From contig JAGWLO010000007.1 in the NCBI GenBank assembly GCA_028872015.1, positions 1 through 64,000 on the forward strand: 64,000 bases of DNA. Reading direction: 5' to 3'. Made by a program: the position numbers and the translations under genes. This DNA comes from Burkholderiales bacterium. Lineage in GTDB: Bacteria; Pseudomonadota; Gammaproteobacteria; Burkholderiales; Burkholderiaceae_C. The notes under the pieces were generated by a model. It searched no databases and had not been told where the DNA came from. It saw only the letters and a list, made by a program, of their open reading frames with translations. Below are positions 1-64,000 of the stretch, one piece after another. Within the stretch, counting starts at the first letter, position 1. Every line of letters starts with the position of its first letter.

Positions 1-572
1 GCGGGCGCGGCGCCGGCGCCCTGCGGGCGGTCGACGCGCGCGATCAGCTCGCCCAGCGCGTCGCGCTGCGCGGCGCCGGGCGCCGGGTCCGACGAGCGAT
101 CGCGGAGCAGCGCCAGCAAGGGGTCGGGCGGCTCGGTCGGGAACAGGTCGAACAGCAGCCGCCACTGGTAGCGCGCCACCGGCGCCAGCGCCAGCTGCTG
201 CGGCCGCACCGGCTGCTTCAGGTCGAACACCAGCCGCACCACGTGCGGCTGGTACTGGCCCACGCGCACGCCGGCGATGTAGGGGTCGTCGGCCTGCACC
301 TGGCCCACCAGGTCGCGCAGCTCGGGGCTGAGCTGCAGGCCGGCGATGTCCACCACCAGCCGGTAGGGCGCCTCGGTCAGCAGGTGGGTGGCCTGCAGCG
401 GCTGGTCGGACTCGATGGTCACGCGCGTGTAGTCGCGCGCGGGCCAGATGCGCACGGCCACGATGGCGGCGCCGAACGCCAGCTGCGGCCCCGCCAGCAG
501 CAGCGCCAGCCCGCCGCTGCCGCCCAGCCGCGACAGGCGCTGCAGCGCGCGACGGCGCGGCAGCAGCGTCAT
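1..572 (-). CDS. amiC: N-acetylmuramoyl-L-alanine amidase, AMIN-domain N-terminus (partial)
   Basis: Periplasmic amidase that cleaves septal peptidoglycan between MurNAc and the stem peptide during cell separation. Only the N-terminal ~190 residues are in the window; the zinc amidase domain lies beyond the edge. The start is a hydrophobic signal sequence with an N-terminal Arg cluster (RRRALQ), compatible with Tat export as known for E. coli AmiC. It is followed by an AMIN domain (roughly residues 40-140, with the PYRLVVDIAGLQL and VRVGQYQPHVVRLVFDL strands) and a low-complexity linker. The ATG overlaps the tsaE stop as ATGA, so the two are translationally coupled; tsaE-amiC is a common proteobacterial order. 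The family call rests on the AMIN domain and the tsaE linkage. Confidence 0.88.
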   Translation of the reverse strand, partial: MTLLPRRRALQRLSRLGGSGGLALLLAGPQLAFGAAIVAVRIWPARDYTRVTIESDQPLQATHLLTEAPYRLVVDIAGLQLSPELRDLVGQVQADDPYIAGVRVGQYQPHVVRLVFDLKQPVRPQQLALAPVARYQWRLLFDLFPTEPPDPLLALLRDRSSDPAPGAAQRDALGELIARVDRPQGAGAAP

Positions 573-1069
573 CGCAGCAGGTCCTGCCCGCGCGGGCTCA
601 GGGCCTGGGCCTGCACGTCGCGCAGCGTCTCGGGCTCCCCGTGCGCGGCCCTGCCCGGCTCGATCGTCAGCCGCAGGTCGGGCCGCGGCAGGTGGCCGGC
701 GGCATGCTCGGGCCACTCGGCCAGCTTGAGCCCCGGCGCCGCGAACAGGTCTCGGAAGCCGGCATCGGCCCATTCGCGCGGGTCGGCGAAGCGGTAGAAG
801 TCGAAGTGCGAGATGCTCAGCCCCGGCAGCGCGTGCGGCTCGAGCACGGCATAGGTGGGACTCTTGATGCGGCCGGCCACGCCCAGCGCGCGCAGCAGGT
901 GGCGCACGAAGGTGGTCTTGCCGGCACCCAGCGGGCCGCGCAGCTCGATGAAGCTGTCGCCCAGCTCGGGCTGCTGCCGGATGGCCTGCGCGATGCGGCC
1001 CGCGAACGCGGCGCACGCAGCTTCGTCGGGCCAGTGCAGGACTCGGCTTCCTAGAATCGGCGCATGCAT
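569..1069 (-). CDS. tsaE: tRNA threonylcarbamoyladenosine biosynthesis ATPase TsaE
   Basis: Small cytoplasmic P-loop ATPase that works with TsaB and TsaD to place N6-threonylcarbamoyl on A37 of ANN-decoding tRNAs. The 166-residue protein carries the Walker A motif GPLGAGKTTF (about residue 45) and the family signatures KSPTYAVLEPH, HFDFYRF and LAEWPE. The ATG at 1069 is the only good start ahead of the conserved LHWPDE region, and it overlaps the divergent queG start by 6 bp, so each gene's promoter must lie inside the other gene. The stop overlaps the amiC start. A much longer open frame continues upstream but is only the antisense of queG. Confidence 0.95.
   Translation of the reverse strand: MHAPILGSRVLHWPDEAACAAFAGRIAQAIRQQPELGDSFIELRGPLGAGKTTFVRHLLRALGVAGRIKSPTYAVLEPHALPGLSISHFDFYRFADPREWADAGFRDLFAAPGLKLAEWPEHAAGHLPRPDLRLTIEPGRAAHGEPETLRDVQAQALSPRGQDLLR
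1052..1057 (+). promoter_or_regulatory. Possible -10 element of queG
   Basis: TAGAAT ends 6 nt before the queG ATG and lies inside the tsaE coding sequence. With no Shine-Dalgarno sequence between it and the ATG, transcription would begin at or next to the start codon (leaderless mRNA). No convincing -35 hexamer is visible, so this is tentative. Confidence 0.4.
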
Positions 1070-2203
1070 GGGCAATCGGACGGCGAACTTCGAGCGGACG
1101 CCGGCGCCATCGTCGCGCAACTGCGGCACTGGGCCCGTGAGCTGGGATTCTCCCAGATCGGCATCGCCGACATCGACCTCGCCGCGGCCGAGCCCGGCCT
1201 GCAGGCCTGGCTGGCCGCGGGCTTTCACGGCGCGATGGGCTACATGGCCGCGCACGGCACCCGGCGTGCCCGGCCGGCCGAGCTGGTGCCGGGCACGCTG
1301 CGCGTGATCAGCGCCCGCATGGACTACCTGCCGCGCGCGGCGCCGGCAGGTTGGTGCGAGGAAGAGCTGCAGGCGCTGCGCGCCCCGCAGCGCGCCGTGG
1401 TCTCGGTCTATGCCCGCGGCCGCGACTACCACAAGGTGCTGCGCACGCGGCTGCAGCGGCTGGCCGAGCGGCTGGCCGCGGCGGTGGGCCCGCTGGGGCA
1501 CCGCGTGTTCACCGATTCGGCGCCGGTGCTCGAGGTGGAGCTGGCCACGCGCGCCGGGCTGGGCTGGCGCGGCAAGCACACGCTGGCGCTCACGCGCGAG
1601 GCGGGGTCGATGTTCTTCCTGGGCGAGATCTTCATCGACCTCGCGCTGCCGGTGGACGGCGCCGCCAGTGCCCATTGCGGCAGCTGCAACGCCTGCCTGG
1701 CGGCCTGCCCCACGCAGGCCATCGTCGCACCCTACCGCCTGGATGCGCGACGCTGCATCAGCTACCTCACGATCGAGCACCCGGGGCCGATCGACCCCGC
1801 GCTGCGGCCGCTGATGGGCAACCGAATCTACGGCTGCGACGACTGCCAGCTCGCCTGCCCGTGGAACAAGTATGCGCAGCGCAGCCCGCTGCCCGATTTC
1901 GATCCGCGCCCGGGGCTCGACGGTGCCGGCCTGCTGACGCTGTGGGCCTGGGACGAGGCCGAGTTCCTGCGCCGCACCGAAGGCAGCGCGATCCGGCGCA
2001 TCGGCCATGCGCGCTGGCGGCGCAACCTGGCGGTGGCGCTGGGCAACGCCTGGCGCGAGACTGGCGACCCGGCCATCGCGCAGGCGCTGGCCCGCTACCT
2101 GGCCGCGCCGGACGAGGTGCCCGACGCCTTGGTGCGCGAGCATGCCGCCTGGGCGCTGGCCCAGCGCGCGGCGGGCACCCTGCATGACCCGGAGCCGACA
2201 TGA
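1064..2203 (+). CDS. queG: Epoxyqueuosine reductase QueG
   Basis: Catalyses the last step of queuosine biosynthesis, reducing epoxyqueuosine to queuosine in the wobble position of GUN-anticodon tRNAs, using cobalamin and two [4Fe-4S] clusters. The 379-residue length is normal. Two ferredoxin-like motifs are present: CGSCNACLAACP at about residues 205-216 and YGCDDCQLACPW around 258-266, plus Cys231. GKHTLALTREAGSMFFLGEI is the family signature ahead of the clusters. The C-terminal ~60 residues form HEAT-like helices. The start overlaps the 5' end of tsaE on the other strand. The cobalamin requirement fits the cobalamin-related genes at 20-21.6 kb, although these are not linked. Confidence 0.96.
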   Translation: MHGQSDGELRADAGAIVAQLRHWARELGFSQIGIADIDLAAAEPGLQAWLAAGFHGAMGYMAAHGTRRARPAELVPGTLRVISARMDYLPRAAPAGWCEEELQALRAPQRAVVSVYARGRDYHKVLRTRLQRLAERLAAAVGPLGHRVFTDSAPVLEVELATRAGLGWRGKHTLALTREAGSMFFLGEIFIDLALPVDGAASAHCGSCNACLAACPTQAIVAPYRLDARRCISYLTIEHPGPIDPALRPLMGNRIYGCDDCQLACPWNKYAQRSPLPDFDPRPGLDGAGLLTLWAWDEAEFLRRTEGSAIRRIGHARWRRNLAVALGNAWRETGDPAIAQALARYLAAPDEVPDALVREHAAWALAQRAAGTLHDPEPT

Positions 2204-2206
2204 CCC

Positions 2207-2242
2207 TGGTGGCCTTGTCGCCCTGGTCGCCCTGGTCGGCCT
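2207..2242. repeat. 9-bp degenerate tandem repeat
   Basis: Four consecutive 9-mers of the form (T/G)G(G/T)(C/T)(C/G)G(C/G)CCT fill part of the 94-bp gap between queG and the next gene. Similar 9-bp-periodic tracts occur at 10438-10464, 10506-10523, 11551-11577 and 21179-21214. Confidence 0.6.
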
Positions 2243-2297
2243 TGCTCACCGCGGCGGGCCTTGTCGGCCCGTCGCCCGCCCCTTGCGTTGAGAGCCC

Positions 2298-2945
2298 ATG
2301 ACCCCTTCGCGATCCACCCCCCCCCTCACGCCGGACACCGGCACGCGCCGGCGCTGGCTCGGCCGCGCGCTGTCGGGCATCCTGGCCGGTGCGATGCTGG
2401 CCGCCGCGCCGGGGCTGCACGCCGCCGACGACACCGTCACGGTGGCTGGCCAGCCCTTCGTGCGCCGCCTCCAGCTGGCCGGCAGCGAGTTGCAGCTCAA
2501 CGGTACCGGCGTGCGCGGCTGGTACAAGGCCTACGCCGCGGGCCTGTACCTGGTGCAGCCCAGCCGCGACCCCGCCCGCGTCGCGGCGCAGCCGGGCCCG
2601 AAGCGGCTGCAGCTGCGCATGCGCTTCGACCTGCCCGCGAGCGCCTTTGCCAGCGCCTTCCGCACCGGCGTGCTGCGCAACGTCGCACCCGCCGAGGCGG
2701 CGCGCCTGGAGCCGCGCATCGCCGACTTCGAGGCCCGCGTGCGGGCGCTGGGCACGGTGCGCGACGGCGACGTGATCGACCTCGACCAGATCCCCGGCCG
2801 GGGCCTGTTGTTCAGTGTCAACGGCCGGCCTCAGGGTGCGCCGATCGTGGGCGACGACTTCTACGCGGCGCTGCTGCTGGCCTTCGTCGGCGACAAACCC
2901 TACGACGACAAGCTCAAGGCCGGCCTGCTCGGCGGCGCGGCTTGA
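2298..2945 (+). CDS. Chalcone isomerase-like exported protein
   Basis: A 215-residue protein with an N-terminal twin-Arg/hydrophobic signal (about residues 18-42, ending LHA-AD) followed by a chalcone isomerase-like domain. The diagnostic strand-helix region is LNGTGVRGWYKAYAAGLYLVQP (first half only shown in the family as G-x-R-x-K-x-Y-A-x-x-LYL). This fold is widespread in proteobacterial periplasmic proteins of unknown function. Plant chalcone isomerase chemistry should not be assumed, and a lipid or fatty-acid binding role is equally possible. Its TGA overlaps the TTG start of xerD, suggesting cotranscription. Confidence 0.85.
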   Translation: MTPSRSTPPLTPDTGTRRRWLGRALSGILAGAMLAAAPGLHAADDTVTVAGQPFVRRLQLAGSELQLNGTGVRGWYKAYAAGLYLVQPSRDPARVAAQPGPKRLQLRMRFDLPASAFASAFRTGVLRNVAPAEAARLEPRIADFEARVRALGTVRDGDVIDLDQIPGRGLLFSVNGRPQGAPIVGDDFYAALLLAFVGDKPYDDKLKAGLLGGAA

Positions 2946-3871
2946 GCGACACGCCAGCGCCGGGCCCGCCCGCGGCCCCCCAGGCTGACCAGGCCGCGAT
3001 CGACCGCTTCATCGACGCGCTGTGGATCGAGGACGGCCTGGCCCCGCTGACGCTGGCGGCCTACCGGCGCGACCTCGGCCTGTACGCGGCCTGGCTGCAC
3101 GCCCAGGCCGGCAAGACCCTGGAGCAGACCAGCGAGGCCGACCTGCTGGCCTTTGCCGCGGCACGCCACGCGGCCACCCGCGCCACCACCGCGAACCGGC
3201 GCCTGACGGTGTTCCGGCGCTACTTCCGCTGGGCGCTGCGCGAGCGCATCGTCGACGCTGACCCCACGCTGCGGCTGCTGGCAGCGCGCCAGCCGCTGCG
3301 CGTGCCGCGCACGCTCAGCGAGGCCCAGGTCGAGGCCCTGCTGGCCGCGCCCGACACCGCCACCGCCCTGGGCCTGCGCGACCGCACCATGATCGAGCTG
3401 ATGTACGCCAGCGGCCTGCGCGTGAGCGAGCTGGTCGAGCTGAAGAGCCTGAACCTGGGCCTGGACGAAGGCGTGGTTCGCGTGCGGGGCAAGGGCGCAC
3501 GCGAACGCCTGGTGCCTTTCGGCGCCGAGGCCCAGGCCTGGCTCGGCCGCTACCTGGCCACGGGCCGCGGCGCGATCCTGGCCGGCCAGACCAGCGAGGC
3601 GCTGTTCGTCACCCGCCGCGGCGCCGGCATGACGCGGCAGATGTTCTGGCGCCTCGTCAAGCGCCACGCGCTGGCCGCCGGCATCACCGCGCCGCTGTCG
3701 CCGCACACGCTGCGCCACGCCTTCGCCACCCACCTGCTGAACCACGGCGCCGACCTGCGCGCGGTGCAGATGCTGCTGGGCCATGCCGACATCGGCACCA
3801 CCACCATCTACACCCACGTCGCGCGCGAGCGGCTGCGCATGCTGCACGCACAGCACCATCCGCGAGGCTAA
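2942..3871 (+). CDS. xerD: Tyrosine recombinase XerD
   Basis: Site-specific recombinase that, with XerC, resolves chromosome dimers at dif under FtsK control. The 309-residue protein has the SAM-like core-binding N-domain (about 15-105) and a complete catalytic domain: Arg160 (SGLRVSE), Lys184 (VRGKGARER), His255 and Arg258 (HTLRHAFATH), His281 (LLGHADIGTT) and nucleophile Tyr290 (TTIYTHV). The conserved start region agrees with TTG at 2942, which overlaps the previous stop (TTGA). The open frame extends further upstream only as a shadow of the preceding gene. XerC is not in the window. The XerD rather than XerC assignment follows overall sequence style and is slightly less certain than the family. 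Confidence 0.93.
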   Translation: MSDTPAPGPPAAPQADQAAIDRFIDALWIEDGLAPLTLAAYRRDLGLYAAWLHAQAGKTLEQTSEADLLAFAAARHAATRATTANRRLTVFRRYFRWALRERIVDADPTLRLLAARQPLRVPRTLSEAQVEALLAAPDTATALGLRDRTMIELMYASGLRVSELVELKSLNLGLDEGVVRVRGKGARERLVPFGAEAQAWLGRYLATGRGAILAGQTSEALFVTRRGAGMTRQMFWRLVKRHALAAGITAPLSPHTLRHAFATHLLNHGADLRAVQMLLGHADIGTTTIYTHVARERLRMLHAQHHPRG

Positions 3872-3952
3872 CGCCCGAGTTCGCTGCTCACCGGGCTCGG
3901 CCCGCGGGGGTGTGCGGGGCCAGGGCCCAGGAGCAGCGGGCGCGCGCCACGC

Positions 3953-3958
3953 CACAAT
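3953..3958 (+). promoter_or_regulatory. Possible -10 element of the MarC-family gene
   Basis: CACAAT lies 9 nt before the ATG at 3968, with no Shine-Dalgarno sequence in between. This resembles the arrangement before queG, hemN and cysE in this window. No matching -35 is visible. Confidence 0.3.
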
Positions 3959-3967
3959 CGCGCCGCC

Positions 3968-4567
3968 ATGGATCACAGCTTTGTCTCCGCCTTCGTCCTG
4001 CTGCTGCTGGTGCTCGACCCGCTGGGCAGCCTGCCGATCTTCATCTCGGTGCTGCGAGGCGTGGCGCCCGAGCGCCGGCGCGCGGTGGCGCTGCGCGAGC
4101 TGGGCATCGCCTTCGCCGTGCTGCTGCTGTTCATGGTCGGCGGGCAGGGTTTCCTGAGCCTGATGCGGCTGTCCGAGCGCTCGCTGGAGGTGGCCGGCGG
4201 CGTGATCCTGCTGATCATCGCCATCCGCATGATCTTCACCGGCGGCGGCGAGATCTACGCCGCCGAAGGGACGGGGCGCGAGCCCTTCATCTTCCCGCTC
4301 GCGGTGCCCCTGCTGGCCGGGCCGTCGGCGATGGCCACCGTGCTGCTGCTGGCCTCGCGCCAGCCCGGGCGCATCGTCGAATGGGTGGGCGCGCTGAGCG
4401 CGGCGATGGCGGTCTCGGGCGTGGTGCTGCTGGCCGCCGACCGCATCCGCGGCTGGCTCGGCGATTCGGTGGTCACCGCGTTCGAGAAGCTGATGGGCCT
4501 GGTGCTGACGGCGGTGGCGGTGGAGATGATCCTGGCCGGCCTGAAGCGCTACTTCTTCGGGCCCTGA
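3968..4567 (+). CDS. MarC-family integral membrane protein
   Basis: A 199-residue inner-membrane protein with about six hydrophobic segments and the MarC/UPF0056 hallmarks: LLLLVLDPLGSLPIF near the N-terminus, GGVILLIIAIRMIF in the middle and PLAVPLLAGPSAMATVLLL (about 110-130). The length is typical. The E. coli founder was named for the multiple-antibiotic-resistance locus but has no proven drug-transport function, so no substrate is assigned. The gene stands alone between xerD and a convergent OmpA-type gene, separated from the latter by a strong hairpin. Confidence 0.9.
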   Translation: MDHSFVSAFVLLLLVLDPLGSLPIFISVLRGVAPERRRAVALRELGIAFAVLLLFMVGGQGFLSLMRLSERSLEVAGGVILLIIAIRMIFTGGGEIYAAEGTGREPFIFPLAVPLLAGPSAMATVLLLASRQPGRIVEWVGALSAAMAVSGVVLLAADRIRGWLGDSVVTAFEKLMGLVLTAVAVEMILAGLKRYFFGP

Positions 4568-4590
4568 GCCCGCCGCCTGCCGGGGCTCGA

Positions 4591-4613
4591 CCGGCCGCGC
4601 TAGGCGCGGCCGG
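4591..4613. terminator. Palindromic hairpin between convergent genes
   Basis: A perfect 10-bp GC stem (4591-4600 with 4604-4613) and a TAG loop occupy the gap between the MarC-family gene and the convergent OmpA-type gene. No T-run follows on either strand, so intrinsic termination would rely on the stem alone. It could serve both directions. Confidence 0.5.
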
Positions 4614-4628
4614 CACGGCCGGCGCAGT

Positions 4629-5804
4629 TCAGCGCGTGCCGCTCACTTCAACCTCGACCCGGCGGTCGGGCTGCAGGCAGGCGATCAGCTTCGCCCGGGC
4701 CTTGACGCCCTGGCAGTCGCCGGGCTTGGTGACGGGGGAACTGGCGCCCCGGCCCACGGCCGACACCTTGCCTGCATCGATGCCGCCCGGGCCCACCAGG
4801 TAGGCCTTCACCGCTTCGGCGCGGCGCGTCGACAGGGCCTGGTTGTAGGCGGCGGGGCCGAGCCGGTCGGTGTAGCCCTCCACCTGAATGACGTCGTAGC
4901 GGGTGCCGTCCAGCTCCCGGGCAAAGCGGTCCAGCGCCTGACGGCCTGCGGGCTGCACCTCGGAGCGATCGAAGGCGAACAGCGAGTCGGCCGAGAAGGC
5001 GACGCGCCGGATCGGGACCGGCAGCGGCGCGGGCGGCGCCACCGGGGCCGGCACGACGGCCACGGGCGCCGGCTCGGGCGCCGGCTCGGGCGCCGGGGCC
5101 GCGTACACGGGCGGGGCCAGCGCGATCTGCGGCGCCGCCTCGGGGGCGCGGCCGAAGGGGATCACCAGGCCCACTGAGACCAGGTTCACGTCGCCGCGGT
5201 GGCCCACCGCGTCGTTCACGCGGTAACGCTCGAACTCGCCGCGCAGGAACAGCGAGCGCGTCAGCTCGTACTGCAGGCCGGCGCCGAGCTTGAAGTTGGT
5301 GGCGCGCTGGCTCGGGGTGGGGTTGAGCACGGTGACGGCGCCGCTGCCGCCGAAGCGGTCGCTGGCCTTGGCGTATTGCGCGCCCACGCGGCCGATCGCC
5401 GACAGCCGCTCGGTCAGCGGCAGCGTGCCGACGAGGTCGAGGTTCAACCCCTGCAGCTTGATCTGTCCGTCCAGCGTGCCGGCGGGCACGGTGGTGGACG
5501 TGAAGCCGAACTTGCCGAGGTTGAAGTAGCCGGCCTCCAGGCCGAGGTAGCGGTTGAACTGGTAGCCGCCGAACACCTTGAACCCGGTGTCGCGCTGGTG
5601 GTGCGACATCGTCGTCGTGGCCAGGCCCGCGCCCAGCAGGCTGGCCGTGATGCCCGGGTCGTCGATGCGCGCCCGCGACTGGCCGACGGAGGCGCCGCCG
5701 TAGAAGTAGCTGTCGTCCTGGGCCCGGGCCGGCAGGGTCGCGGCGGCCAGCAGGGCGCCGAGCCCGGCCAGGCCGCAGCGCTGCAGCGTGTGGAGTCTGT
5801 TCAT
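4629..5804 (-). CDS. OmpA-type outer-membrane protein (8-strand barrel plus peptidoglycan-binding domain)
   Basis: A 391-residue protein built like classical OmpA. It has a signal peptide (1-28, cleaving after PARA), then an N-terminal beta-barrel of alternating aromatic/polar strands (about 30-225), a Pro/Ala-rich linker with repeated PAPEPAPEP units (about 228-262), and a C-terminal OmpA domain (about 265-391). That domain carries the VEGYTDRLG and NQALSTRRAEAVKAYL signatures that bind diaminopimelate in peptidoglycan. A Cys pair (DCQG and IACLQ) could form the OmpA disulphide. It lies 51 bp downstream of the ice-binding-like lipoprotein gene on the same strand, so the two are probably cotranscribed. 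Confidence 0.92.
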   Translation of the reverse strand: MNRLHTLQRCGLAGLGALLAAATLPARAQDDSYFYGGASVGQSRARIDDPGITASLLGAGLATTTMSHHQRDTGFKVFGGYQFNRYLGLEAGYFNLGKFGFTSTTVPAGTLDGQIKLQGLNLDLVGTLPLTERLSAIGRVGAQYAKASDRFGGSGAVTVLNPTPSQRATNFKLGAGLQYELTRSLFLRGEFERYRVNDAVGHRGDVNLVSVGLVIPFGRAPEAAPQIALAPPVYAAPAPEPAPEPAPVAVVPAPVAPPAPLPVPIRRVAFSADSLFAFDRSEVQPAGRQALDRFARELDGTRYDVIQVEGYTDRLGPAAYNQALSTRRAEAVKAYLVGPGGIDAGKVSAVGRGASSPVTKPGDCQGVKARAKLIACLQPDRRVEVEVSGTR

Positions 5805-5855
5805 GGCGATCTTTCGGTAGGGGTGGAGTAGGCGCAGGCGGCCGGGGTGCCGCGG

Positions 5856-7424
5856 TCAGGGCGCGACGATCGTGGTGTTGACCATCGTCACCGAGGCCGT
5901 CAGGCCCAGGGCGCGCCCCGTCAGCGTGGTCTGCTGGGTCTGGCCGGCGGTGGAGATCGTGACGCCGGCCGGCGCGATGACGGTGCCCACCATGGCGCTG
6001 CCGTCCTCGATGCGCGCGGCGCTGCCGACTTGCCAGTACACGTTGCGGGCCTGGGCTCCGTTCACCAGCAGCACGTGGCGCGGCGTGGCCGTCAGCCCCA
6101 CCGTCAGGGCCGCGGCGCTCTGGAACACCCACACCGCGTTCGCGTTGCCCTGCGCGTCCAGGGTCAGGTCGCCGCTGGTCACGGCGAAGGTGCCGCCGGC
6201 GGCCGTGTACACCCCCGGGGCCAGCACCAGTCCGCCGAGCTGGCCGGCGCCCGGGTCGCTGCCGCGGGGCAGCGCGGCCAGGGCGTTGTAGGCCGACTGT
6301 GCATCGGCGAGCGCCTGCGTGGCGATGGCCATCGTCGCGCTCGTGCCCGGAGCCGGCGGGGCGCAGTTGATGCTGCCATTGACGGCGCCGATGTTCAGGG
6401 GCGTCTGGCTGTAGACGTTGGTGGCGTCGTGCAGCCCGGTGATCAGCGTGCACGCCGCGGTGCTGCCGACGTTGCCGCCGATGACCGTGGCGATGCCCTG
6501 GTTGGTGACGCCGGCGGCGCCGCCGAAGGCGCCGAAGCTGGCCGCGCTGCGCAGGTCGACGGGAGCCAGGCAGGCCTGCGTGCCGGTGGTGAAGCGCCAG
6601 ACCCGGTCGCTGGCCAGCGGGTTGCCGGCCAGGTCGGCCACGCCGGCGCTGCCCGACTTGACGGTGGCGGTGAAGGTCGTGCTGGCCGCGAAGCCGGCGG
6701 TCGCCGTCGGCACGAAGGTCGCCACCCGGGTGGGCGCGTCGTAGCTCACGCTGCCGGGCACCGCCACGCCACCGGCTGTGACGCCGAAGGTGGTGCTGTT
6801 CAGGGTGGCGGGGTCCATCGGCTTGCTGAAGGTGACGCTCACGGCCGAGCCCAGGCAGGCGCTGGTGCTGGCATCCGCCGGGCTGACGGCGGTGACGGTC
6901 GGGGCGACGAGGTCGGCTGCCGCGCCGGTGCCGAAGCGCCAGACCTGGTTGCCGGCGTTCGGCACCACGGCCGCGTTGCCGGCCAGCGCATTGCCGGCCA
7001 GGTCGGTGGCTGCGGTGGTGACGGTGGCCGTGAACTGGTCGTTGGCGGCCAGCACCCCGGCGCCGGGCTTGAAGGTGGCGGTGCGCGCCGCGGCGGCATA
7101 GCTCACGGAACCGGCCACGGGGGTGCCCAGCGTGGTGTCGGTCAGGGTGAAGCTGGTGGACGTCAGCGTGGCCGGGTTCATGGCCTTGCTGAAGGTGACG
7201 GTGACGGCCGTGTTGGTGGCCACGTTGGCCGCACCGGTGGCGGGCACCGTGAGCACGACCGTGGGTCGCGTGGTGTCGGACAGCGTCGGGGTGACGAAGG
7301 TGGCCACGGCGGGTGCGCCCAGCACCGGGTCGAGCGTGCCGCCGCCGCACCCGGCCAGCAGGGCGGGCAGCCATGCCAGCGCCAGCAGGGCCCGGGTGCC
7401 GTATCGGAGGTGAAAGAGGTTCAT
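5856..7424 (-). CDS. Ice-binding-like (DUF3494) lipoprotein with two Ig-like domains
   Basis: A 522-residue surface or periplasmic lipoprotein. The signal peptide ends in lipobox LLAGC with Cys26, followed by GGG. Two bacterial Ig-like (Big_5-type) domains follow (about 45-165 and 170-290), each with the FSK(A/P)M(N/D)PATL strand and ending in QVWRFGTG or RVWRFTTG. The C-terminal ~220 residues match the DUF3494 ice-binding beta-solenoid family: LRSAASFGAFGG, GGNVGSTAAC, ALADAQSAYNAL, LVLAPGVYTAAGGTFAV, WVFQSAAALTVG and GTVIAPAGVTIS. I chose ATG 7424 because the signal peptide begins there; the open frame runs further upstream without coding character. Family members bind ice crystals or act in adhesion; ice binding itself is unproven here. 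The OmpA-type gene follows. Confidence 0.9.
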   Translation of the reverse strand: MNLFHLRYGTRALLALAWLPALLAGCGGGTLDPVLGAPAVATFVTPTLSDTTRPTVVLTVPATGAANVATNTAVTVTFSKAMNPATLTSTSFTLTDTTLGTPVAGSVSYAAAARTATFKPGAGVLAANDQFTATVTTAATDLAGNALAGNAAVVPNAGNQVWRFGTGAAADLVAPTVTAVSPADASTSACLGSAVSVTFSKPMDPATLNSTTFGVTAGGVAVPGSVSYDAPTRVATFVPTATAGFAASTTFTATVKSGSAGVADLAGNPLASDRVWRFTTGTQACLAPVDLRSAASFGAFGGAAGVTNQGIATVIGGNVGSTAACTLITGLHDATNVYSQTPLNIGAVNGSINCAPPAPGTSATMAIATQALADAQSAYNALAALPRGSDPGAGQLGGLVLAPGVYTAAGGTFAVTSGDLTLDAQGNANAVWVFQSAAALTVGLTATPRHVLLVNGAQARNVYWQVGSAARIEDGSAMVGTVIAPAGVTISTAGQTQQTTLTGRALGLTASVTMVNTTIVAP

Positions 7425-7626
7425 GGTGGATTCCTGCGGCCGGCATCGGCGGCAGGGGGTCTGCCGGCGCGATCGTCCGAGAGGCGATGGTGGGCCCGGG
7501 GCCGTCCGGGGGCTGTCCGACAAACAGCCGTTCGGGCACGCCGGAAGGCGCACCCGGCTGTAGGACGACGCGCTGCGGCCCCGGGTCCTGCCCACGGACC
7601 GCCCAGGGGTCGCTCAGGGGCCGTTG
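7425..7626. other. Intergenic region upstream of the ice-binding-like gene
   Basis: About 200 bp between the LanC-like stop and the ice-binding-like start. It should contain the promoter of the minus-strand two-gene unit. I see no clear -35/-10 pair, palindrome or small gene in it. Confidence 0.5.
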
Positions 7627-8850
7627 CTAGGCCGTGTAGAACACGTCCAGCGTCGGGAAGGCGGCTTCACCCCGCAGGCAGTCCCACAGATAGACCGCGA
7701 AGCCGGGGTCGCCGGTCCAGAGCGAATAACGCAGCCGGCCGTGCTGCGCGGCCTCGGCCTCGGTCTGCGCGATGCCGTGCATCGCAAAGGCGCGCGCGCG
7801 CGCCAGCCACCGCGGGTCGCCGGTGCGGCGGTACAGCTTGAGGAAGGCGTAGCCGTTGCCCCCGGTGCCGTGGCAGAGGTTCGAGCCCTTCTTCAGCGGC
7901 CCGGCGGCCCAGGTGGCCTCGCCGGCGGCGACGAGCAGCGCGTCGAGCTCGGGGCCGGGCAGGTCGGCCAGGCAGACCACGAAGCCCGGCGCGCCATGGC
8001 AGAACTGCATCAGCATGCGCGGCGCCTGGCCCGGCGTGAGCTCGAGCCAGGCGCGCCAGCTGGCCCGCGCGCCGTCCCAGGTGGCGGTGCGCTGCACGGT
8101 GTTCACGATGCAGGCTTGCCAGGCGGCCCAGTCCGCCGGGTCGAGCAGCGCGCGGCCGCGGATCAGCGGCGAGGCGGTGGCGACGAAGCCGTGCACCGCG
8201 TCGAGGTAGGTGCTGCGGCGGCCGTACAGGTCCTGCGTCCAGTAGGCGCAGGCGTGCTCGGCGGACCATTCCAGCTGCGACCACAGCCGTGCCGCGGTCT
8301 GGCGGAACAGCGCGGCCCAGCGGGCCTGGCCGGTGTGCTGGTGCAGGAAGAGCGCCGCCAGCAGGGTGCCGGGCGCGCCCCACATGAGCTCGCGCGCCGG
8401 GTGGTCGATGTTGCCGGCGATCAGCGCGGCCAGCGCGTCGGCGCGTGCCGGCGTGGGCCGGGCGCCCTGGGCCAGCAGCAGGATCGGCGTGTCGCCCATC
8501 AGGTACGACGCGAAGTCCTCGCTGCCGGCGGACTGCAGGCAGGCGCGGTTGTGCTGCAGCAGCGGCTCGAGCACGCCCAGGTAGCTGCGCGAGAGCCTGG
8601 CCGCGCCCACGCCCTGCAGGTGGTGCAGGGCCCAGATCACGCCACAGGCGCCGTCGTACAGGCGGGTGGCGCGCTGCTGCGGGTCGTCGCCGGGCTCGAG
8701 GTCGCGCGGGTGCAGCGGCCAGTACCGATCGGGGGCGTAGCGGGCCTCGGTGTCGGCCACGATGCGCTGGATCGCGGCGCGGGCCGCCGCCTCGCTCCAG
8801 GCGATGGGCTGCAGGGGCTCGTGGCGGGCGGGGTCGAACAGCCGGGTCAT
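7627..8850 (-). CDS. LanC-like zinc protein (lanthionine synthetase C family)
   Basis: A 407-residue protein of the LanC/LanCL alpha-barrel superfamily. The zinc-site signatures are intact: Cys284 in QFCHGAPG, and Cys326-His327 in NLCHGTGGNG. Earlier repeats show YDGACGVIWAL and MWGAPGTLLA. Family members activate a thiol on zinc: LanC cyclises lanthipeptides, and eukaryotic LanCL proteins add glutathione to dehydroamino acids in damaged proteins. No LanB/LanM dehydratase, precursor peptide or lanthipeptide transporter lies nearby, so a lanthipeptide role is unlikely and a stand-alone LanCL-type role is more plausible. It starts 13 bp after an amino-acid ABC binding-protein/permease fusion, which suggests an operon. 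Confidence 0.85.
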   Translation of the reverse strand: MTRLFDPARHEPLQPIAWSEAAARAAIQRIVADTEARYAPDRYWPLHPRDLEPGDDPQQRATRLYDGACGVIWALHHLQGVGAARLSRSYLGVLEPLLQHNRACLQSAGSEDFASYLMGDTPILLLAQGARPTPARADALAALIAGNIDHPARELMWGAPGTLLAALFLHQHTGQARWAALFRQTAARLWSQLEWSAEHACAYWTQDLYGRRSTYLDAVHGFVATASPLIRGRALLDPADWAAWQACIVNTVQRTATWDGARASWRAWLELTPGQAPRMLMQFCHGAPGFVVCLADLPGPELDALLVAAGEATWAAGPLKKGSNLCHGTGGNGYAFLKLYRRTGDPRWLARARAFAMHGIAQTEAEAAQHGRLRYSLWTGDPGFAVYLWDCLRGEAAFPTLDVFYTA

Positions 8851-8863
8851 CGCATCGTGCGCC

Positions 8864-10435
8864 TCATCGGCCGCGCAGGTGCGCCGGTGCCTCCAGCCGC
8901 CGGGCCAGGGTCGACAGCAGCAGCGTCAGCACGAGGTAGATGGCCGAGACCGCGAGGTAGGGCTCCCAGTAGCGCGAATAGGCGCCGGCCACCGTGCGCG
9001 CGGCCAGCGCCAGCTCGGCCAGGCCGATGGCCGAGACCAGCGACGAATCCTTGATCAGCGTGACGCCCTCGTTCACCAGCGCCGGCACCATGCGCCGGAA
9101 GGCCTGCGGCAGGATCACGAAGCGCATCGCCTGGGCGTGGCTCAGGCCCACGCTGTAGGCGGCCTGGGTCTGGCCGCGGTGGATGCTCTGGATGCCGGCG
9201 CGGAAGATCTCGCTGATGTAGGCGCCGGCGTTCAGGCTCAGCGCCACGCAGCCCGACAGGAAGGCGCCATGGGCCTGGCGGAACTCGCGCGCCGCATCGC
9301 CCGACAGCAGCAGCCCGTGGTCGGCGTTGATCAGCGCCGGCATGAGCGCGAAGTGCACCAGCAGGATCTGCACGAACAGCGGCGTGCCGCGGAAGAAGAT
9401 CACGTAGGCCGAGGTCACCGTGCGCAGCCCCTGCAGCGCCCAGCGCGCCGGCGCCCGGGCCGGGCGCGGCGCATCGCGCGAGCTGCTGACCAGGCCCAGG
9501 GCCACGCCCAGCGCCAGCCCGGCGCCGATCGCCACCAGCGTGAGCTCGATCGTCACCAGCAGCCCGTGCAGGAACAGCGGCCCGTAGCCGGCCAGGATCT
9601 CCCAGTGCAGCCCGGGCGCGGTGTCGGACACGGGCGCCGACGCCGCGGCCGCCGCGGCTTCCGCGGCACCGAAGTAGCTGGCGTAGATGCGGGCATAGGT
9701 GCCGTCGGCGCGGATCGCGGCCAGGCCCTGGTTCAGACGCGCCCGCAGCGCGCCCTCGTCCTTGCGCAGGGCCATGCCGTAGTGCTCGGTGACGAAGCCC
9801 GGGTCGCTGACGGTCTTGAAGCCGCCGCCGGCGTTGTGCGCCACGTAGTTGACCACCACGCCGTTGTCGGCCACCACGGCGTCCAGGCCGCCGGCTTCCA
9901 GCTCTTTCAGGGCCAGCGGCGTGGACTCGAAGCGCTTGATGTCGGGGCTGGTCTTGCCCATCAGCCGCGACACCACCTCGTCGCCCGAGGTGCCGGTCTG
10001 CACGCCCACCTTCAGCCCGCGCAGGTCGGTCAGGCGCGCCACCGGGCTGTCCTGGCGCACGGCGATCAGCTGCCGCGCATCGAAATACGGGTCGGTGAAG
10101 GCCATGCTGGCCTGGCGCTCGGGCGTGATCGAGACGGCCGAGACGACGAGGTCGCGGTCACCCTGGGCCAGGGCGTTGAAGATGCCTTCCCAGGGCGTGT
10201 TGACGAACTTCACCTGCAGCCCGGCGTGGGCGGCCACCGCGCGCACGATGTCGATGTCGAAGCCGACGATCCGGCCCTGCTCGTTCTGGCTCTCGAAGGG
10301 GGCGTACGAGGCGTCGGTGCCCACCGTCAGCACGCGCGGCACCTCGGCCGCCCGGGCCAGGGGGCCGAGCAGCAGCGCCAGGCCCAGCATCAGGAGGGCG
10401 TGCCGCGCGCGGCGCAAGGGCAGGGCAGGGACCAT
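8864..10435 (-). CDS. Amino-acid ABC transporter: fused periplasmic binding protein and permease
   Basis: A single 523-residue chain. It has a signal peptide (about 1-29, ending PLARA), a polar-amino-acid binding domain (about 33-255, with TVGTDASYAPFES, GFDIDIVRAVAAHAG, VNTPWEGIFNAL and GVQTGTSGDE), and a HisM/GlnP-type permease domain (about 280-515). The permease domain shows FFRGTPLFVQILLVHF, the coupling-helix EAA-like region GLSHAQAMRFVILPQAFRRMVPAL and the terminal SRYWEPYLAVSAIY. Such fusions are known in the glutamine/polar amino acid class. ATG 10435 is chosen because the signal peptide starts there. No cognate ATPase is in the window, so it must be encoded elsewhere. The LanC-like gene follows after 13 bp. 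Confidence 0.92.
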   Translation of the reverse strand: MVPALPLRRARHALLMLGLALLLGPLARAAEVPRVLTVGTDASYAPFESQNEQGRIVGFDIDIVRAVAAHAGLQVKFVNTPWEGIFNALAQGDRDLVVSAVSITPERQASMAFTDPYFDARQLIAVRQDSPVARLTDLRGLKVGVQTGTSGDEVVSRLMGKTSPDIKRFESTPLALKELEAGGLDAVVADNGVVVNYVAHNAGGGFKTVSDPGFVTEHYGMALRKDEGALRARLNQGLAAIRADGTYARIYASYFGAAEAAAAAASAPVSDTAPGLHWEILAGYGPLFLHGLLVTIELTLVAIGAGLALGVALGLVSSSRDAPRPARAPARWALQGLRTVTSAYVIFFRGTPLFVQILLVHFALMPALINADHGLLLSGDAAREFRQAHGAFLSGCVALSLNAGAYISEIFRAGIQSIHRGQTQAAYSVGLSHAQAMRFVILPQAFRRMVPALVNEGVTLIKDSSLVSAIGLAELALAARTVAGAYSRYWEPYLAVSAIYLVLTLLLSTLARRLEAPAHLRGR

Positions 10436-10437
10436 GG

Positions 10438-10464
10438 GTGGGCTCGTGGGGCTCGTGGGTCTCG
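10438..10464. repeat. 9-bp degenerate tandem repeat
   Basis: Three consecutive 9-mers (GTGGGCTCG, TGGGGCTCG, TGGGTCTCG) occur just upstream of the binding-protein/permease gene. A second short 9-bp-periodic tract (GGCAGGGCG, CGCAGGGCG) follows at 10506-10523, next to the DUF455 stop codon. Confidence 0.6.
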
Positions 10465-10526
10465 TGAAGCGGCAGGCCGCGGATCGCCAAATCAGTTTAA
10501 GGGGCGGCAGGGCGCGCAGGGCGGGC

Positions 10527-11318
10527 TCAGCGTGCCGCCTCGAGGGCCGCGATCTCGGCCTGGCTGAAGCCCGCCGCGCGCCGCGCCGCAAGGTTGAACG
10601 GGCCACGCAGCCGGGGCGCGCCGTGGCGCGCGGCCAGCAGCGCGTAGTGCGCCACCGGGTCGAGGCCCTCGCGCGCGCACAGCCAGCGGTACCAGCGGTT
10701 GCCGATGGCCACGTGGCCCACCTCGTCGCGCAGGATCACGGCCAGGATCTCCACCGCCCGCAGGTCGCCGGCGCGCGCCAGCCGGGCCTGCATCGGCGGC
10801 GTGGCGTCCAGGCCGCGCGCTTCCAGCGTGCGCGGCACCAGCGCCATGCGGGCCACGATGTCGCCGGCCGTCTTCTCGCACATCGCCCACAGGCCGTCGT
10901 GGGCGTCGAAATCGCCGTAGCCATGACCCAGCGTCGCCAGGTGCGCGGCCAGCAGGCTGAAGTGCAGGGCCTCCTCGCCGGCCACGCGCAGCCAGTCGGC
11001 GTAGTAGGCGCTCGGCATGCCGCCGAAGCGCCACAGGGCATCGAGTGCCAGGTCGATGGCGTTCAGCTCGATGTGCGCCACCGCGTGCAGCAAGGCCGCG
11101 CGCCCCGTGGCGGTGAACGGGCTGCGCCGCGGCAGCTGCTCCGGCGGCACCATCCGGGGGCGCGCCGGGCGGCCCGGCAGCGCGCGGTCGGGGCAGGGCG
11201 CAGCCGCCGGATCGGCCGGCCAGCGGCCGGGCTCGGCCGCCAGTGCCTGCGCCGCCGCCGCCTTGGCGGCGGGGTCGGGCAGCAGCAGCACGTCGAGGGC
11301 GCGGCGGCGAAGTTCCAT
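10527..11318 (-). CDS. DUF455 ferritin-like domain protein
   Basis: A 263-residue cytoplasmic protein with a four-helix ferritin-like core. Candidate di-iron ligands are His and Glu in HAVAHIELNAIDLALD (about 100-115), Glu and His in AGEEALHFSLL, and Glu and His in ILRDEVGHVAIGNRWY (about 205-220). That gives the repeated E...ExxH pattern of diiron proteins. The family's reaction is unknown; a hydroxylase or oxidase role has been suggested for ferritin-like relatives such as MiaE but is not shown here. ATG 11318 starts the conserved LRRRALDVLL segment, while the longer open frame upstream is antisense. It is divergent from the TonB-dependent receptor. Confidence 0.85.
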   Translation of the reverse strand: MELRRRALDVLLLPDPAAKAAAAQALAAEPGRWPADPAAAPCPDRALPGRPARPRMVPPEQLPRRSPFTATGRAALLHAVAHIELNAIDLALDALWRFGGMPSAYYADWLRVAGEEALHFSLLAAHLATLGHGYGDFDAHDGLWAMCEKTAGDIVARMALVPRTLEARGLDATPPMQARLARAGDLRAVEILAVILRDEVGHVAIGNRWYRWLCAREGLDPVAHYALLAARHGAPRLRGPFNLAARRAAGFSQAEIAALEAAR

Positions 11319-11460
11319 GGGGTGGGGCTTGGGCGGCGCTTGTAGGTCGCGCCGCCGATTGTCAGGGCTGCCCCCGGCGTTGGGCGCCTGCGACAGCGGG
11401 CGCCGGGTCGCCGCCGGGGGCCGCGATACTGGAGGCCCCGAACCGAACGAGGAGGAGTCC
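11319..11460. promoter_or_regulatory. Divergent intergenic region with strong RBS for the TonB receptor
   Basis: The 142-bp gap separates the DUF455 gene and the TonB-dependent receptor gene. GAGGAGGAG ends about 5 nt before ATG 11461 and fixes that start. GATACT at about 11427 is a possible -10. No Fur-like palindrome was recognised. Confidence 0.4.
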
Positions 11461-13830
11461 ATGACCCCCAGCAAGAAGACGGCCCTGGCGGCCGCAGCCG
11501 CGTGCATCGTGGCCACCGCGCCCGGGGCGCGGGCCCAGACCGCGGGCGCCACCAGCCCCACCAGCCCCACGGGCGACATCGTCACCATCACGGCGCAGAA
11601 GCGCACCGAGGACATCCGCAAGGTGCCGCTGTCGGTGACGGCGCTGTCGGGCGACAGCCTGCAGGACCACCACGTCAGCGACTTCGCCGACCTCTCGCGC
11701 GCGGTGCCCAACCTGTCGTTCTCGACCCAGGCCGGCGCCGGCCTGGCCACGCTGCAGCTGCGCGGCGTGAGCTCACAGGCCGGCTCGGCCACGGTGTCGA
11801 TCTACCTCGACGACGTCTCCCTGACCACGCGCAACCTCTACAGCCAGGGCACGGCCGAGCCGCGCTTCTTCGACATCGAGCGCGTGGAGGTGCTGCGCGG
11901 GCCGCAGGGCACGCTGTACGGCGCCAGCTCGCTGGGCGGCACGATCAAGTTCATCAGCAACGCGCCCGATGCCACGCAGCTCGCCGGCGGGGCCTACGCC
12001 GAGCTTTCCAGCACCCGCCACGGCGGCACCAACGACACGCTGCAGGGCGTGCTCAACCTGCCGCTGGTGAAGGACGCCGTGGCCCTGCGCGTGGGCGTCC
12101 AGAGCGGCCACAGCAGCGGCTACATCGACCAGGTGGACCCGAAGACGCTGAATGTCGTCGCCAAGGGCATCAACAGCAACGACTGGGACGTGGTGAAGCT
12201 GGCGCTGAAGGCCCGCCTGGGCCCGCGCTGGACGCTCACGCCGGCGCTGTTCTACCAGCGCTACAAGAGCGGCGACATCGACGCCTCGTACACCCAGGTG
12301 GGCAGCTACCAGAGCGCCAACGCGGGCGTGCCGCTGGCCCCCTTCCAGACCAGCAAGATCGTGCGCGAGCCCGGCACCGACAGCCTGTCGGTGCCCAGCG
12401 CCACGCTGGAGGGCGATCTCGGCTGGGCCGACCTGACGGGCATCCTGAGTGGCTACCGGCGCAACTTCCAGCGCGTGCAGGACGGCACCAGCATCAACTC
12501 GCCCTACATCGGCAGCGTCACCACCGACCCGGCGCTGGGCGCGGTGGTGGGCTTCCTGCCCTCGGCGGTGGACCTGAACAACCGGGTCGACCAGACCTCG
12601 CTCGAGCTGCGCCTGGCGTCCAAGGACTACCGCGCCGGCGGCAGCCCGATCACCTGGATCGCCGGCGTGTACGCCGCGCGCACCAAGACCGAGGTGTTCG
12701 ACAACGAGCCGGTCTTCGGCATCAATGCCGCCTTCACGGCCGCCGGCCAGAACATCAACGACCCGGCCGCGCTGGCGGGCAGCTTTCCCGGTGCCTTCGC
12801 CGGCGACAGCAGCTACTACAGCGCGCGTCATTACTACGACCGCCAGAACTCGGTCTTCGGCGAAGTCACCTACCACGCCAGCGACACGCTGCGCCTGACC
12901 GCCGGGCTGCGCGCCCTGCGCGCCAGCCAGCACTTCACGCGCGAGGGCGACTACTACTACGCCGGCGGCCCCACCGCGGCCGTGATCGACAGCAGCGCCA
13001 GCGCCACCACGCCGCGCCTGGCCGCCGACTGGGACCTGAGCCCCGACCAGACGCTGTACGTGAACATCGCCAAGGGCTTCCGGCTCGGTTCGGCCAACCG
13101 CCCGGTGCCGAGCACGCCGCTGGTGCTGCAGGACCTGCAGAGCCTGGGGCTGCCGGCCACGGTGCCGGATGCCTTCAAGCCCGACTCGCTGTGGAGCTAC
13201 GAGGCGGGCTCGAAATCGCGCTGGCTCGACGGCCGGCTGTCGCTGACGGCGGCGGCCTTCTACATCGACTGGAAGGACATCCAGCAGGACGTCTTCCTGC
13301 CGCTGTCGGGCTTCGATTTCGAGACCAACGTGGGCAAGGCGCGCAGCACCGGGCTCGAGTTCGAGGCCCGCTGGCGTGCCACCCAGGCGCTGACGCTGAG
13401 CGCCTCGGGCAGCCTCACCCACGCCGTGTTCGCGCAGGACACGCCGGCGCTGGGCCTGGACGGCAACGGCGTGCCGTACGCGCGCAAGGGCGACCGCATC
13501 CAGGGCGTGCCGCGCTACAACGCCGCGCTCGGCTTCGACTACCGCTACGCCGCCTTCGGCGCCGCCGGGGGCTTCGTGCGGGGTGGCGCGCAATGGGTGG
13601 GCGACAGCCGCGGCACCTTCGTGCGCGGCGCGCCCGACTACGTGCGGCCGGCCTACGTCACCGCCGATGCCAGCACCGGGCTGACGCTGGAGCGCTGGGA
13701 GTTCAGCGTCTACGTCAAGAATGCCTTCAACAACGACCAGGTGATCCAGCGCCCCAGCATCCAGGGCGTGCCCGAGGTCTATCAGCTGCGACCGCGCACC
13801 TGGGGGGCGACGGCGCGCTACGATTTCTGA
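11461..13830 (+). CDS. TonB-dependent outer-membrane receptor
   Basis: A 789-residue receptor with signal peptide 1-25 (ending GARA), a short Thr/Pro-rich stretch, a TonB-box-like IVTITA and the plug domain (about 45-165: [61 protein letters not shown]). A 22-strand barrel ends in [11 protein letters not shown] with the expected C-terminal Phe. The plug wording ([13 protein letters not shown]) is that of the large receptor group abundant in sphingomonads and related oligotrophs, which import siderophores, glycans or other large substrates. The substrate cannot be read from sequence. No regulator or pathway gene accompanies it. A 9-bp repeat tract encodes part of the residues after the signal peptide. 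Confidence 0.93.
11551..11577. repeat. 9-bp tandem repeat inside the TonB receptor N-terminus
   Basis: ACCAGCCCC is repeated twice in tandem and followed by the diverged ACGGGCGAC, giving Thr-Ser-Pro repeats between the signal peptide and the plug domain. It has the same 9-bp periodicity as the intergenic tracts elsewhere in the window. Confidence 0.5.
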
Positions 13831-13888
13831 TCCGACCTGTGGCGCCGCCGCGCCGCACGGCCCCCGGCCCGCATCCCGAAAGGCACCG

Positions 13889-14413
13889 ATGGCGATCTAC
13901 CAGCTGGGCGAGCACGCCCCCCGCATCGACGCCACGGCGTGGGTCGCCGAATCGGCCCAGGTCATCGGCCGCGTCCATCTCGCGGCCGGGGCCAGCGTCT
14001 GGCCCGGGGCGGTGCTGCGCGGCGACAACGAGTGGATCACGCTCGGCGCGCGCAGCAACGTGCAGGACGGCAGCGTGCTGCACACCGACATGGGCTTCCC
14101 GCTCACGCTGGGCGAAGACGTGACCGTGGGCCACCAGGTGATGCTGCACGGCTGCACCGTGGGCGACGGCTCGCTCATCGGCATCCAGGCCGTGGTGCTG
14201 AACGGGGCGCGCATCGGGCGCCACTGCCTGGTGGGCGCGGGTGCGGTGGTCACCGAGGGCAAGGTCTTCCCCGACCACGTGCTGATCCTGGGCGCGCCGG
14301 CCAAGGTGGTGCGCGAGATCACGCCCGAGCAGGCCGAGCGGATGCGCCACGGCGCGCTGCACTACGTGGAGAACGCCGTGCGCTACCGGCAGCAGCTGCG
14401 GCGCATCGGATGA
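13889..14413 (+). CDS. Gamma-class carbonic anhydrase-like hexapeptide protein
   Basis: A 174-residue left-handed beta-helix protein of the YrdA/PaaY/gamma-carbonic anhydrase family. Hexapeptide repeats run through about residues 15-140 ([54 protein letters not shown]). The metal-site histidines are present in VLHTDMGF and [10 protein letters not shown], with the family's RSNVQDGSV loop. Homologues bind zinc or iron and may hydrate CO2, though many have weak or unknown activity. The gene is 58 bp downstream of the TonB receptor and almost abuts hslO, with which it is probably cotranscribed. Confidence 0.92.
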
Positions 14414-14414
14414 C

Positions 14415-15380
14415 GTGAGCGTGCTGCACACGTTCTTGTTCGAGGGCCTGCCGGTGCGTGGCCTGCTGGTGCGACTGACCGACGCCTGGCAGGCCCTGCT
14501 GGCGCGGCGCAGCGGCGGGCAGGCCTACCCGCCCGAGTTGCGCGCGCTGCTGGGCGAGATGAGTGCCGCGGGCGTGCTGATGCAGGCCAACCTGCGCTTC
14601 GACGGCGACCTGGTGCTGCAGGTGCACGGCGACGGGCCGGTCAAGCTGGCGGTGGTCGAGGTGCAGTCCGACCTGCGCTTCCGCGCCACCGCCAAGCAGG
14701 TGGGCGCGGTGCCGCCCGGGGCCGGGCTGGAGGCGCTGCTCAACGTGCACGGCCAGGGGCGCTGCGCGATCACGCTCGACCCGCGGGGCCGGCGCCCCGG
14801 CCAGCAGCCCTACCAGGGCGTGGTGCCGCTGCACGGCGACCGGCGCGAGCCGCTGCAGCAGCTGTCGCAGGTGCTCGAGCACTACATGCTGCAGTCCGAA
14901 CAGCTCGACACCCGCCTCGTGCTGGCCGCGGACGACCGGGTGGCCGCCGGCCTGCTGATCCAGCGCCTGCCCGTGGAAGGCCAGGGCAATCTCGAAGGCC
15001 GCCCGGGCCGCCGCAACGAGGACGACATCGGCCTGAGCGAGGCCTTCAACCGCATCGCCACCCTGGCCGCCACGCTCACCCGCGACGAGCTGCTGGCGCT
15101 GGCGCCCGAGCGCATCCTGCACCGGCTGTTCTGGGAAGAGACACTGCGCGTGTTCGAGCCGCTGACGCCGCGCTTTGCGTGCAGCTGCTCGCGCGAGCGC
15201 GTCGAGAGCATGCTGGTGTCGCTGGGCCGGCCCGAGATCGACAGCGTCATCGCCGAGCTCGGTCAGGTGGAGGTGGGCTGCGACTTCTGCGGCCAGCAGT
15301 ACCGCTTCGATGCGGTCGACGTGGGCGAGATGTTCACCCCGGGCCGCGACCAGCCGCCGGCCTCGCTGGCGGTGCAGTAG
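14415..15380 (+). CDS. hslO: Redox-regulated chaperone Hsp33
   Basis: Cytoplasmic holdase chaperone, switched on when oxidation releases zinc from its C-terminal Cys cluster. The 321-residue protein has the N-terminal chaperone core (GEMSAAGVLMQANLRFDGDLVLQVHGDGP) and the redox switch: Cys256 and Cys258 (CSC) plus Cys289 and Cys292 (CDFC), the required C-x-C...C-x2-C arrangement. GTG 14415, one base after the previous stop, is used because it precedes the conserved start of the fold and no better start exists. It is convergent with ftsB, leaving 26 bp between them. Confidence 0.96.
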   Translation: MSVLHTFLFEGLPVRGLLVRLTDAWQALLARRSGGQAYPPELRALLGEMSAAGVLMQANLRFDGDLVLQVHGDGPVKLAVVEVQSDLRFRATAKQVGAVPPGAGLEALLNVHGQGRCAITLDPRGRRPGQQPYQGVVPLHGDRREPLQQLSQVLEHYMLQSEQLDTRLVLAADDRVAAGLLIQRLPVEGQGNLEGRPGRRNEDDIGLSEAFNRIATLAATLTRDELLALAPERILHRLFWEETLRVFEPLTPRFACSCSRERVESMLVSLGRPEIDSVIAELGQVEVGCDFCGQQYRFDAVDVGEMFTPGRDQPPASLAVQ

Positions 15381-15406
15381 CGCCGCCGCGGGCCCGGCGC
15401 AGCCGC

Positions 15407-15682
15407 TCAGCGCTGCGCGCTGACCTGCACCAGGATCTCGTCCGGCCGCACCATGCCCAGGTCGTGGCGCGCCTTCTCCTCGACCATCTCCAGGCCCTCC
15501 TTCAGGTCGCTCACCTCGGCCGCCACCTGCGCGTTGCGCTCGCGCGCCTGGGCGTTGGCGGCCTCCTGCGCCGCGAGCTGCTTGCGCAGGCTCATCACGT
15601 AGGGCAGGTTGCCCTTGCCCAGCCACAGGTCGGCCTGCACCACCAGCAGCAGCGCGGCGAAGACCGGGGTGACCCAGCGCAT
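15407..15682 (-). CDS. ftsB: Cell division protein FtsB
   Basis: A 91-residue bitopic divisome protein that links FtsQ and FtsL. It has a single N-terminal membrane helix (about 5-20), then a leucine-zipper-like coiled coil (about 28-65) and the short conserved tail (EEKARHDLGMVRPDE). The length and position directly downstream of eno (16 bp) are the standard gamma/beta-proteobacterial arrangement. It is the last gene of the pyrG-kdsA-DUF1330-eno-ftsB unit. Confidence 0.96.
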   Translation of the reverse strand: MRWVTPVFAALLLVVQADLWLGKGNLPYVMSLRKQLAAQEAANAQARERNAQVAAEVSDLKEGLEMVEEKARHDLGMVRPDEILVQVSAQR

Positions 15683-15698
15683 GGCGGGCGGCGCGCCG

Positions 15699-17009
<1,311 letters not shown>

Positions 17010-17303
17010 TCAGGCCATGCCTTCGACGACGACCATGTCGAAGCGGTCGGTGAGACCGGCGCGCAGGCCGCGCGCGGCGCGGTAGCCCGGGCTGTCGTAC
17101 CAGGCCCGGGCCTGTTCGACGCTGGCGAAGCGCAGCACCGTCAGACGCTTGGGGGCCCAGCCGCCTTCCAGGGTGCCGATCGCGCCGCCACGCACCAGGT
17201 ACTCGCCGCCGTACTCGGCGATGGTGGCCGGCGCGGCGGCCAGGTAGGCCTTGAAGCGTTCGGGGTCGTTGATCTCGGACGAGACGATGACGTAAGCGGG
17301 CAT
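17010..17303 (-). CDS. DUF1330 dimeric ferredoxin-like protein
   Basis: A 97-residue protein of the DUF1330 family (ferredoxin-like alpha/beta barrel): start MPAYVIVSSEINDPERFKAY, middle EYLVRGG and PKRLTVLRFASVEQARAWYDSPGY. The biochemical role of the family is not established. It is inserted between kdsA and eno in an otherwise standard gene string, 20 bp after kdsA and 27 bp before eno, so it is cotranscribed with core metabolism genes. The same insertion is common in Burkholderiales. Confidence 0.9.
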   Translation of the reverse strand: MPAYVIVSSEINDPERFKAYLAAAPATIAEYGGEYLVRGGAIGTLEGGWAPKRLTVLRFASVEQARAWYDSPGYRAARGLRAGLTDRFDMVVVEGMA

Positions 17304-17323
17304 GGTGGATTCGGATCGGAGGG

Positions 17324-18181
17324 TCAGCAGCTGAAGTCGTTCTCGAGCAGCGGCTGCGCCTTGACCACGCGGTCCAGCGCCAGCAGCTGCTCGAGCAGGC
17401 CTTGCATGTGCTTCAGCGGCACGGCGTTCGGGCCATCGCTGAGGGCGTGCAACGGGTCGGGATGCGTCTCCATGAACACGCCGGCCACGCCGACCGCGAT
17501 GGCCGCGCGCGCCAGCACCGGCACGAACTCGCGCTGGCCGCCGCTGCTCGTGCCCTGGCCGCCGGGCAGTTGCACGCTGTGGGTGGCGTCGAAGACCACC
17601 GGCGCGCCGGTCTCGCGCATGATCGCCAGGCTGCGCATGTCGCTGACGAGGTTGTTGTAGCCGAAGCTCACGCCGCGCTCGCAGGCCAGGAAGCGGTCTT
17701 CGGACAGGCCCGCGTCGCGCGCGGCAGCGCGGGCCTTGTCGATCACGTTCTTCATGTCGTGCGGCGCCAGGAACTGGCCCTTCTTGATGTTCACGGGCTT
17801 GCCGCAGCGTGCCACCGCATGGATGAAGTCGGTCTGGCGCGACAGGAAGGCCGGTGTCTGCAGCACGTCGACCACGGCGGCCACGGCGGCGATCTCGTGC
17901 TCGGCATGCACGTCGGTCAGCACCGGCACGCCGATCTCGCGCCGCACCCGGGCCAGGATCGCCAGGCCCTGGTCCATGCCGGGGCCGCGGAAGCTGGTGC
18001 CGCTGCTGCGGTTGGCCTTGTCGTAGCTGCTCTTGAAGATGAACGGGATGCCCAGGGCCGAGGTCATCTCCTTCAGCCGCCCGGCCACGTCCATCTGCAG
18101 TTGCTCGCTCTCGACGACGCAGGGGCCGGCGATGAGGAAGAAGGGCCGCGAGAGGCCGACGTCGAAACCGCACAGCTGCAT
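17324..18181 (-). CDS. kdsA: 3-deoxy-8-phosphooctulonate synthase
   Basis: Condenses phosphoenolpyruvate with arabinose-5-phosphate to give KDO-8-phosphate, the first dedicated step towards the lipopolysaccharide inner core. The 285-residue TIM-barrel shows [53 protein letters not shown]-like (here [14 protein letters not shown]), [10 protein letters not shown] and [16 protein letters not shown]. The Cys in AGPCV and Asn in the KANR region are present, but class I/II metal dependence was not resolved. It lies 27 bp downstream of pyrG. Confidence 0.97.
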
Positions 18182-18208
18182 CGTGAAAACCTCGCCGGGC
18201 GCGGCGCG

Positions 18209-20798
<2,590 letters not shown>

Positions 20799-20831
20799 CC
20801 CGGTGCCGCAGCCGCCGGCCGGTCCCGCGCC

Positions 20832-21620
20832 ATGTGGCATGAGCTGCAGCTCTTCCTGATCGCGCTGCGCGCCGGCACGCGGCTGCCGCTGCCCGACTGG
20901 GCCGCCGCGCGGCCCGACCGGCGCGTGCTCAGCCGGCGCCACGACCCGGCGGTGGGCCTGGTCGTCGGGGCGTTCGCGGCCGGCGTGTTGCTGGCGGCGG
21001 GCCATGCCTGGCCGGCCGGCGTGGCGGTGCTGGCCGCGGTGGCGGCCTCGGCCTGGTTCACGCGCGGCCGCGACGAAGCGGGCCTGGCCCGCTGCTGCGA
21101 TGCCTGGGCCGGGGGCGCGGGGGTGCGCGGGCCGGGTGGCGGGGCCGCGCCGAACGGCACGAACAAGTCCAGCGCCTCGATCGGCCCGATCGGCCAGCTC
21201 GGTCCCATCGGGGCCACCGGCCTGGTGCTGGCGCTGGCGCTGCGCGCGGCCGCCGTGTACGGCCTGGCCACGCGCGACCTGGCGCTGACCCTGGCCGTGC
21301 TGCCGCTGGCGCAGGCCTGGCCCCGGGTGGCGGCCTTGCTGGCCGAGCGCTGGGCCGGCCCGGGCCGCGATACGGGCCGTGACACGGGCTGGGTGGTGGG
21401 CCTGATGTGGGCCGGCGTGGCGGCCAGTGGTGCGTCCTGGTCGCTCAGCCCGGCCCAGCTGGTGCTCTCGGCTGCGGCCGCCGCCGCCGTGGCCGGGGTG
21501 GCGGCCTGGACGCTGCGGCGCCGCTTCGGCGTGCTCGGCGAGGACGCGCTGGCCGCGCTGCGCCAGGGCACCGAGATCGCGGTGTGTCTCGCGCTGCTGG
21601 CGGCGGTCGGTCGCGGCTGA
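20832..21620 (+). CDS. CobS-like membrane protein with eroded active-site motifs
   Basis: A 262-residue, multi-helix inner-membrane protein. The ends match adenosylcobinamide-GDP ribazoletransferase (CobS): the start FLIALRAGTRLPLPDW resembles the CobS TR-(L/I)-PVP region, and the C-terminal RRRFGVLGEDALAALRQGTE resembles its RRLGG-GD-LGA-E segment. The CobS aspartate motif (DGLADTxDG) appears only as AGLARCCDAW, with two of three Asp changed to Ala and Arg. The following IM-D-RIG region is replaced by a repeat-encoded IGPIGQLGPIGATG stretch after a low-complexity insert. Catalysis as CobS is therefore doubtful: it may be a pseudoenzyme, a neofunctionalised relative or a decaying gene. It lies 33 bp after the cobalamin-binding-like gene. 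Confidence 0.65.
   Translation: MWHELQLFLIALRAGTRLPLPDWAAARPDRRVLSRRHDPAVGLVVGAFAAGVLLAAGHAWPAGVAVLAAVAASAWFTRGRDEAGLARCCDAWAGGAGVRGPGGGAAPNGTNKSSASIGPIGQLGPIGATGLVLALALRAAAVYGLATRDLALTLAVLPLAQAWPRVAALLAERWAGPGRDTGRDTGWVVGLMWAGVAASGASWSLSPAQLVLSAAAAAAVAGVAAWTLRRRFGVLGEDALAALRQGTEIAVCLALLAAVGRG
21179..21214. repeat. 9-bp degenerate repeat inside the CobS-like gene
   Basis: Four 9-mers (GATCGGCCC, GATCGGCCA, GCTCGGTCC, CATCGGGGC) encode an I-G-P/Q-type tripeptide repeat. They sit exactly where CobS proteins carry a conserved acidic motif, and a low-complexity Gly/Asn/Thr/Lys insert precedes them. Confidence 0.6.
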
Positions 21621-21732
21621 AGGCGATTGATCGCCGCGCGGCGGCGGTTCGTCGCAGCGCGCTCGCGCGCTGCCTGGGCGCTGACGATAGTCACTCCATC
21701 GAACCCCGCCACCGAACCCCCAGGAGCCCACC

Positions 21733-21930
21733 ATGTCGCAAGCCGCATCCCGCAACTTCCAGCCGCGCCTGCATCGCAGCGTGTCGCTCGGTCTCGCCGC
21801 CTTGCTGACGCTGGTCACGATGAGCAGCCTGAACCTGCTCGCCCAGCCCGATGCGTCGCAGCCCGAGCTGGCGCGAGCGGCGGGCAGCGCGGCCGTGGCG
21901 CAGGCCGCGCCGTCGGCGCCCCGCGGCTGA
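21733..21930 (+). CDS. Small exported or membrane-anchored hypothetical protein
   Basis: A 65-residue protein preceded by CAGGAG about 8 nt before the ATG. It has one hydrophobic segment (about 18-36, SLGLAALLTLVTMSSLNLLA) and an Ala/Pro-rich tail, consistent with a signal peptide or single membrane anchor. I recognise no family. It lies 112 bp after the CobS-like gene and 19 bp before another tiny membrane protein; both precede the cbb3 oxidase block. The good ribosome-binding site and hydrophobic pattern support a real gene. Confidence 0.55.
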   Translation: MSQAASRNFQPRLHRSVSLGLAALLTLVTMSSLNLLAQPDASQPELARAAGSAAVAQAAPSAPRG

Positions 21931-21949
21931 AGCGCCGGCCCCGCACGCC

Positions 21950-22156
21950 ATGCGCATCCTGCTGTGCCTGGTCGGCTGGTGCCTGCTGTGGGTGCTGTGC
22001 TGGCCGCTGGCCCTGATGGCGCTGATCGCGGCACCTGTTGTGTGGCTGCTGACGCTGCCCTTCAGGCTCGTCGGCATCGCCTTCGACGCCCTGTTCGCGC
22101 TGCTGCACGGGCTGCTCATGCTGCCCGCCCGGCTGCTGGGGGTGCGCCCGCGCTGA
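21950..22156 (+). CDS. Small two-helix membrane protein, hypothetical
   Basis: A 68-residue, highly hydrophobic protein: MRILLCLVGWCLLWVLCWPL opens a first membrane segment, and a second follows around 25-45 before an Arg-rich end (LLGVRPR). No family was recognised. The open frame extends 99 bases upstream, but that part overlaps the preceding small gene and lacks hydrophobic pattern, so ATG 21950 is preferred. It ends 10 bp before the FNR-type palindrome of ccoI. Confidence 0.5.
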   Translation: MRILLCLVGWCLLWVLCWPLALMALIAAPVVWLLTLPFRLVGIAFDALFALLHGLLMLPARLLGVRPR

Positions 22157-22166
22157 GCGCGGGCGC

Positions 22167-22180
22167 TTGATGCAGATCAC
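22167..22180 (+). promoter_or_regulatory. FNR-type binding site upstream of ccoI
   Basis: TTGATGCAGATCAC matches the FNR/Anr consensus TTGAT-N4-ATCAA at 9 of 10 positions. Its centre is at 22173.5. A -10-like TACAGT at 22203-22208 places the transcription start near 22215, about 41.5 bp from the centre: the class II activator geometry. This predicts low-oxygen induction of ccoI-ccoS. Confidence 0.75.
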
Positions 22181-22221
22181 GTGCCGGTGCGCGGCGCCTG
22201 CCTACAGTGGCCGGCCCGCCC

Positions 22222-24582
22222 ATGACTGCCCTTGCCCCCGCCGCACGGTCCACGACCTCCCGTCCTCCGACCCCACCCTCGCCGGCGCCCGCCGCCCCGG
22301 CCGCGCTGCCCACGCCGCGTGAGGGGCTCGAGCGGCCCGAGCCGCCCGAGCTGGCGGTGCTCGACGACCCGCTCGAGCGCGACCGCTGCACGCGCTGGGT
22401 CGTGGACGCCGCTGGCCTGCACCTGGGCGAGTCGTCGCTGCAGCTCGGGGGCCTGCATTGCGCAGCCTGCGCCGGTCTCATCGAGCAGGCGCTGGGCCGG
22501 GTGGCGGGCGTGCGGCAGGTGCGTGTCGCCGCCGCCAGCCAGCGCGCCACGGTGCTGTGGGACCCGACTCGCACGCGCGCCTCGGCGCTGGTGCAGGCCG
22601 TGCGCGCGGCCGGCTACGAGGCGGTGCCCGATGCCGCCGCGCCGGCGCGGGCCTGGCGGCGGCGCGAGTTCCGCACTGCGCTGTGGCGGCTGTTCGTGGC
22701 CGCCTTCTGCGCCATGCAGGTGATGATGTTCGCCGCCCCCGGCTACCTGGCACGGCCGGGCGAGATGGCGCCCAGCCTGCGCCAGCTGCTGAACTGGGGC
22801 AGCTGGGTGCTGACGCTGCCGGTGCTGGCGTTCGCGGTCGGCCCGTTCTTCGCCGGCGCCGGGCGTGCGCTGCGCCAGGGCCGCATCGGCATGGACCTGC
22901 CGGTGGCGATCGCCATCGTGGTGACCTTCGTCGCCAGCACCGGTGCCACCTTCGACCCCGGCGGGCCGTTCGGGCGCGAGGTCTACTTCGATTCGCTGAC
23001 GATGTTCGTGGCCTTCTTGCTCGGCGGGCGCTTCGTCGAGCTGCAGGCCCGGCACCGCGCGGCCCAGTCGCTGGAAGGCGCGCTGGCGCGCCTTCCCGAG
23101 ACGGCGCAGCGGCTGGCGGCCGATGGCCGCATCACGGTGGTGAGCGTGCAGCGGCTGCAGCCCGGCGACCGCGTGCGGGTCGCGCTGGGCCAGGCCTTCC
23201 CGGCCGACGGCCCGGTGCTCGAAGGCCGCAGCGCGGCCGACGAGTCGCTGCTCACGGGGGAATCGGTGCCGGTGCCCAAGCAGCCCGGCGATGCCGTGGT
23301 GGCCGGCAGCATCAACGTCGGCGCGCCGGTGCTGGTGCGGGTCGAGCGCGTGGGCGACGACACGCGCCACGCCGCCATCGTGGCGATGATGCGCGACGCG
23401 CTGAGCCAGCGCCCGGCCGCGGCGCGCCTGGCCGACCGCTGGGCCGGACCTTTCCTGGGGGCGGTGCTGCTGCTGGCCGCGGCCACGGCCGCGTACTGGA
23501 GCGTCGTCGATCCCTCGCGCGCCCTGGCCGCTGCGGTCGCGGTGCTGATCGTCACCTGCCCCTGCGCGCTGTCGCTGGCGGCGCCGGCGGCACTGGTGGC
23601 TGCGGTGGGCGGGCTGGCGCGGCGCGGCGTGCTGGTGCAGCGCCTGGACGCGGTGGAGGCGCTGGCCCGCATGCGGCACCTGTTCATCGACAAGACCGGC
23701 ACCCTCACCGAGGACCGGCCGGTCTGGCGCGACACCGTGGCGCCATCGGCCGGCGCCGGCGCCGGCGACGACCGCCCGCACGGCCGGCCGGGCCCGACGG
23801 ACTTCGACGCCCAGGCGGCGTCGCTGGCCGCCTGGTCGCAGCATCCGCTGGCACGCGCCCTGGCGGCCGCGCTGCCGGCCTCGGCGCGGGCCTGGCGCGC
23901 GATCGAGGAGTGCCCGGGACAGGGGCTGCGCGGACTCGACGAGGCCGGCATCGAATGGCGGCTCGGCTCGGCCGCCTGGACCGGCGCCGCGTCGCGGGAC
24001 GACGTGCAGGTGTGGCTGGCGCGCGGCGCGCAGGTGCTGGCCGGCTACCGCTTCGACGAGACGGTGCGCGAGGGCGCGGCGCAGGCGGTGGCCGCGCTGC
24101 GCAGCGCGGGCCTGCGCCTCACGCTGCTGTCGGGCGATGCGCCGGCGCGCGCCGCCCGCCTGGCCGAGCGGCTGGGCATCGCCGAGGTGATCGCCCAGGC
24201 CTCGCCCGAGGCCAAGCTGGCGGCGCTGGCCGCGGCGCAGCGCCCGGGCGCGCCGGTGGGCATGGTGGGCGACGGCGTGAACGATGCGCCGGTGCTGGCG
24301 CGCGCCGATGTCTCGCTGGCGATGGGGCAGGGCGCGCTCGTCGCCCGCGCCCAGGCCGATGCGGTGATCGTCTCGAACCGGCCGCTGGACCTCGTGCGGG
24401 CGCGCGCCACGGCCTGCCGCGCCCTGCGCATCGTGCGCCAGAACCTGGCCTGGGCCGTGCTGTACAACGCGCTGGCGATCCCGCTGGCGCTCACCGGCTC
24501 GCTGCCGCCCTGGGCAGCCGGGCTGGGCATGGCCGGCAGCTCGCTGCTGGTGGTGCTGAACGCGCTGCGCGCGGGCCGGTGA
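22222..24582 (+). CDS. ccoI: Copper-transporting P-type ATPase CcoI (cbb3 oxidase maturation)
   Basis: Heavy-metal P1B-ATPase that delivers copper for assembly of the cbb3 oxidase CuB centre. The 786 residues comprise a low-complexity Pro/Ala/Ser-rich N-terminus (1-~35), one heavy-metal-associated domain with Cys80 and Cys83 (GLHCAACAG), eight membrane helices and the Cys446-Pro-Cys448 metal channel motif. The phosphorylation site is Asp490 (DKTGT), with SQHPLA in the nucleotide domain and VGDGVNDAPVLARADVS. ATG 22222 is preferred over GTG 22207 because the latter overlaps the proposed -10. It lacks the Cys/His cluster often found ahead of the HMA domain in FixI/CcoI proteins. ccoS follows 10 bp later. 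Confidence 0.93.
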   Translation: MTALAPAARSTTSRPPTPPSPAPAAPAALPTPREGLERPEPPELAVLDDPLERDRCTRWVVDAAGLHLGESSLQLGGLHCAACAGLIEQALGRVAGVRQVRVAAASQRATVLWDPTRTRASALVQAVRAAGYEAVPDAAAPARAWRRREFRTALWRLFVAAFCAMQVMMFAAPGYLARPGEMAPSLRQLLNWGSWVLTLPVLAFAVGPFFAGAGRALRQGRIGMDLPVAIAIVVTFVASTGATFDPGGPFGREVYFDSLTMFVAFLLGGRFVELQARHRAAQSLEGALARLPETAQRLAADGRITVVSVQRLQPGDRVRVALGQAFPADGPVLEGRSAADESLLTGESVPVPKQPGDAVVAGSINVGAPVLVRVERVGDDTRHAAIVAMMRDALSQRPAAARLADRWAGPFLGAVLLLAAATAAYWSVVDPSRALAAAVAVLIVTCPCALSLAAPAALVAAVGGLARRGVLVQRLDAVEALARMRHLFIDKTGTLTEDRPVWRDTVAPSAGAGAGDDRPHGRPGPTDFDAQAASLAAWSQHPLARALAAALPASARAWRAIEECPGQGLRGLDEAGIEWRLGSAAWTGAASRDDVQVWLARGAQVLAGYRFDETVREGAAQAVAALRSAGLRLTLLSGDAPARAARLAERLGIAEVIAQASPEAKLAALAAAQRPGAPVGMVGDGVNDAPVLARADVSLAMGQGALVARAQADAVIVSNRPLDLVRARATACRALRIVRQNLAWAVLYNALAIPLALTGSLPPWAAGLGMAGSSLLVVLNALRAGR

Positions 24583-24592
24583 AGGCGGCGCG

Positions 24593-24775
24593 ATGGAGAG
24601 CCTGTACCTGCTCGTGCCGCTGTCGGCGGCGGTGGTGCTGATGATCATCGGCGTCTTCGGCTGGGCCGTCGGCGGCGGCCAGTTCGACGAGCTCGAGGCC
24701 GAAGGCGCGCGCATCCTGCTGCCCGACGAGGCGCCGCTTGACGCCGGTCAAGCGCCCGGGATCGGGCCGTCCTGA
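24593..24775 (+). CDS. ccoS: cbb3 oxidase maturation protein CcoS
   Basis: A 60-residue single-span membrane protein required for cofactor insertion into cbb3 oxidase. It has an N-terminal hydrophobic segment (LYLLVPLSAAVVLMIIGVF) followed by the CcoS signature WAVGGGQFDELEAEG, then a short polar tail. It sits between ccoI and ccoN. Its last codons contain the FNR-type palindrome that probably drives ccoN. Confidence 0.95.
   Translation: MESLYLLVPLSAAVVLMIIGVFGWAVGGGQFDELEAEGARILLPDEAPLDAGQAPGIGPS
24738..24751 (+). promoter_or_regulatory. FNR-type binding site upstream of ccoN, inside ccoS
   Basis: TTGACGCCGGTCAA is a perfect palindrome (TTGAC-N4-GTCAA) of the FNR/Dnr type, embedded in the 3' end of ccoS. 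GAGAAT at 24774-24779 (extended by a preceding T) would be the -10. The centre would then lie about 41.5 bp upstream of the start, again class II geometry. Confidence 0.75.
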
Positions 24776-24823
24776 GAATCCGTCCCAGGGGTCGCGACAG
24801 GTCGACCGAGGAGGAGCTTGCGG

Positions 24824-26263
24824 ATGGCCAGCCAGACCGTGCCGGGTGCCCCGGTGTATTTCGATGCGCCCGTGCGCCTGTTCGCACTGGCCTCCGTGTT
24901 GTGGGGCATCGTGGGCATGCTCGTGGGCGTGGTGATCGCCGCCCAGCTCACCTGGCCCGAGCTGAACTTCGGCATCCCCTGGTTCAGCTTCGGCCGCCTG
25001 CGGCCGCTGCACACCAACGCGGTGATCTTCGCCTTCGGCGGCTGCGCCCTGATGGCCACCTCGCTGCACGTGGCCCAGCGCACCGGACAGACCCGGCTGT
25101 TCGCGCCCCGGCTGGCGATGTTCGTGTTCTGGGGCTGGCAGCTCGTGATCGTGCTGGCCGCCATCACGCTGCCGCTGGGCTACACGGTGAGCCGTGAATA
25201 CGCCGAGCTCGAGTGGCCGATCAAGGTGCTGATCGCCATCGTCTGGGTGGCCTACGCCATCGTCTTCTTCGGCACCATCGGCCGGCGCAAGGTGCGACAC
25301 ATCTACGTCGCCAACTGGTTCTTCGGCGCCTTCATCCTGGCCGTGGCAGTGCTGCACATCGTCAACAGCGCCTCGATCCCGGTGAGCTGGACCAAGAGCT
25401 ACTCGCTGTACTCGGGGGCGCAGGACGCGATGGTGCAGTGGTGGTACGGCCACAACGCGGTGGGCTTCTTCCTCACCGCCGGCTTCCTCGGGATGATGTA
25501 CTACTACATCCCCAAGCAGGCCGGCCGACCGGTCTACAGCTACCGGCTGTCCATCGTCCACTTCTGGGCGCTGATCTTCGTCTACATGTGGGCCGGGCCG
25601 CACCACCTCATGTACACCGCGCTGCCCGACTGGGTGCAGAGCGTGGGCATGGTGTTCTCGCTCGTGCTGCTGGCACCCAGCTGGGGCGGCATGATCAACG
25701 GCGTGATGACGCTGTCGGGCGCCTGGCACAAGCTGCGCGACGACCCGATCCTGAAGTTCCTGATCGTTGCGCTGTCGTTCTACGGCATGTCGACCTTCGA
25801 GGGGCCGATGATGTCGATCAAGACCGTCAACGCGCTGTCGCACTACACCGACTGGACCATCGGCCACGTCCACAGCGGCGCGCTCGGCTGGGTGGGGCTG
25901 ATCACCATGGGCTCGCTCTACCACCTGATTCCGCGCCTGTATGGCCGCACCGCCATGTACAGCACGCGCGCCATCGAGACCCACTTCTGGATCGCCACCG
26001 TCGGCATCGTGCTCTACATCGCCTCGATGTGGATCGCCGGCGTCGTGCAGGGCCTGATGTGGCGCGCCGTCAACCCCGACGGCACGCTGGTCTACAGCTT
26101 CGTCGAGAGCGTCAAGGCCACGCACCCGTTCAACATCGTGCGTCTGGCCGGGGGCCTGCTGTACCTCGCGGGCATGGCCGTCATGGCCTGGAACGTGGTG
26201 AAGACGGTGCGCGCCGGCCGCCCCGTGCAGGCGCCCATCCCCGCCGCACTGGCCACCGCCTGA
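24824..26263 (+). CDS. ccoN: cbb3-type cytochrome c oxidase subunit I
   Basis: Catalytic subunit of the high-affinity terminal oxidase; binds haem b and the b3-CuB centre and pumps protons in the cytoplasmic membrane. The 479 residues contain twelve membrane helices with the conserved [11 protein letters not shown] haem-ligand region, [21 protein letters not shown] (CuB His region), [10 protein letters not shown] and [17 protein letters not shown] 24824 is supported by GAGGAGGAG ending about 8 nt upstream; TTG 24818 falls too close to that site. First structural gene of ccoNOQP. Confidence 0.97.
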
Positions 26264-26300
26264 CGCGGCCCGACACCGCCCCCTCCCGGAGAGCCCCACC

Positions 26301-26921
26301 ATGGCCCACCCCCCCGTCGCGCGCGGGCACGAGCGCATCGAGACCAACAACCTGCTGATGATCGTGCTGATCCTGGCGGCGGTCGCCGTGGGCGGCATCG
26401 TCGAGATCGTGCCGCTGTTCTTCCAGGCCTCGACCACGCAGCCGGTGCCGGGCGTGCGGCCCTACACCGCGCTGCAGCTGGCCGGGCGCGACGTGTACCA
26501 GCGCGAGGGCTGCTTCTACTGCCACTCGCAGATGATCCGCCGGCTGCAGGCCGAGACGCTGCGCTACGGCCACTACTCGCTGGCCGGCGAGTCGGTCTAC
26601 GACCACCCGTTCCTGTGGGGCAGCGAGCGCCAGGGCCCCGACCTCGCGCGCGTCGGCGGCAAGTACAGCGACGAGTGGCACCGCATCCACCTGAACAACC
26701 CGCGCGATCTGGTGCCCGAGTCGATCATGCCGGCCTACCCCTGGCTCGCGCATGCCCCGGTCGACGCCGCCGGCATGGCGCCGCGCATGCGCGCGCTGCG
26801 CCGCGTCGGCGTGCCCTACACCGACGCCGAGATCGGCGCGGCCGCCGCCGACGTCAAGGACAAGACCGAGCTCGACGCGCTGATCGCCTACCTGCAGGTG
26901 CTCGGCACGGCGGTCAAGTGA
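26301..26921 (+). CDS. ccoO: cbb3-type cytochrome c oxidase subunit II
   Basis: Membrane-anchored monohaem cytochrome c of the cbb3 complex, passing electrons to CcoN. The 206-residue protein has one N-terminal helix (about 15-38) and the haem motif Cys71-x2-Cys74-His75 in [14 protein letters not shown]. The CcoO hallmark [29 protein letters not shown] is cut here to its core words YDHPFLWGS and GPDLARVG. Met in SIMPAYPWL is the likely axial ligand. Lies 37 bp after ccoN with a GGAGAG ribosome-binding site. Confidence 0.97.
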
Positions 26922-26940
26922 AGCCCGGAGCGCCCCCGCC

Positions 26941-27093
26941 ATGAACCCTTACCACCTGCACAGCGCCGCCACGGTGCTCGGCTTCGTCTTCTTCATCGGC
27001 GTCGTCGCCTGGGCCTGGTCGGGCCGGCGCCGGGCCGACTTCCAGGAGGCCGAGCAACTGCCCTTCGCCGACGAGCCCGGAGACCGGCCATGA
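26941..27093 (+). CDS. ccoQ: cbb3-type oxidase small subunit CcoQ
   Basis: A 50-residue protein (MNPYHLHSAATVLGF... to ...EPGDRP) with one membrane helix (about 10-28: TVLGFVFFIGVVAWAW) and an Arg-rich then acidic tail, as in CcoQ/FixQ. CcoQ stabilises the complex. It lies 19 bp after ccoO, and its TGA overlaps the ccoP ATG (ATGA). Short length is normal for the family. Confidence 0.93.
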   Translation: MNPYHLHSAATVLGFVFFIGVVAWAWSGRRRADFQEAEQLPFADEPGDRP

Positions 27094-28004
27094 GCGACTT
27101 CGCCGATCCGGGCTGGTCGTGGTTCGTCGCCGCGGCCACCGTGCTCAGCCTGCTGGCCTGTCTGGCGGTGCTGGCCGTGGCAAGCCGGCACAAGGTCAAG
27201 CCCGGCGCCGACAGCACCGGCCATGTCTGGGACGAAGACCTGCGCGAGCTGAACAACGGGCTGCCGCGCTGGTGGATGGGCCTGTTCATCATCACCATCG
27301 TCTTCGCCGGCATCTACCTCGCGCTGTATCCGGGGCTGGGCAGCAACGCCGGGCTGCTGCACTGGAGCAGCGCCGGCGAGCACCACGCCGACGTCGTGCG
27401 CGAGCAGCAGGCCATGGCGCCGGTGTACGCCCGCTACGCCACCGTGCCGACCCCCGTGCTGGCGCAGGACCCGGCCGCCATGGCCATCGGCGACCGCCTG
27501 TTCGCCAACCACTGCGCGCAGTGCCATGGCGCCGACGCGCGCGGCAGCAAGGGCTTCCCGAACCTGACCGACGACGACTGGCTGTTCGGCGGCACGCCCG
27601 AGCAGATCGAGCAGACGATCACGGGCGGGCGCCAGGGCATGATGCCGGTGATGGCGCCGGCGGTCGGCAGCACCGACGACGTGCACCACCTGGCCCAGTA
27701 CGTGCTGAGCCTGTCGGGCAGCCCGCACGACCCGGCCGCGGCCCGGGCCGGCCAGCCGAAGTTCGCCGTCTGCGCCGGCTGCCACGGGGCCGACGGCAAG
27801 GGCAATACCGCCATCGGCGCCCCCAACCTCACCGACGGCACCTGGCTGTTCGCGCCGGGCGAGGCCGCCATCGTCGAGCGCATCGAGCAGGGCGCCAGCA
27901 GCGTGATGCCGGCCCAGGCCGGGCGCCTGACGCCGGCGCAGATCCACGTGCTGGCGACGTACGTGTGGAGCCTGTCGCACCGACGCGGCACCGCCACGCC
28001 GTGA
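27090..28004 (+). CDS. ccoP: cbb3-type cytochrome c oxidase subunit III
   Basis: Dihaem cytochrome c subunit that receives electrons from soluble cytochromes. The 304-residue protein has two N-terminal membrane helices (about 8-30 and 57-78, the latter WWMGLFIITIVFAGIYLALYP). The cytoplasmic-side signature WDEDLRELNNGLPRWW lies between them. Two cytochrome c domains carry haem motifs Cys142-x2-Cys145-His146 (CAQCH) and Cys228-x2-Cys231-His232 (CAGCH). Its TGA overlaps the ccoG start (GTGA). Confidence 0.97.
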   Translation: MSDFADPGWSWFVAAATVLSLLACLAVLAVASRHKVKPGADSTGHVWDEDLRELNNGLPRWWMGLFIITIVFAGIYLALYPGLGSNAGLLHWSSAGEHHADVVREQQAMAPVYARYATVPTPVLAQDPAAMAIGDRLFANHCAQCHGADARGSKGFPNLTDDDWLFGGTPEQIEQTITGGRQGMMPVMAPAVGSTDDVHHLAQYVLSLSGSPHDPAAARAGQPKFAVCAGCHGADGKGNTAIGAPNLTDGTWLFAPGEAAIVERIEQGASSVMPAQAGRLTPAQIHVLATYVWSLSHRRGTATP

Positions 28005-29482
28005 ACGCCGCCGGCGCCGCACCCGGCACCCGCGCCGGCGCCGGCGCCGCGGCGGCGGGCGGGGACAGCGACGACGCCGTGGTGGCCGTCGTCTCGCTCT
28101 ACACGCGGCAGAAGAAGATCTACCCGCGCGCCGTCAGCGGCTGGTTCGCAGGCTGGCGCTGGGCGCTGGTGTGGGCGACCCAGCTCGTCTTCTACGGTCT
28201 GCCCTGGCTGCCCTGGAACGGGCGCCAGGCGGTGCTGTTCGACCTGGTCTCGCGCCGCTTCTACATCTTCGGCCTGGTGCTGTACCCGCAGGACTTCATC
28301 TACCTGACCGGGCTGCTCGTCGTGTCGGCCTACGCGCTGTTCCTGTTCACGGCGGTGGCGGGCCGGCTGTGGTGCGGCTATGCCTGCCCGCAGACCGTGT
28401 ACACCGAGATCTTCCTCGCCGTCGAGCGCTGGTTCGAGGGCGACCGCATGGCGCGCATCAAGCTCGACGCCGGTGGCCGCACCGCCGCCTGGCTGGCGCG
28501 CAAGACCGGCAAGCAGGCGGTCTGGCTGGCCATCGGGCTGTGGACCGGCCTCACCTTCGTGGGCTACTTTTCGCCCGTGCGCACGCTGCTGCCGGCGCTG
28601 GCGCACCTGGCGCTCGGGCCCTGGGAGACCTTCTGGATCCTCTTCTACGGCCTGGCCACCTACGGCAACGCCGGCTACCTGCGCGAGCAGGTGTGCAAGT
28701 ACATGTGCCCCTATGCGCGCTTCCAGAGCGCGATGTTCGACCGCGACACGCTGATCGTCAGCTACGACGCCGAGCGCGGCGACCCGCGCGGCACCCGCTC
28801 GCGCCGGGTGGACGCGCGCAGCCAGGGCCTGGGCGACTGCATCGACTGTGGATTGTGCGTGCAGGTGTGCCCCACCGGCATCGACATCCGCGACGGCCTG
28901 CAGTACGAGTGCATCGGCTGCACCGCGTGCATCGACGTCTGCAACGGCGTGATGGACAAGATGCGCTACCCCCGCGGGCTCATCCGCTACGCGACCCAGA
29001 ACGGGCTGGCCCGGCGACTGTCGCGCACGCAGATGCTGCGCAGCGTGGCGCGCCCGCGCGTGCTGATCTACACCGCGATCCTGCTGGTCATCACCGGCGC
29101 GCTCGCGGCGAGCCTGGCCTTGCGCAGCCCGTTCCGCTTCGACGTGGTGCGCGACCGCGCCGCGCTGGCGCGCTGGGTCGACGGCGGGCGGCTCGAGAAC
29201 GTCTACCGACTGCAGGTGATGAACGCCACCGAGCAGCCGCAGCGCTACCGTGTCTCGGTGCAGGGCCTGGCGGGGCTGCGCGTGGAGCGCCACGCCGATC
29301 TGCAGCTCGGCCCGGCCGAGGCGCAGTGGCTCACCGTCGAGCTGCGCCTGGGGGCCCGCGAGGCCGCGGCCACGGCTGCGGGCGTGCACCCGATCCACTT
29401 CGACGTCGAGCAGCTGCCGGCCGAAGGCGACGCGGCCGCCGTACGGCTGCGCGAGCCGTCCACCTTCGTCGTGCCGCAATGA
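28001..29482 (+). CDS. ccoG: Cytochrome c oxidase accessory protein CcoG (FixG/RdxA)
   Basis: Membrane [4Fe-4S] protein linked to cbb3 assembly; it has been proposed to reduce Cu(II) for the assembly pathway. The 493 residues start at GTG 28001, overlapping the ccoP stop. After a Gly/Ala-rich lead come the signature VSLYTRQKKIYPRAVSGWFA, membrane helices with WCGYACPQTVYTEIF and the CKYMCPYARFQSAMFD motif. A ferredoxin-like domain from Cys280 (CIDCGLCVQVCPTGIDIR and CIGCTACIDVCN) and a C-terminal Ig-like FixG domain follow. The longer upstream frame is only the shadow of ccoP. Confidence 0.96.
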   Translation: MNAAGAAPGTRAGAGAAAAGGDSDDAVVAVVSLYTRQKKIYPRAVSGWFAGWRWALVWATQLVFYGLPWLPWNGRQAVLFDLVSRRFYIFGLVLYPQDFIYLTGLLVVSAYALFLFTAVAGRLWCGYACPQTVYTEIFLAVERWFEGDRMARIKLDAGGRTAAWLARKTGKQAVWLAIGLWTGLTFVGYFSPVRTLLPALAHLALGPWETFWILFYGLATYGNAGYLREQVCKYMCPYARFQSAMFDRDTLIVSYDAERGDPRGTRSRRVDARSQGLGDCIDCGLCVQVCPTGIDIRDGLQYECIGCTACIDVCNGVMDKMRYPRGLIRYATQNGLARRLSRTQMLRSVARPRVLIYTAILLVITGALAASLALRSPFRFDVVRDRAALARWVDGGRLENVYRLQVMNATEQPQRYRVSVQGLAGLRVERHADLQLGPAEAQWLTVELRLGAREAAATAAGVHPIHFDVEQLPAEGDAAAVRLREPSTFVVPQ

Positions 29483-29517
29483 GGCGGCCCCATCCCACCC
29501 GAGCCGGAGACCCGCCC

Positions 29518-29733
29518 ATGCCCCCCGCCGACCCCCTCCCCGCCGCCTTGCCCGGCCCCCGCCCGTGGTGGCGCCACGGCATGGTCTGGCTCGTCATCGC
29601 CGGCCCGGCGGCGGCGGTCGTGGCCGGGCTGACCACGGTGTGGATCGCGGTGCGGCACGCCGACGTGGAGATCCTCGATCCACCGCCCGCCAGCGCGGCG
29701 CCCGCCGCGGTGCCTGCGGGCCCGCGGAACTGA
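29518..29733 (+). CDS. FixH/CcoH-like small membrane protein
   Basis: A 71-residue protein with a single membrane span (MVWLVIAGPAAAVVAGLTTVWIA, about 21-43) and the motif VRHADVEIL behind it. It ends in a Pro/Ala-rich tail. This is the truncated FixH-like form found after ccoG in Burkholderiales cbb3 clusters; it lacks the longer periplasmic domain of rhizobial FixH. Its role in oxidase assembly is inferred from family and position. Gap to ccoG is 35 bp with a GGAGA ribosome-binding site. Confidence 0.8.
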   Translation: MPPADPLPAALPGPRPWWRHGMVWLVIAGPAAAVVAGLTTVWIAVRHADVEILDPPPASAAPAAVPAGPRN

Positions 29734-29748
29734 GGCGGCAGGCCGGCC

Positions 29749-29988
29749 ATGAAAGAGTCCCCGAGCGTGCTGCTGACCGTGGGCTGGTCGTCCTTCCTGA
29801 TGGCGGCCGTGCTCGAGATGCTGGTGTTCTCGGTCGTCGATCCGGGGCAGCTGCACGGCTTCGGCGGCGCCGCGCTCGAGCTGGGCGCGACGGCGGTCTA
29901 CTCGCTGGCGTTCTTCGTCTTCTGGGCCGTCATCGCCGCGGCCGGTCTCATCTCGCACGGCCTGGGCCGCCGCGCCGGACCCGGTTGA
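29749..29988 (+). CDS. Small two-helix membrane protein in the cbb3 cluster, unknown function
   Basis: A 79-residue hydrophobic protein with two membrane segments (about 7-28, with VGWSSFLMAAVLEMLVFSVV, and 47-70, with AVYSLAFFVFWAVIAAAGLI) joined by DPGQLHGFGG. I recognise no named family. It lies 15 bp after the FixH-like gene and ends over the FNR-type site of hemN, so it is the last gene of the oxidase operon. The location argues for a part in oxidase assembly or stability; this is inference only. Confidence 0.75.
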   Translation: MKESPSVLLTVGWSSFLMAAVLEMLVFSVVDPGQLHGFGGAALELGATAVYSLAFFVFWAVIAAAGLISHGLGRRAGPG

Positions 29989-29998
29989 CGCGGGTCAA
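29985..29998 (+). promoter_or_regulatory. FNR-type binding site upstream of hemN
   Basis: TTGACGCGGGTCAA has perfect outer arms (TTGAC and GTCAA) around GCGG. It overlaps the stop codon region of the preceding gene. CACAGT at 30020-30025 could be the -10, giving a start at about 30033 and the -41.5 class II spacing. The hemN message would then be almost leaderless. Confidence 0.75.
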
Positions 29999-30034
29999 GC
30001 CCGCCCGCGCGGGCTGCGGCACAGTCGCAATGCC

Positions 30035-31450
30035 ATGCCCACCGTGCCCGTTCTGTCCGACGATGCGCTGCGACGGCTCGACAAGCCGGGCCCGCGCTAC
30101 ACCTCCTACCCCACGGCCGACCGCCTGCACGAGCGCTTCGGCGCGGTCCAGTACCGCCAGGCGCTGCGCGAGCGGGCGCAGCGCGCCGGCAGCGACGCGG
30201 GCGCGGCGGGGCCGCTGTCCGTCTACGTGCACATCCCGTTCTGCGAGTCGGTGTGCTACTACTGCGCCTGCAACAAGATCGTCACCCGGCACCACGAACG
30301 CGCGGCCGACTACCTGCAGTCGCTCCAGGCCGAGATCGCGCTGCACAGGGCCGAGCTCGGCCGCACTGCGGCGGTCTCGCAGCTCCATCTGGGCGGCGGC
30401 ACGCCCACCTTCCTGTCGGACGCCGAGCTCGACACCTTGATGACGGCCCTGCGGGACGCCTGGCGGGTGCAGGGCGATGCCGAGATCTCGATCGAGGTCG
30501 ATCCGCGCACGGCCACGCCCGCGCGCCTGGCGCGGCTGCGCGCGCTCGGCTTCAACCGCATCAGCTTCGGCATCCAGGACTTCGATCCGGCCGTCCAGCA
30601 GGCGGTGCACCGCGTGCAATCGCCGGACAGCGTGCGGGCGCTGATCGAAGCCGCGCGGGCGCTGGGCTTCGTCTCGATCAACACCGACCTGATCTACGGC
30701 CTGCCGCGCCAGACCGCGGCCTCCTTCGAACGCACGGTGGCGCAGGTGGCCGCGCTGCGGCCCGACCGCATCGCGCTCTATGCCTACGCGCACCTGCCCG
30801 AGCGCTTCAAGCCGCAGCGGCGCATCGTGTCGGCCGAGCTGCCCGACGGCGCGCAGCGCATCCGCATGCTGGGCGGCGCCATCGCCGGCTTCATCGGCCA
30901 GGGCTACCAGTACATCGGCATGGACCATTTCGCGCTGCCCGACGACGCGCTGGCGGTGGCCCGGCGCGAGGGCCGCCTGCACCGCAACTTCCAGGGCTAC
31001 AGCACCCAGCCCGATTGCGACCTGATCGGCCTGGGCGTGTCGGCCATCGGCCGCGTGGGCGCCACCTACAGCCAGAACGCGAAGACGCTGCCCGAGTACG
31101 CCCAGGCCCTGGCCCAGGGTCGCTTCGCGGTGGTGCGCGGGCTGGCGCTGACGCCCGACGACCTGCTGCGCCGCGACGTCATCATGGCCCTGATGTGCCA
31201 GGGCCGGGTGGAGTTCGCGCGCCTCGAGCGCCAGCACGGCGTGCGCCCGCGCGAGGCCTTCGCGGCCGAGTTGCGCGAGCTGCAGGTGCTGGCCGACGAC
31301 GGGCTGGTCGAGCTCGAGCCCGAGGCGATCCAGGTCACGCCGCAGGGCTGGTACTTCGTGCGCAGCGTGGCGATGGTGTTCGACCGCCATCTGCGCGACG
31401 AGCGCTCGCAGGCCGCGCCGCCGCACGCGCGCTACTCGCGCGTGGTCTGA
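30035..31450 (+). CDS. hemN: Oxygen-independent coproporphyrinogen III oxidase
   Basis: Radical-SAM enzyme that makes protoporphyrinogen IX precursors for haem when oxygen is scarce. The 471-residue protein has the SAM cluster motif Cys70-x3-Cys74-x2-Cys77 (FCESVCYYCACNK with the HemN-specific extra Cys), LGGGTPTFLS, SIEVDPRT, RISFGIQDFDP, NTDLIYGLPRQT and YAYAHLPERFK. The C-terminal HemN domain includes YQYIGMDHFALPDD. The haem supply matches the haem-rich oxidase encoded just upstream. Position behind an FNR-type box predicts co-induction with the oxidase. Confidence 0.97.
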   Translation: MPTVPVLSDDALRRLDKPGPRYTSYPTADRLHERFGAVQYRQALRERAQRAGSDAGAAGPLSVYVHIPFCESVCYYCACNKIVTRHHERAADYLQSLQAEIALHRAELGRTAAVSQLHLGGGTPTFLSDAELDTLMTALRDAWRVQGDAEISIEVDPRTATPARLARLRALGFNRISFGIQDFDPAVQQAVHRVQSPDSVRALIEAARALGFVSINTDLIYGLPRQTAASFERTVAQVAALRPDRIALYAYAHLPERFKPQRRIVSAELPDGAQRIRMLGGAIAGFIGQGYQYIGMDHFALPDDALAVARREGRLHRNFQGYSTQPDCDLIGLGVSAIGRVGATYSQNAKTLPEYAQALAQGRFAVVRGLALTPDDLLRRDVIMALMCQGRVEFARLERQHGVRPREAFAAELRELQVLADDGLVELEPEAIQVTPQGWYFVRSVAMVFDRHLRDERSQAAPPHARYSRVV

Positions 31451-31465
31451 GGCCCGGCCCGACGC

Positions 31466-32164
31466 GTGCACCCGACGCTGCTGCTGGCTGCGGTGCTGCT
31501 CGGCCTGGCCGGCATGCCGCACTGCGCGGCGATGTGCGGTGCCGCCTGCGCCGCGGTGGTCGGCCCGGGCGGGCAGGGGGGTGCGGCCGCGCGGCTGGGT
31601 TTCCAGGCGGCGCGGCTGGCGGGCTATGCGGCAGCCGGTGCGCTGGTGGCTTCGGGCGTGAACCTGCTGTCGGCCCTGGGCCATGCCGGCCCGGCGCTGC
31701 GGCCGCTGTGGAGCCTGGCCCACGCCGGCGCGCTGGCGCTCGGCCTGTGGCTGCTGTGGCGCGGCCGCCAGCCGGCCTGGCTGGAAGGGCTGGCGCGCCT
31801 GGGCGAGCGGGCCGCCCCGCAGGCCGTGCCTGCCGGCTGGCAGCGCGTGCGCGGCCCCGCCCGCGCGGTGGCTGCGGGCGGCCTGTGGGTGGCCTGGCCC
31901 TGCGGGCTGCTGCAGTCGGCCCTGGTGCTGGCCATGCTGGCCGACACGGCTGCCGGCGGCGCCGCCGTGATGGCCGCCTTTGCCGCCGCCAGCGGGACCG
32001 GCCTGGTGGTGGCGCCCTGGCTGTGGCGCCGGCTGCGCGCGGCAGGCGGCGCGGCGGTGGGGCTGTGGGTCACGCGGGCCGCCGGCGCCCTGCTCGTGGC
32101 CGCCTCGGCCTGGGCCCTGGTGCGGGGGGCGTGGCCGCAGGTGGCGGCCTACTGCGGCCTCTAG
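31466..32164 (+). CDS. TauE/SafE-family membrane protein (cbb3-associated)
   Basis: A 232-residue protein with about six membrane helices. It begins with HPTLLLAAVLLGLAGMPHCAAMCGAACAAVV: the GMPHCAAMCG motif, with paired Cys and His, marks the subgroup of TauE/SafE-like proteins (DsbD-like, CcoI-linked) found beside cbb3 genes. A second motif, WVAWPCGLLQSALVLA, supplies another Cys. A sulfite exporter annotation is common, but the Cys/His positions fit copper handling better. GTG 31466 lies 15 bp after hemN and is the only reasonable start. The gene is convergent with the peptide transporter operon. Confidence 0.88.
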   Translation: MHPTLLLAAVLLGLAGMPHCAAMCGAACAAVVGPGGQGGAAARLGFQAARLAGYAAAGALVASGVNLLSALGHAGPALRPLWSLAHAGALALGLWLLWRGRQPAWLEGLARLGERAAPQAVPAGWQRVRGPARAVAAGGLWVAWPCGLLQSALVLAMLADTAAGGAAVMAAFAAASGTGLVVAPWLWRRLRAAGGAAVGLWVTRAAGALLVAASAWALVRGAWPQVAAYCGL

Positions 32165-32173
32165 CCCGGCTGC

Positions 32174-34125
<1,952 letters not shown>

Positions 34126-35055
34126 CTAGAGCACCCGGCGCGGATCGAGGGCATCGCGCAGGCCGTCGCCGATGAAGTTGATGGTGAGCACGGTGAGGAA
34201 GATGGCCGCGCCCGGGAACAGCGCCCAGTGCGGCGCGATGTCGAGGTAGTCCTTGGCGTCGTACAGGATGCGGCCCCAGGTGGGAATGTCGGGCGGGAAG
34301 CCCAGGCCGAGGAAGCTCAGCGTGCTCTCGGCGATGATGGCCGCGGCCACGTCGATGGTGCCGGCCACGATCACCGGCCCCAGCGCGTTGGGCAGGATGT
34401 GGCGCAGCACCTGGCGCGGCACCGAGGCGCCGAGCGCGCGCGCGGCCTCGACGAACTCCTTCTCGCGCAGCGAGAAGAACTGGGCCCGCACCAGGCGCGC
34501 GGTGGGCATCCAGCGGAAGGCGCCGATCACGAACACGATGAGCAGGAACACGCCCAGCTCGGGGCCGAACGCGGCCTTGAGCTTGTCGCGGAAGAGGTAG
34601 ATCACCAGCAGCAGCAGCGGCAGCTGCGGCAGCGACAGGAACAGGTCGGTCAGCCACATCAGCACGGCGTCGACGGCGCCGCCCGAGATGCCCGCGAGGG
34701 CGCCCACCAGCACGCCCACGCAGACCGACATCGCCATCGCCGCCAGCCCCACGGCCAGGCTGATGCGGCCGCCGTACAGCATGCGCGCCAGCAGGTCCTG
34801 CCCGAGGTCGTCGGTGCCCATGGGGTGGGCCCAGCTCGGCGTGGCCAGCCGCGCCGCGAAGTCGATGTCGTCGATGGCCACGTGCCAGAACAGCGGCCCG
34901 AAGGCCACCGCCAGCGCCAGCAGCGCGAGCACGACCCCGCTGACCACCGCCAGGCGGTGGCGGCGGAAGCGGCGCCAGGCCTCGAGCCAGGGCGGCACGA
35001 TGGGCCGGCGCGCCGACGCGTCAGCGGAAGGCGATGCGGGGGTCGAGCCAGCCAT
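34126..35055 (-). CDS. Peptide ABC transporter permease (OppC/DppC type)
   Basis: Inner-membrane permease, 309 residues. It has a cytoplasmic N-terminus rich in Ser/Ala, a first helix ([19 protein letters not shown]), a periplasmic loop with [19 protein letters not shown] typical of OppC/DppC, and the coupling helix [21 protein letters not shown]. Its first 35 bp overlap the end of the OppB-type gene, giving translational coupling. Confidence 0.95.
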
Positions 35056-35980
35056 AGAGCAGATCGGCGATCAGGTTGAAGACGATGACCAGGCACGAGA
35101 ACACGAAGGTCACGGCCATGATCACCGGCGTGTCGTTGCGCAGGATGGCGTCGATGAGCAGGCTGCCGATGCCGGGCACGCGGAAGATCTGCTCGGTGAC
35201 GATGGCGCCGCCGAACACCTGCGGCATGGTCAGTGCCACCAGCGTGACCACCGGGATCAGCGCGTTGCGCACCACGTGGCGCAGGATCACGCTGCGCTCG
35301 GGCAGGCCCTTGCTGCGCGCCGTGGTGACGTAGTCGAGCCGGATCACGTCGAGCACGGCCGAGCGCACGAAGCGCGTCCAGCTCGCGCCCTGGAACAGCC
35401 CCAGCACCAGCACCGGCATCAGGCTCTGCCGGATCTGCGCGCCCCACCAGGCCCAGCCCGTGGCGCCGAGGTCGGAGCGGAAGACGAAGGGCAGCCAGCC
35501 GAGCTTGATGGAGAACAGCAGGATGAACAGCAGCCCGGTGAAGAACGTGGGCAGCGAGAAGCCGACGAAGGCCAGCGTGTTGGCGATCTTGTCGAACAGC
35601 GAGTAGGGCCGGGTGGCGGCGTAGATGCCCACCGGCAGCGCGATCGCCAGCGCCACCAGCTGCGAGGCGCCGATCACCGCCAGCGTCACCGGCACGCGCT
35701 GCCAGACCAGGGTGTCGACGTTGACCCGGCTGACGAACGAGAAGCCCCAGTCGCCGTGCAGCATGGCGCTGAGCCAGTGCAGGTAGCGCTGCCACACCGG
35801 GTCGTCCAGGCCGAACTTGGCGCGCAGCGCCATGCGCACCTCGGGCGGCACGTTGGGGTTGGTGGCGAGCTCGCCGAAGGGGTCGCCCGGCGCCAGCGCC
35901 AGCACCGTGAACAGCACCGCGCTGATGCCCAGCAGGCTGGGCAGCGCGATCAGCAGGCGTCGGAGCAGGTAGGTGCGCAA
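35021..35980 (-). CDS. Peptide ABC transporter permease (OppB/DppB type)
   Basis: Inner-membrane permease, 319 residues, starting with the family signature YLLRRLLIALPSLLGISAVLF in its first helix. It has the conserved loop LAPGDPFGE, FGLDDPVWQRYLHWL and the coupling helix TARSKGLPERSVILRHVVRNALIPV. It ends 35 bp inside the OppC-type gene. A short unidentified ORF separates it from the binding-protein gene. Confidence 0.95.
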   Translation of the reverse strand: MRTYLLRRLLIALPSLLGISAVLFTVLALAPGDPFGELATNPNVPPEVRMALRAKFGLDDPVWQRYLHWLSAMLHGDWGFSFVSRVNVDTLVWQRVPVTLAVIGASQLVALAIALPVGIYAATRPYSLFDKIANTLAFVGFSLPTFFTGLLFILLFSIKLGWLPFVFRSDLGATGWAWWGAQIRQSLMPVLVLGLFQGASWTRFVRSAVLDVIRLDYVTTARSKGLPERSVILRHVVRNALIPVVTLVALTMPQVFGGAIVTEQIFRVPGIGSLLIDAILRNDTPVIMAVTFVFSCLVIVFNLIADLLYGWLDPRIAFR

Positions 35981-36022
35981 GGGCTGGGGGGCGGGTGGGT
36001 GGCTGGGACCGGGCGGCGCGCG

Positions 36023-36280
36023 TCAGGCGCCGCGGCGCCAGTCCTGGATGAAGCCCGGCGCCAGGTCCCAGCCCGGCTGCGGAGCATGCAGCGTGCGTGC
36101 CAGGCCCACCGTGAGCGAGCGCGAGACGACCGGGATCACGTGGTGGTCGCCGCCGACGATGTCGTCCCTGCGGATGAGCAGCGCCGCCAGACGCGACCCG
36201 GGCCGGCGCCCCGGCAGCCCGCCGGCGTGCACGGCGGCGGGCACGGCGGCGATCTGCGCGCGCAGCGCGGCCTCGTCCAT
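36023..36280 (-). CDS. Small hypothetical protein within the peptide transporter operon
   Basis: An 85-residue frame starting at ATG 36280 (an alternative ATG at 36310 adds an Arg-rich decapeptide). It has an Ala-rich helix (DEAALRAQIAAVPAAVHAGG) and an uncharged middle with LLIRRDDIVGGDHHVIPVVS, then ends DLAPGFIQDWRRGA. No family was recognised. It fits the 331-bp space between the binding-protein gene and the first permease gene, where such operons normally have no gene. It could be a real accessory gene or a decayed remnant. Confidence 0.45.
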   Translation of the reverse strand: MDEAALRAQIAAVPAAVHAGGLPGRRPGSRLAALLIRRDDIVGGDHHVIPVVSRSLTVGLARTLHAPQPGWDLAPGFIQDWRRGA

Positions 36281-36311
36281 CGGTGTGCCGCGGCGCGGGC
36301 GGGTGGACAAG

Positions 36312-38102
36312 TCAGGCCTGGCGGTACCAGCTGTGCAGGGCCCAGACGATGTTGTCCCAGCCCGACAGCGGCGCCACCAGCTTGTCCTTGACGCCTGACA
36401 CGCGGGGCCGGTTCACCAGCGGCACGATGTAGCCGTCGCCGCAGACCAGGTCGTTCATCCGGATGAACATCGCGGCCCGCTTGACCGGGTCGAGTTCGGT
36501 CTCGGCCGCGGCGTTGATCTTGTCGTACTCGTCGCTGCGCCAGCGGCTGATGTTGCGGCCCTGCCATTTGTTGGCCTTGGAGGCGACCTCGCTCGACTTG
36601 AACTGGTCCATGAAGCGCCCCGGGTCGGGCTCGGTCTGGGTCGTGGTGTACATCTCCATGTCGGCGTAGAACTTGGTGTACGTGTCGGGGTTGGCGACAT
36701 CGGAGGAGAAGAACACGCTGGCCGTGACGGACTTCAGCTCGAGCGCGATGCCCGCCTTCTGGCAGGCCTGCTTGACGATGGCCTGGGTCTTCTGGCGCGG
36801 TGCGTTGATGCTGGTCTGGAACACGAAGGCGAGCCTGACGCCGCCCTTCTCGCGCACGCCGCCGCTGCCGCGCTTCCAGCCCGCGGCGTCGAGCAGGGCG
36901 TTGGCCTTGTCGATGTTGAACTCGAACTTCATGTTCGGGCTGCGGTAGCGCGGCGGGTTGTTCAGGAAGTTCGCGGTGGCGATGCCGGCACGGCCGTAGA
37001 TGAATTCCTGCACCGCCTGGCGGTCGGTCAGCAGGCCCATGGCCTTGCGCACCGCGGGGTCGGAGAACGCGGGGTGGTGGGTGGCGGGGCTGGAGCGCTC
37101 GCCGTCGACCTCCTTGTTGGGGTCGCAGTAGTTGAGGGCGATGAACTCGATGTCGCCGCCGGGCACGATGGCGGCCCGGCCCTTGCCGCCGGTCTCCAGG
37201 CGCTTGAGGATCTCGTCTTCGACCTGCAGGTTCCAGGCGTAGTCGAACTCGCCCGTCTGCAGCACCGCGCGCGCGGCCGAGACGGCATCGCCCCCGCCCT
37301 TCATCTCGACCGTGTCGAAGAAGGGCCGGTTCGGCATGTGGTAGGCGGTGTTGATCGCGCCACGGACCAGATCGCCGGGCTTGAAGTCGACGAACTTGTA
37401 CGGGCCCGTGCCCACCGGCTTGAGGTTGGCGGGCGCGTCGCGCGACTTCGCGCCGCTGTAGGCGGCGAACAGGTGCTTCGGGATCAGCATGCCGTTGGTG
37501 CCCACGAAGGCCTGGGCCCAGAACGGCGTGGGCTTGCCGAACAGGATGCGCACCGTCAGCGCATCGACGCGCTCGACCTTGATGTCCTTGTAGACGCCGA
37601 TCGTCACCGCGGCGGTGGCCGGGTCGGCGGCGTACTGCCAGTTGAAGACCACGTCGTCGGCGGTGAAGGGCTGGCCGTCGTGCCAGGTGACGCCCTGCTT
37701 CAGCTTCCACACCACCGACTTGCCGTCGGCGGCCAGGCCGCCGTTGTCGCGCGTGGGGATCTCGGCCGCCAGGATCGGCACCAGGTTGCCGTCGGCGTCC
37801 CAGCCCGCCAGCGGCTCGTAGAAGATGCGCGAGCCCTCCTGGTCCTTGGTGCCGGTGGCGAAGTGCGGGTTCAGCAGCGTGGCGCCCTGCCAGAACAGCA
37901 TCCGCAGCGGGCCGCCACCGCCGCGCCGGGTGGGCGCATAGCGCGGCAGCGGATCGGCCTGGGCCACGCCGGCATCGAGCAACAGCATGCCCGCCATCGG
38001 GGCGGTCAGGCCCAGCCCCAGCAGCTGCTGCACGAAGCGGCGCCGCGGCAGCGCGCCGGAGCGCACCTGCTCGATCAGGGCCCGCAGTTCAGGGTCTTGC
38101 AT
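36312..38102 (-). CDS. Peptide ABC transporter substrate-binding protein (family 5)
   Basis: Periplasmic binding protein, 596 residues. It has a long lead with the Tat-like motif PRRRFVQQLLGLGL (about 18-31), hydrophobic core and AQA cleavage near residue 50. The SBP_bac_5 features follow: LNPHFATGTKDQEGSRIFYEPLA is recognisable in parts (LNPHFATGTKDQ, FYEPLAGWD), WKLKQGVTWHDGQPFTADDVVFNW (core words VTWHDGQPFTADDV), and GTGPYKFVDFKPGD. ATG 38102 precedes the signal. It heads the operon and is divergent from the N-formylglutamate amidohydrolase gene. Confidence 0.94.
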   Translation of the reverse strand: MQDPELRALIEQVRSGALPRRRFVQQLLGLGLTAPMAGMLLLDAGVAQADPLPRYAPTRRGGGGPLRMLFWQGATLLNPHFATGTKDQEGSRIFYEPLAGWDADGNLVPILAAEIPTRDNGGLAADGKSVVWKLKQGVTWHDGQPFTADDVVFNWQYAADPATAAVTIGVYKDIKVERVDALTVRILFGKPTPFWAQAFVGTNGMLIPKHLFAAYSGAKSRDAPANLKPVGTGPYKFVDFKPGDLVRGAINTAYHMPNRPFFDTVEMKGGGDAVSAARAVLQTGEFDYAWNLQVEDEILKRLETGGKGRAAIVPGGDIEFIALNYCDPNKEVDGERSSPATHHPAFSDPAVRKAMGLLTDRQAVQEFIYGRAGIATANFLNNPPRYRSPNMKFEFNIDKANALLDAAGWKRGSGGVREKGGVRLAFVFQTSINAPRQKTQAIVKQACQKAGIALELKSVTASVFFSSDVANPDTYTKFYADMEMYTTTQTEPDPGRFMDQFKSSEVASKANKWQGRNISRWRSDEYDKINAAAETELDPVKRAAMFIRMNDLVCGDGYIVPLVNRPRVSGVKDKLVAPLSGWDNIVWALHSWYRQA

Positions 38103-38223
38103 GGGGGACTCTCCGTGTTGGGTTCAGCGCCGGCGGCCGCCGATGCTATCGGCTCGACCGGCAGGGGCCATCGGGGTCGCCCCGGAAGGGCCGGCCCGGG
38201 CGCCGCGGCCCCGGGCGCGGGTC

Positions 38224-38229
38224 CATACT
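38224..38229 (+). promoter_or_regulatory. Possible -10 element of the N-formylglutamate amidohydrolase-like gene
   Basis: CATACT ends 6 nt before ATG 38236 with no ribosome-binding site in between, again suggesting leaderless expression. The rest of the 133-bp divergent gap (38103-38235) must hold the promoter of the peptide transporter operon, but I saw no clear hexamers for it. Confidence 0.35.
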
Positions 38230-38235
38230 CCACCC

Positions 38236-39093
38236 ATGAGCGACGAGGTCTTCACGGTCGACGGGCCGCGCGATGCGCCCACCGCGCTGGTGCTGGATTC
38301 ACCGCATTCGGGCCGGCGCATGCCGGCCGACTTCGGCGCGGCGTGCAGCGCCGAAGCCTTGAGGGATGGCGAGGACTGCTTCATCGACGAGCTTTACGCC
38401 GGGGCTGCAGCAAGCGGCGTGCCGCTGCTGGCGGCGCAGTTTCCGCGCACCTACATCGACCCCAACCGCCATGCCGCCGACATCGACCCGGAACTGCTCG
38501 CCGAGCCCTGGCCCGGCCCGCAGGTGCCCAGCGGCAAGGCGGCGCTGGGCAAGGCGCTGATCTGGCGCACGCTGGACGACGGGCGGCCGATCTACGCCCG
38601 CCGGCTGCCGGTGGCCGAGGTGCAGCAGCGCATCGAGCGCTACCACCGGCCCTACCACCGGGCGCTGGTGGCGCTGCTCGATGCCGCGCATGCGCGCCAT
38701 GGCGTGGTCTACCACCTGAACTGCCACTCGATGAACCCGGTGGCCGGCGTGATGGGCGAAGGCGGTGCCGGTGCGGCGCGCGCCGACATCGTGCTCGGCG
38801 ACCGCGACGGCACCACCTGCAGCCCCGCGTTCACCGCCTTCGTGCGCGAGGTGCTCGAGGGCTTCGGCCTGCAGGTGAAGGTGAACGACCCGTACAAGGG
38901 CGTGGAACTGGTGCGCGCCTACAGCGACCCGGCCGCGGGCCGGCACAGCCTGCAGCTGGAGATCAACAAGCGCCTGTACATGGACCCGCAGCGCCTGCAG
39001 CCGCATGCGGGCTTCGCCCTGCTGCAGGCCAGGCTGCGCACGCTGGTGCAGCGCCTGGCCGCGCGCTACACGCCGCCGGTGCGTCATGCTTGA
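38236..39093 (+). CDS. N-formylglutamate amidohydrolase family protein
   Basis: A 285-residue cytoplasmic metalloenzyme of the FGase family: LVLDSPHSGRRMPADF (metal His), DCFIDELYAGAAASGVPLL, RTYIDPNRHAADID, ERYHRPYHRALVALLDAA and YHLNCHSMNPV (second metal His). Founding members hydrolyse N-formyl-L-glutamate in histidine degradation, but no hut genes are nearby, so another N-acylated amino acid may be the substrate. ATG 38236 matches the conserved start; the longer upstream frame is antisense to the transporter gene. Its end overlaps the next gene by 8 bp. Confidence 0.9.
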   Translation: MSDEVFTVDGPRDAPTALVLDSPHSGRRMPADFGAACSAEALRDGEDCFIDELYAGAAASGVPLLAAQFPRTYIDPNRHAADIDPELLAEPWPGPQVPSGKAALGKALIWRTLDDGRPIYARRLPVAEVQQRIERYHRPYHRALVALLDAAHARHGVVYHLNCHSMNPVAGVMGEGGAGAARADIVLGDRDGTTCSPAFTAFVREVLEGFGLQVKVNDPYKGVELVRAYSDPAAGRHSLQLEINKRLYMDPQRLQPHAGFALLQARLRTLVQRLAARYTPPVRHA

Positions 39094-40057
39094 GCAACCT
39101 CGGGTGGAGTTGCAGGCGCCGGACATCGAGCCCTGGCGCCAGGGCAATGCGGGGGTGGACTGGGTGCATGCGCTGGACAGCGGCGTGCCGGGCCCGCAGA
39201 CCCTGGTGCAGGCGCTGACGCACGGCAACGAGATCTGCGGCGCGATCGCCCTGGACTGGCTGCTGCACCGGGTGCGCGAGGGCTGGCGCCCGCGCCGCGG
39301 CCGGCTCGTGCTGGCCTTTGCCAACGTGCAGGCCTATGCGCGCTTCGACCCGGCCGACCCGTTCGCCTCGCGCTGCATCGACGAGGACTACAACCGGGTC
39401 TGGGACGACGCGACGCTGTTCGGCCCGCGCGATTCGGTCGAGCTGCGCCGCGCACGTGCGCTGCGGCCCTTCGTCGACGCGGCCGAGCTGCTGCTCGACA
39501 TCCACTCGATGAGCGAGCCCTGCCGGCCGCTGATGGTGTGCGGCCGGGTCGACAAGAACGCCGCCTTCGCGCGCGAGCTGGGCATGCCAGCCGACCTGCT
39601 GATCGATACCGGCCACCCGGCGGGGCTGCGGATGGTCGACCGCGGCGCTTTCGGCGATCGGGCGGCGCCGCAGCGCGCCCTGCTCATCGAATGCGGCCAG
39701 CACTGGGAGCGCGCCGCGGCCGACGTGGCCATCGACAGCCTGGTGCGCTTCCTGGGCCTGACCGGGCAGGCGGATGCGGGCTGGGTGCAGGCCCATCAGC
39801 GCCTGCCGCTGCCGCGCCAGCAGCGCCTGGTGCGCGTGACCGAGGCCGTCGTGGCGCGCAGCGCCGACTTCCGCTTCCTGCGCCCGGTGCAGGGCTTCGA
39901 CGTCATCGCCCAGGCCGGCACGCCGATCGCGCAGGACGGCGCGCACGTCTGGGCCACGCCCTACGACGACACGGTGCTGGTGATGCCCGGCACCCACAAC
40001 CTCAAGCCGGGCGGCACGGCGGTGCGGCTGGGGCGCTTCGAGCCGCTGCCGGGCTGA
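39086..40057 (+). CDS. Succinylglutamate desuccinylase/aspartoacylase family hydrolase
   Basis: A 323-residue zinc hydrolase of the M14-like AstE/AspA family. It has the zinc motif in ALTHGNEICGAIAL (His and Glu), FANVQAYARFDP, the third zinc His in LLDIHSMSEP, catalytic Glu in LLIECGQHWE and a C-terminal lipoyl-like beta domain (QGFDVIAQAGTPIAQDGAH). These enzymes release free amino acids from N-acyl amino acids. Coupling to the N-formylglutamate hydrolase-like gene and the divergent peptide transporter suggests salvage of acylated amino acids or small peptides; the exact substrate is unknown. Confidence 0.88.
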   Translation: MLEQPRVELQAPDIEPWRQGNAGVDWVHALDSGVPGPQTLVQALTHGNEICGAIALDWLLHRVREGWRPRRGRLVLAFANVQAYARFDPADPFASRCIDEDYNRVWDDATLFGPRDSVELRRARALRPFVDAAELLLDIHSMSEPCRPLMVCGRVDKNAAFARELGMPADLLIDTGHPAGLRMVDRGAFGDRAAPQRALLIECGQHWERAAADVAIDSLVRFLGLTGQADAGWVQAHQRLPLPRQQRLVRVTEAVVARSADFRFLRPVQGFDVIAQAGTPIAQDGAHVWATPYDDTVLVMPGTHNLKPGGTAVRLGRFEPLPG

Positions 40058-40064
40058 CGCGTCG

Positions 40065-41057
40065 TCAGCCGGCGCCGGGCGGGGCGCTGCTGCCCAGCAC
40101 CACCGCGGCCACCAGCACCAGCGTCAGCACACCCGCTTCAGCGCGCAGCACGCGCATGAAGTGCCGGTGCGCCGCGGCCTCGGGCGCCCCGCCGGCTGCG
40201 GCGCCTTCCGCGGAGCCCCCCGCGCTGCGCAGGGCCTGCAGCAGCCGCGGCATCACGCGCCAGCGGTTGAAGCCGCCCATCAGCACCGCCAGGCCCACCA
40301 GCGCCAGCTTGACCAGCAGGATGCGGCCGTAGTCCGAGTGCAGCAGCGCGGGCAGCTGCGCCACGCTGCCGGCGGCGCGCCAGGCGTTGTACAGGCCGGT
40401 CAGGGCAATGCCGGCCAGCGCCAGCGTGGCGGTGGTCGACAGCGCCAGCGCCCAGCGGGCGGCGTCGGCCCGGTCGGCAGCCGCTGCGGCACGGCCCGAC
40501 ACCGCCGGCGGCGCCGCGAACAACGCCGCGGTCAGCACGACGCCCAGCCACAGGCCGGCCAGCAGCTGGTGCAGCCCGTTCATCGCCACCGGCAGGCTGA
40601 GATCGCCGGCATCGCCGGCATGCGAGACCGCGCTGCGCGTGCAGGCGTAGGCCGCCAGGCTCAGGCCCGCCAGCGCCAGCGCGCCGGGGCGGCCGCGGCC
40701 GATGCCGCCGGTGCAGGCCACCGCGCCGGCCACCGCCAGGGCTGCCAGCCCCGCCAGCCAGGCCTGCCCGAGATGGGTCTGCCAGGCCATGGTCAGGGCC
40801 ATCGGGCCGGCCTGCGCGATCGACGTGCCGGCCATCGCCGCGGCCTCGAACCAGAGCCGGCCGCCACTGGCCAGCGCCGCCAGCAGCACGCCGGCGCCCA
40901 GGGCCTGCCGGGCGCGCGCCGACACCTGCCGGGCCCAGGCCGAATCGGCGCCCCGCAGCCACAGCCTCGAGGCCAGTGCGCCGAGCGCCAGCGCCAGGCC
41001 GGCGTTGGCCACCACCGCGGTGGCACGCAGCAGCACCAGCAGCCCGCCTTCGCCCAT
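40065..41057 (-). CDS. copD: Copper resistance protein D (CopD family)
   Basis: A 330-residue inner-membrane protein with about eight helices. CopD features are VSHAGD (His), MNGLHQLLAGLWLGVVLTAALF with periplasmic-edge His, and LLHSDYGRILLVKLALVGLAVLMGGFNRWRVMP, of which GRILLVKL is diagnostic. It probably moves copper across the inner membrane with CopC. The ATG overlaps the copC stop (ATGA). Last gene of the minus-strand copper operon. Confidence 0.9.
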   Translation of the reverse strand: MGEGGLLVLLRATAVVANAGLALALGALASRLWLRGADSAWARQVSARARQALGAGVLLAALASGGRLWFEAAAMAGTSIAQAGPMALTMAWQTHLGQAWLAGLAALAVAGAVACTGGIGRGRPGALALAGLSLAAYACTRSAVSHAGDAGDLSLPVAMNGLHQLLAGLWLGVVLTAALFAAPPAVSGRAAAAADRADAARWALALSTTATLALAGIALTGLYNAWRAAGSVAQLPALLHSDYGRILLVKLALVGLAVLMGGFNRWRVMPRLLQALRSAGGSAEGAAAGGAPEAAAHRHFMRVLRAEAGVLTLVLVAAVVLGSSAPPGAG

Positions 41058-41437
41058 CACTTCACCGTGAAGTGCAGGGTGCCCGTCATGCGGTGGCCGT
41101 CGCGACCCATCGTCACCCACTGCGCGCGGTAGCTGCCTGCGGCCAGCCGCGGCAGCGGCAGCGACAGTGCGTTCGCATCGGCCGGATCGCCCTGCGCCGG
41201 CGAGGTGGCCACGGCCGCGCCGGCCGGCCCGAGCAGCGTGACGCGGCTGACCGCGGCCTCGATCGGCTCGTTGAAGCGGATGTGCAGCGCCGACGGCGCC
41301 GTTGCCAGGGTGGCGCCGTCGGCGGGCGTGGAGGTCTGCACCCGGGCATGGGCGTGCGCGGCCGGGCTGGCCCACAGGGCAGCCAGGGCGGTGGCCAGGG
41401 CGGCGGCGGTGCTGCGGAAGCGGATCGAACGGATCAT
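41057..41437 (-). CDS. copC: Periplasmic copper-binding protein CopC
   Basis: A 126-residue protein with a signal peptide (1-27, ending AHA) and a cupredoxin-like beta-sandwich. The mature N-terminus begins HARVQTSTPADGATL, so His1 is available for Cu(II) binding as in CopC. Further family words are LHIRFNEPIEAAVSRV and WVTMGRDGHRMTGTLHFTVK (core DGHRMTG). I chose ATG 41437 because it immediately precedes the Arg-rich signal; the frame's 20-codon extension upstream adds nothing typical. Confidence 0.93.
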   Translation of the reverse strand: MIRSIRFRSTAAALATALAALWASPAAHAHARVQTSTPADGATLATAPSALHIRFNEPIEAAVSRVTLLGPAGAAVATSPAQGDPADANALSLPLPRLAAGSYRAQWVTMGRDGHRMTGTLHFTVK

Positions 41438-41483
41438 GGTGAACCTCGGTGGGGGGGGGAGTGGGTGCGCCGCGATGGCGGCG

Positions 41484-42851
41484 TCAATGGCCTTCATGCC
41501 CTGTGGGCTTGCGCACGTTCAGCATCACGCCGCTGGCCGGCGGTGCCGGGGCCTGCACGGGCTCGGGGGCGTCGTCGGTGACCTCGTGGGCCACCGTGCC
41601 TGCGGGGTGCCGGAACCAGCCCGGGTCGCGGTAGTCGCCGGGGCGCACGTCGTCGCGCACCTTCACCACGCTGAACATGCCGCCCATCTCCAGCGCGCCG
41701 TAGGGGCCGCTGCCGCCCATCATCGGCAGCGTGTTGGCCGGGATCGGCATGCCCATCTCGGCCATGTCGGCCATGCCGGTGCTGCCCATGGGCATGTACT
41801 CGGGCACCAGGTTCGCGATGCGCTCGGCCACGCTGCCCAGGTCGGTGCCGATGAAGTTGGGCAGCGTGTGGCCCATCGCGTTCATCGTGTGATGCGCCTT
41901 GTGGCAGTGGATGGCCCAGTCGCCGGCCACGGCGTCGAACTCGATGGCCCGCATCTGGCCCACCGCGATGTCGGTGGTGACCTCGGGCCAGCGCGCCGAC
42001 GGCGGCACCCAGCCGCCGTCGGTGCCGGTGACCTGGAAGTGCGGGCCGTGCATGTGGATGGGGTGGTTGGTCATCGTCAGGTTGCCGATGCGGATGCGCA
42101 CCCGGTCGCCGGTGCGCGCCACCAGCGGGTCGATGCCGGGGAAGACGCGGCTGTTCCAGGCCCAGAGGTTGAAGTCGAGCATCTCGCTGGTGCGCGGCGT
42201 GGCGCTGCCGGGGTCGATGGCGTAGCTGGCCATCACGAACGCGAAGTCGCGGTCCACCCGCATCTGGCGCGGGTCCTTCGGGTGGATGATGAACAGGCCC
42301 ATCATGCCCATCGCCATCTGCACCATCTCGTCGGCATGCGGGTGGTACATGTGGGTGCCGGCGCGCGGCAGCGTGAATTCGTAGACGAAGGTCTGGCCCG
42401 GCGGGATGTGCGGCTGCGTGAGGCCGCCCACGCCGTCCATGCCGTTGGGCACCAGGATGCCGTGCCAGTGCACGGTGGTGTGCTCGGGCAGCCGGTTGGT
42501 GACGAAGATGCGCACGCGGTCGCCCTCGACGGCCTCGATCGTCGGCCCCGGGCTGCTGCCGTTGTAGCCCCACAGGTTGGCCGTCATGCCGGGTGCGAAT
42601 TCGCGCACCACGGGCTCGGCCACGAGGTGGAACTCCTTCACGCCGGCCTTCGTGCGCCAGGGCAGGGTCCAGCCGTTGAGGGTGGCCACCGGGTTGTAGG
42701 GGCGGCCGTCGGGCGGCGCCCGGGGCGGCTCCATCGCCGGCGAGGTTCGGATCACGGCCTCGGGCACCACGGCCGCGGCGGCCCGGCCCACGGTAGCGGC
42801 GCCCAGGGCCACGGCGCCGGCGGCGCGGAAGAAGTCTCTGCGTTGGGTCAT
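41484..42851 (-). CDS. Periplasmic multicopper oxidase (copper resistance)
   Basis: A 455-residue Tat-exported laccase-type oxidase: MTQRRDFFRAAGAVALGAAT carries the twin-Arg motif (RRDFF). The copper ligands are present as HWHG, YHPHADEM, HPIHMHGPHF and HCHKAHHTMNAMGH. A Met-rich stretch (about 370-420: EYMPMGSTGMADMAEMGMPI) is typical of copper-tolerance oxidases such as CueO/PcoA, where it binds Cu(I). It likely oxidises Cu(I) to Cu(II) in the periplasm. It lies 9 bp after the TolC-like gene and 46 bp before copC. Confidence 0.93.
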   Translation of the reverse strand: MTQRRDFFRAAGAVALGAATVGRAAAAVVPEAVIRTSPAMEPPRAPPDGRPYNPVATLNGWTLPWRTKAGVKEFHLVAEPVVREFAPGMTANLWGYNGSSPGPTIEAVEGDRVRIFVTNRLPEHTTVHWHGILVPNGMDGVGGLTQPHIPPGQTFVYEFTLPRAGTHMYHPHADEMVQMAMGMMGLFIIHPKDPRQMRVDRDFAFVMASYAIDPGSATPRTSEMLDFNLWAWNSRVFPGIDPLVARTGDRVRIRIGNLTMTNHPIHMHGPHFQVTGTDGGWVPPSARWPEVTTDIAVGQMRAIEFDAVAGDWAIHCHKAHHTMNAMGHTLPNFIGTDLGSVAERIANLVPEYMPMGSTGMADMAEMGMPIPANTLPMMGGSGPYGALEMGGMFSVVKVRDDVRPGDYRDPGWFRHPAGTVAHEVTDDAPEPVQAPAPPASGVMLNVRKPTGHEGH

Positions 42852-42860
42852 GGTGGTCTT

Positions 42861-44219
42861 TCAGCGGCCCGCACCCGGTGCCGGCGAGCCGCCGGTGAGC
42901 GCGTTCCGTAGGTTGCTGTCGGCGATCCAGAAATCGCGCAGGGCATCGATGTAGCCGGTGACGCCGGCGACCTGCTCGCGCGCGTCGGCCAGCAGCTCGA
43001 ACACGCTGATCAGCATGCCGTTGTAGCGCAGCTGGTTCTCGTCGGCGATGCGTTTGCGCAGGGGCACCACGTCGTCGCGGTAGTGGCGCGCCAGGTCGTA
43101 CGCGGTGCGGTAGGCGGCGTACGACTCGCGCACTTGCGAGCGTGCGTTCACCGCCACCTCGGTGGTGTGCTGCACGGCCTGCAGGTACTCGGCCCGGCCA
43201 CGCGCCACGCGCGCTGAGCCGAAGTCGAACAGCGGCAGCACCAGGCCCACCTGCCCGCCGCGCGCGGCCGGATTGCCGGTCTGGCGCTTGTCGACGTAGC
43301 CGGCGTCCAGCACGTCGATGTAGCGCGTGGCCTGCGTCAGGCCCAGCGCCTTCGCCGTGCCCAGGGCCTCGCGCCGGGCGAGCTGCACGTCCAGGCGCTG
43401 CGCCACGGCGGTCTGCTCGGCGTCCTGCGGCACCAGCGGCTGGGCCGGCAGGTCGGGCAGCCGCTCGGGCAGGCGGAAGGCCAGCTGCGCGCCCCACAGC
43501 CCGAGCACGCGCGCCAGGCGCTCGCGCTCGGCCACGGCCTGCAGCCGGGCGCGCGCCAGCTGCGTGGTGGCGTCGTCGTAGAAGGCCTGCTCGCGCATCT
43601 GCGCCAGCGCGCTGAAGTTGCCTGCGGCGGCCATGCGCCGCGCCAGCTCGGCCGTGCCTTCGGCGGCCTGCTGCACCTGCACGGCGTAGTTCACGAGGTC
43701 CTGCGCCGCCACCGCGCCGAAGAAGGCGCGCCGTGCCTCGGCCGCCACGCCGACGGCGTCCAGCGCGGCGCGGAACTGCGCCTGCTCGAAGCGTTGCTGC
43801 CCGAGCTGGCTGGCCGCGGGCAGCGTCAGCAGGTCCAGCAGGTTGAAGGTGAGCGAGCGCGTGATCTCGGCAACGCCACCACCGGCGATGCGCTCCAGGC
43901 CGATGGCCGGACCCGAGGGCCGCGCCGCGCGGACGTAGTCGGCCTCGGCGATGCCCAGGTCGGCAAAGCGGGCCTGCAGGCCCGCGTTGTTCAGCAAGGC
44001 CAGCTCGACGGCGCTGTCGGCACTGAGGGGCTGCGCCAGCAGCTCGACCACCCGCGCCTGCGCCGCGCGGGCGTCGGCCGGGCTGCGCTGCCACACCACG
44101 GGCTGGCCGGTGCGGTCGCGCGTGAGCGCGGCCACATGGTCGAACCCGCCGTCGGGCGAGAACGAGGCGCAGCCGGCCAGCACGAGGCTGGCCGCGGCGC
44201 CGGCACCCAGGCGGATCAT
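42861..44219 (-). CDS. TolC-family outer-membrane efflux protein
   Basis: A 452-residue protein with a lipoprotein-like start (LVLAGCASFSP, Cys at about 17) and two outer-membrane-efflux repeats with long coiled helices. Typical words are SVELALLNNAGLQARFADLGIAEADYVRAA (part AELALLNN-like) and QVGLVLPLFDFGSARVARGRAEYLQA (core LPLFDFGSA). In this operon it stands alone, without RND pump or membrane-fusion genes, as in Burkholderiales cop operons. Its start overlaps the Met/His-rich gene stop (ATGA). Confidence 0.9.
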   Translation of the reverse strand: MIRLGAGAAASLVLAGCASFSPDGGFDHVAALTRDRTGQPVVWQRSPADARAAQARVVELLAQPLSADSAVELALLNNAGLQARFADLGIAEADYVRAARPSGPAIGLERIAGGGVAEITRSLTFNLLDLLTLPAASQLGQQRFEQAQFRAALDAVGVAAEARRAFFGAVAAQDLVNYAVQVQQAAEGTAELARRMAAAGNFSALAQMREQAFYDDATTQLARARLQAVAERERLARVLGLWGAQLAFRLPERLPDLPAQPLVPQDAEQTAVAQRLDVQLARREALGTAKALGLTQATRYIDVLDAGYVDKRQTGNPAARGGQVGLVLPLFDFGSARVARGRAEYLQAVQHTTEVAVNARSQVRESYAAYRTAYDLARHYRDDVVPLRKRIADENQLRYNGMLISVFELLADAREQVAGVTGYIDALRDFWIADSNLRNALTGGSPAPGAGR

Positions 44220-44692
44220 CGATGCCCCCCATGACTCTGCCGGGCCGCAGCCGAGGGCGCCGACGCTGCCGGCGTGCCGGTCATCGGCATACCTTGCATG
44301 CCGTGCATGCCCTTCATGTCGCCCATGCCGTGCATGCCCTTCATGTCGCCCATGCTGTGCATGCCTTTCATGTCGCCCATGTCCTTCATGTCCTTCATGT
44401 CGCCCATGCCCTTCATGCTCTTCATGGCTCCCATGCCCTGGGCGTCGGCGGGGGCCTTCGAGCCGCCCGTGTCCTGCATGTCGCCCATGCCGGCCATGCC
44501 GGCGGCGGCACTGTTCAAGGTCTTCCAGTCGCCGGCCTCGGCCGCGCGGTAGGGCTTGTAATCGGCAAAGGCCGACCGGTATTGCAAGGGCGGCACGGCG
44601 GCCTGCGCGTCGACCGGGCCTGCGTTGGTGCCTGGGGCGGCGGCGGCTTGCAGCGCAACGCCGCAGGCCAGCACGAGAGTGAGCTTTTTCAT
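44216..44692 (-). CDS. Periplasmic Met/His-repeat protein, putative copper-binding
   Basis: A 158-residue secreted protein: signal peptide 1-19 (ending LQAAAA), a conserved segment PLQYRSAFADYKPYRAAEAGDWKTLN (core FADYKPYR...GDW) seen in copper-operon proteins, and a repeat domain (about 65-140). That domain is built from GMGDMK, GMH and DMKDM units, then a His-rich end (RQSHGGHR). Dense Met with interspersed His is characteristic of periplasmic Cu(I) binding. The repeats arise from a 27-bp tandem DNA repeat. No family name is certain; the copper role is inferred from composition and its position between the DUF2946-like and TolC genes. Confidence 0.8.
   Translation of the reverse strand: MKKLTLVLACGVALQAAAAPGTNAGPVDAQAAVPPLQYRSAFADYKPYRAAEAGDWKTLNSAAAGMAGMGDMQDTGGSKAPADAQGMGAMKSMKGMGDMKDMKDMGDMKGMHSMGDMKGMHGMGDMKGMHGMQGMPMTGTPAASAPSAAARQSHGGHR
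44297..44431. repeat. Five 27-bp tandem repeats coding for the Met/His repeat domain
   Basis: Copies at 44297-44323 and 44324-44350 are identical. 44351-44377 differs at two positions, and 44378-44404 and 44405-44431 are more diverged. The 9-residue period keeps the reading frame. Identity of adjacent copies suggests recent duplication and possible length variation between strains. Confidence 0.9.
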
Positions 44693-44718
44693 GGTGGTGA
44701 AGTCATCCGGAGCGCCGC

Positions 44719-44792
44719 CACGGCCAGGGCCGTGCGGCGGATGCCCGCGCCAGGGCGGCGCGGACGCGGTAGCGGCCCCGCGCGGGGGCCGC
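44719..44792. other. Two stem-loops between operon genes
   Basis: The 108-bp gap between the DUF2946-like and Met/His-repeat genes holds a 7-bp stem (44719-44725 with 44728-44734) and an 8-bp GC stem (44772-44779 with 44785-44792). They lie inside the minus-strand copper operon and may affect mRNA processing or partial termination. No T-run follows either stem. Confidence 0.45.
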
Positions 44793-44800
44793 GCCTGCCG

Positions 44801-45208
44801 TCAGACGCTTCGGGGCGGGCGCTCGGGCCCGGTGACGATGAAGCTCGGCGCGGCTGCCTGCAGCGCCGGGAAGCCGACGGCCGCCGCGGCCAGGGGCTCG
44901 AAAGGCGCCGGCACCGTGCTCATCAGCGGCGTGGCCGCGCAGCAGGCCGAGCAGAGATTGCACTTGTCGTGGCTGTCGGCATGGTGGCCGGCGCCATGAT
45001 CGGCTTCAGCGCCGGCGCCCTGATCGGCCGCGTCCCGATGCGCGCCCATGGCGTGCCCCGCAGGCCCGGCCGCCATCGACGGGCTCGTTGCCATGGCGGT
45101 GGCTGGCGCCGCATCGGCCAGCGGGCACAGCGCCGCCGCTGCCACCGCGCCGCGCAGCGGCAGCAGCAGCATCAGCAGGATCAACAGGGCGTGGCGCAGG
45201 TTCTTCAC
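44801..45208 (-). CDS. DUF2946-like secreted Cys/His-rich protein of the copper operon
   Basis: A 135-residue protein with signal peptide 1-24 (LLILLMLLLPLRGAVAAA region), a His/Met-rich section (HAMGAHRD, ADHGAGHHADSHDK) and a compact Cys motif CNLCSACCAA (about 83-92) as in DUF2946-type proteins. These residues could bind copper. The function of the family is not established. The ATG overlaps the cueR stop, and the gene ends 108 bp before the Met/His-repeat gene. Confidence 0.75.
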   Translation of the reverse strand: MKNLRHALLILLMLLLPLRGAVAAAALCPLADAAPATAMATSPSMAAGPAGHAMGAHRDAADQGAGAEADHGAGHHADSHDKCNLCSACCAATPLMSTVPAPFEPLAAAAVGFPALQAAAPSFIVTGPERPPRSV

Positions 45209-45672
45209 TTCGCGCGAAGGTTAGCACGGGCCGCGGGTTCGACGCCGGCGCGGGGCATGGCCGGCTGCGCCAGCGTGTCCAGGATCGGGCAGTCGGGCCG
45301 GTCGTCGCCGTGGCAGCCGTGTACCAGGTCCTGCAGCGTGGCCTTCATGGCCTGCAGCTCGTGCAGCTTCTGCTCCAGCTCCTGCAGGTGCGCCTGCGCC
45401 AGCGCCTTGACCTGGCGGCTCGGGCGCCGGCGGTCCTGCCACAGGCCGAGCAGGGCGCGGATCTGCTCGATCGAGAAGCCCAGGTCGCGCGAGTGGCGGA
45501 TGAAGCGCAGCGTGTTCAGCTCGCGTTCGCCGTACTGGCGGTAGCCGGCTTCGGTGCGCTCGGCGTGGGGGAACAGGCCCACGCTCTCGTAGTGGCGGAT
45601 CATCTTGGCCGACACCCCGCTGGCCTGCGCGGCCTGGCCGATGTTCATGGGCTGGAGGAGGGGTTCGGTCAT
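45205..45672 (-). CDS. cueR: Copper-responsive MerR-family regulator CueR
   Basis: A 155-residue activator that senses Cu(I)/Ag(I) and remodels promoters with long spacers. The N-terminal winged helix ([25 protein letters not shown], core [11 protein letters not shown]) is followed by the dimerisation coiled coil. The metal loop carries Cys120 and Cys128 ([11 protein letters not shown]), the same 8-residue spacing as in E. coli CueR. It is encoded directly behind copA with an ATGA overlap, so it is autoregulated through the copA promoter. Two matching promoter sites lie at 47950-47980 and 48030-48060. Confidence 0.94.
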
Positions 45673-47942
45673 GGCAAGGAACTCCGTGGCTGGCCGCCCT
45701 GGCCCTGCCAGCGGCGCAGCAGCAGGGCGTTGCCCACCACGCTGACGCTGCTGAAGGCCATCGCCGCGCCCGCCAGCACCGGGCTCAGCAGCCCCAGCGC
45801 CGCCAGCGGGATGCCCAGCACGTTGTACACGAAGGCCCAGCCCAGGTTCTGGCGGATCTTGGCGTAGGTGCGACGCGAGACGTCCACCGCGTCGGCCACC
45901 AGCCGCGGGTCGCCGTGCATCAGCGTCAGGCCCGCGGTCTCGGTGGCGACGTCGGCGCCGCCGGCCATCGCGATGCCGACCGAGGCCGCGGCGAGCGCGG
46001 GCGCGTCGTTCAGGCCATCGCCGACGAAGGCGACCACGGTGCCGTCGGCGCGCAGGGCCTGCACCCGCGCGGCCTTGTCGGCGGGCAGCATCTCGGCCTC
46101 GTACTCGGTGATGCCGAGCGCGGCCGCCACCGCCTGCGCGCTGCCGCGGTTGTCGCCGGTCAGCATCAAGGTGCGCAGGCCCAGGGCGTGCAGCCGGTCC
46201 ACCGCCTCCCGGGCCCCGGGCTTGAGCGCGTCGCCGAAGGCGAGCAGGCCCAGCACCTCGGGCGGCGCGCCTTCGAGCCCGCCGCGCAGCAGCCACGAGA
46301 CGGTGCGCCCCTGATCCTGCAGTTGACGCGCCTGCGCGGCCAGGGGCCCGGCCGGGGCCTGCCGCTCCTGCTGCAGGCGCGTGCTGCCCAGCGCCAGGCG
46401 CCGGCCCTGCACCCGCCCCTCGATGCCGCGCCCGGGCAGGGCCTGCAGGTCCTGCGCCGCGCCGATCGCCAGCCCCTGCGCCCGCGCCCGCCCCAGCACC
46501 GCCGCGGCCAGCGGGTGGGCGCTGCCGGCCTGCAGTGCCGCGGCCAGGCCCAGCACGGTGGCGGCGTCGTGCCCGGCGGCCGGCAGCACCGCGACCAGCA
46601 CGGGCCGGCCCTCGGTGAGGGTGCCGGTCTTGTCGAACGCCACCACGCGCACCGCGTGCGCCTGCTCCAGCGCCTGCGCGTCCTGGATCAGGATGCCGTG
46701 GCGCGCGGCCACGCCGGTGCCGGCCATGATCGCCGCCGGCGTGGCCAGGCCGAGCGCGCAAGGGCAGGCGATCACGAGCACCGACACGGCGTTGATGAGC
46801 GCGCGCTCCCAGTCGCCGGTGGTGCCGGCCCAGGCGGCGAAGGTCGCCAGCGCGAGCACCAGCACCACCGGCACGAAGACCGCGCTGACGCGGTCGACGA
46901 CCCGCTGCACCGGCGCCTTGGCGGCCTGCGCCGATTCGACCAGCCGGATGATGCGGGCCAGCGTGGTCTCGGCGCCGACGGCGCTGGCGCGCACCGCCAA
47001 GGCGCCCTCGGCATTGACCGAGCCGCCGATGACGCGGTCGCCCACGCCCTTGGGCACCGGCAGGCTCTCGCCGGTGATCAACGATTCGTCCAGGTGGCTG
47101 CGGCCCTCGACGATCTCGCCGTCGGTGGCCACGCGGTCGCCCGGCCGCACGACCACGATGTCGCCCAGCGCCAGCTGCCCGATCGGCAGCTCGATCTCGG
47201 CCGCGCCGCGGCGCACGCGGGCCGTGGCGGGGCGCAGCGCGCTGAGCGCGCGGATGGCGTCGGCGGCTTCGCGCTTGGCCCGGCCCTCGAGCCACTTGCC
47301 CAGCAACACCAGCGTGATCACGGTGGCCGAGGCCTCGAAGTAGAGGTGGTCGGTGCTGCCGCGCAGCAGCAGGTAGACCGACAGCCCGTAGGCGGCACTG
47401 GTGCCCAGCGCCACCAGCAGGTCCATGTTGCCGGCGCGCGCGCGCAGCGCCTTCCAGCCCGCCCGGTAGAAGCGCCCGCCCAGCCAGAACTGCACCGGCG
47501 TGGCCAGCGCCCACTGCAGCCAGCCCGGCAGCATGGCGTGCAGGCCCAGGGCCTGCAGCAGCATCGGCAGCGCCAGCGGCAGCGTCAGCGCCGCGGCGGT
47601 GGCCACCGGCCACCAGCTGGGCAGGCCGGCCCGGCCTGGGGCCGCCGCCGCGGCGTCTGCGCCGGCCGCGGCTGCGCTGCCGGCGGCCGGCACGGCGGGC
47701 GCGGCGTAGCCCGCCTGTTCCACCGCCGCCAGCAGCGCCTGCAAGGGCACGCCGGTCGCGGTCTGCACGCGGGCCTTCTCGGTCGCCAGGTTCACCGCCA
47801 CCGCCTGCACGCCCGGCACCTTGGCCAGGGCCCTTTCCACCCGGCCCACGCAGGAGGCGCAGCTCATGCCCTCGATCTGCAGGTTCAGGCTGGTTGCGGG
47901 GCCGGTGTCGGCCGGTGGGGCGAGCAGGGTGGCGGTGTTCAT
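45669..47942 (-). CDS. copA: Copper-exporting P-type ATPase CopA
   Basis: Inner-membrane P1B-ATPase exporting Cu(I) from the cytoplasm. The 757 residues have one heavy-metal domain with Cys28 and Cys31 (GMSCASC) and eight membrane helices. Motifs are the channel motif Cys393-Pro-Cys395, Asp437 in DKTGT, SAHPLA and [10 protein letters not shown], plus the C-terminal helices. ATG 47942 lies 7 nt behind the -10 of a CueR-type promoter, so the mRNA is probably leaderless; an ATG 27 bases further upstream would lie inside the promoter spacer and is rejected. First gene of an eight-gene copper operon. Confidence 0.96.
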
Positions 47943-47949
47943 GCGGCGG

Positions 47950-47980
47950 AGCCTGAAGCTTGCCATCATGTGAAGGTCAA
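47950..47980 (-). promoter_or_regulatory. CueR-type promoter of copA
   Basis: On the minus strand TTGACC (47980-47975) and CAGGCT (47955-47950) are separated by 19 bp, the long spacer of MerR-family promoters. The spacer holds an imperfect dyad, ACCTT...AAGCT, like the CueR box. The transcription start would fall next to the copA ATG at 47942. Confidence 0.75.
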
Positions 47981-48029
47981 GCCCGCCGCGTCAAGCCACC
48001 GGCCCGCGCGGGGTCTTGCCGGCTGGCGC

Positions 48030-48060
48030 TTGACCTTGCCCCGCGGGCAAGCCGGATGCT
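48030..48060 (+). promoter_or_regulatory. CueR-type promoter of the copZ-like gene
   Basis: TTGACC (48030-48035) and GATGCT (48055-48060) are 19 bp apart. Between them is a perfect 7-bp dyad, CTTGCCC-CGC-GGGCAAG (48035-48051), typical of CueR/MerR sites. It faces away from the copA promoter, so a single CueR can activate both directions. Confidence 0.82.
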
Positions 48061-48090
48061 GCCGGCTTCAACCCTGGCAGGAGCCCGACC

Positions 48091-48300
48091 ATGATTGCCT
48101 TCGAAGTTGCCGACATGACCTGCGGCCATTGCGCCGGCCGCATCACCCGCGCCGTGCAAGCGGTGGACCCGGCGGCCCAGGTGCGCGTGGACCTGAAGCG
48201 CGCGCGCGTGGAGGTCGACCCCGTGGCCGCCGACGCGCAGGCGCTGGGCGCTGCGATGCGCGAGGCCGGCTACACGCCGGTGCCGGTGCCGGCGGCCTGA
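48091..48300 (+). CDS. copZ: CopZ-like copper chaperone (heavy-metal-associated domain)
   Basis: A 69-residue ferredoxin-like HMA protein with the metal-binding loop ADMTCGHCAGRIT (Cys11 and Cys14), expected to carry Cu(I) in the cytoplasm to CopA or CueR. It is preceded by GGCAGGAG about 8 nt before the ATG. It is driven by its own CueR-type promoter and divergent from copA. The C-terminal part (EAGYTPVPVPAA) is normal for the family. Confidence 0.92.
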   Translation: MIAFEVADMTCGHCAGRITRAVQAVDPAAQVRVDLKRARVEVDPVAADAQALGAAMREAGYTPVPVPAA

Positions 48301-48322
48301 CCCTGCAGGCTCGCACGGTGGC

Positions 48323-49147
48323 TCAGACGATGCGCTCGCCCGGGTTGGTGATCTTGCGCATCGGCTCGTAGCGCGCGCTGGCCACCATCAGCGGGTGCGC
48401 GGCATCGCCACCGTCCCAGCGCGGGTCGTCGATGCCCTCGAACACCTCGCGCAGGCGCTGGCCCCAGGTGCTGTGGATCATCTGGAAATATGGGTTGCGC
48501 TCGTCCATGCAGACATGCTCGTCGCTGTGCAGGCGGCCCTCGCGGTAGACCAGCAGGTCCAGCGGCAGGCCGACGCTGAGGTTGGACTTGAGCGTGCTGT
48601 CCATCGACACCAGCGCGCACTTGGCGGCCTCGTCGAGTTGCGTCGCCGGCGTCAGCACGCGGTCGAGGATGGGCTTGCCGTACTTGCTTTCGCCGGCCTG
48701 GAAGAAGCAGGTCTCGCGCGTGGCCTCGATGAAGTTGCCGGCCGAGTACACCAGGAACAGCCGCATCGCCTCGCCCTTGATCTGGCCGCCGAAGATCATG
48801 CTGGCGTTGAAGTCGACGCCCGCGGTCTTCAGCGACGGGCCGTCCTGCGCGTAGACGCGGCGCACGGTGGCGCCGAGCACGCGCGTGGCGTCGAACATGC
48901 TGGTGGCATTCCAGATCGTGATCGGCTCGCCGGCGCCGCCGTCGATGCGCTCCACCTGCAGCAGCTCGCGGATGCTCTGGCTGATGCTGAGGTTGCCGGC
49001 CGACAGCATCACCATGAAGCGCTCGCCCGGCTGCTCGTAGATCATCATCTTGCGGAAGGTGCTGATCGCGTCCAGGCCCGCGTTGGTGCGCGAGTCCGAA
49101 AGGAACACGAGGCCGGCGTTGAGCCGGATGCCGACGCAGTAGGTCAT
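48323..49147 (-). CDS. Anbu-type proteasome-related peptidase
   Basis: A 274-residue Ntn-hydrolase-fold protein of the Anbu (ancestral beta-subunit) group, a bacterial relative of proteasome beta subunits. It starts [24 protein letters not shown], with Thr directly after Met as potential nucleophile and the conserved SDSRTNAG. Further features are [35 protein letters not shown] (core GGQIKGE) and [25 protein letters not shown]. In many genomes Anbu is linked to circularly permuted ATP-grasp, alpha-E and transglutaminase genes; here it instead follows mutS with a 4-bp overlap. Confidence 0.88.
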
Positions 49148-51816
49148 GGCGGGAGCGGGGCGGGGCCGGGGGGCGCCGAGGTTAACAGGCCACGCAACCG
49201 GTACAGCGCCTCCAGCGCCTCGCGCGGGGACAGCCGGTCGGGGTCGATCGCGGCCAGCGCGTGCTCCAGCGCCGAGGGCTCGGTCGCCGGCGCCGGGGCC
49301 GGGGGCGCGGCGAACAGGTCCACCTGGGCCTGGCCGCTCTGTGCCTTCGCCTCCAGCGCCTCCAGCGTGGCCCGCGCCTGCCGGATCAGCGCCGCCGGCA
49401 TGCCGGCCAGCCGCGCCACCTGCACGCCGTAGCTGCGGCTGGCCGGGCCGGGCTCGATCTGGTGCAGGAACACGATGTCGTGCCCGCTCTCCACCGCGCC
49501 CACGTGCAGGTTGATGGCGCGCTCGTGCCGCGCCGGAAATTCGGTGAGCTCGAAGTAGTGGGTGGCGAAGAGGGTGAAGCTGCGGTTGCGGTCGTGCAGC
49601 TGGCTGGCGATGGCGCCGGCCAGCGCCAGGCCGTCGAAGGTGCTGGTGCCGCGGCCGATCTCGTCCATCAGCACCAGGCTGGCCTCGGTGGCGCCGTGCA
49701 CGATGGCGGCCGCCTCGGTCATCTCCAGCATGAACGTACTTTGCGCGTTAGCCAGGTCGTCGGCGGCGCCGATGCGGGTGTGGATGGCGTCGATCGGCCC
49801 CAGCCGGCAGGCCGCGGCCGGCACGTACGAGCCCATCGCCGCCAGCAGCACGATCAGCGCCACCTGGCGCATGAAGGTGCTCTTGCCGCCCATGTTGGGG
49901 CCGGTGATGACGAGCATCCGCGTGCGGGCGTCGAGCCGGCAGTGGTTGGCGATGAAGGCGCCCGGGCCGGCGGTCTCGGCCAGCCGCGCCTCGACCACCG
50001 GGTGCCGGCCGGCCTCGATCGCGATGCAGGGGTAGGGCACGAACTCGGGCCGGCACCAGGCCAGCGTGGATGCGCGCTCGGCCAGCGCGGCCAGCGCGTC
50101 GAGCGCGGCCAGCGAGTGCGCCAGCGCCTGCAGCGCCGGCAGGTGGGGCTGCAGCGCATCGAGCAGCTGCTCGTACAGCCACCGCTCGCGCGCCAGCCCG
50201 CGCTCCTGCGCCGACAGCGCCTGGTCCTCGAAGGTCTTGAGCTCGGGCGTGATGTAGCGCTCGGCGTTCTTCAGCGTCTGCCGCCGCTGGTAGTCGGCCG
50301 GCACCTTGTCCAGGTGCGAGCCGGTGACCTCGATGTAGTAGCCGTGCACGCGGTTGAACTGCACGCGCAGGTTGGGGATGCCGGTGCGGGCGCGCTCGCG
50401 CGCCTCGAGCTCGAGCAGGAAGGCGTCGCCATGCTGCGCCAGGCCGCGCAGCGCGTCGAGCTCGGCGTCGAAGCCGGCGGCGATGACGCCGCCGTCGCGC
50501 AGCAGCGCGGCGGGCTCGAGCGCGATCGCCTGCAGCGCCTGGGCCAGGGCCGCCTCGGGCGCCAGCCCGGCGTGCAGGCGCGCCAGCAGCGGGCTGCCGC
50601 GCGGCGCCACCGCGCGCAGCGCCGGCAGGGTGGCCAGTGTCTCGCGCAGGCCGGCCAGCTCGCGCGGGCGCACCTGGCGCAGCGCGGTGCGGGCGGCGAT
50701 GCGCTCGACATCGCTCACGCCGCGCAGCGCTTCGCGCAGGGGCTCGAACGCCGGGCGGTGGCCGGCGCCCGCTTCGGTCAGGACCGCGATGGCGGCGTGG
50801 CGCTCGCTGGCCGGGCCGCGGTCGCGCGCCGGGTGCGTAAGCCAGTGCCGCAGCAGCCGGCTGCCCATGCCGCAGCGGCAGCTGTCCAGCAGCGACAGCA
50901 GGGTCGGGCGGTCGTCGCCGCGCAGGGTCTGCACCAGTTCGAGGTTGCGGTGCGTGGCCGGCGGCAGCTCGAGCAGTTCGTCCGCGCGTGCCACGCGCAG
51001 GCTGCGCACGTGGCCCAGGGCCCGGCCCTGCGTGTGCTCGGCGTAGCCCAGCAGCGCCGCGGCCGCGGCGTGCCCGGCGGCGAGGGCCTGCGCGTTGAAG
51101 CCGGCCAGCGTGGCCACCTGCAGCTGCTCGCGCAGCTTGCGCTCGCCCAGGGCGCTGTCGAACTGCCAGGCCGGGCGCGCGGTGCGCGCGGCCCGCGCCT
51201 GCGCCAGCGCCGCGGGCAGCGCGCCGCCGTCGTGCAGGATCTCGGCCGGCGCCAGCCGCGCCAGCCAGCCCGGCAGTTCACGCTCGCTGCATTCGGCCAG
51301 GCCGAGCTCGCCGCTGGCCAGCGCCAGCCAGGCCAGGCCCCACACGGTGCCGTCCGGGGTGGCGGCCGCGCCGCGTGCGCGGCGTGGGTGCACCGCCAGC
51401 AGCAGGGTGTCGGCGCGCTCGGCCAGCAGCTCGCTGTCGGTGACCGTGCCGGGCGTCACCACGCGCACCACCTTGCGCTCGACCGGGCCCTTGGCGGTGG
51501 CGACATCGCCCACCTGCTCGGCCACCGCCACCGCCTCGCCCAGCTTGAGCAGCCGGGCCAGGTAGCTCTCGGCCGCGTGCACCGGCACGCCGGCCATCAC
51601 CACCGGCTGGCCGGCGCTGTGGCCACGCGTGGTGAGCGTGATGTCGAGCAGCCGGTTCGCCTTGCGCGCGTCGTCGAAGAACAGCTCGTAGAAATCGCCC
51701 ATCCGGTAGAACACCAGCGTGTCCGGATGCTGGGCCTTGATGCGCAGGTACTGCTGCATCATCGGCGTGTGGGCGCCGAGGTCGGGCGGCGGCGGGACGG
51801 CAGGCTCTGCGGGCAT
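49144..51816 (-). CDS. mutS: DNA mismatch repair protein MutS
   Basis: Mismatch-recognition ATPase, 890 residues. Domain I has the mismatch-wedging F-x-E motif ([15 protein letters not shown], about 36-50); connector, lever and clamp regions follow, including [20 protein letters not shown] (core YYIEVTGSH). The ATPase domain shows Walker [15 protein letters not shown] (about 640-655), the STFMLEM region, [16 protein letters not shown] and ATHYFELTE. The C-terminal helix-turn-helix and tail are intact. Upstream of the start lie 108 bp of apparent non-coding DNA before the MHS transporter stop. Confidence 0.98.
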
Positions 51817-51924
51817 GGGGGCTTCGGGCGGGACGGCGCAGGCCGTCGGCCCGCGCGCAGCCCGGATCTTAGGGGCCGGGGCCGCCGGCGGCCCGCGCGC
51901 GCCGACGCCCTGCCGTGCTTGCCT

Positions 51925-53601
51925 TCAGTCCTTGGCGTAGATGTCCACGTCCTTGGTCTCGCGCACGAACAGCATGCCGATGACGAAGGTGGCCGACGCG
52001 ATGATGATCGGGTACCACAGGCCGTTGTACATGTTGCCGGTCTGGGCCACGATGGCGAAGGCCGTGGTGGGCAGCAGGCCGCCGAACCAGCCGTTGCCGA
52101 TGTGGTACGGCAGGCTCATCGAGGTGTAGCGGATGCGCGTGGGGAACAGCTCCACCAGCATCGCCGCGATCGGCCCGTAGACCATCGTGACGTAGATCAC
52201 CAGCACCACCAGGATGGCGATGATCAGCGGCTTGTTCATCTTCGCCGGGTCGGCCTGGGCCGGGTAGCCGGCCGCCTTCAGCGCATCGGTCACCGATTTC
52301 TTGAACGCCGCCTCCTTGGCCTTCACCTCGGCCGGCGGCAGGCCCTGGGCGGTGAAGCTGGTGATGACGGTCTGGCCCACCGTGATGGTGGCCGGCGTTC
52401 CGGGTGCGACGGCCTGGTTGTCGTAGCTCACCGAGCCGGCGGCCAGCAGCTGCTTGGCGACGTCGCACGAGCTCGTGAACTTGACGGTGCCGGTGGGGTT
52501 GAACTGGAACGAGCACTCGGCCGGGTCGGCGTGCACCAGCACCTTGTTCTTGGCCTGCGCCGCGGCCAGGTCGGGGTTGGCGGCCTGGGCCAGCGCCGTG
52601 AACAGCGGGAAGTACGTCAGCGCGGCCAGCAGGCAGCCGGCCATGATGATCGGCTTGCGGCCGATCTTGTCCGACAGTGCGCCGAAGACGATGAAGAACG
52701 GCGTGCCGATCAGCAGCGAGACCGCGATCATGATGTTGGCCGTGGCGCCGTCGACCTTCAGCGACTGGGTCAGGAAGAACAGGGCGTAGAACTGCCCCGT
52801 GTACCAGACCACGGCCTGGCCGGCGGTCAGGCCCACCAGCGCCAGGATCACGATCTTCAGGTTCTTCCACTGGCCGAACGACTCGGTCAGGGGCGCCTTC
52901 GAGGTCCGGCCCTCGGACTTCATCTTCTGGAAGGCGGGCGACTCGTTCATGCTCAGGCGGATCCAGACGCTCACGGCCAGCAGCACGATCGAGACGATGA
53001 AGGGCACGCGCCAGCCCCATTCGGCGAAGGCGGCCTCGCCGGTCAGGGTGCGGGTGCCCAGGATCACCATCAGCGACAGGAACAGCCCCAGCGTGGCGGT
53101 GGTCTGGATCCACGAGGTGTAGGCGCCGCGCTTGCCGTGCGGTGCGTGCTCGGCCACGTAGGTGGCGGCCCCGCCGTACTCGCCGCCGAGCGCCAGGCCT
53201 TGCAGCAGGCGCAGCGCGATCAGGATGATCGGTGCCGCCGCGCCCCAGCTGGCGTAGCTGGGCAGGATGCCGACGATGAAGGTCGACAGGCCCATGATCA
53301 GGATCGTGACCAGGAAGGTGTACTTGCGCCCGATCATGTCGCCCAGGCGCCCGAAGAAGATGGCACCGAAGGGGCGGACGATGAAGCCGGCGGCAAAGGC
53401 CAGCAGCGCGAAGATGAAGGCCGAGCCCGCGTCGAGCCCGGCGAAGAACTGCTTGGCGATGATGGCCGCCAGCGATCCGTAAAGGTAGAAGTCGTACCAC
53501 TCGAACACGGTGCCCAGCGACGAGGCGAAGATGACCTTCTTCTCTTCGCGGGTCATGGGACGGGCGGGCGCGCCGGGGCCCCCCTGCAGCACTGCAGCCA
53601 T
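51925..53601 (-). CDS. MHS-family MFS transporter with a large periplasmic insertion
   Basis: A 558-residue major-facilitator protein of the metabolite:H+ symporter group: ASSLGTVFEWYDFYLYGSLA opens helix 1, then GAIFFGRLGDMIGRKYTF (loop 2-3 signature), RLLQGLALGGEYGGAATYVAE and FGALSDKIGRKPIIMAGC. About 110 extra residues (about 360-470, DLAAAQAKNK to PAKMNK) are inserted between helices and contain two Cys. That insertion is known in a subgroup of these transporters. Substrates of the family include dicarboxylates, proline/betaine and aromatic acids; this one's is unknown. ATG 53601 follows a GGAGACACC ribosome-binding site. Confidence 0.92.
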   Translation of the reverse strand: MAAVLQGGPGAPARPMTREEKKVIFASSLGTVFEWYDFYLYGSLAAIIAKQFFAGLDAGSAFIFALLAFAAGFIVRPFGAIFFGRLGDMIGRKYTFLVTILIMGLSTFIVGILPSYASWGAAAPIILIALRLLQGLALGGEYGGAATYVAEHAPHGKRGAYTSWIQTTATLGLFLSLMVILGTRTLTGEAAFAEWGWRVPFIVSIVLLAVSVWIRLSMNESPAFQKMKSEGRTSKAPLTESFGQWKNLKIVILALVGLTAGQAVVWYTGQFYALFFLTQSLKVDGATANIMIAVSLLIGTPFFIVFGALSDKIGRKPIIMAGCLLAALTYFPLFTALAQAANPDLAAAQAKNKVLVHADPAECSFQFNPTGTVKFTSSCDVAKQLLAAGSVSYDNQAVAPGTPATITVGQTVITSFTAQGLPPAEVKAKEAAFKKSVTDALKAAGYPAQADPAKMNKPLIIAILVVLVIYVTMVYGPIAAMLVELFPTRIRYTSMSLPYHIGNGWFGGLLPTTAFAIVAQTGNMYNGLWYPIIIASATFVIGMLFVRETKDVDIYAKD

Positions 53602-53752
53602 GGTGTCTCCTCGATGTTGGAATGCCGTCCGCTGAAGACGGCCGGTGGCGGCAGAGTAGAGGCCGAGCCTGACCGTGCTCTGACAGCAATGCTGCCGCGG
53701 GCGCCTGTTTCGCCCGTACTTACCCTGGCTGGCGCCGCGGCATGATCGCGGG

Positions 53753-55291
53753 ATGCACGCACCTCGATCTCCGCACCGCGCGGCTTTCGCCGCAGCGCCG
53801 ACCTGGACGGCCCGCGCCCTGGCCCTGGCGACGACCCTGGCCTGCGCTTTCGGCGGCGCGGCGCGCGCGCAGCCGGGCGGCCTGGCGCCGCAGGCCATCG
53901 CCACGCGCACCAGCCTCGGTGTCGAGACCTTGCGCCTGCCGCAGGGCGAGTCCCTGGGATTGCTGGGCGCTACGCTGTTGTTCGAGGTGGGCGACGGCTG
54001 GGCCCTGGGCCCGGCGCTGTATGGCGCGGCCAGCGGCCGGCGCGGCGGCTTTTTCGTCGGCGGGGTCGAGTTGCAGCGGCGCTGGACCCTCGGCCCCGGC
54101 CTGTGGGCCGTGACGGGCCTGTACGCCGGTGGGGGCGGCGGTGCCGCGGCGCCCGTGGGCGGCGGGCTGATGCTGCGGCCGGCCGTCAGCCTGCTGCACG
54201 ATGTGGGGCCGGCGCTGGCGCTCGGGTTGTCGTGGTCGTCGGTGCGATTCCCCAGCGGACAGATCGGCAGCCGGCAGCTTGGCGCGGTGGCGGTCTGGCG
54301 CGGCGACTTCGGCTATGTCGACGCCGCCGCCGGCACGCCGGTGGCGGCCGGGGCGCCTTCCAGCGGCCTGGGCTTCGACCGCATGGCGGCCACGTTGTCC
54401 GTCGTGCGCCTGGACGGCGCCCCGGCGCGCCGGATCGGCCTGGTGGGCGTGCGCGCCGAGCGCCGGCCCGACGCCGCGGGCCTGCGCTGGGGGCTGGAGG
54501 CCGCGGCCGCCGCCAGGGGCGACGCCGCCGGCTACATGGAAGTGCTGGGTGGGGCTGCGCTGGAAGCGGCGCCGCTGCCGCACTGGCTGCCGCAGTGGCG
54601 GGTGGGCCTGCGGGCGGCGGTGGGTCTGGGTGGGGGCGGCGCGGTGCCCACCGGCGGCGGCGCGCTGGCGCGGCTGACGGGCCTGACCGAATGGCGGTTC
54701 GCGCCGGGCTGGGCGGTCGGGGCCGAGGCCGGCTGGCTGCGCAGCGCCCATGCCGGCGCCGGCCTGCGCGCGCGCCAGGCACAGCTGTGGCTGGCGGCCG
54801 ACCTCGATCCGCCCGCTGGCGCCGGCAGCGCCCAGGTCGTGCGCACCGAGTGGGTCGCCTCCTTGCAGGACCACCCCCGCGTGCGGCGCGGCGACGGCCG
54901 GCGTGCGCCGCTGCAGACCGTGGGCCTGGCGCTGAACCGCTATCTCGGCCCGCACCTGTACCTCAGCGGGCAGGCGCACAGCGCCTACGCCGGCGGCGCC
55001 GGCGCCTACTCGGTGGGACTGATCGGCCTGGGCTTGGCCACCGATGCCGCCGCGCGCTGGCGCGTCGGCGCCGAGGCGTTGGCCGGCGCTGCCGGTGGCG
55101 GCGGCGTGGCCACCGCGGGCGGGGCCCTGGCGCAGGCGCAGGTCTGGGCGAGCTGGCGCGCGGATGCCACCGACCCCTGGGGCGGCGCGTGGCGCGCGGG
55201 CCTGGGCCTGACGCGCGCGCACCGCGGTGGCGGCACTTCGCCGCTGGCCGAGATCGCCTACAGCCGGCCCTTCGGCAGCGTCGGGCGCTGA
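53753..55291 (+). CDS. Exported, probably beta-barrel outer-membrane protein of unknown family
   Basis: A 512-residue protein with a signal peptide (about 15-40, ending ARA-QP). The rest has no cytoplasmic-type motif but many amphipathic beta-strands with Gly/aromatic turns, for example ALGPALYGAASGRRGGFFVG, GLWAVTGLYAGGGG, WRFAPGWAVGAEAGWLR and HLYLSGQAHSAYAGG. It finishes in AEIAYSRPFGSVGR. Composition is very Ala/Gly-rich. The pattern suggests a large outer-membrane barrel, perhaps partnering a secretion or polysaccharide system, but none is adjacent. It is divergent from the MHS transporter and convergent with suhB. Confidence 0.65.
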   Translation: MHAPRSPHRAAFAAAPTWTARALALATTLACAFGGAARAQPGGLAPQAIATRTSLGVETLRLPQGESLGLLGATLLFEVGDGWALGPALYGAASGRRGGFFVGGVELQRRWTLGPGLWAVTGLYAGGGGGAAAPVGGGLMLRPAVSLLHDVGPALALGLSWSSVRFPSGQIGSRQLGAVAVWRGDFGYVDAAAGTPVAAGAPSSGLGFDRMAATLSVVRLDGAPARRIGLVGVRAERRPDAAGLRWGLEAAAAARGDAAGYMEVLGGAALEAAPLPHWLPQWRVGLRAAVGLGGGGAVPTGGGALARLTGLTEWRFAPGWAVGAEAGWLRSAHAGAGLRARQAQLWLAADLDPPAGAGSAQVVRTEWVASLQDHPRVRRGDGRRAPLQTVGLALNRYLGPHLYLSGQAHSAYAGGAGAYSVGLIGLGLATDAAARWRVGAEALAGAAGGGGVATAGGALAQAQVWASWRADATDPWGGAWRAGLGLTRAHRGGGTSPLAEIAYSRPFGSVGR

Positions 55292-55317
55292 GCGGCGCGG
55301 TACCGGCACCGTGCCGC
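55292..55317. terminator. Hairpin between convergent genes
   Basis: A 10-bp stem with one G-T wobble (55292-55301 with 55308-55317) and loop ACCGGC sits directly after the barrel-protein stop codon and before the suhB stop. It could terminate either strand. No T-run is present. Confidence 0.5.
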
Positions 55318-55332
55318 CTGGGGGCCGCCCGG

Positions 55333-56244
55333 TCAGGCCTTGCGCACCCGCAGCGGCGTTCGCGGGGCGGGTGCAGCGGGCAAGTCCTCGGCCTCGGTGT
55401 CGGCTGCCGCAGGGGTGGCTGCATCCGCTTCGGCCGCAGTGGCGCGTGAATACGGCGCCAGCATCTGCACCAGCTGACCGTAGATCTTCGGGTTGCCGGC
55501 CACCAGCTCGCGCTGGAACAGGAAATCGGCCTCGCCCGTGAAGTTGCCCACCAGGCCGCCGGCCTCGGTGACGATGAGCGAGCCAGCGGCCAGGTCCCAG
55601 GGCTGCAGGCCGCTCTCGAAGAAGCCGTCGTAGTAGCCGGCGGCCACGTAGCACAGGTCGAGCGCGGCCGCCCCCGGGCGACGCAGGCCGGCGCACTGCT
55701 GCATCACCGCTTCGAACATCTTCAGGTAGCGCTGGAAGTTGTCGCCGCGGCGGAAGGGGAACCCGGTGCCGATGAGCGCATCGCCCATGCGCGTGCGCTT
55801 GGACACGCGCAGCCGCCGATCGTTGAGGAAGGCGCCGCGCCCGCGCGAGGCGAAGAACAGGTCGTTGCGGGTGGGGTCGTACACCACCGCCTGCTGCACC
55901 ACGTCGCGGTGGGCGAGTGCGATCGAGACGGCGTAGACCGGGAACCCGTGCAGGAAGTTGGTGGTGCCGTCCAGCGGGTCGATGATCCAGGTGAACTCGC
56001 TGTGACGCGCGCCGTGCTCGCGGCCCGACTCTTCGGCCAGGATGGCGTGGCCCGGGTAGGCCTCGAGCAGGGTGCGGATGATGATGTCCTCGGCCGCGCG
56101 GTCGACTTCGGAGACGAAGTCGTTGGGGCCCTTGCGGCCGACCTTGAGCAGGTCGAGATCGAGTGCCGCGCGGTTGATGATCGCCCCCGCCGAGCGGGCC
56201 GCCTTGACGGCGGTGTTGAGCATGGGGTGCAGGGCTTGCGACAT
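55333..56244 (-). CDS. suhB: Inositol-1-monophosphatase family protein SuhB
   Basis: Mg-dependent phosphatase, also a ribosomal RNA transcription antitermination partner in proteobacteria. The 303-residue protein has LAEESG, the metal motif [27 protein letters not shown]-like (here [12 protein letters not shown]), [11 protein letters not shown]-like (here [11 protein letters not shown]) and [15 protein letters not shown]. The C-terminal ~35 residues form an Ala/Pro/Glu-rich tail longer than usual. ATG 56244 begins [17 protein letters not shown], the standard start; the longer upstream frame is antisense to trmJ and its promoter. Confidence 0.95.
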
Positions 56245-56372
56245 GGGCAGGGTGGGCTGCGGGCGCAGCGCGATCGAAGGGCGGCGATGAGGGTAAAGAG
56301 CAGAGCGCCGGGTGCGACGAGAATCGTGCCGCCCGGGCCCCGAGTTTAACGGGGTAGCCCCGCCGCACCGCG

Positions 56373-57155
56373 ATGACCCCCCCCGACGCCGCCGCCGACC
56401 GCACTGCCGACCGCTCGCCCGAGCACACCCCCGGGCGCACGCGCTTCGTGCTGGTGGGGACCAGCCATGCCGGCAACGTGGGCGCCGCGGCACGGGCGAT
56501 CCGGGTGATGGGCTTCGGCGAGCTGGTGCTGGTGCAGCCGCGCTGGCCCGATGTGGCGCAGCGCGAGGAGGCACTGGCGATGGCCAGCGGCGCCACCGAC
56601 GTGCTGGCCGCGGCGCGCGTGGTGGCCTCGCTGCCCGAAGCCCTGGACGGCATCAGCTGGGCCTGTGCCACGGCGATGACGCCGCGCGACTTCGGCCCGC
56701 CCACCTGGGCCCCGCGCGCGCACTTCGAGGCCCTGGCGGCCGGCCCGCACCGCGTGGCCTTCGTCTTCGGCCCCGAGCGCACGGGGCTGGCCAACGAGGA
56801 TGTGTACCGCTGCCACGCCTGCCTCTCGATTCCCGCCGACCCGGCCTACGGCTCGCTGAACCTGGCGCAGGCGGTGCAGCTGATCGCGTACGAGTGGCGC
56901 CAGGCGCTGGGCGGCTTTGCGGTGACGCCGCGCACGGCCGACCCGGCGCTGGCCGACGCCCGGGCCATCGCCGGGCTGCTGGCGCATTGGCAGCAGGCGC
57001 TGGTGACCATCGGCTTTCTCGACCCGGCAGCGCCGAAGAAGCTGCTGCCGCGCCTGAACCAGTTGCTCAACCGCGCCCAGCTGACCTCCGAAGAGCTGCA
57101 CATTCTGCGCGGCATCGCACGGGCGATCGAAACGCTGCCCCGTGCGCGCGGCTGA
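56373..57155 (+). CDS. trmJ: tRNA (cytidine/uridine-2'-O-)-methyltransferase TrmJ
   Basis: SpoU-class (SPOUT) methyltransferase that modifies the ribose of residue 32 in tRNAs. The 260 residues show motif 1 [20 protein letters not shown], motif 2 [18 protein letters not shown] and motif 3 [22 protein letters not shown]. The TrmJ C-terminal extension follows ([26 protein letters not shown]). About the first 20 residues are low-complexity Asp/Ala/Thr-rich. It is divergent from suhB, and the gap carries their promoters. cysE follows after 24 bp. Confidence 0.94.
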
Positions 57156-57166
57156 TCGGTCGCCGC

Positions 57167-57172
57167 TACACT
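57167..57172 (+). promoter_or_regulatory. Possible -10 element of cysE
   Basis: TACACT ends 7 nt before ATG 57180, with no Shine-Dalgarno sequence between. The layout resembles the leaderless-looking starts of queG and copA in this window. Confidence 0.4.
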
Positions 57173-57179
57173 GGACTGC

Positions 57180-57959
57180 ATGTTCAGCCGCCTGCGTGAA
57201 GACGTCGCCTGCATCCTCGAGCGCGACCCCGCTGCCCGCTCCACCTGGGAGGTGCTCACCTGCTACCCGGGCCTGCATGCGCTGGTGCTGCACCGGCGTG
57301 CACACTGGTGCCGGCAGCACGGGCTGCACTGGCTGGCGCGCTTCATCTCGCAGCTGGCGCGCTTTCTCACCGGCATCGAGATCCACCCCGGCGCCACCAT
57401 CGGCCGCCGCGTCTTCATCGACCACGGCATGGGGGTCGTCGTCGGCGAGACGGCCGAGATCGGCGACGACTGCACCATCTACCAGGGCGTGACGCTGGGC
57501 GGCACGGCGCTGGTCAAGGGCGCGAAGCGCCACCCCACGCTCGGCCGCGGCGTCATCGTCGGCGCCAACTCGCAGGTGCTCGGCGGCTTCACGGTGGGCG
57601 ACGGCGCGCGCATCGGCTCCAGCGCGGTCGTCGTCAAGCCAGTGCCGCCCGGGGCCACCGCGGTGGGGAACCCGGCGCGCATCATCCTGGCCGATGTCGA
57701 TGTCGCGCGCGAGGCCGCGGCGGCGAAGATGGGCTTCTCGGCCTACGGCGTGACGCTGGGCGACGACCCGGTGTCGCAGGCGATGAAGGGCCTGATCGAC
57801 AATGCCTCGGGCCACGAGCACCAGATCGCGATGCTGTGGCAGGCGATCGAGAAGCTCTCGCAGCGCGCGCGCGAGCTGCCGGCCGGCGATTGCGTGCCGC
57901 AGGATGCGCAGACCACCGAGTGTTTCGACGCCGAGCGGCTGAACCGGCTCGTCAAGTAG
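57180..57959 (+). CDS. cysE: Serine O-acetyltransferase
   Basis: Makes O-acetylserine from serine and acetyl-CoA for cysteine synthesis. The 259-residue protein has a short N-terminal helical domain ([22 protein letters not shown]) and a left-handed beta-helix. Family words are [26 protein letters not shown] (core [19 protein letters not shown]-type), [18 protein letters not shown] and [18 protein letters not shown]. The short N-terminus is that of the NifP/short SAT type. A tail of ~60 residues beyond the usual C-terminus (to RLVK) is helical. It is convergent with mog, overlapping by 8 bp. Confidence 0.95.
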
Positions 57960-58548
57960 CGGCCGGCGGCGCCCGCAGGGCCGACTTGGGCCGGAACGCC
58001 TTGCACACGGCGTCGTCCGTCTCGAGGTAGGGCCCGCCGACGAGGTCGATGCAGTAGGGCACCGCGGCGAAGATGCCCGGCACTGGCGGCGTGGCCTGCG
58101 GCAGGCCCTGCAGGGTCTCGGCAATGGCCTTCGGCTGCCCGGGCAGGTTGACGATCAGCGCCCGGCCCCGGATCACCGCCACCTGGCGCGACAGGATCGC
58201 CGTGGGCACGAAGGCCAGGCTGATCTGCCGCATCTGCTCGCCAAAACCCGGCATCACCTTGTCGGCCACCGCCAGCGTGGCCTCAGGCGTCACGTCGCGC
58301 GGCGCCGGGCCGGTGCCGCCGGTGGTGACGACGAGATCGCAGCGCATCGTGTCCACCAGCTCGCGCAGCACGGCGCTGATGCCCGCCTGCTCGTCGGGGA
58401 TCAGGCGCTCGTGCCACTCGATCGGGTTGCGCAGTGCGCGGCCCAGCCAGTCCTTCAGCGCTGGCAGGCCCTGGTCGGCGTAGATACCGCCGGCGGCGCG
58501 GTCGCTGATCGAGACCACGCCGATGCGGACCGGGTCGAAAGCGCTCAT
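57952..58548 (-). CDS. mog: Molybdopterin adenylyltransferase (Mog/MoaB family)
   Basis: Activates molybdopterin with ATP for molybdenum insertion. The 198 residues include [63 protein letters not shown] (core PTAILSRQ) and [15 protein letters not shown]. The usual Mog fold is complete. The start overlaps the darP stop (ATGA), so the two genes are cotranscribed. The 3' end overlaps the convergent cysE gene. Confidence 0.94.
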
Positions 58549-59135
58549 GGTTCGGTGCTCGTGGTGCTCAGCAGGGGTCGGATGAACTGGAACAGCTCGC
58601 GAAAGCTCTTCGGCTGGCGTGCCTCGGGGCCCAGCGTGGCGGCGTCGCGGCGCGCCGCGCGCACCAGGCTGCGCAGGCGCTGCGCGTCGCTGTCGGGGTG
58701 CGCCTGCAGCCAGCGCGGCAGCGCTTCGTCATCGGCGATCAGCTCGGCGCGCCAGCGCTCGGCCTCGTGCAGCGCCAGCGCCTGCCGGGCCGAGCCCAGG
58801 GTGGCCGCGGCCACCGCCTCGCGCAGCGCGGCCTCGTCGGCGCCGCGCATCAGCTTGCCCACGTACTGCATCTGGCGCCGCCGGCCTTCGTGCGAACGGG
58901 TGCGCCGGTACTGCTCGATCGCATCCCGCAGGGGTTCGGACATCGGCGTCGCGGCCAGCCGCTCGGGCGACAGCCCGGCCACCGCGGCACCCAGCGACTG
59001 CAACTCGTGCGACTGCTGCTTGAGCCGGGTCTTGCTGGGGCGGGCATCCGGGCCCTCGGCGGGAGCCGGGTCGTCATCGACGGCCTGGCCGTAGTGGACG
59101 TCGATGCCGCGGTGCGGGGCGGCGCGTCGGGGCAT
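58545..59135 (-). CDS. darP: Ribosome-associated protein DarP (YjgA)
   Basis: Assembly factor that binds late 50S precursors. The 196 residues have the DUF615 features: PSKTRLKQQSHELQSLG at the N-terminus, RRRQMQYVGKLMRG in the middle and the C-terminal SFRELFQFIRPLL. ATG 59135 is chosen because a TTG alternative at 59168 would sit in the -10 of the divergent promoter. It is followed by mog with a 4-bp overlap. Confidence 0.93.
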   Translation of the reverse strand: MPRRAAPHRGIDVHYGQAVDDDPAPAEGPDARPSKTRLKQQSHELQSLGAAVAGLSPERLAATPMSEPLRDAIEQYRRTRSHEGRRRQMQYVGKLMRGADEAALREAVAAATLGSARQALALHEAERWRAELIADDEALPRWLQAHPDSDAQRLRSLVRAARRDAATLGPEARQPKSFRELFQFIRPLLSTTSTEP

Positions 59136-59167
59136 GGTGGGCGCGACGGGGCAGTGGTGGAGGGCCA

Positions 59168-59175
59168 ATTATCAT
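59168..59175. promoter_or_regulatory. Overlapping -10 elements for darP and pmbA
   Basis: ATTATCAT contains GATAAT on the minus strand (59173-59168), 32 nt before the darP ATG, and TATCAT on the plus strand (59170-59175), about 40 nt before the pmbA ATG. It is the only AT-rich patch in the divergent gap and probably serves both directions. Confidence 0.5.
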
Positions 59176-59215
59176 CGGGCCCCCAGGCAGCAGGCTCGCG
59201 CGACGACCGCCCCCC

Positions 59216-60589
59216 ATGAGTTCTCCACGGACCGATCCCGGCTTCGCCTACCGCACCGAGCAGTTCCAGCAGATCGTCGAGGACACCCTGGCCCTGGCAC
59301 GCCGGCTCGGCGCCAGCGACGCCGGGGCCGAGGTCAGCGAGGGCGTGGGCCTGTCGGTCTCGGTGCGCAAGGGCGAGCTCGAGAACGTCGAGCGCAACCG
59401 CGACAAGTCGCTCGGCGTCAGCGTCTACCTGGGCCAGCGGCGCGGCAACGCCAGCACCTCCGACTTCTCGCCCGCGGCGCTGCGCCAGACCGTGCAGGCG
59501 GCCTACGACATCGCGCGCTTCACGGCCGAGGACCCCGCCGCCGGCCTGCCCGACGCGGACGACCTGGCCAGCGCGCACGAGGCCGCGCGCGATCTCGACC
59601 TGTTCCACCCCTGGGCCATCGACGCCGCCGCTGCGGCCGAGCTGGCGCGGCGCTGCGAGGATGCCGCGATGCGCGTCGATCGCCGCATCACCAACTCCGA
59701 AGGTGCCGGCGTCTCGGTGCAGCAGGCCCATTTCCAGGCCGGCAACACGCGCGGCTTCCGCGGCGGCTACGCCAGCTCGCGCCACACCCTGTCGGTGTCG
59801 GTGATCGCCGGCCGCGGCCGGGCAATGCAGCGCGACGGTTGGTACAGCTCGATGCGCGACGCCGCCGAGCTGGCCGCTCCCGAGGCGGTGGGCCGCTACG
59901 CGGCCGAGCGTGCGCTGGCCCGGCTGCGCTCGCGTCGCGTGGCCACGGCCGAGGTGCCGGTGCTGTTCGAGTCGACGCTGGCCTCGGGCCTGCTCGGCGC
60001 CTTCGTGCAGGCCACCTCCGGCGGCGCGCTGTACCGCAAGACGAGTTTCTTGCTCGACAGCCTGGGCCAGTCGGTGCTGGCGCCGCACATCGACATCGCC
60101 GAGGATCCGCACCTGCCCAAGGGCAAGGGCAGCGCCCCGTTCGACGACGAGGGCGTGCGCACGCGCCCGCGCCAGGTGGTGCAGGGCGGCGTGCTGCAGG
60201 GCTACTTCCTGTCCAGCTACTCGGCGCGCAAGCTCGGGTTGCGCACCACCGGCCATGCCGGCGGCTCGCAGAACCTGCGCCTGACGAGCCGTCTCACCCG
60301 GCCCGGCGACGATCTCGACGCCATGCTGCGCAAGCTCGGCCGCGGCCTGTTCGTGACCGAGCTGATGGGGCAGGGCGTCAACTACGTCACCGGCGACTAC
60401 TCGCGCGGCGCGGCCGGCTTCTGGGTCGAGGGCGGGCGCATCGTCCACCCCGTGCACGAGATCACCATCGCGGGCAACCTGAAGGCGATGTTCAAGGGCC
60501 TGGTGGCGGTGGGGGCCGATGCCTACACGCAGGGCAGCAAGACCGTGGGTTCGGTGCTGGTCGACCGCATGACGCTGGCCGGGGGCTGA
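59216..60589 (+). CDS. pmbA: Metalloprotease PmbA/TldE
   Basis: Subunit of the TldD/TldE protease that processes small peptides such as microcin B17 and CcdA. The 457-residue protein has the family signatures GVGLSVSVRKGELENVERNRDK (core VRKGELENVE), DARITNSEGAG-like (here DRRITNSEGAG) and SKLGLRTTGHAGG-like (here RKLGLRTTGHAGG). The C-terminal block includes LFVTELMGQGVNYVTGDYSRGAAGFWVEGG (core YVTGDYSRGAAGFWVE). As in other TldE subunits there is no HExxxH motif; that zinc motif belongs to TldD, which is elsewhere. Confidence 0.95.
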   Translation: MSSPRTDPGFAYRTEQFQQIVEDTLALARRLGASDAGAEVSEGVGLSVSVRKGELENVERNRDKSLGVSVYLGQRRGNASTSDFSPAALRQTVQAAYDIARFTAEDPAAGLPDADDLASAHEAARDLDLFHPWAIDAAAAAELARRCEDAAMRVDRRITNSEGAGVSVQQAHFQAGNTRGFRGGYASSRHTLSVSVIAGRGRAMQRDGWYSSMRDAAELAAPEAVGRYAAERALARLRSRRVATAEVPVLFESTLASGLLGAFVQATSGGALYRKTSFLLDSLGQSVLAPHIDIAEDPHLPKGKGSAPFDDEGVRTRPRQVVQGGVLQGYFLSSYSARKLGLRTTGHAGGSQNLRLTSRLTRPGDDLDAMLRKLGRGLFVTELMGQGVNYVTGDYSRGAAGFWVEGGRIVHPVHEITIAGNLKAMFKGLVAVGADAYTQGSKTVGSVLVDRMTLAGG

Positions 60590-60657
60590 GCGGGCGGCAC
60601 CCCCCGTCCGCAGTCCCGAACGGGTAAACCCCGCCGGGGCCCGCGTAGGCCCCCTCC

Positions 60658-60663
60658 TAGAAT
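60658..60663 (+). promoter_or_regulatory. Possible -10 element of dctP
   Basis: TAGAAT followed by a T-run. Transcription would start at about 60670, exactly at the base of the inverted repeat 60669-60704. No clear -35 element was seen. Confidence 0.4.
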
Positions 60664-60668
60664 TTTTT

Positions 60669-60704
60669 GCGGGAGCAGGCCCGTGTGACGAGGCCTGCTC
60701 CCGC
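60669..60704. repeat. Perfect 13-bp inverted repeat in the dctP leader
   Basis: Arms 60669-60681 and 60692-60704 (GCGGGAGCAGGCC and its complement) flank a 10-nt loop, forming a very stable stem 28 nt before the dctP ATG. The T-run lies before the stem, so it is not a rho-independent terminator for the plus strand. Confidence 0.85.
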
Positions 60705-60731
60705 CACCGATTCAGCACAGGAGACCCCCTC

Positions 60732-61814
60732 ATGGAACGTCGTTCCTTCGTCCGCAGCGCTGGCCTCGCCGGCGTGCTGGCAGCCGGCGCCGCGCCGGCG
60801 ATCGTGCATGCGCAGGCCAACATCCGCTGGCGCCTGGCCTCGAGCTTCCCGCGGTCGCTGGACACCATCTTCGGCGCCTCGGAGGTGTTCGCCAAGAAGG
60901 TGGGCGACATGACCGGCGGCAAGTTCCAGATCAGCACGCACGCCGGGGGCGAGCTGATGCCGCCCTTCGGCGTGGTCGACGGCGTGCAGGGCGGCACGGT
61001 GGAGATGGCCCACACCGCGCCCTACTACTTCTTCGGCAAGGACCCCACCTTCGCCATCGGCTGCGCCATCCCGTTCGGCCTGAACTCGCGCCAGATGACG
61101 GCCTGGATGTACGAGGGCAACGGCCTGAAGCTGATGCGCGAGTTCTATGCCAAGTACAACATCGTCAACTTCCCCGGCGGCAACACGGGCGCGCAGATGG
61201 GCGGCTTCTTCCGCAAGCCCATCCTGTCGCTGGCCGACATGAAGGGGCTGAAGTTCCGCATCGGCGGCTTCGGCGGCAAGGTGATCGAGCGCATCGGCGG
61301 CGTGCCGCAGAACATCCCCGGCGGCGAGATCTACCAGGCGCTGGAGAAGGGCACGATCGACGCCGCCGAGTGGGTGGGCCCCTACGACGACGAGAAGCTG
61401 GGCCTGAACAAGGTGGCCCCGAACTACGCCTACCCGGGCTGGTGGGAAGGCGGGCCGCAGCTCGATTTCTACATCAACAACAAGGCCTGGGACGCGCTGA
61501 CACCCGAGTACAAGGCCATCGTCGAGGCCGCCGCCTCGCACGCGCACGTGGACATGCAGGCCAAGTACGACGCCCGCAACCCCGCGGCGCTGAAGCGGCT
61601 GGTGGGCACCGGCACGAAGCTGTTCCGCTTCCCGAAGGACATGATGGACGCCGCGTTCAAGGCGTCGATGGACCTGTACAGCGAGCTGAACGCCAGCAAC
61701 CCGTCGTGGAAGAAGGTGTACGAGGACTACGCCACCTTCCGCCGCGACGAGAACCTGTGGTTCCGCTTCACCGAGGCCACCTTCGACGACTTCATGCAGC
61801 AGCAGCGGCTCTGA
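60732..61814 (+). CDS. TRAP transporter substrate-binding protein, TakP/DctP family
   Basis: Periplasmic binding protein for carboxylic acids. The 360-residue protein starts MERRSFVRSAGLAGVLAAGA, a Tat-like RRSFVRS signal cleaving near IVHAQA. It then shows WRLASSFPRSLDTIFGASEVFA and the TakP-type ligand region FRIGGFGGKVIERIGGVPQN with YQALEKGTIDAAEWVGPYDDE. The latter supplies Glu/Trp/Arg residues that bind 2-oxo acids in the Rhodobacter TakP structure. The mature domain is complete, and AGGAGA precedes the ATG. The permease genes are encoded convergently just downstream. Confidence 0.9.
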   Translation: MERRSFVRSAGLAGVLAAGAAPAIVHAQANIRWRLASSFPRSLDTIFGASEVFAKKVGDMTGGKFQISTHAGGELMPPFGVVDGVQGGTVEMAHTAPYYFFGKDPTFAIGCAIPFGLNSRQMTAWMYEGNGLKLMREFYAKYNIVNFPGGNTGAQMGGFFRKPILSLADMKGLKFRIGGFGGKVIERIGGVPQNIPGGEIYQALEKGTIDAAEWVGPYDDEKLGLNKVAPNYAYPGWWEGGPQLDFYINNKAWDALTPEYKAIVEAAASHAHVDMQAKYDARNPAALKRLVGTGTKLFRFPKDMMDAAFKASMDLYSELNASNPSWKKVYEDYATFRRDENLWFRFTEATFDDFMQQQRL

Positions 61815-61836
61815 AGCGCTGCGGGGCCGCCGGCAG

Positions 61837-63600
61837 CTACCGGCCGCCGGCCTGGTCCCCGCTCCCGGCCTTGGCCTTGTCCTCGCGGTTGGCGCGCAGG
61901 ATCGCGGCCATCGGATCTTCGTCACCGGCCGCGGCCGCGCTGGCCGAGCCCGCGCCGCTGGCGGCTGCGCCGGGGGCGGCCTGCTGCAGCTGCAGCAGGT
62001 CGACCTCGCGCTGCAGCTCGTTCATGTGCACCTTCTCGCCGCCGCGATCGCGCGTGACGATGCCGGGGAAGGCGATGATCAGGCCCACCATCGCGATCTG
62101 CACCAGCACGAAGGGCACGGCGCCCCAGTAGATCTGGCCCGTGGTGACGCGGTCGATGCGGCGCCCGGTGACGCGGTCCTGGTAGTCGTCGGTCGGCGCC
62201 ACGCTGCGCAGGTAGAACAGCGCGAAGCCGAAGGGCGGGTGCATGAACGAGGTCTGCATGTTCACCGCCAGCAGCACGCCGAACCACACCGGGTCGATGC
62301 CGAGCTTGATCGCCACCGGGCCGATCAGCGGCACCACGATGAACGACAGCTCGAAGAAGTCGAGGAAGAACGCCAGCACGAACACCAGGATGTTCACGAC
62401 GATCAGGAAGCCGAGCTGGCCGCCCGGCAGCGAACGCAGCAGGTGCTCGACCCAGACCGGTCCGTCCACGCCCTGGAAGACGAGGCTGAACACGGTCGAG
62501 CCGATGAGGATGAAGACGACGAAGCAGGCCAGCTTGAGCGTGGAGTCCATGGCCTGGCGCAGCAGCTTCATGCTCAGGCGCCGGCGCGCGGTGGCCATCG
62601 CCAGCGCGCCCACGGCGCCCATGGCGCCGCCTTCCGTGGGCGTGGCCACGCCGAGGAAGATGGTGCCCAGCACCAGGAAGATCAGCCCCAGCGGCGGGAT
62701 CAGCACGAAGGTGACGCGCTCGGCCATGCGCGACAGCAGGCCGAGCCTGAAGGTCTTGTTCAGCACCGCCAGCGCGAATGCCGCGCCCACGCCGACGCAC
62801 ATCGACACCACGATCAGTTCGTCGGTGGGCATCGTCGCCGGCCGCGTCCGCGCGAACCACAGCGCCAGCGCCACCGAGGCCGCGAACAGCAGGCCCAGCG
62901 AGGCCAGGCCCGAGCGCCCGTCGGGCTCGCGGATGGTGCGCGCCTCGGCCGGCAGCGCCGGCACCCATTGCGGGCGCACCAGGCTCACGCCCAGCACGTA
63001 GGCCACGTACAGGCCGGTGAGCACGAAGCCGGGCACGAAGGCGCCCTTGTACAGCTCGCCCACGCTCTGGCCGAGCTGGTCGGCCAGCACGATCAGCACG
63101 AGGGAGGGCGGGATGATCTGCGCCAGCGTGCCCGACGCGGCGATCACGCCGCCGGCCACGCGCCGGTCATAGCCGTAGCGCAGCATGATGGGCAACGAGA
63201 TCAGGCCCATCGAGATGACCGAGGCGGCCACCACACCGGTGGTGGCCGCCAGCATCGCGCCCACCAGGATCACCGCGTAGGCCAGGCCGCCGCGGATCGG
63301 TCCGAACAGCTGGCCGATGGTGTCCAGCAAGTCCTCGGCCATGCCCGACCGTTCGAGGATCAGGCCCATGAAGGTGAAGAACGGGATCGCCAGCAGCGTC
63401 TCGTTCTGCTCGATGCCGAAGATGCGCAGCGGCAGCGCCTGCAGCAGCGCCTCGGGCAGCAGCCCGAGCTGCACGCCCACGAAGCCGAAGAACAGGCCGC
63501 AGGCGGCCAGCGAGAAGGCGACCGAGAAGCCGATGAGCAGGAACGCGATCAGGCCCGCGAACATGATCGGGGCCATGTTGGCCGAGACGAATTCCATCAC
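61837..63600 (-). CDS. dctM: TRAP transporter large permease DctM
   Basis: Large membrane subunit of a TRAP importer, 587 residues with about 12-13 helices. Features are GIEQNETLLAIPFFTFMGLILERSG, LVGAMLAATTGVVAASVISMG (core TGVVAASV), SGTLAQIIPPSLVLIVLADQLG and FLDFFELSFIVVPLIGPVA. An unusual C-terminal extension (about 520-587, LQREVDLLQLQQAAPG to GDQAGGR) is Ala/Ser/Gly-rich and hydrophilic. It overlaps dctQ by 4 bp and is convergent with the TakP-like gene, 22 bp away. Confidence 0.94.
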   Translation of the reverse strand: MMEFVSANMAPIMFAGLIAFLLIGFSVAFSLAACGLFFGFVGVQLGLLPEALLQALPLRIFGIEQNETLLAIPFFTFMGLILERSGMAEDLLDTIGQLFGPIRGGLAYAVILVGAMLAATTGVVAASVISMGLISLPIMLRYGYDRRVAGGVIAASGTLAQIIPPSLVLIVLADQLGQSVGELYKGAFVPGFVLTGLYVAYVLGVSLVRPQWVPALPAEARTIREPDGRSGLASLGLLFAASVALALWFARTRPATMPTDELIVVSMCVGVGAAFALAVLNKTFRLGLLSRMAERVTFVLIPPLGLIFLVLGTIFLGVATPTEGGAMGAVGALAMATARRRLSMKLLRQAMDSTLKLACFVVFILIGSTVFSLVFQGVDGPVWVEHLLRSLPGGQLGFLIVVNILVFVLAFFLDFFELSFIVVPLIGPVAIKLGIDPVWFGVLLAVNMQTSFMHPPFGFALFYLRSVAPTDDYQDRVTGRRIDRVTTGQIYWGAVPFVLVQIAMVGLIIAFPGIVTRDRGGEKVHMNELQREVDLLQLQQAAPGAAASGAGSASAAAAGDEDPMAAILRANREDKAKAGSGDQAGGR

Positions 63601-64000
63601 GGCTTGGCCCCTTCGGTCTGGGCGCGCACGAACTCGGCCAGTTCCTCCTCGGCCGTCTTGGCCTGCAGCTTGCGCGTCGGGTCGTCGCAGCGGCCCATCA
63701 GGAAGCCGATGCGCTTGATCAGCTCGGACACGCCCTGCAGCAGCAGCAGCGAGAAGCCCAGCGGCACCATCGCATACACGGGCCAGCGGATCAGGCCGCC
63801 GGCGTTCTGCGACATCTCGCCGCTGAGGTAGGCCCGCACCACCAGCGGCCAGACGAGGTCGATCACGGTGAGGCAGAAGGGAAACAGGAACAGCACCAGG
63901 CAGACGGCCTCGATCGTGATCTGCGTGCGCTTGGAGAAGCGGCCGATGACGACGTCGATGCGCACATGCTCCTGGCGCAGCAGCGTGTAGCCCGCGGCCA
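63597..64000 (-). CDS. dctQ: TRAP transporter small permease DctQ (partial)
   Basis: Small four-helix membrane subunit that pairs with DctM. The visible ~134 residues keep the conserved run AAGYTLLRQEHVRIDVVIGRF across the apparent GTG at 63965, so translation begins outside the window and that GTG is not the start. Later helices (EAVCLVLFLFPFCLTVIDLVW and VYAMVPLGFSLLLLQGVSELIKR) and a polar tail follow. Its stop overlaps the dctM start. Confidence 0.9.
   Translation of the reverse strand, partial: AAGYTLLRQEHVRIDVVIGRFSKRTQITIEAVCLVLFLFPFCLTVIDLVWPLVVRAYLSGEMSQNAGGLIRWPVYAMVPLGFSLLLLQGVSELIKRIGFLMGRCDDPTRKLQAKTAEEELAEFVRAQTEGAKP

Follow-up and report, generated by a model that had tools for sequence, protein, structure and literature searches.

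The gene at 20832..21620 (plus strand) of the window, by which we mean the whole 64,000-nucleotide stretch of DNA analyzed here, encodes a 262-amino-acid protein in an unbroken, full-length open reading frame. Judged from sequence comparisons, it is in our view quite probably a CobS-derived membrane pseudoenzyme that is kept by purifying selection. It lacks residues critical for CobS activity, its former catalytic loop is conserved in an altered form in a second species, and its host lacks cobT, a gene present alongside each intact cobS in the genus. The eroded protein has probably acquired a new function that is not enzymatic.

Ancestry of the Eroded CobS Protein

The Pfam model for CobS (PF02654) recognizes the protein with an E value of 4.6e-11 and 43.7 bits (cut-off 23.2). 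The NCBIfam CobS equivalog NF001277 aligns with residues 2-259 but yields 75.7 bits (cut-off 273); a match of this length and score marks the protein as a clear CobS relative that fails the functional cut-off. A preliminary description of this DNA had read the open reading frame as a real gene with CobS-like ends, and this reading holds, with homology to CobS extending over the full length in both databases. Besides this homology, the protein shares with CobS (PF02654; NF001277, TIGR00317) a membrane-type hydropathy, the N-terminal TRLP, the C-terminal region and a place after btuF, comparable to the btuF-cobT-cobS gene order of nine relatives. It differs from CobS in lacking the motifs HxDxxxDxxD, [IV]MxDSR and GxxGDxxG, in scoring far below the equivalog cut-offs and in lacking the cobT that accompanies intact cobS. 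A search for a canonical cobS elsewhere in the window genome (3.8 Mb, 147 contigs, listed as 100% complete) revealed none, the gene under study being the sole PF02654 gene there.

Two further eroded copies are present in the genomes G096 and G085 of the same genus. The correlation of smoothed hydropathy between the eroded copies and an average over 11 intact CobS proteins is 0.84-0.89, compared with 0.94-0.98 among those 11, so that the eroded protein fits the CobS profile less well than intact copies do. An AlphaFold2 model of the eroded protein built from three alignment rows was too poor for use (mean pLDDT 46.6), and a sequence search for relatives among solved structures found none, the best hit (E 0.064) being unrelated.

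Loss of the Catalytic Motifs

Our motif counts are based on an alignment of the eroded copies with the 26 intact CobS proteins recovered from the 81 surveyed genomes of this genus. By pattern count, HxDxxxDxxD in cytoplasmic loop 2, [IV]MxDSR after loop 2 and GxxGDxxG in loop 6 each occur in 26 of the 26 intact proteins and in none of the three eroded ones; HAK(A/S)KP, which is not invariant, occurs in 21 of 26 and 0 of 3, respectively. Alignment with intact CobS places the changed loop-2 motif of the window protein at residues 77-90 (21060..21101, plus strand), where it reads T-R-G-R-D-E-A-G-L-A-R-C-C-D in place of the T-G-A-F-H-E-D-G-L-A-D-T-C-D of G003, a relative with an intact copy. All 26 intact proteins of the genus have HEDG(L/F)AD(T/V)xD at the position at which the window protein carries RDEAGLARCCDAW, so that the loss of the DGLADTxDG motif, claimed in the preliminary description, is fully borne out. 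The HAK(A/S)KP region is shortened in the window protein (about residues 176-188; 21357..21395, plus strand; alignment and pattern count), and the GxxGDxxG remnant at residues 234-241 (21531..21554, plus strand) reads VLGEDALA, with the Asp retained and three Gly residues replaced. Across the 97 sites that are invariant in 11 closer intact CobS proteins, the window copy retains 56, the G096 copy 55 and the G085 copy 47.

The consequences of such replacements can be judged from mutagenesis of the Salmonella enzyme: according to the available text of PMC8092220, the D82A, D86A, D89A and D229A variants of CobS each abolish growth on cobinamide with or without dimethylbenzimidazole. By motif alignment, these four residues correspond to A83, R87, D90 and D238 of the window protein. 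The positions of D82 and D86 are replaced in all three eroded copies; since they are occupied by Ala and Arg in the window protein, it should not work as a CobS enzyme. The other two positions remain acidic in the window copy (D90, D238) and in G096 (E90, D238), and G085 is devoid of all four Asp residues.

At the former [IV]MxDSR site (residues 117-127; 21180..21212, plus strand) the window protein reads IGPIGQLGPIG, its IGPIGQ aligning in register, position for position, with the IMKDSR of intact CobS. This stretch is encoded by a weak period-9 repeat and is not conserved. A low-complexity insert of 13 residues relative to intact CobS (residues 97-109; 21120..21158, plus strand) sits just before it. 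The preliminary description had proposed a repeat-encoded insert that replaces this second motif: the loss of the motif stands, but the insert precedes the motif instead of replacing it, and the repeat is nothing special. With a TRF score of 40 and 3.8 copies, it is one of 14 period-9 rows scoring at least 40 in the window, and it is not conserved in the G096 relative. We therefore regard it as drifted linker and reject the repeat-encoded insert as a functional feature. The top-scoring period-9 row of the window belongs to tandem arrays at 44287-44426 (up to 14.4 copies, score 78).

An intact motif hidden in another frame was likewise considered and rejected. No CobS motif was found in the six frames of window positions 20701-21750, and the antisense and shifted frames differ between the window and G096 by 77 to 103 amino acids, compared with 62 in the coding frame; the other frames are thus less conserved than the coding one.

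Occurrence and Number of Origins

The G096 copy has 71-76% identity to the window gene, the same eroded loop (TRGRDEAGLARCCEAWA) and the same synteny: in both genomes, enolase, kdsA and pyrG (minus strand), the BtuF-like gene, the eroded gene, a P-type ATPase and cytochrome-oxidase genes are found, with gene names assigned by reading of the products. In a comparison of 3,741 bases, the G096 sequence shows no difference from the MAG contig JAGWMW010000017.1 (Burkholderiales bacterium REEB217). The eroded motif is thus conserved in a second species.

The third copy, that of G085, encodes 275 amino acids without interruption, directly follows a BtuF-like gene and carries RHELGLVRCFAG at the motif, and it is more diverged. 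All three eroded copies have T-R-x-R-x-E-x-G-L-x-R-C in common in the former catalytic loop. Three Arg residues (window positions 78, 80 and 87) and a Cys (position 88) set the three eroded copies apart from the 26 intact CobS proteins of the genus, all of which lack them there; in another genus, the intact CobS of L020 also has a Cys at position 88.

A single origin of the G085 copy and the window/G096 pair is favored by our sequence comparisons, with an independent erosion in G085 as a serious competitor to which we attach a somewhat lower probability than to common descent. In the latter case, cobS would have eroded twice, and the pseudoenzyme would have two known members, those of the window and G096. 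The pyrG tree speaks for two events, as it places G085 with G023, a genome with intact cobS, at 99/99; holding the three eroded genomes together in this tree costs 38.5 log units (AU p 0.078), G085 being flagged there for its odd base composition. The btuF tree does not join the three genomes either, with weak support, and G085 forms a long branch in the CobS tree. The CobS tree itself, however, unites the three copies at 100/99, and when trees are built apart, G085 and the window/G096 pair each attach nearest to G003, G007, G018 and G091. Furthermore, among 30 invariant sites changed in both G085 and the pair, 12 have acquired the same new residue, compared with 2.8 expected by permutation, although 22 of 86 sites share a new residue in the same comparison across 11 intact lineages.

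Further eroded copies were sought more widely. In 399 sampled genomes of the family, 31 matches besides the window were obtained at E 1e-15, with at most six candidates scored per genome. The motif was read in 11 of these 31: G007, which is intact, and ten loci, all ten with the canonical acidic motif and four of them with W for L. These four loci (L102, L103, L104 and L105), from other genera of the family, encode otherwise canonical CobS proteins with HEDGW instead of HEDGL. A scan of genome contigs returned L019 and L020, the latter with the acidic motif HLDGLADCCD, and a scan of viral contigs found no eroded CobS; both scans detect close relatives only. One limited literature search on CobS together with pseudoenzymes found nothing relevant.

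Cobalamin Pathway of the Host and Genomic Neighborhood

Within the genus, an intact cobS and a cobT scoring at least 370 bits are found in exactly the same 26 of the 81 genomes. The three genomes with an eroded copy possess neither, and in each of them the eroded gene directly follows btuF. A PF02654 match is absent at E 0.01 in 51 of the 81 genomes, and one more has a match below the cut-off only. G006 (PF02654 at 19.1 bits, below the cut-off) and G014 (33% over 69 residues) were dropped from the counts; neither gave a match with an intact CobS query. Match coordinates reveal the order btuF, cobT, cobS in nine of the 26 intact genomes (G003, G018, G091, G027, G007, G028, G031, G033 and G036); btuF without cobS is found in relatives such as G010 and G026.

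CobU occurs in 17 of the 81 genomes and true CbiB (at least 226 bits) in 14, and none of the three eroded genomes has either; their only CbiB-like protein is a paralog of roughly 90 bits, and a PF03186 match of some kind is present in 79 of the 81 genomes. These absences are not distinctive of the three genomes, for both proteins are also missing from 10 of the 26 that have an intact cobS. They are, moreover, soft in G096 and G085, which are 83% and 92% complete. Intact cobT and cobS without CobU or a high-scoring CbiB were seen in G003, G091, G033, G036, G083, G028, G031, G027, G093 and G101. The window genome has as its only CobT a CobT-like paralog of 266 bits, and BtuR (PF02572), searched for in this genome alone, gave no match there. 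Of seven B12-binding-domain matches in the window genome, five lie clearly above the cut-off (32.1 bits), another reaches 33.9 bits and the last falls short of the cut-off. The presence of B12-binding domains, combined with the absence of CobU, CobT, true CbiB and BtuR, suggests that the host probably uses B12 without assembling it.

A second CobT-like protein is encoded beside a threonine-deaminase-like gene at L144 9276-10343 (minus strand; G000:C121:149323-150303) and scores 266 bits with PF02277 and 235.5 bits with TIGR03160, whose cut-off is 319.3. A PF02277 match is present in 71 of the 81 genomes of the genus, 45 of which have no high-scoring cobT.

Directly upstream of the eroded gene, at 20004..20798 (plus strand), lies a gene for a protein of the Pfam family PF01497, to which BtuF-type substrate-binding proteins (PF01497, NF002894) belong; its omega relative to G096 is 0.068. 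It differs from these proteins in that it reaches 43.5 bits with the BtuF equivalog NF002894, whose cut-off is 234, and in that no signal peptide was seen by eye. Its earlier designation as cobalamin-binding-like is consequently supported as to the BtuF-type fold and not as to the equivalog cut-off. Downstream, two small open reading frames without a Pfam or NCBIfam match are neighbors and putative members of the unit, one of 65 amino acids (21733..21930, plus strand) and a hydrophobic one of 68 amino acids (21950..22156, plus strand). In the cobS-less genomes G079 and G082, a similar hydrophobic open reading frame follows btuF; in G085, one lies after the eroded copy. The Rfam threshold for a cobalamin riboswitch was not reached in the window, L019 or L145, and no promoter-like, terminator-like or Rfam match was found near the eroded gene. 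A Betaproteobacteria toxic small RNA (Rfam RF02278, 58.5 bits) was recorded at L144 12014-12077 (minus strand).

These surroundings make a corrinoid-related role of the eroded gene possible. What links the protein to corrinoids or BtuF in our analysis is adjacency and ancestry only, and a neofunctionalized membrane protein that has no corrinoid role and merely sits beside btuF is an alternative of appreciable, if below even, probability. With CobU, intact CobT, true CbiB and BtuR missing from the window genome, the host is not expected to produce the CobS substrates; this, together with the three Arg residues gained in the loop and the occurrence of btuF without cobS in relatives, fits such a role. 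It is opposed by the adjacency to btuF, which is kept in all three eroded genomes, and we have no positive evidence for another role.

Selection After the Loss of the Motifs

A pairwise codon model of the window and G096 genes yields an omega of 0.110 (dN 0.130, dS 1.19), and fixing omega at 1 is worse by 2dlnL 94.9; with dS at about 1.2 and third positions at about 95% GC, the size of this omega is rough. Seven other genes of the same pair have omega values of 0.026-0.090 (btuF 0.068, ccoI 0.090), so that, of all eight genes tested, the eroded one evolves fastest, with an amino-acid identity of 0.764 compared with 0.855-0.951. A 14-row codon tree with a topology fixed by hand was built from the three eroded copies and 11 of the 26 intact ones, using 245 of 296 columns. 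Its omega estimates are 0.116 for the window/G096 tips and 0.125 for the intact cobS branches; setting omega to 1 on these tips worsens the fit by 2dlnL 95.7, and the data do not reject a single shared omega (2dlnL 0.8). For the eroded gene of G085 the same tree gives an omega of 0.087, and an omega of 1 is worse by 2dlnL 39.7. Our data thus indicate purifying selection after the loss at a strength (omega 0.11-0.12) comparable to that on intact cobS, and the eroded gene has been kept in this way in at least two species.

Counts of individual differences point in the same direction. The window and G096 proteins differ at 62 amino acids, whereas 5000 random placements of an equal number of nucleotide changes gave a minimum of 81 and a mean of 98. 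By codon position, the differences number 30, 37 and 79 in the pairwise alignment and 38, 38 and 80 in the 29-row alignment; third positions hence make up about half of them (79 of 146; 80 of 156), a moderate excess. Constraint is unevenly distributed: the changed loop (residues 77-93, 17 codons) has four synonymous codon differences and one non-synonymous difference between the window and G096, and the linker (residues 95-124) has 14 non-synonymous differences in 17 aligned codons.

A decaying pseudogene that is heading for deletion, and whose frame is open only because stop codons are rare in GC-rich DNA, is very improbable in the light of these results. Such a gene would be in keeping with the eroded catalytic motifs, the freely evolving linker, its position as the fastest of eight genes and the many genomes of the genus that have no PF02654 match above the cut-off. 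The open frame in itself is weak evidence against decay, as 2009 of the 5000 random placements likewise produced no stop. But the low omega, amino-acid differences below those of all 5000 placements, the conserved changed loop and the absence of stops and frameshifts from all three genomes speak against it. Of the three readings that the preliminary description had offered, the pseudoenzyme and the repurposed membrane protein consequently gain from the conserved loop and the purifying selection, and the decaying gene loses; close relatives do carry the normal motifs, but the window copy is not decaying at random. That the protein is still an active transferase with altered chemistry or an altered substrate, as the acidic D90 and D238 kept in the window and E90 and D238 in G096 might suggest, is the least credible explanation, given that D82A or D86A alone abolishes CobS (PMC8092220, available text) and neither residue survives in any of the three copies, that [IV]MxDSR is gone from all three and that G085 has lost all four Asp residues.

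A Possible Role for the Probable CobS-Derived Pseudoenzyme

By sequence, the CobS-derived protein has lost residues critical for CobS function, its host is without the accompanying cobT, and selection has since maintained the gene, a conserved loop with Arg and Cys now standing in for the acidic catalytic loop and a free linker for the second motif. In a host that uses imported B12, the protein could serve the adjacent BtuF-like protein of the corrinoid-binding type as its partner or anchor in the membrane, without catalysis. We advance this proposal only tentatively; a corrinoid-independent function in the membrane has a similar probability. As a single role, that of a membrane partner nevertheless appears the likeliest, because CobS has been proposed, in the available text of PMC8749415, as the membrane anchor of a cobamide-assembly complex, and the BtuF-like gene adjoins the eroded one in all three genomes. 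With that anchor, the eroded protein would share the structural, non-catalytic side of CobS, which a dead copy could keep; it differs in that the pathway partners looked for here, CobU and intact CobT, have no match in the window genome. More speculative still is the idea of a new CobS-derived pseudoenzyme family, defined by T-R-x-R-x-E-x-G-L-x-R-C and with one origin in the genus, that, in B12 scavengers, might work with a cytosolic BtuF-like protein in handling or sensing a corrinoid or some other anionic ligand.

The reason for the membrane location of cobamide synthases is called unclear in the available texts of PMC8749415 and PMC8092220. A copy that is kept without the chemistry could help to tell the structural role of CobS apart from its catalysis and provides a natural test case. 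The eroded CobS also illustrates a stage in the loss of a pathway at which a single component may be kept on for another purpose.
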